From positions 1 through 13,169 of the forward strand of contig CAMZDU010000003.1 in the NCBI GenBank assembly GCA_947305445.1: a stretch of 13,169 bases of DNA, given 5' to 3'. The DNA comes from an uncultured Selenomonadales bacterium (lineage in GTDB: Bacteria > Bacillota > Negativicutes > Selenomonadales > Selenomonadaceae). Below the pieces are notes generated by a model. The model made no database searches and was not told the origin of the DNA. It was given only the letters and a program-made list of their open reading frames with translations. Below are positions 1 through 13,169 of the stretch, piece by piece. Position numbers and translations under genes: made by a program. How positions within the stretch are numbered: the first letter of the stretch is position 1; every line of letters starts with the position of its first letter.

Positions 1-1972
1 TTTTGTCGCGGAACAGGAAGCCGGCAAAGAGAAAGTCGAAGGCGCACTGCTTGACAAAATTTTGGCGCGGCAATTCGATATGGTTGCTTACCTTGCCAAC
101 GACAGATACAGCGTAGTAGTCGGCGACGCCACGATTATCAGCAAAGGTTCAATCTTCCCGACGACCCGCGAAGGCGTTTACGACGACTACTTAAAGAATC
201 AAGTTATCCCCGTGCTTGACGGCGACGACGCGCTGAAAAAAAATCTCGGCGACGCGCTGAGCCTCTCGACAATCCGCGACAAGCTCAAGACTGCCGAGCC
301 TTACGTCGTCAACATTGCGTGCAACATCGGCGGCGAAATTTTTTATAAGCGGCTGGACTTCTACGCAATCGATCCCCGCGCAGATTTTTTCATCGTGTTG
401 AAGAGCGACACGACCGACCTTCAACGCAAACAGCTTGAGCAGAACGCACGCCTTAAAGAAGCGTTGACGGTTGCCAAGCAAGCCAACGTCGCAAAGACTG
501 CGTTCCTGTCGCGCATGAGCCACGAAATTCGCACGCCCATGAACGCAATCATCGGCCTCGACAACATTGCTCTGCACGACAAAGATTTGACACCGACACT
601 TCGCGGCCACCTGGAAAAAATCGGATCGAGCGCACGTTACTTGCTGTCAATCATAAACGACATACTCGACATGAGCCGAATTGAGAGCGGCCGCATGAGT
701 TTCCGCAACGAAGAATTTTCTTTTACGTCGTTCGTCTACCAGATTAACACGATTGTCGACGGGCAATGCAAAGACAAAGGCTTAACGTACAACTGCGAAC
801 TGCGCGGCGACATCGGCAAATATTATATCGGCGACGACACGAAGCTTGAGCAGGTGCTTATAAATATTCTCGGCAACGCGGTCAAGTTCACGGACGTTGG
901 CGGCTCCGTCACGCTGATTATCGAGTGCACCGCGCAATTTGACGGACAATCGAATTTCCGCTTCACAATCCGCGACACGGGTATCGGCATGAACAAAGAC
1001 TATCTGCCGCGCATTTTTGAACCGTTCAGCCAGGAAGACGACACGACCACTTCAAAATACGGCGGCTCCGGCCTCGGACTGGCCATCACGAAAAATATCG
1101 TGCAGATGATGAACGGCACGATTGAAGTCGATTCGACCAAGGGCGTCGGCACAACTTTTGTCATCAACATTCCGCTGAAAGATTCGGCGCGCGGCGAAGG
1201 CGACGACGTTCACGAGATGCGCCCGCAAGATTTTTCGGTGCTGATTGTCGACGACGAACCGCTTGCCCGCGAGCACGCTCAATCCGTTCTCGAAGAAGTC
1301 GGCATTTCGTCGGACACCTGCGAAAGCGGCGCGGAGGCCATTGAACTTGTCAAACTGCGCCACGCCCGCCGCGAGGATTACAACTTAATAATCATCGATT
1401 GGCTTATGCCCGACAAAGACGGAATTGCCGTCACCCGCGAGATTCGTGAAATTCTCGGCTCGGACACGGCGGTTATCGTCCTCACGGCTTATGATTGGTA
1501 CGAAGTCGAAGAGGAGGCTTTAAAGGCCGGCGTCGATGCGTTCATGGCCAAACCGCTCGCCTCGACCAACGCGCTTTACGAATTCCGTCAAGCTTTCAGT
1601 CGCAAGCGGCAGATACTCCCCGATAAAAAAGTCGTCGACCTCACCGGCAGAAAAATTCTTGTCGCGGAAGATATGCCCGTCAACGCCGAAATTATGATGA
1701 TGATTCTGGAGATGCGCGGCATGATTTCCGACCACGCCGAGAACGGGAAAATTGCTGTCGAAAAGTTTGCCGCCTCGCCCGCAGGATTTTACGACGCTAT
1801 ACTCATGGATATTCGCATGCCGGTCATGGACGGTTTGAAAGCAACCGCCGCGATTCGTGCACTCGATCACCCCGACGCGAAGACTGTGCCGATTATCGCA
1901 ATGACTGCCAATGCCTTCGACGAGGACGTTCAACGCTCGCTCAAGGCCGGCATGAACGCTCACCTTACATAG
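1..1972 (+). CDS. Hybrid sensor histidine kinase with two receiver domains (5' end outside window; ends at an in-frame TAG)
   Basis: The frame is open to the left edge, so the true start lies upstream. Codon phase begins at base 2. The visible part starts with a sensory region that I cannot assign (possibly PAS-like). The kinase core follows: H-box SHEIRTP with His at 521-523, N-box around 839-889 (LEQVLINILGNAVKFT), G1 DTGIG at 974, F-box FEPFSQED, and G2 GGSGLGLAI near 1061. Two receiver domains come next: the first has VLIVDDEP, phospho-acceptor Asp at 1397-1399 and a C-terminal AKPL; the second has ILVAEDMPVN and Asp at 1808-1810 in MDIRMP. By family knowledge it autophosphorylates on His and relays to Asp; the signal is unknown. 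The second receiver stops at ...MNAHLT, where K-P is expected, because of TAG at 1970-1972. The same frame then continues PADPEQLYKTLQELIHD to TAA at 2024-2026. The architecture is certain; whether the last receiver works is doubtful. Confidence 0.93.
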   Translation, partial: FVAEQEAGKEKVEGALLDKILARQFDMVAYLANDRYSVVVGDATIISKGSIFPTTREGVYDDYLKNQVIPVLDGDDALKKNLGDALSLSTIRDKLKTAEPYVVNIACNIGGEIFYKRLDFYAIDPRADFFIVLKSDTTDLQRKQLEQNARLKEALTVAKQANVAKTAFLSRMSHEIRTPMNAIIGLDNIALHDKDLTPTLRGHLEKIGSSARYLLSIINDILDMSRIESGRMSFRNEEFSFTSFVYQINTIVDGQCKDKGLTYNCELRGDIGKYYIGDDTKLEQVLINILGNAVKFTDVGGSVTLIIECTAQFDGQSNFRFTIRDTGIGMNKDYLPRIFEPFSQEDDTTTSKYGGSGLGLAITKNIVQMMNGTIEVDSTKGVGTTFVINIPLKDSARGEGDDVHEMRPQDFSVLIVDDEPLAREHAQSVLEEVGISSDTCESGAEAIELVKLRHARREDYNLIIIDWLMPDKDGIAVTREIREILGSDTAVIVLTAYDWYEVEEEALKAGVDAFMAKPLASTNALYEFRQAFSRKRQILPDKKVVDLTGRKILVAEDMPVNAEIMMMILEMRGMISDHAENGKIAVEKFAASPAGFYDAILMDIRMPVMDGLKATAAIRALDHPDAKTVPIIAMTANAFDEDVQRSLKAGMNAHLT

Positions 1973-2026
1973 CCCGCCGACCCCGAACAGCTTTACAAGA
2001 CATTGCAGGAATTGATTCATGATTAA
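1973..2026 (+). pseudogene. Severed C-terminal tail of the sensor kinase's last receiver domain
   Basis: These 17 codons plus TAA are in frame with the kinase. They encode PADPEQLYKTLQELIHD, a typical receiver beta5-alpha5 ending after the conserved Lys-Pro. The Lys codon itself is TAG (1970-1972), one substitution from AAG. Nothing in the tail has decayed, so the stop is either recent, a sequencing error, or read through. The TAA overlaps the ATG of the next gene (2019) by 8 bases, the usual layout for translational coupling. Confidence 0.8.
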
Positions 2027-2888
2027 TTGCGGACTGATTATCCCAACGCTTAACGCCGGCGCACAATTCCGTACGTTGCTTGAACAAATTGCCGCGCAAT
2101 CTTTGCCGACGAAAAAATTAATCGTCGACTCGGAGTCGTCGGACGATACGGCAAGCCTTGCAAAAAAATCCGGCTTGGAAGTTTTGACAATCCCGCGCAA
2201 AAATTTCAATCACGGCGCAACCAGACAGCTTGCACTGGAAATTTTACTTGAGCGCGAGCCGCTCGACGTGATAATTTTTTTGACGCAGGACGTTTTGTTG
2301 CGCGAAGACGACTCGCTTGCAAAGCTCGTGAAAATTTTTGGCGAAGATTCGACTGTCGGCTTGAGCTACGGAAGGCAACTCCCCCACGCGAACGCGACCA
2401 ACGAAGCGAAATTTTTGCGGGCGTTCAACTACCCCGAAGACAGTCAGTTGCGCTCCTTCGACGACAGAAAAATTTTCGGACTAAAGACGGCGTTTGCGTC
2501 GAATTCGTTCGCGGCTTACAGAGCCGGCGCGCTAAAAGACGTCGGCGGTTTTCCGTCGCACGTGCCGCTTTGCGAGGATATGTACGTTGCGGCGAAAATG
2601 TTGCTTGCCGGCTGGAAAATTTTTTATGCGGCGGAGGCGCAGGTTTTTCACTCGCACAACTACACTGCCGCGCAGGAATTCCGCCGTTATGTCGAGATTG
2701 GCAAATTTCACGCGCAGGAACCTTGGATTCGCGAGACTTTCGGTTCGGCTGAAGGTGCCGGAAAAAAATTCGTCTTGATGAAACTTGCCGCGCTTGCAAA
2801 AAAAAATCCTGTCGACTGCTTCGGCGCAATCTTCAGGGACGCGGCAAAATTTTTCGGCTACCGACTTGGCAGACTTATGTTTAATTAG
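2019..2888 (+). CDS. Family 2 glycosyltransferase, rhamnosyltransferase-like
   Basis: A 289-residue GT-A-fold protein. The N-terminal motif IIPTLNAG (7-14) is followed by DSESSDDT (37-44), the nucleotide-sugar-binding part of GT2 enzymes. NHGATRQ (64-70) resembles the HGATRN motif of rhamnosyltransferases. TQD (89-91) is in the place of the metal-binding DxD, and C-E-D (185-187) supplies the likely catalytic base. No membrane segment is evident, so it probably acts at the cytoplasmic face on a lipid-linked or surface glycan. The donor sugar cannot be read from sequence. The ATG follows an AGGAA Shine-Dalgarno (2007-2011) by 7 bases and overlaps the original kinase stop TAA (2024-2026), indicating an operon with the kinase. 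The frame ends in TAG. The family call is firm; the rhamnose specificity is a guess from motif similarity. Confidence 0.88.
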   Translation: MINCGLIIPTLNAGAQFRTLLEQIAAQSLPTKKLIVDSESSDDTASLAKKSGLEVLTIPRKNFNHGATRQLALEILLEREPLDVIIFLTQDVLLREDDSLAKLVKIFGEDSTVGLSYGRQLPHANATNEAKFLRAFNYPEDSQLRSFDDRKIFGLKTAFASNSFAAYRAGALKDVGGFPSHVPLCEDMYVAAKMLLAGWKIFYAAEAQVFHSHNYTAAQEFRRYVEIGKFHAQEPWIRETFGSAEGAGKKFVLMKLAALAKKNPVDCFGAIFRDAAKFFGYRLGRLMFN

Positions 2889-2905
2889 GAATCATGATTC
2901 GGAGT

Positions 2906-2927
2906 GTGTTGTTGACGGCGACAACAC
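2906..2927. repeat. Hairpin between convergent genes, part of the AATTAGGAAT repeat family
   Basis: GTGTTGTTG and CGACAACAC face each other across a 4-base loop (ACGG), giving 9 pairs including one G-U. It follows a copy of AATTAGGAAT (2883-2892) that overlaps the glycosyltransferase stop codon. The same arm, GTGTTGTCG, recurs at 4837-4845 downstream of another AATTAGGAAT. It sits between two convergent gene ends but has no T-run on either strand, so a role as an intrinsic terminator is only possible. Confidence 0.5.
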
Positions 2928-2952
2928 TACATAGCAGGCGAAGCGCAAAGAG

Positions 2953-4050
2953 TTATTGCAGGTGTTGTTTGAGTTTAAGAATCCTGCGGACTGATTCGTT
3001 GATGCGTTCCTCGGAAATTTCGCCGCGTTTTACGGCGTCGAGAATGCTGTTGTAAATAATTTGCTGGCTCTCGTAATCGTGACAGACAAGCGCGATGTCT
3101 CCGCCTGCCGAAATTGTTTGCACACCAAGCGTCGACAAGTCGACGTGTTTTTTTATTGCGCCCATTTCAAGGTCGTCGGTAATCACCACGCCGCCAAAGT
3201 TCATCTCGTTGCGCAAAAGTTCGGTCATCACGGCGGGTGACAGGCTCGCGGAGTTCACGGGGTCAAGTGCGTCGTACTTCAAATGTCCGACCATAATCAT
3301 AAAGCGCGAATTGTCGTGCGCGTCGATAATTTTTTTGAACGGCAACAGCTCTTCGGCGTAGAGAGTTGTCTTGTCCGCGTCAATGGTTGAAACTTCCACG
3401 TGAGAATCAAGCGTGCCTTTGCCGATGCCGGGAAAATGTTTCAGCGTGTACAGAAAATTTTCCGACTCATAACCTTGAGCGGCGGCGTTGACGAATTCGG
3501 CGACGAGTTGCGGATTGTCGCTGAAAGAGCGCGTGTCGTTGCTACCGACGTCAGCCACGGGCGCAAAATTTATGTTGACGCCGACACTGCGCAAAAGCTC
3601 GGCGTTGTATTTTGCCCAATATGTCGCGGCGGAAATATCGCCGTCAAAACCGATGTCTGCTTGCGCGGGCGCGGGCGGCAAAAAATTTCTGCCGCGAGCG
3701 ACGCGACCGCCCTCCTCGTCAAGCGCGACGAACAACGGAAATTTTTGATTGGCAACGGCTTGAATGTCGTCGACGAGCCGTTTAGTTTGCGCGAGGTTCT
3801 CCATGTTCCTATCGAAGAGAATCACGCCGCCGAAGTGAAAATTGTCAAGCGAGTATCTGATATCGTCGTTAAGCTCGGTGCCGTAAAAACCAATCATAAT
3901 CATTTGCCCGACTTTTTCGGCAAGCGTCATGGAGTTCAACTGCTCTTCAATCGGGTCGGGCGGCGGCAATACTTCGGCTTTGAGTTCGCGAACTTCGCCA
4001 CAGCCCGCGCAGATGATTGCCGCGATTATCAGTACAAGGAAATTTTTCAT
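2953..4050 (-). CDS. nagZ: Beta-N-acetylglucosaminidase, glycoside hydrolase family 3 (NagZ-like lipoprotein)
   Basis: 365 residues. The N-terminus (2-17, MKNF then a hydrophobic run ending CAGC) looks like a lipoprotein signal with the lipidated Cys at 17. Cys at the -3 position instead of Leu is atypical. The GH3 barrel begins at about residue 35 and shows DEEGGRV (111-117), KHFPG (204-208), the catalytic-loop DSH (215-217, the Asp-His dyad of NagZ enzymes), and the probable nucleophile Asp292 in ITDDLEM. By family knowledge it removes GlcNAc from muropeptides during peptidoglycan recycling; the lipid anchor places it outside the cytoplasmic membrane. The loop reads KHFPGIGKG where the family usually has KHFPGHGDT. 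The ATG lies 4 bases after the stop of the upstream membrane protein, with GGAG inside that gene's end, so the two are probably translated from one mRNA. A broader GH3 beta-hexosidase role is the alternative. Confidence 0.88.
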   Translation of the reverse strand: MKNFLVLIIAAIICAGCGEVRELKAEVLPPPDPIEEQLNSMTLAEKVGQMIMIGFYGTELNDDIRYSLDNFHFGGVILFDRNMENLAQTKRLVDDIQAVANQKFPLFVALDEEGGRVARGRNFLPPAPAQADIGFDGDISAATYWAKYNAELLRSVGVNINFAPVADVGSNDTRSFSDNPQLVAEFVNAAAQGYESENFLYTLKHFPGIGKGTLDSHVEVSTIDADKTTLYAEELLPFKKIIDAHDNSRFMIMVGHLKYDALDPVNSASLSPAVMTELLRNEMNFGGVVITDDLEMGAIKKHVDLSTLGVQTISAGGDIALVCHDYESQQIIYNSILDAVKRGEISEERINESVRRILKLKQHLQ

Positions 4051-4054
4051 GTCG

Positions 4055-4750
4055 TCAACGCTCCAAATTCACAACGCCGGGATTTTTGACAATCCAGCCC
4101 TTGAGCGGGTCTTGAATCAAAATCGCGGGCAACTTGGTCGAATACTTATTGTAGACACCGCCTTCGTAATTAAGCGCGAAAACATCTTTAATGCCGCTGT
4201 TCTCGTGCAAGTCTTCGTCGTAAGGATTCATCGGGTTGGGGACAACGGCATATTCTTCGCCGGAGCATTTAAACGCCCAATAGAGACTGTCCTTGGCGTC
4301 GATTGCTGGTCGGAAAGTCATCGCGTTGCTGTAGGTGAGAATTTTGATTTTTTTTTCGCGAATGAACCGTTCGCATTTTTTTAAGTAGCCGCGAACGCTC
4401 GGATCGGCGGCAAGCTGATTATACTCTTCGATAAAATTTAGCCACGGGACTTGCGGAGCGAGCGGCGTAATTTTTTCGTTGCGCGGCTCGTTCAAGTCAA
4501 TGCCGAACGGTTCGATTTGCGGCACGTCGTCCACGACCGTCGGTTGACGCATCTGACTAAATTTTTTGTCGAGTGTGGCGAGAGTTTTTTTCACACGCGA
4601 CAGCTCCGATTGAATGCGTTCGAGTTCGTCGGACTTGCGGTTGTTGCTTGACCAAAGATAGGCCACCGCGAACAGCAACAGCACGCTAAGCCCCAATGCG
4701 AGGAAATTAAGCACGCTCAAAAACATCGGCGACAACACGGCCTCTTCCAT
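4055..4750 (-). CDS. Membrane-anchored coiled-coil protein of unknown function
   Basis: A 231-residue protein I do not recognise. Residues about 10-33 form one hydrophobic membrane segment. A charged, heptad-like stretch follows at about 38-66 (KSDELERIQSELSRVKKTL and onward), predicted as a short coiled coil. A proline-containing linker leads to a globular C-terminal domain (about 100-231) with several Trp/Tyr residues and no known catalytic motif. The N-terminus has no cleavable signal pattern, so it is probably a single-pass anchored protein; which side the domain faces is unresolved. The start is well supported by AGGAGG about 9 bases upstream of the ATG. It ends 4 bases before nagZ, suggesting co-expression and a possible link to the cell wall, but that is context only. 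Confidence 0.8.
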   Translation of the reverse strand: MEEAVLSPMFLSVLNFLALGLSVLLLFAVAYLWSSNNRKSDELERIQSELSRVKKTLATLDKKFSQMRQPTVVDDVPQIEPFGIDLNEPRNEKITPLAPQVPWLNFIEEYNQLAADPSVRGYLKKCERFIREKKIKILTYSNAMTFRPAIDAKDSLYWAFKCSGEEYAVVPNPMNPYDEDLHENSGIKDVFALNYEGGVYNKYSTKLPAILIQDPLKGWIVKNPGVVNLER

Positions 4751-4798
4751 AATAACGACCTCCTCAGCGAACAGCAGATAACCCGTTGCGCTTCCTTC

Positions 4799-4873
4799 GA
4801 ATGTGGAATTAGGAATTAGAAATTTTTTGAGTTGTGGTGTTGTCGTCGCTAAATAATTCCTACTTCCACATTC
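4799..4873. repeat. Long imperfect inverted repeat with AATTAGGAAT motifs
   Basis: Left arm 4799-4818 and right arm 4854-4873 are complementary at 19 of 20 positions, with a 35-base spacer. Each arm carries or abuts AATTAGGAAT (4807-4816 forward; 4870-4879 reverse). A second nested pair, AATTAGAAATTT (4814-4825) with its exact complement at 4913-4924, encloses the same area. The spacer contains GTGTTGTCG (4837-4845), also found as a hairpin arm at 2919-2927. It lies between the unknown membrane gene and the tRNA terminator. It could be a small non-autonomous repeat element; no transposase or target duplication was identified. Confidence 0.7.
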
Positions 4874-4880
4874 CTAATTG

Positions 4881-4911
4881 AATAAAGCCCGCGCCATCAG
4901 GACGCAGGCTT
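4881..4911 (-). terminator. Probable Rho-independent terminator downstream of tRNA-Gln
   Basis: Read on the minus strand, AAGCCTGCGTCC and GGCGCGGGCTT form about 11 pairs around a 4-base loop, with one bulged U and one G-U. The U-containing tail UUUAUU follows. It begins about 12 bases after the tRNA CCA end, the expected place for tRNA termination. The tail is short, so efficiency is uncertain. Confidence 0.65.
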
Positions 4912-4923
4912 GAAATTTCTAAT

Positions 4924-4999
4924 TGGCAGGGGTAGCTGGACTCGAACCAACGCATGCCAGATTCAGAGTCTGGTGCCTTACCAACTTGGCGATACCCCT
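4924..4999 (-). tRNA. tRNA-Gln (anticodon CUG)
   Basis: A 76-base cloverleaf with encoded CCA. The acceptor arms are AGGGGTA and TACCCCT; the D-stem is GCC/GGC. The anticodon stem CCAGA/TCTGG carries loop CTCTGAA, with CTG at 4964-4966 (minus strand). The variable loop is CATGC, the T-arm is GTTGG-TTCGAGT-CCAGC, and the discriminator is G followed by CCA. The body resembles bacterial glutamine tRNAs. CUG reads only CAG codons, so a UUG-anticodon tRNA-Gln should exist elsewhere. Position 1-72 is A-U, whereas bacterial tRNA-Gln usually has U1-A72. It is a lone tRNA with its own promoter and terminator. Confidence 0.95.
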
Positions 5000-5016
5000 T
5001 CGTAAAACCGTTGTCA

Positions 5017-5045
5017 TTTATAGCACACGGCAAAAACTTTGTCAA
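5017..5045 (-). promoter_or_regulatory. Strong sigma-70-type promoter for tRNA-Gln
   Basis: On the minus strand a perfect -35 TTGACA (5040-5045) is separated by exactly 17 bases from -10 TATAAA (5017-5022). The tRNA 5' end is 17 bases beyond the -10, leaving a leader of about 10 bases. The -35 hexamer starts a few bases past the stop codon of the upstream broken gene, so the tRNA is transcribed independently. Confidence 0.85.
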
Positions 5046-5050
5046 CCGAA

Positions 5051-5730
5051 TTATTTCTTGTCCTTCTTGTCTTTTTTAGTCTTCTTATCTTTTTTATCTT
5101 TTTTATCTTTTTTATCTTTCTTGTCCTTTTTGGATTTTTTGTCGGACGCGCTGTTGTCTTTGAAACTGGCGACGCTGTAGCGGTATGTGTCGATATACTC
5201 TTTGGCAAGGTTGACGCTGTTGAGTTGAATGCTTATGCAACGACCTTCGGGCGTGCGGAAGAATGTGTAGATAAATTGACGGTCGGCAACGAATTCGCCG
5301 TCGACTTCGCCGGTTTCCTCGTTAAGAACTTCGATAGTTTCGGCGGTTATGGCATAGACGCCCTTGTTGTTTTTGGTGATGTTGACAGGTCTGGCTTCAG
5401 CAAAACCGCCATTCTTTTTTAGAGCGATAAGGTAATCGCCGATTGCGGCCGTGCTACCCTTGTTGAAGTCGGGAACACTTGAATTACATAGGCGTAGAGA
5501 ATATCGAAGCCCTCGTTGGCGAAGACGAGCATCTCGCCGCGCTTTTCAGGCTCCTGCCACGGATTTTGCACGACTGCCACAGGTTTAATCGGGCAGGCAA
5601 TCGAGAATTTGAAGTCCTCGCTGGTGTAGATGTACGGACCGTCCTCTTCGGGGGCAGGTTCCTCTGCGGCAAAGGTCGTTGTCGTTAGAATCATCATCAG
5701 CAACGCCGTCAGAAAAAAAATTTTACGCAT
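5051..5730 (-). pseudogene. Secreted protein with Lys/Asp repeat tail, interrupted by a one-base frameshift
   Basis: The gene starts at ATG 5728-5730 with GAGGTG 8 bases upstream. Its first frame encodes a signal peptide (MRKIFFLTALLMMILTTTTF, then AAEE, likely cut near AA-EE) and a domain with SEDFKFSIACP. It runs to ...AYVIQVFP, then goes out of frame and stops at 5419-5421. At GGG 5471-5473 (CCC on the coding strand) a shift of one base opens a second frame: DFNKGSTAAIGDYL, then ...QFIYTFFRTPEGRC, ending in TAA at 5051-5053. Adding one C would give about 226 residues. The repaired C-terminus is a KKD/DKK tandem tail of about 30 residues. I do not recognise the family; the SEDFKFSIACP start is loosely like PsbP/DUF1795-type secreted domains. 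It may be a real mutation or an assembly error in a homopolymer. The remainder shows no decay. Confidence 0.8.
5054..5146 (-). repeat. Nine-base tandem repeat encoding a (DKK)n tail
   Basis: On the plus strand three exact ATCTTTTTT units lie at 5087-5113, flanked by imperfect copies. On the coding strand they read GAT AAA AAA, i.e. Asp-Lys-Lys. The whole stretch encodes about nine K-K units separated by Asp, Ser or Thr, up to the stop codon. Such short-unit arrays can change length by slippage. Confidence 0.85.
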
Positions 5731-5764
5731 AAGCGGTTCACCTCGTTTGATTGTTGTCGCGAGT

Positions 5765-5793
5765 ATTGTAACCGACGCGCCGAAATTATTCAA
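5765..5793 (-). promoter_or_regulatory. Promoter for the secreted-protein gene
   Basis: On the minus strand, TTGAAT (5788-5793), a 17-base spacer and TACAAT (5765-5770) make a good sigma-70-type promoter. The -10 is 34 bases upstream of the ATG at 5730, leaving room for a short leader with GAGGTG at 5739-5744. Confidence 0.75.
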
Positions 5794-5849
5794 GAAAATT
5801 TCATTAAAAATTTTTAAAGGTTTGTTACACTCTCGGCGAGGTGAACGAC

Positions 5850-6653
5850 ATGACATTGACAGTGCTTATAGAAAACACGCGGCCGGAAGGCTCGACACTT
5901 GTGGCGGAACACGGGCTTAGCTTTTTCGTGGAAACGGCGCAGAAAAAATTTTTGTTCGACTGCGGACACACGGGCGCGGCTTGGACAAACGCACGAGCTT
6001 TGGGCGTCGACTTGTCGGCCGTGAAATTTGTCGCGCTCAGTCATTCGCATTACGACCACGCGGGCGGCTTTCCGACGCTGATTGACTTCGCGCCGATTGA
6101 AAAAATCTTCACGGGTGTGAATTTTTGGCAAGAAAAATTTTCATGCACTGACGAAAAAATTACTAATTGCCTTTATCGCGGTTGCGGTTTCGATGAAAAT
6201 TTTTTGGCGGCTCATCACATTGAGCAAATCATCTGCCGCGACGTGACGGAGATTGACGAGGACACTTGGCTTGTCGGAAATTTTAAGCGGCGTTACAAAT
6301 TCGAGACGATACCGAAAAAATTTTTGCGCGGCTCCGAAAAAATTCCCGACGACTTCAGCGACGAAATTGTTTTGGTTTTGCGCGAAGGTGACGGGCTTGC
6401 GGTGGTGACGGCGTGCGCTCATTCGGGCATTTTGAATATCGTTGCCGACGTGCGCGAAAGATTTTCTTTGCCGGTTGTCAGCGTGATTGGCGGGCTTCAC
6501 TTGACGGGCGCAACTCGCGAAAGAATTTTCCGCACGCTCGATGAGCTGAAAATTTTGGGCGTAAAAAAAATTCTGCCGTGTCATTGTTCGGGCGAAGAGT
6601 TTATGAACAATTTTACCGACAGAATTTCGACCGGCTCGGTCATTGCAATTTAA
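5850..6653 (+). CDS. Metallo-beta-lactamase-fold metal-dependent hydrolase
   Basis: 267 residues from ATG 5850. That start is preferred over GTG 5841 because GAGGTG (5838-5843) sits 6 bases before the ATG and overlaps the GTG. The metal-binding motif HSHYDH is at 65-70, in LSHSHYDHAGG. Further ligand candidates are His191 in TACAHSGILN, His217 in GGLHL and His245 in PCHCSGE. This layout matches the MBL subgroup often annotated as dihydropterin/RFA-P synthase-like hydrolases, whose real substrates are mostly unknown. It has no signal peptide, so it should be cytoplasmic. It is divergent from the secreted-protein gene and convergent with mqnA, so it is probably a single-gene unit. The fold is certain; the substrate is unknown. 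Confidence 0.88.
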   Translation: MTLTVLIENTRPEGSTLVAEHGLSFFVETAQKKFLFDCGHTGAAWTNARALGVDLSAVKFVALSHSHYDHAGGFPTLIDFAPIEKIFTGVNFWQEKFSCTDEKITNCLYRGCGFDENFLAAHHIEQIICRDVTEIDEDTWLVGNFKRRYKFETIPKKFLRGSEKIPDDFSDEIVLVLREGDGLAVVTACAHSGILNIVADVRERFSLPVVSVIGGLHLTGATRERIFRTLDELKILGVKKILPCHCSGEEFMNNFTDRISTGSVIAI

Positions 6654-6674
6654 CCAAATAGCACAAGAATTCAC

Positions 6675-6690
6675 CCGCCTCTATAGGCGG
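6675..6690. other. Perfect 6-bp hairpin between convergent genes
   Basis: CCGCCT-CTAT-AGGCGG forms a GC-rich stem with a 4-base loop, located between the stops of the MBL gene (6653) and mqnA (6699). It reads as a hairpin on both strands. Neither side has a T-run, so it is at best a weak or factor-assisted bidirectional terminator. Confidence 0.4.
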
Positions 6691-6698
6691 CGAGTAGT

Positions 6699-7529
6699 TC
6701 ACACAGCGGCAAATTCCAATTCCGGCTCCGCGTCAATCAACTTCAACGCGTGAGCTTTTTTATAATACAATTTCAGCGCGTCAAGGCCGTCGTCCGTCAA
6801 ATCCCATTTAATCGCGCCGCCGAGATATTCGTCCAGCTCGTCGAAGGTGAACGGCTTGCTCGATAGCACGGAGTTAATCGCGTCGGACTTGTGCTCGCGG
6901 CCGTAAGCGAAGGCACGCAAAATTTTTTCGTACGTTGTGCGAAGGAGTGCAGGATTTTCTTCGGCGAATTTTTTTCTGACAGCCCACAGCGCGTAAATCA
7001 TCTGTCGGCCGGTGAGTTTGCGCCACTCGCGTCCCAAATCGTACACGAAAAAATTTTTCGGGCGGTGCAGATAAATTTGCAACGCGTCGTCGCCGATGAA
7101 GAGCGCGGCCGTCGCGTCGTCGTCCACGGGATTTTTGACGGCAACGGAGCGCGTCTCATATTGCGGCGCGGCGTCGTAAGCTTCGTGCAGGATAATTTTC
7201 AGCAGTCGTTGCGCGGTCGCCGATTTTGATGTAAGAATGATTTTATCGGCGCGGAGTTCGTCAATCGGCTTGCGCGAGATCAAAACGATACTGGTAACGG
7301 CGTCGTCGGCACGAACGCAAATTTTCGGCAGGATTAGAAGTTTGCCGCTCTGGCGTGCATATTCAATCGACGAAATATTGCTGAGGTCGATTCGTCCCGC
7401 TTCCAGCTCACCATTTAAAAAAGTCGGCACGCCGTAAAAAATTTTCAAGTCTTGCGCGGCGTGACGATAGCCGTAATTCAGCGGCAGAACGTTCAAAAAA
7501 TCTATGTGTCCGATCCTCGGAATGTTCAT
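6699..7529 (-). CDS. mqnA: Chorismate dehydratase, futalosine menaquinone pathway
   Basis: 276 residues with the MqnA/MqnD periplasmic-binding-protein-like fold. Recognisable segments are IGHIDFLNVLPL near the N-terminus, YGVPTFLNGEL, IDLSNISSIEYA, SKSATAQRLLKIIL, ALFIGDDAL and YDLGREWRKLTGRQMIYALW. By family knowledge it dehydrates chorismate to 3-[(1-carboxyvinyl)oxy]benzoate, the first step of menaquinone synthesis by the futalosine route, in the cytoplasm. The ATG at 7529 follows the guaA stop by 12 bases, with GAGGAAA overlapping that stop region. It is the last gene of the minus-strand operon. No mqnB/C/D gene is in the window. The paralogue MqnD is the main alternative, but the N-terminal motif and length favour MqnA. 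Confidence 0.87.
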   Translation of the reverse strand: MNIPRIGHIDFLNVLPLNYGYRHAAQDLKIFYGVPTFLNGELEAGRIDLSNISSIEYARQSGKLLILPKICVRADDAVTSIVLISRKPIDELRADKIILTSKSATAQRLLKIILHEAYDAAPQYETRSVAVKNPVDDDATAALFIGDDALQIYLHRPKNFFVYDLGREWRKLTGRQMIYALWAVRKKFAEENPALLRTTYEKILRAFAYGREHKSDAINSVLSSKPFTFDELDEYLGGAIKWDLTDDGLDALKLYYKKAHALKLIDAEPELEFAAV

Positions 7530-7541
7530 GAAAAATTTTCC

Positions 7542-9056
7542 TCACTCGAATTCAATCGTGGCGGGCGGCTTGCTCGTGCAGTCATAGAGCACGCGATTGA
7601 CGCCCTTGACCTCGTTGACAATGCGATTGGCGACAACATTGAGAACGTCCCACGGAATTTGCGCGGCCTCGGCCGTCATAAAGTCGCTCGTCAACACGGC
7701 ACGCAACGCAATCGCAAAGTCGTAAGTGCGCCCGTCACCCATCACGCCGACCGAACGCATATTTGTCAGCGCGGCGAAGTATTGCGCCAAATTTTTATCG
7801 ACACCGGCGCGGGCAATCTCCTCGCGATAAATTGCATCGGCGTCTTGAACGATTTTAACTTTTTCCGCAGTGACTTCGCCGATGATGCGAATGCCCAGCC
7901 CCGGACCGGGGAACGGTTGCCGATTGACGAGGTGTTCAGGCAAGCCTAGTTCGCGACCCACTTGACGAACTTCGTCCTTGAACAGCAGACGCAACGGCTC
8001 GACAATTTCCTTGAAGTCGACAAAATCCGGCAAGCCGCCAACGTTGTGGTGCGACTTGATGACGGCGGACTTGCCGAGACCGCTCTCGATTACGTCGGGA
8101 TAAATCGTGCCCTGGACAAGATAATCGACCGCGCCGATTTTTTTTGAGACTTCCTCGAACACGCGGATAAATTCCTCGCCGATGATTTTGCGCTTGCGTT
8201 CGGGCTCGACCACGCCGCGCAATTTTTTGAGGAAACGTTCGGAGGCGTCAACCGCAATAAAATTCAAATCAAATTTGCTGAAGACTTCGCCGACCTCAGC
8301 GGCCTCGTTCTTGCGGAGGAGTCCGTGATTGACGAAAACGCACGTCAAATTTTTTCCGACGGCTTTACTGAGCAGGACGGCCGCAACACTCGAATCGACG
8401 CCACCCGATAAAGCGCAGAGGACTTTTCCGTTGCCGAGCTTGCGCTTGAGATTTGCAACGGTGTCGGCGACAAACGAACTCATCTTCCAATCGCGAGCGC
8501 AACCGCAAATGTCGACGAAGTTTGAAAAAATTTTCGCGCCCTCGGCCGTGTGAACTACTTCGGGGTGAAATTGCACGGCGTAGAAATTTTTGTCGGCATT
8601 CTCCATTGCGGCAATCGGACAGTCACGAGTTGAGGCGGTCACGGCAAAATTTTCGGGCGCGGAAAAAATTCTGTCAGTGTGGCTCATCCACGCGACGGAT
8701 TTTTTTTCGACGCCGGCAAAAAGTTTCGACGAGGCGACGACTTCAACGTCAGTTTTGCCGTATTCGCTGACTTGCGCGGGATTGACGGTGCCGCCGAGAA
8801 CTTTTGCCATTGCCTGTGCGCCGTAACAAATGCCGAGAATCGGAACGCCGAGTTCAAACAGCTCCGGCGGCGGCAAACTGGAATCATCTGCATAAACGCT
8901 TTGCGGGCCGCCGGTCAAAATAATTCCTTCGGGTTTGAGTGCACGCACTTTGTCGAAGTTACCGGCCGCATGAACTTCGCAGTAGACGTTGTTTTCGCGC
9001 ACGCGCCGCGCTATCAGCTGATTATATTGCCCGCCGAAATCCAAGACTAAAATCAT
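7542..9056 (-). CDS. guaA: GMP synthase (glutamine-hydrolysing)
   Basis: 504 residues, the standard length for bacterial two-domain GuaA. The N-terminal class I glutamine amidotransferase has nucleophile Cys77 in GICYGAQ and His164/Glu166 in QFHPEV. The ATP-pyrophosphatase domain carries the P-loop SGGVDSS (217-223). The dimerisation/XMP-binding C-terminus contains [17 protein letters not shown] and ends KPPATIEFE. It converts XMP to GMP using ATP and glutamine, in the cytoplasm. The ATG is preceded by GAGGAATGAGAA, so the Shine-Dalgarno lies inside a copy of the AATTAGGAAT repeat (9062-9078). The gap to pheA is 33 bases, and mqnA follows after 12 bases. All key residues are present. Confidence 0.97.
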
Positions 9057-9061
9057 TTCTC

Positions 9062-9078
9062 ATTCCTCATTCCTAATT
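9062..9078 (-). repeat. AATTAGGAAT repeat copy carrying the guaA ribosome-binding site
   Basis: On the minus strand the pheA-guaA spacer reads AATTAGGAATGAGGAATG, then AGAA and the guaA ATG. AGGAATG is directly duplicated, and the second copy (GAGG) is about 8 bases from the ATG. The decamer AATTAGGAAT is shared with 2883-2892, 4807-4816 and 4870-4879. Confidence 0.6.
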
Positions 9079-9089
9079 ATTTTGTCTCC

Positions 9090-9944
9090 TTACAACGGGT
9101 TAATTATCCTAAACACGCCGAGATTTTTCAGCCAGATGCTTTTGTCGTAGACGGCACGAATAGAGTCGCGCAAAGCCTCGTCGCCGGCGTCTGTCTCCAG
9201 CTCGAAGAAAAAAATATACGCGCCGAGAATCGTGCGTGCGGGGCGCGACTCGATACGCGTCATGTTCACGTTGCGCTTGGCGAACTCGTTGAGCACCTCG
9301 CAGAGCGAACCGGCGCGGCTACCGTCAATCTGACAGATAATCAAAACTTTGTCGCCGTCGAAAGTTTCAATCGGTGCGGCGTCCCGCGGGCGGTAACGAA
9401 TCTCGAAAAAGCGCGTGAAGTTATTTGGATTGTCCTGGATATTTTCTGCGGCGACTGTAAGTCCGTTGAGTTTGCCGGCGCGTTGAGTGCCTATCGCGGC
9501 GAAATTTTCGGCGGAGGCGGCGACAAATTCTGCGGCACGTGCGCTGGAAGTTGTTGCCACAATTTCGGCGTCGGGAAAATTTTTGTGCAAGAAATTTCTA
9601 CACTGGGCGAGCGGTTGCGCGTGCGAGAAAATTTTTTTAACGGATTGTACGTCGACAAACGGCCGCGTCAACAAAAAATTTTTTACCGGCCAGACGAGTT
9701 CGCGGACAACTTGCAACGTGTCGGAGCGTGCCAAAGTGTCGAGGGTAATGTTTATCGAACCTTCTAGCGAATTCTCTGCTGGCACGAGCGCGGCGTCAAG
9801 CTTGTGTTCTTTTACGGCAGTCAGCACGTCAAAGATGTCCGCGCAGATTTGGAGCCGCCAATCTTCCCGCAAAAATGTTTTCAGCCAAAGAGCCGCCTCT
9901 TCCGAGTGCGTGCCCTTCGGTCCGAGAATACCGACTTTTTTCAT
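9090..9944 (-). CDS. pheA: Prephenate dehydratase with C-terminal ACT domain
   Basis: 284 residues, the length of a monofunctional PheA (no chorismate mutase part). The catalytic domain has GPKGTHSEEA (8-17), ENSLEGSINITLDTL, ATTSSARAAEFV and the signature NNFTRFFEI with the catalytic Thr. The ACT domain (about 200-280) contains GSLCEVLNEFAKRNVNMTRIESRPAR; its ESRP motif marks phenylalanine-responsive dehydratases. It converts prephenate to phenylpyruvate in phenylalanine synthesis, and feedback inhibition by Phe is expected from the ACT domain. The ATG at 9944 follows GAGGTG by 7 bases, and that GAGGTG overlaps the TGA of the exonuclease gene, indicating tight coupling. Both this enzyme and MqnA draw on chorismate. 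Confidence 0.95.
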   Translation of the reverse strand: MKKVGILGPKGTHSEEAALWLKTFLREDWRLQICADIFDVLTAVKEHKLDAALVPAENSLEGSINITLDTLARSDTLQVVRELVWPVKNFLLTRPFVDVQSVKKIFSHAQPLAQCRNFLHKNFPDAEIVATTSSARAAEFVAASAENFAAIGTQRAGKLNGLTVAAENIQDNPNNFTRFFEIRYRPRDAAPIETFDGDKVLIICQIDGSRAGSLCEVLNEFAKRNVNMTRIESRPARTILGAYIFFFELETDAGDEALRDSIRAVYDKSIWLKNLGVFRIINPL

Positions 9945-9953
9945 GACAACACC

Positions 9954-10607
9954 TCAATCGAATTTCAACTTGCCGAGTTCGGGGAAAAGGTCGCCGATTG
10001 ATTGCGACAACTGCTGCGGGCGAAGCAAATCGATTACCGGTTGCATGACGCGGAAAAATTCGTCGTCGTCCTGTAGCAACGCGAGGATTGCCGCAGTGTT
10101 AGCCGCGTCGGCAAGTGCCGTGTGTTGCATGCCCTCGAAGTCACGATTCATCGCGCCTATTGCGTGCTTAAGTGCTAAGCTCGAATGCAAACCGATTCGG
10201 TCGTCAAAAGCTTTTTGCAAATCGCGCCACTGCCGCTCCAGCCGCGCAATATTATAATCAGGCAACTTAAAGGTGCATTCGTCTTTGAGCTGATTTATAT
10301 CGGAGTTGCTCCACGAATAAAGCGTCATGTCCCATGTGCCGATCCAGTCCATGAAATTTTTAAACGCCTCGGCAAACAGCGGTTTGTCGGCGACGGTCTC
10401 CTGCGTTATGCCGGTAAGTTTTGTAATGTGTTTGGTAATCTCGCCGTATTGCGGCTTGACATAGCACTGAAACTCGCCGACCTGTTTATAATTTTCGTCA
10501 AGCTTGACTGCGCCAATTTCTATAACTTCGTCCGTCGTAAACTTGCGCACGTCTTTAAATGTTTTGTTGACGGGATTCATCTCCAGGTCGATCACTATGT
10601 GAACCAA
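9954..10607 (-). CDS. DEDDh 3'-5' exonuclease, KapD-like
   Basis: 217 residues from TTG 10605-10607. This start is chosen because GGGGAGG (10617-10623) lies 9 bases upstream and the conserved domain begins at once with VHIVIDLEMNP. A longer frame from TTG 10676 has no ribosome-binding site. ExoI motif Asp7-x-Glu9, an ExoII region SWSNSDINQL, and ExoIII HTALADAANTA (His and Asp) complete the DEDDh set. This is the RNase T/DnaQ-type fold found in KapD and similar small exonucleases, which trim RNA or DNA 3' ends with two metal ions. The substrate is not predictable. It lies in the operon with pheA 9 bases downstream. The gap to fbp upstream is 88 bases, with no terminator or convincing promoter seen. 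Confidence 0.85.
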   Translation of the reverse strand: MVHIVIDLEMNPVNKTFKDVRKFTTDEVIEIGAVKLDENYKQVGEFQCYVKPQYGEITKHITKLTGITQETVADKPLFAEAFKNFMDWIGTWDMTLYSWSNSDINQLKDECTFKLPDYNIARLERQWRDLQKAFDDRIGLHSSLALKHAIGAMNRDFEGMQHTALADAANTAAILALLQDDDEFFRVMQPVIDLLRPQQLSQSIGDLFPELGKLKFD

Positions 10608-10616
10608 AATTTTTAG

Positions 10617-10623
10617 CCTCCCC
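10617..10623 (-). promoter_or_regulatory. Ribosome-binding site fixing the TTG start of the exonuclease
   Basis: GGGGAGG on the minus strand is a near-perfect anti-16S match, 9 bases from TTG 10605-10607. There is no in-frame ATG or GTG at a suitable distance before the conserved domain; GTG at IV-ID is too close to the exonuclease I motif. Confidence 0.75.
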
Positions 10624-10695
10624 GAAAAAAAATTATCGTGTGCTAATTCTGGTTGCGTCTGAAAATTTCCTGCCAAAAAAATTTTAAAGTTGCCG

Positions 10696-12594
10696 TCACG
10701 CTTTCGGCTGAATGGTGCCGTTCTGATAGGCTAGCAAAAGTTTGTTCAGGCCGACAATTTCGTCGCGAATGCCTTGCCCGTGGTCGGTGTCGCCGATTGT
10801 CATGCGCCGCGACAAAATTTCCACGGTCTCGGCCGTCGACTCGATGTCTTTGTTTTCGGCCAGAGCAGTTTTCACGTCGGCTATCTTGCGGTGGCGCAGA
10901 AGTCTCAAGCCGCGGGAATTTGCCACGAGCGTATAACCCGAACTGCCGGTTTTCTCGTGATAAGGCGTCGAAAATCCGCCGTCGATAACCAGAGCTTTTC
11001 CGCCGGCCTTAATCGGAGATTCTCCCTTGCGCACGCGAACGGGAACATGGCCGTTGATTATGTGTCCGCGCCGTGGGTCGAGATTAAATTCAGTCAAAAT
11101 CGCGTCGCAAATTTTTTCGTCGTCAATCAGCGTGTAATAAGGGTCGGCCGGCTCGTGCCAAATGTCGCGCTCGTCGGTGAAGGCGCGCTCGAACGTGTGA
11201 AACTCCCTGCCGGCAATCGGCGACAACAATCCGCACCACAGGAAGTACATAAAATCCAAATCCTCGGCTCGGCGGTCGAAATAGGCGCGGCGTGCCCGGC
11301 GGTCGACGTAATCGAAATAATTTTTGCCGCTGTAAGTCGCGCCCTCGAACGAAATTTTTTTGAACGAGCCGTCGTCGTCAAGCGGAACGTTCGCATGGAA
11401 AAGCAAGTTGCCGTTGTGGCACAGGTAGACGCCGCCCTTTTTGTACAGATAATCGACATGCGCTTGAAGTTGCGAGCTTTCCAAAAAATTTTGCCGCAAG
11501 CCGTCGATAATCTCCCGCTCGTCGTCAGTCAAGGCGCAGGGGTCGGCGCGGTCAATCGTCGGAAAATCCGTGCGGGTGAGCTTGTAAATTTTTTCGCCGA
11601 TTGTAACGGTGTCGTCGTCTAAATTGATTTTGTCGAGCAACAGGCGCGAATTCATCTTGAAGTCGGGATTGCGGCGAATCAGTTGCCCTTCGAGTTTGAA
11701 CATTATCATCAACATTGCAAGTTCGGCGGCGCGCAATGGATTTTCATTCGGGTACAGTTTTGCGGCGAAGATTGTCAGCGGCCGCAAGCTTATACCGTAG
11801 CCGCGCTCAAGGACGTCGGTGTTGTCGTAGTGCAGAGAATTTCTGACAACGGTCGCGATACAAACTTCACTGCCCAGAGCCGCGCCCATCCACAACACGT
11901 CGTGATTACCCCATTGAATGTCGACTTCTTCGGGATAATTCATCAGCAGATTTAAAATTGCGTCGGGTCTGTCGCCTCTGTCGAAGAAGTCGCCGACAAG
12001 ATGCAATCGGTGAATCGCCAGCCGCTTAATCAGCGCACTGAACGCGTGAATAAAATCTTCGCCGCTGTTAATCTCCACAATCGAGCTTAAAAGTTTTTCG
12101 TAGTAGACGGCCTGCGCGGGGTCGGATTCGGGGTGAGTGTTGAGCATTTCGAGTATGACGGTCTCATAGCGGTTGGGAATCAAGTCATGCATTTTGAACG
12201 ACGGATATTTGTAACTCATGAACTTGGAGAGCTTTAGCAGTCGCGCTAAATTTTTTCGATACCAGGCGGACGTGTCGCGGTGTTGAGATTTAATCTGCGC
12301 AATTTTTTCCGTAGGGTAGTAAATCAGCGTGCAGAACTCGGCAATCTCCTCGTCGCCCATGAAGTCGCCGAAAACATAGTCAACCTTTTCGCGAATGACG
12401 CCGGAGCAGTTGTTGATTATGTGCAAAAACAAATCGTATTCGCCGTGCAAATCGCTCATGAAGTGTTCGGTACCCTTTGGCAAAAACAGTCGCGATTGCA
12501 GATAAATCAGCTTCTCGTAAATGGATTCCTTCGTCGGATATTTTTCCGAGAGGATTCGCATCAAACTCGCCGCGAAGTCGTAATCGTTTATCAT
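10696..12594 (-). CDS. fbp: Fructose-1,6-bisphosphatase, class III
   Basis: 632 residues, the size of the Firmicutes-type class III enzyme. The metallophosphatase core shows SDLHGE (47-52), GDFFDRGD (201-208) and GNHD (229-232), with HIINGHVPVR further on, supplying the two-metal site. The long insert between the first two motifs is typical of the family. It hydrolyses fructose-1,6-bisphosphate to fructose-6-phosphate in gluconeogenesis. The ATG at 12594 follows AGGAGC by 8 bases. It is the first gene of the minus-strand cluster, and its promoter should be in the A+T-rich region 12595-12700. Ends in TGA. All motifs are intact. Confidence 0.96.
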   Translation of the reverse strand: MINDYDFAASLMRILSEKYPTKESIYEKLIYLQSRLFLPKGTEHFMSDLHGEYDLFLHIINNCSGVIREKVDYVFGDFMGDEEIAEFCTLIYYPTEKIAQIKSQHRDTSAWYRKNLARLLKLSKFMSYKYPSFKMHDLIPNRYETVILEMLNTHPESDPAQAVYYEKLLSSIVEINSGEDFIHAFSALIKRLAIHRLHLVGDFFDRGDRPDAILNLLMNYPEEVDIQWGNHDVLWMGAALGSEVCIATVVRNSLHYDNTDVLERGYGISLRPLTIFAAKLYPNENPLRAAELAMLMIMFKLEGQLIRRNPDFKMNSRLLLDKINLDDDTVTIGEKIYKLTRTDFPTIDRADPCALTDDEREIIDGLRQNFLESSQLQAHVDYLYKKGGVYLCHNGNLLFHANVPLDDDGSFKKISFEGATYSGKNYFDYVDRRARRAYFDRRAEDLDFMYFLWCGLLSPIAGREFHTFERAFTDERDIWHEPADPYYTLIDDEKICDAILTEFNLDPRRGHIINGHVPVRVRKGESPIKAGGKALVIDGGFSTPYHEKTGSSGYTLVANSRGLRLLRHRKIADVKTALAENKDIESTAETVEILSRRMTIGDTDHGQGIRDEIVGLNKLLLAYQNGTIQPKA

Positions 12595-12942
12595 GGGGTT
12601 CAGCTCCTTTGCATGAATGACGCGGCAAAATATCAGCCGCGACGAAAATTTCTAAAAAAATATCTGCAGTCATATTATCAATATAATGTTGATTCAGCAA
12701 GTTACATGTCAGAGCGTTGACAAGATACTTCGTCCGGTGAATGGTAGAAATTATTTCCTAATTAATACCAGAAAGTCTCTGCATGAATTGTCGGTACAGG
12801 TTGCGTTCTGTAAAAAAAAATGTAATAATTCCTCCGAACAGGAGCGATTTGACGTAAGCAAATATGACAGCTCCGTACACAAGTTGCAGATAAATAGCGG
12901 ATTGTTGGCAGGAAAATTTAACTATGATCGGGAGGTTTTTTT
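12595..12942. other. A+T-rich divergent intergenic region between fbp and the symporter
   Basis: About 350 bases with no supported gene. Minus-strand candidates for fbp are TTGCTG, 17 bases, TAATAT around 12674-12702, of moderate quality. On the plus strand there is a perfect TATAAT (12682-12687) without a -35, and a perfect TTGACA (12717-12722) whose 17-base partner AATGGT is poor, so the symporter promoter is unresolved. The downstream half can fold into competing hairpins (12831-12874). No known riboswitch was recognised. Confidence 0.55.
12831..12874 (+). promoter_or_regulatory. Candidate regulatory leader with competing hairpins
   Basis: GGAGC (12841-12845) can pair with GCTCC (12870-12874), enclosing an inner ATTTG/CAAAT stem (12847-12851 with 12859-12863). 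The same GGAG can instead pair with CTCC (12832-12835). That CCTCC (12831-12835) is also complementary to the symporter Shine-Dalgarno GGAGG (12931-12935). The pairings are mutually exclusive, as in a translational switch, but the stems are short. Confidence 0.3.
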
Positions 12943-13169
12943 ATGGAAGCATTGCACGGCGTGGTTAACGAAATCAACTCATTTCTGTGGACATACATTA
13001 TTATTATCGCACTTATCGGTTCAGGCATTGTCTACACTTTCAGAACTAAATTTGTTCAAGTGCGGTTGCTCGGCGAGATGATTAAACTCATCTTCGGTAG
13101 CGCGGGCGCGAAGACTACCGGCAAGGAAGTCAGCGGCTTTCAAGCGTTTTGCGTGTCGACGGCGTCGCG
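12943..13169 (+). CDS. Alanine/glycine:cation symporter, AGCS family (3' end outside window)
   Basis: The first 75 codons are visible. ATG 12943 has GGAGG 7 bases upstream. The protein begins MEALHGVVNEINSFLW, continues with a hydrophobic first membrane helix (about 16-31), and then TFRTKFVQVRLLGEMIKLIFG, a hallmark of AGCS carriers. It ends at the edge within SGFQAFCVSTASR, the start of the family's conserved substrate/sodium-binding region. By family knowledge it imports alanine or glycine with Na+ across the cytoplasmic membrane. The gene is divergent from fbp. Which amino acid it carries cannot be told from this part. Confidence 0.92.
   Translation, partial: MEALHGVVNEINSFLWTYIIIIALIGSGIVYTFRTKFVQVRLLGEMIKLIFGSAGAKTTGKEVSGFQAFCVSTAS

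Follow-up and report, generated by a model that had tools for sequence, protein, structure and literature searches.

The stretch of DNA analysed here (the window) makes up contig C3 in full, at 13,169 bases. The draft genome to which it belongs comprises 300 contigs with a total of 1,533,793 bases and an estimated completeness of 68.66%. Among its named relatives, the nearest are drafts of Quinella and other Selenomonadaceae, several of them derived from ruminants; judged by these relatives, the draft is apparently itself Quinella and presumably metagenome-assembled. On the forward strand, the window starts within a gene for a hybrid histidine kinase (2..1972). Open-frame translation and Pfam gave 656 codons ahead of a premature TAG. 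Since the window is the entire contig, the 5' end of the kinase gene is cut off by the contig start. The HisKA dimerisation/phosphoacceptor domain (491..691, residues 164-230, PF00512) is followed by the HATPase_c catalytic domain (830..1180, residues 277-393, PF02518) and by two receiver domains (both PF00072), all on the forward strand. The first receiver (1238..1564) has its own Lys-Pro (MAKPL). The second receiver (1655..1969) extends to the residue before the conserved Lys and contains the phosphoacceptor Asp (in LMD) and the Thr of MTAN. With HisKA, HATPase_c and receivers matched above the Pfam cut-offs in one chain, the protein still belongs to the hybrid histidine kinase family. One receiver is shortened: its Asp and Thr are present and the codon for the Lys of Lys-Pro is TAG. 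The 13 best-matching relatives of the kinase have open frames of 950-1086 residues, and the full-length kinase of the locus L035 also carries PAS domains. The same draft encodes a paralogue (contig C29, 5291-7312) that is 60% identical to the kinase, has no internal stop and keeps the Lys.

On the forward strand, frame 2 contains no stop between base 2 and the TAG at 1970-1972, after which it reads PADPEQLYKTLQELIHD to the TAA at 2024-2026. When aligned with three solved receiver structures (6qrj, 7c1j and 8phn), the TAG falls on the Lys of their K-P motif, and the PF00072 match runs across the site (profile positions 1-110, with one TAG inside). The first base after the TAG is a C. The 17 codons of the remaining receiver frame (1973..2026, forward strand) are undamaged and lead to the usual gene end. 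The first-pass annotation had placed an amber codon on the conserved lysine of the final receiver domain, with 17 intact codons and a TAA behind it, and the reading frame, the structure alignment and the orthologues all agree with this description. According to the available text of PMC9981736, receivers need the peptide bond between this Lys and the following Pro to be in the cis form for the Lys to reach its position in the active site.

The conservation of the site was analysed in orthologous loci and in proteins. Of 45 orthologous loci found, 32 were counted; these are 79-89% identical and come from genome contigs, some of which are the same records as genomes in the kinase search. The 13 excluded loci were a fragment lacking the site (L067), L062 and eleven distant loci (L068-L074 and L076-L079). 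All 32 counted loci have a Lys codon at the site (AAG in 25, AAA in 7) with Pro next, and their frame reaches the usual end. Because the Lys-Pro and the same C-terminal end recur in every one of these close loci, the alignment of the TAG with the Lys is not due to chance. The site could be read in 8 of the 13 excluded loci (L062, L068, L069, L071, L073, L077, L078 and L079), where the codon is also Lys. Among the best 120 of 7,736 proteins, 118 have Lys-Pro at the site and the remaining two are fragments ending earlier. When the kinase was searched in 60 genomes, including its own, the window's gene was the only one with an internal stop among the matches listed. Since the orthologous loci and the listed proteins keep the Lys or end earlier, the stop is private to this draft among the sequences seen. 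A programmed truncation was ruled out: orthologues ending consistently at the TAG position, which had been named earlier as evidence against a lesion, were not seen in the 32 loci or in the 120 listed proteins; the two protein fragments end before the site. The protein and locus searches did not return a second copy of this species, and the base at the TAG therefore has no confirming copy; the nearest listed proteins and the nearest loci are both 89% identical, and both collections may omit near records. A search of a plasmid collection gave no match.

The remainder of the gene was then compared for signs of decay. In an alignment with 29 orthologues, the window differs at 1 of 368 counted invariant positions, and none of the changes falls on the 77 invariant positions of the second receiver or the 7 of the tail. 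The dN/dS of the receiver against the closest relative, L035, is 0.038. The 17-codon tail, which is too short to be judged, shows 2 synonymous and 3 non-synonymous differences to L035 and 2 and 0 to L041. A long-term decay of the receiver was ruled out by the low dN/dS and the unchanged invariant residues. Since the rest of the gene is without signs of decay, the stop must be of recent date if it is real at all. Were it a true nonsense mutation that arose recently in the strain or species, the last 18 residues would be lost and the relay through the second receiver would stop, while the kinase core, the first receiver and the C29 paralogue may keep a partial function. We regard this as a serious explanation, if one standing somewhat below even chances. 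It fits the isolated lesion with its clean flanks and undamaged tail, the Lys codon in all close orthologues counted, and the paralogue that has kept its Lys and has no internal stop.

Could this genome use TAG as a sense codon? It encodes an intact release factor 1 without a stop (544.5 bits, cut-off 423.25). At 150 orthologous gene ends in the draft, TAG serves as the stop 12 times, TAA 55 times and TGA 83 times. The best matches to PylS in the 68.66% complete assembly scored 22.9 and 18.1 bits, far under the cut-off of 178.15. The ten tRNAs found carry anticodons for Gln, Thr, Arg, Val (two), Cys, Pro, Ser (two) and Ala. No amber-reading tRNA with the anticodon CTA was among them; further tRNAs must be missing from the assembly and, because of this incompleteness, the absence is weak evidence. 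The tRNA-Gln lies in the window (4924..4999, reverse strand), has the anticodon CTG and is not an amber reader; it was the sole match in an Rfam scan of the window. Two other in-frame ambers of the draft are in unrelated genes, where a relative has Lys and Tyr, so that the three ambers face Lys, Lys and Tyr. In the survey described below, each of the three in-frame nonsense codons left after filtering is TAG, which speaks for recoding and would occur by chance in about 8% of cases, as estimated from the one-step codon routes of the window. Recoding was nevertheless rejected on account of the intact RF1, the TAG at normal gene ends and the conservation of the TAG position in 0 of 32 loci, and we give it practically no chance. 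It had already been judged less likely in the first-pass annotation, with reference to the neighbouring glycosyltransferase gene, which does end in TAG (2019-2888). The release factor, the 12 of 150 gene ends and the PylS scores weaken it further.

A leaky or suppressed amber would yield two forms of the kinase, with and without a working last receiver. The undamaged tail and the C after the TAG are consistent with this, as TAG followed by C is a leaky context in E. coli. Against it stand the intact RF1, the stop being found in none of the relatives looked at, and the positions of the draft's other two in-frame ambers (Lys and Tyr in a relative) in unrelated genes. The TAG is also read by none of the 10 tRNAs found, with others necessarily missing from the assembly. 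We consider such read-through very unlikely. That the amber is both real and leaky in the strain, so that a single gene gives two kinase forms and the efficiency of termination controls the phosphorelay, is less likely still.

The region around the codon was also inspected for repeats and RNA structure. No tandem repeat was detected at 1800-2150 and no inverted repeat in 1850-2100; the latter region contains one two-copy direct repeat of 11 nt, and the codon lies outside it. Folding of the RNA around the codon was no better than that of shuffled sequences (z = +1.43), and an RNA structure was discarded as an explanation. Phase variation was ruled out, as there is no repeat at the codon. The earlier interpretation is partly supported: of its proposed causes, a recent nonsense mutation, a base-call error and a phase-variable or suppressed amber, the first two survive, and a phase-variable amber has no visible basis.

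Downstream of the kinase, a family 2 glycosyltransferase is encoded on the forward strand (2019..2888). Its start overlaps the old kinase stop, and its normal TAG end is within one codon of the TGA end in the nearest relative. A translation ending at the TAG of 1970-1972 would stop 46 nt short of the start of the glycosyltransferase gene. The kinase and glycosyltransferase genes, which overlap in the window (2010-2030), are separated by about 500 bases in the closest relative L035 (6020-6530). This intergenic stretch of L035 contains a frame of 92 residues, a promoter-like site and a terminator-like hairpin and is flanked by the imperfect repeats GGAATTGATT and GGAGTTGATT. The 92-residue frame had no Pfam match and no match in 37 genomes, including the window's own, in a search run without a positive control. 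The comparison is compatible with a deletion in the window and with an insertion in L035 and could not separate them.

The window contains a second broken gene on the reverse strand (5051..5730), 3.5 kb away from the kinase stop, with its halves in different frames. The front half lies in the reverse-strand frame 5419-5856 and begins with the ATG at 5730; the back half, in another frame, ends at 5051. In six relatives (G004, G009, G011, G013, G014 and G016), both halves are in a single open frame of 234-256 residues. Relative to these, the window is without about 22 nt near 5471-5473, as obtained by subtraction of positions. A Lys-Asp-rich repeat closes the back half of this gene.

To compare the frequency of such lesions, genes of relatives were aligned with 557,298 bases of the draft (G000), about a third of the genome and including the window. 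Only breaks passing a stricter filter were counted, as looser surveys gave many false matches (shadow frames and upstream extensions). With the window among the targets and the controls' own records (L041 and L047) among the references, 7 genes of the draft were broken over 229,682 comparable coding bases, whereas the same filter returned none in 125,216 bases of the control relative G021 and none in 156,730 bases of G029. When the window, the controls' own records and two contigs chosen because of their receivers were left out, the count was 6 in 223,186 against 0 in 276,687 control bases (P = 0.0079, assuming that breaks are proportional to bases). A like-for-like count with the references of G029 alone, window included and controls with their self records, gave 6 in 181,977 (P = 0.0036). 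The excess over the relatives consists mainly of frame changes, since that of the three in-frame stops taken alone is not significant (P = 0.09).

The broken genes were identified by their best NCBIfam match, in some cases below the curated cut-off. The three in-frame stops, all TAG, are in the kinase, in a methylmalonyl-CoA mutase small subunit (C1:8692) and in a GGDEF/c-di-GMP protein (C25:8456). The four frame changes affect a nikA-like binding protein (C2, L093:7560), a PTS transporter (C27:6839), an aminotransferase (C42:984) and the DNA repair protein UvrC (C55, L241:about 4500). Three more breaks were seen outside the filter and left uncounted, the controls not having been searched equally loosely; these are a frame change in a nikE-like ATPase gene (C2, L093:about 9640-9665), a break in an aldose-epimerase-like gene (C23, PF01263) and the gene of the window that is broken near 5471. 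Altogether, ten gene-breaking changes were seen in the surveyed part, seven of them under the common filter. The two nickel-transport-like genes on C2 each carry a frame change, about 2 kb apart.

The amber of the mutase gene lies within a patch of substitutions (L092:8632-8740) rich in A-to-T changes, which make up 8 of 30 inside and 12 of 367 outside the patch (Fisher P = 2.8e-5, for a patch picked after it had been seen). The available text of a Quinella paper (PMC9585023) describes a propionate pathway. The mutase patch was missed as well by the filter of a scan for substitution patches, which showed no excess in the draft (3 in 100,036 aligned residues, against 1 in 55,760 and 1 in 71,467 for the controls). 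On contig C117 (L110:1-310), a receiver has Thr-Pro in the usual place of Lys-Pro and runs into a TAA at contig bases 8-10.

We conclude that the TAG is a lesion which, among the sequences seen, is private to this draft and sits in an otherwise conserved kinase. By a small margin, it is probably an artefact of the fragmented assembly. Such an error, in the assembly or in a base, is a little more probable than a true nonsense mutation of recent date. It is favoured because of the excess of stops and frame changes over the two relatives, the second break in the same contig and the location of the mutase amber in an A-to-T-rich patch. It is also favoured by published work in which poor assemblies stand out by having more internal stops than similar genomes (Cooley and Wright 2024, PMC11017572, in its available text). 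This draft likewise has more stops and frame changes than its relatives do; real gene decay would have the same effect. We also counted for an error the Lys kept at 32 of 32 loci and in 118 of the 120 listed proteins, and the C117 receiver with its Thr-Pro and TAA.

Other observations speak against an assembly error. The amber is isolated, with no change at the invariant positions of receiver and tail, and there is no general excess of substitution patches, so that such patches do not help the case for base errors. The three stops alone are not significant, and frame changes from deletions are less telling than other stops about a single base change. In our judgement, the majority of the remaining broken genes appear dispensable. 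The nikA-like and nikE-like breaks lie as close together as real decay would give. With several other genes broken, the lineage may be shedding genes, which speaks for a real mutation of the kinase. Against a real mutation are the many breaks in the surveyed part of the draft, compared to none in the two relatives, and the unconfirmed base, for which no second copy of the species was found.

If the TAG is read literally, translation would end before the Lys-Pro and the last helix of the second receiver. The kinase core and the first receiver would keep their motifs. The second receiver would keep its Asp and Thr yet would be unlikely to switch normally, because the Lys-Pro and the last helix would be lost. 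There is no sign that the stop serves any function, and it does not point to recoding or to a regulatory device. A functional reading of this single stop codon is unsafe because the surveyed draft is richer in broken genes than the two relatives. Seen in a single window, a stop codon on a catalytic residue that hardly ever varies resembles biology, and this calls for caution. A true stop would mean that one receiver was lost recently, an ordinary event, in a genome that still has an intact related kinase.

Natural amber suppression and pyrrolysine decoding are the systems that the locus resembles in having an in-frame TAG with an intact tail after it. It differs from them in that RF1 is present, no PylS match exceeds the cut-off, no CTA tRNA was found in the draft and the TAG is unconserved. 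The locus also resembles the spurious pseudogenes described in the available text of PMC11017572, as there is likewise an excess of internal stops and frame changes compared to relatives in a fragmented draft; the neighbours used there have an ANI of at least 99.9%, whereas the nearest relatives here are 84-89% identical in the kinase protein. With other hybrid kinases that have two C-terminal receivers (HisKA, HATPase_c, REC, REC), the kinase shares the domain order and the motifs of the core and the first receiver. In contrast to these, its last receiver ends before the Lys-Pro and the final helix, in this genome only.
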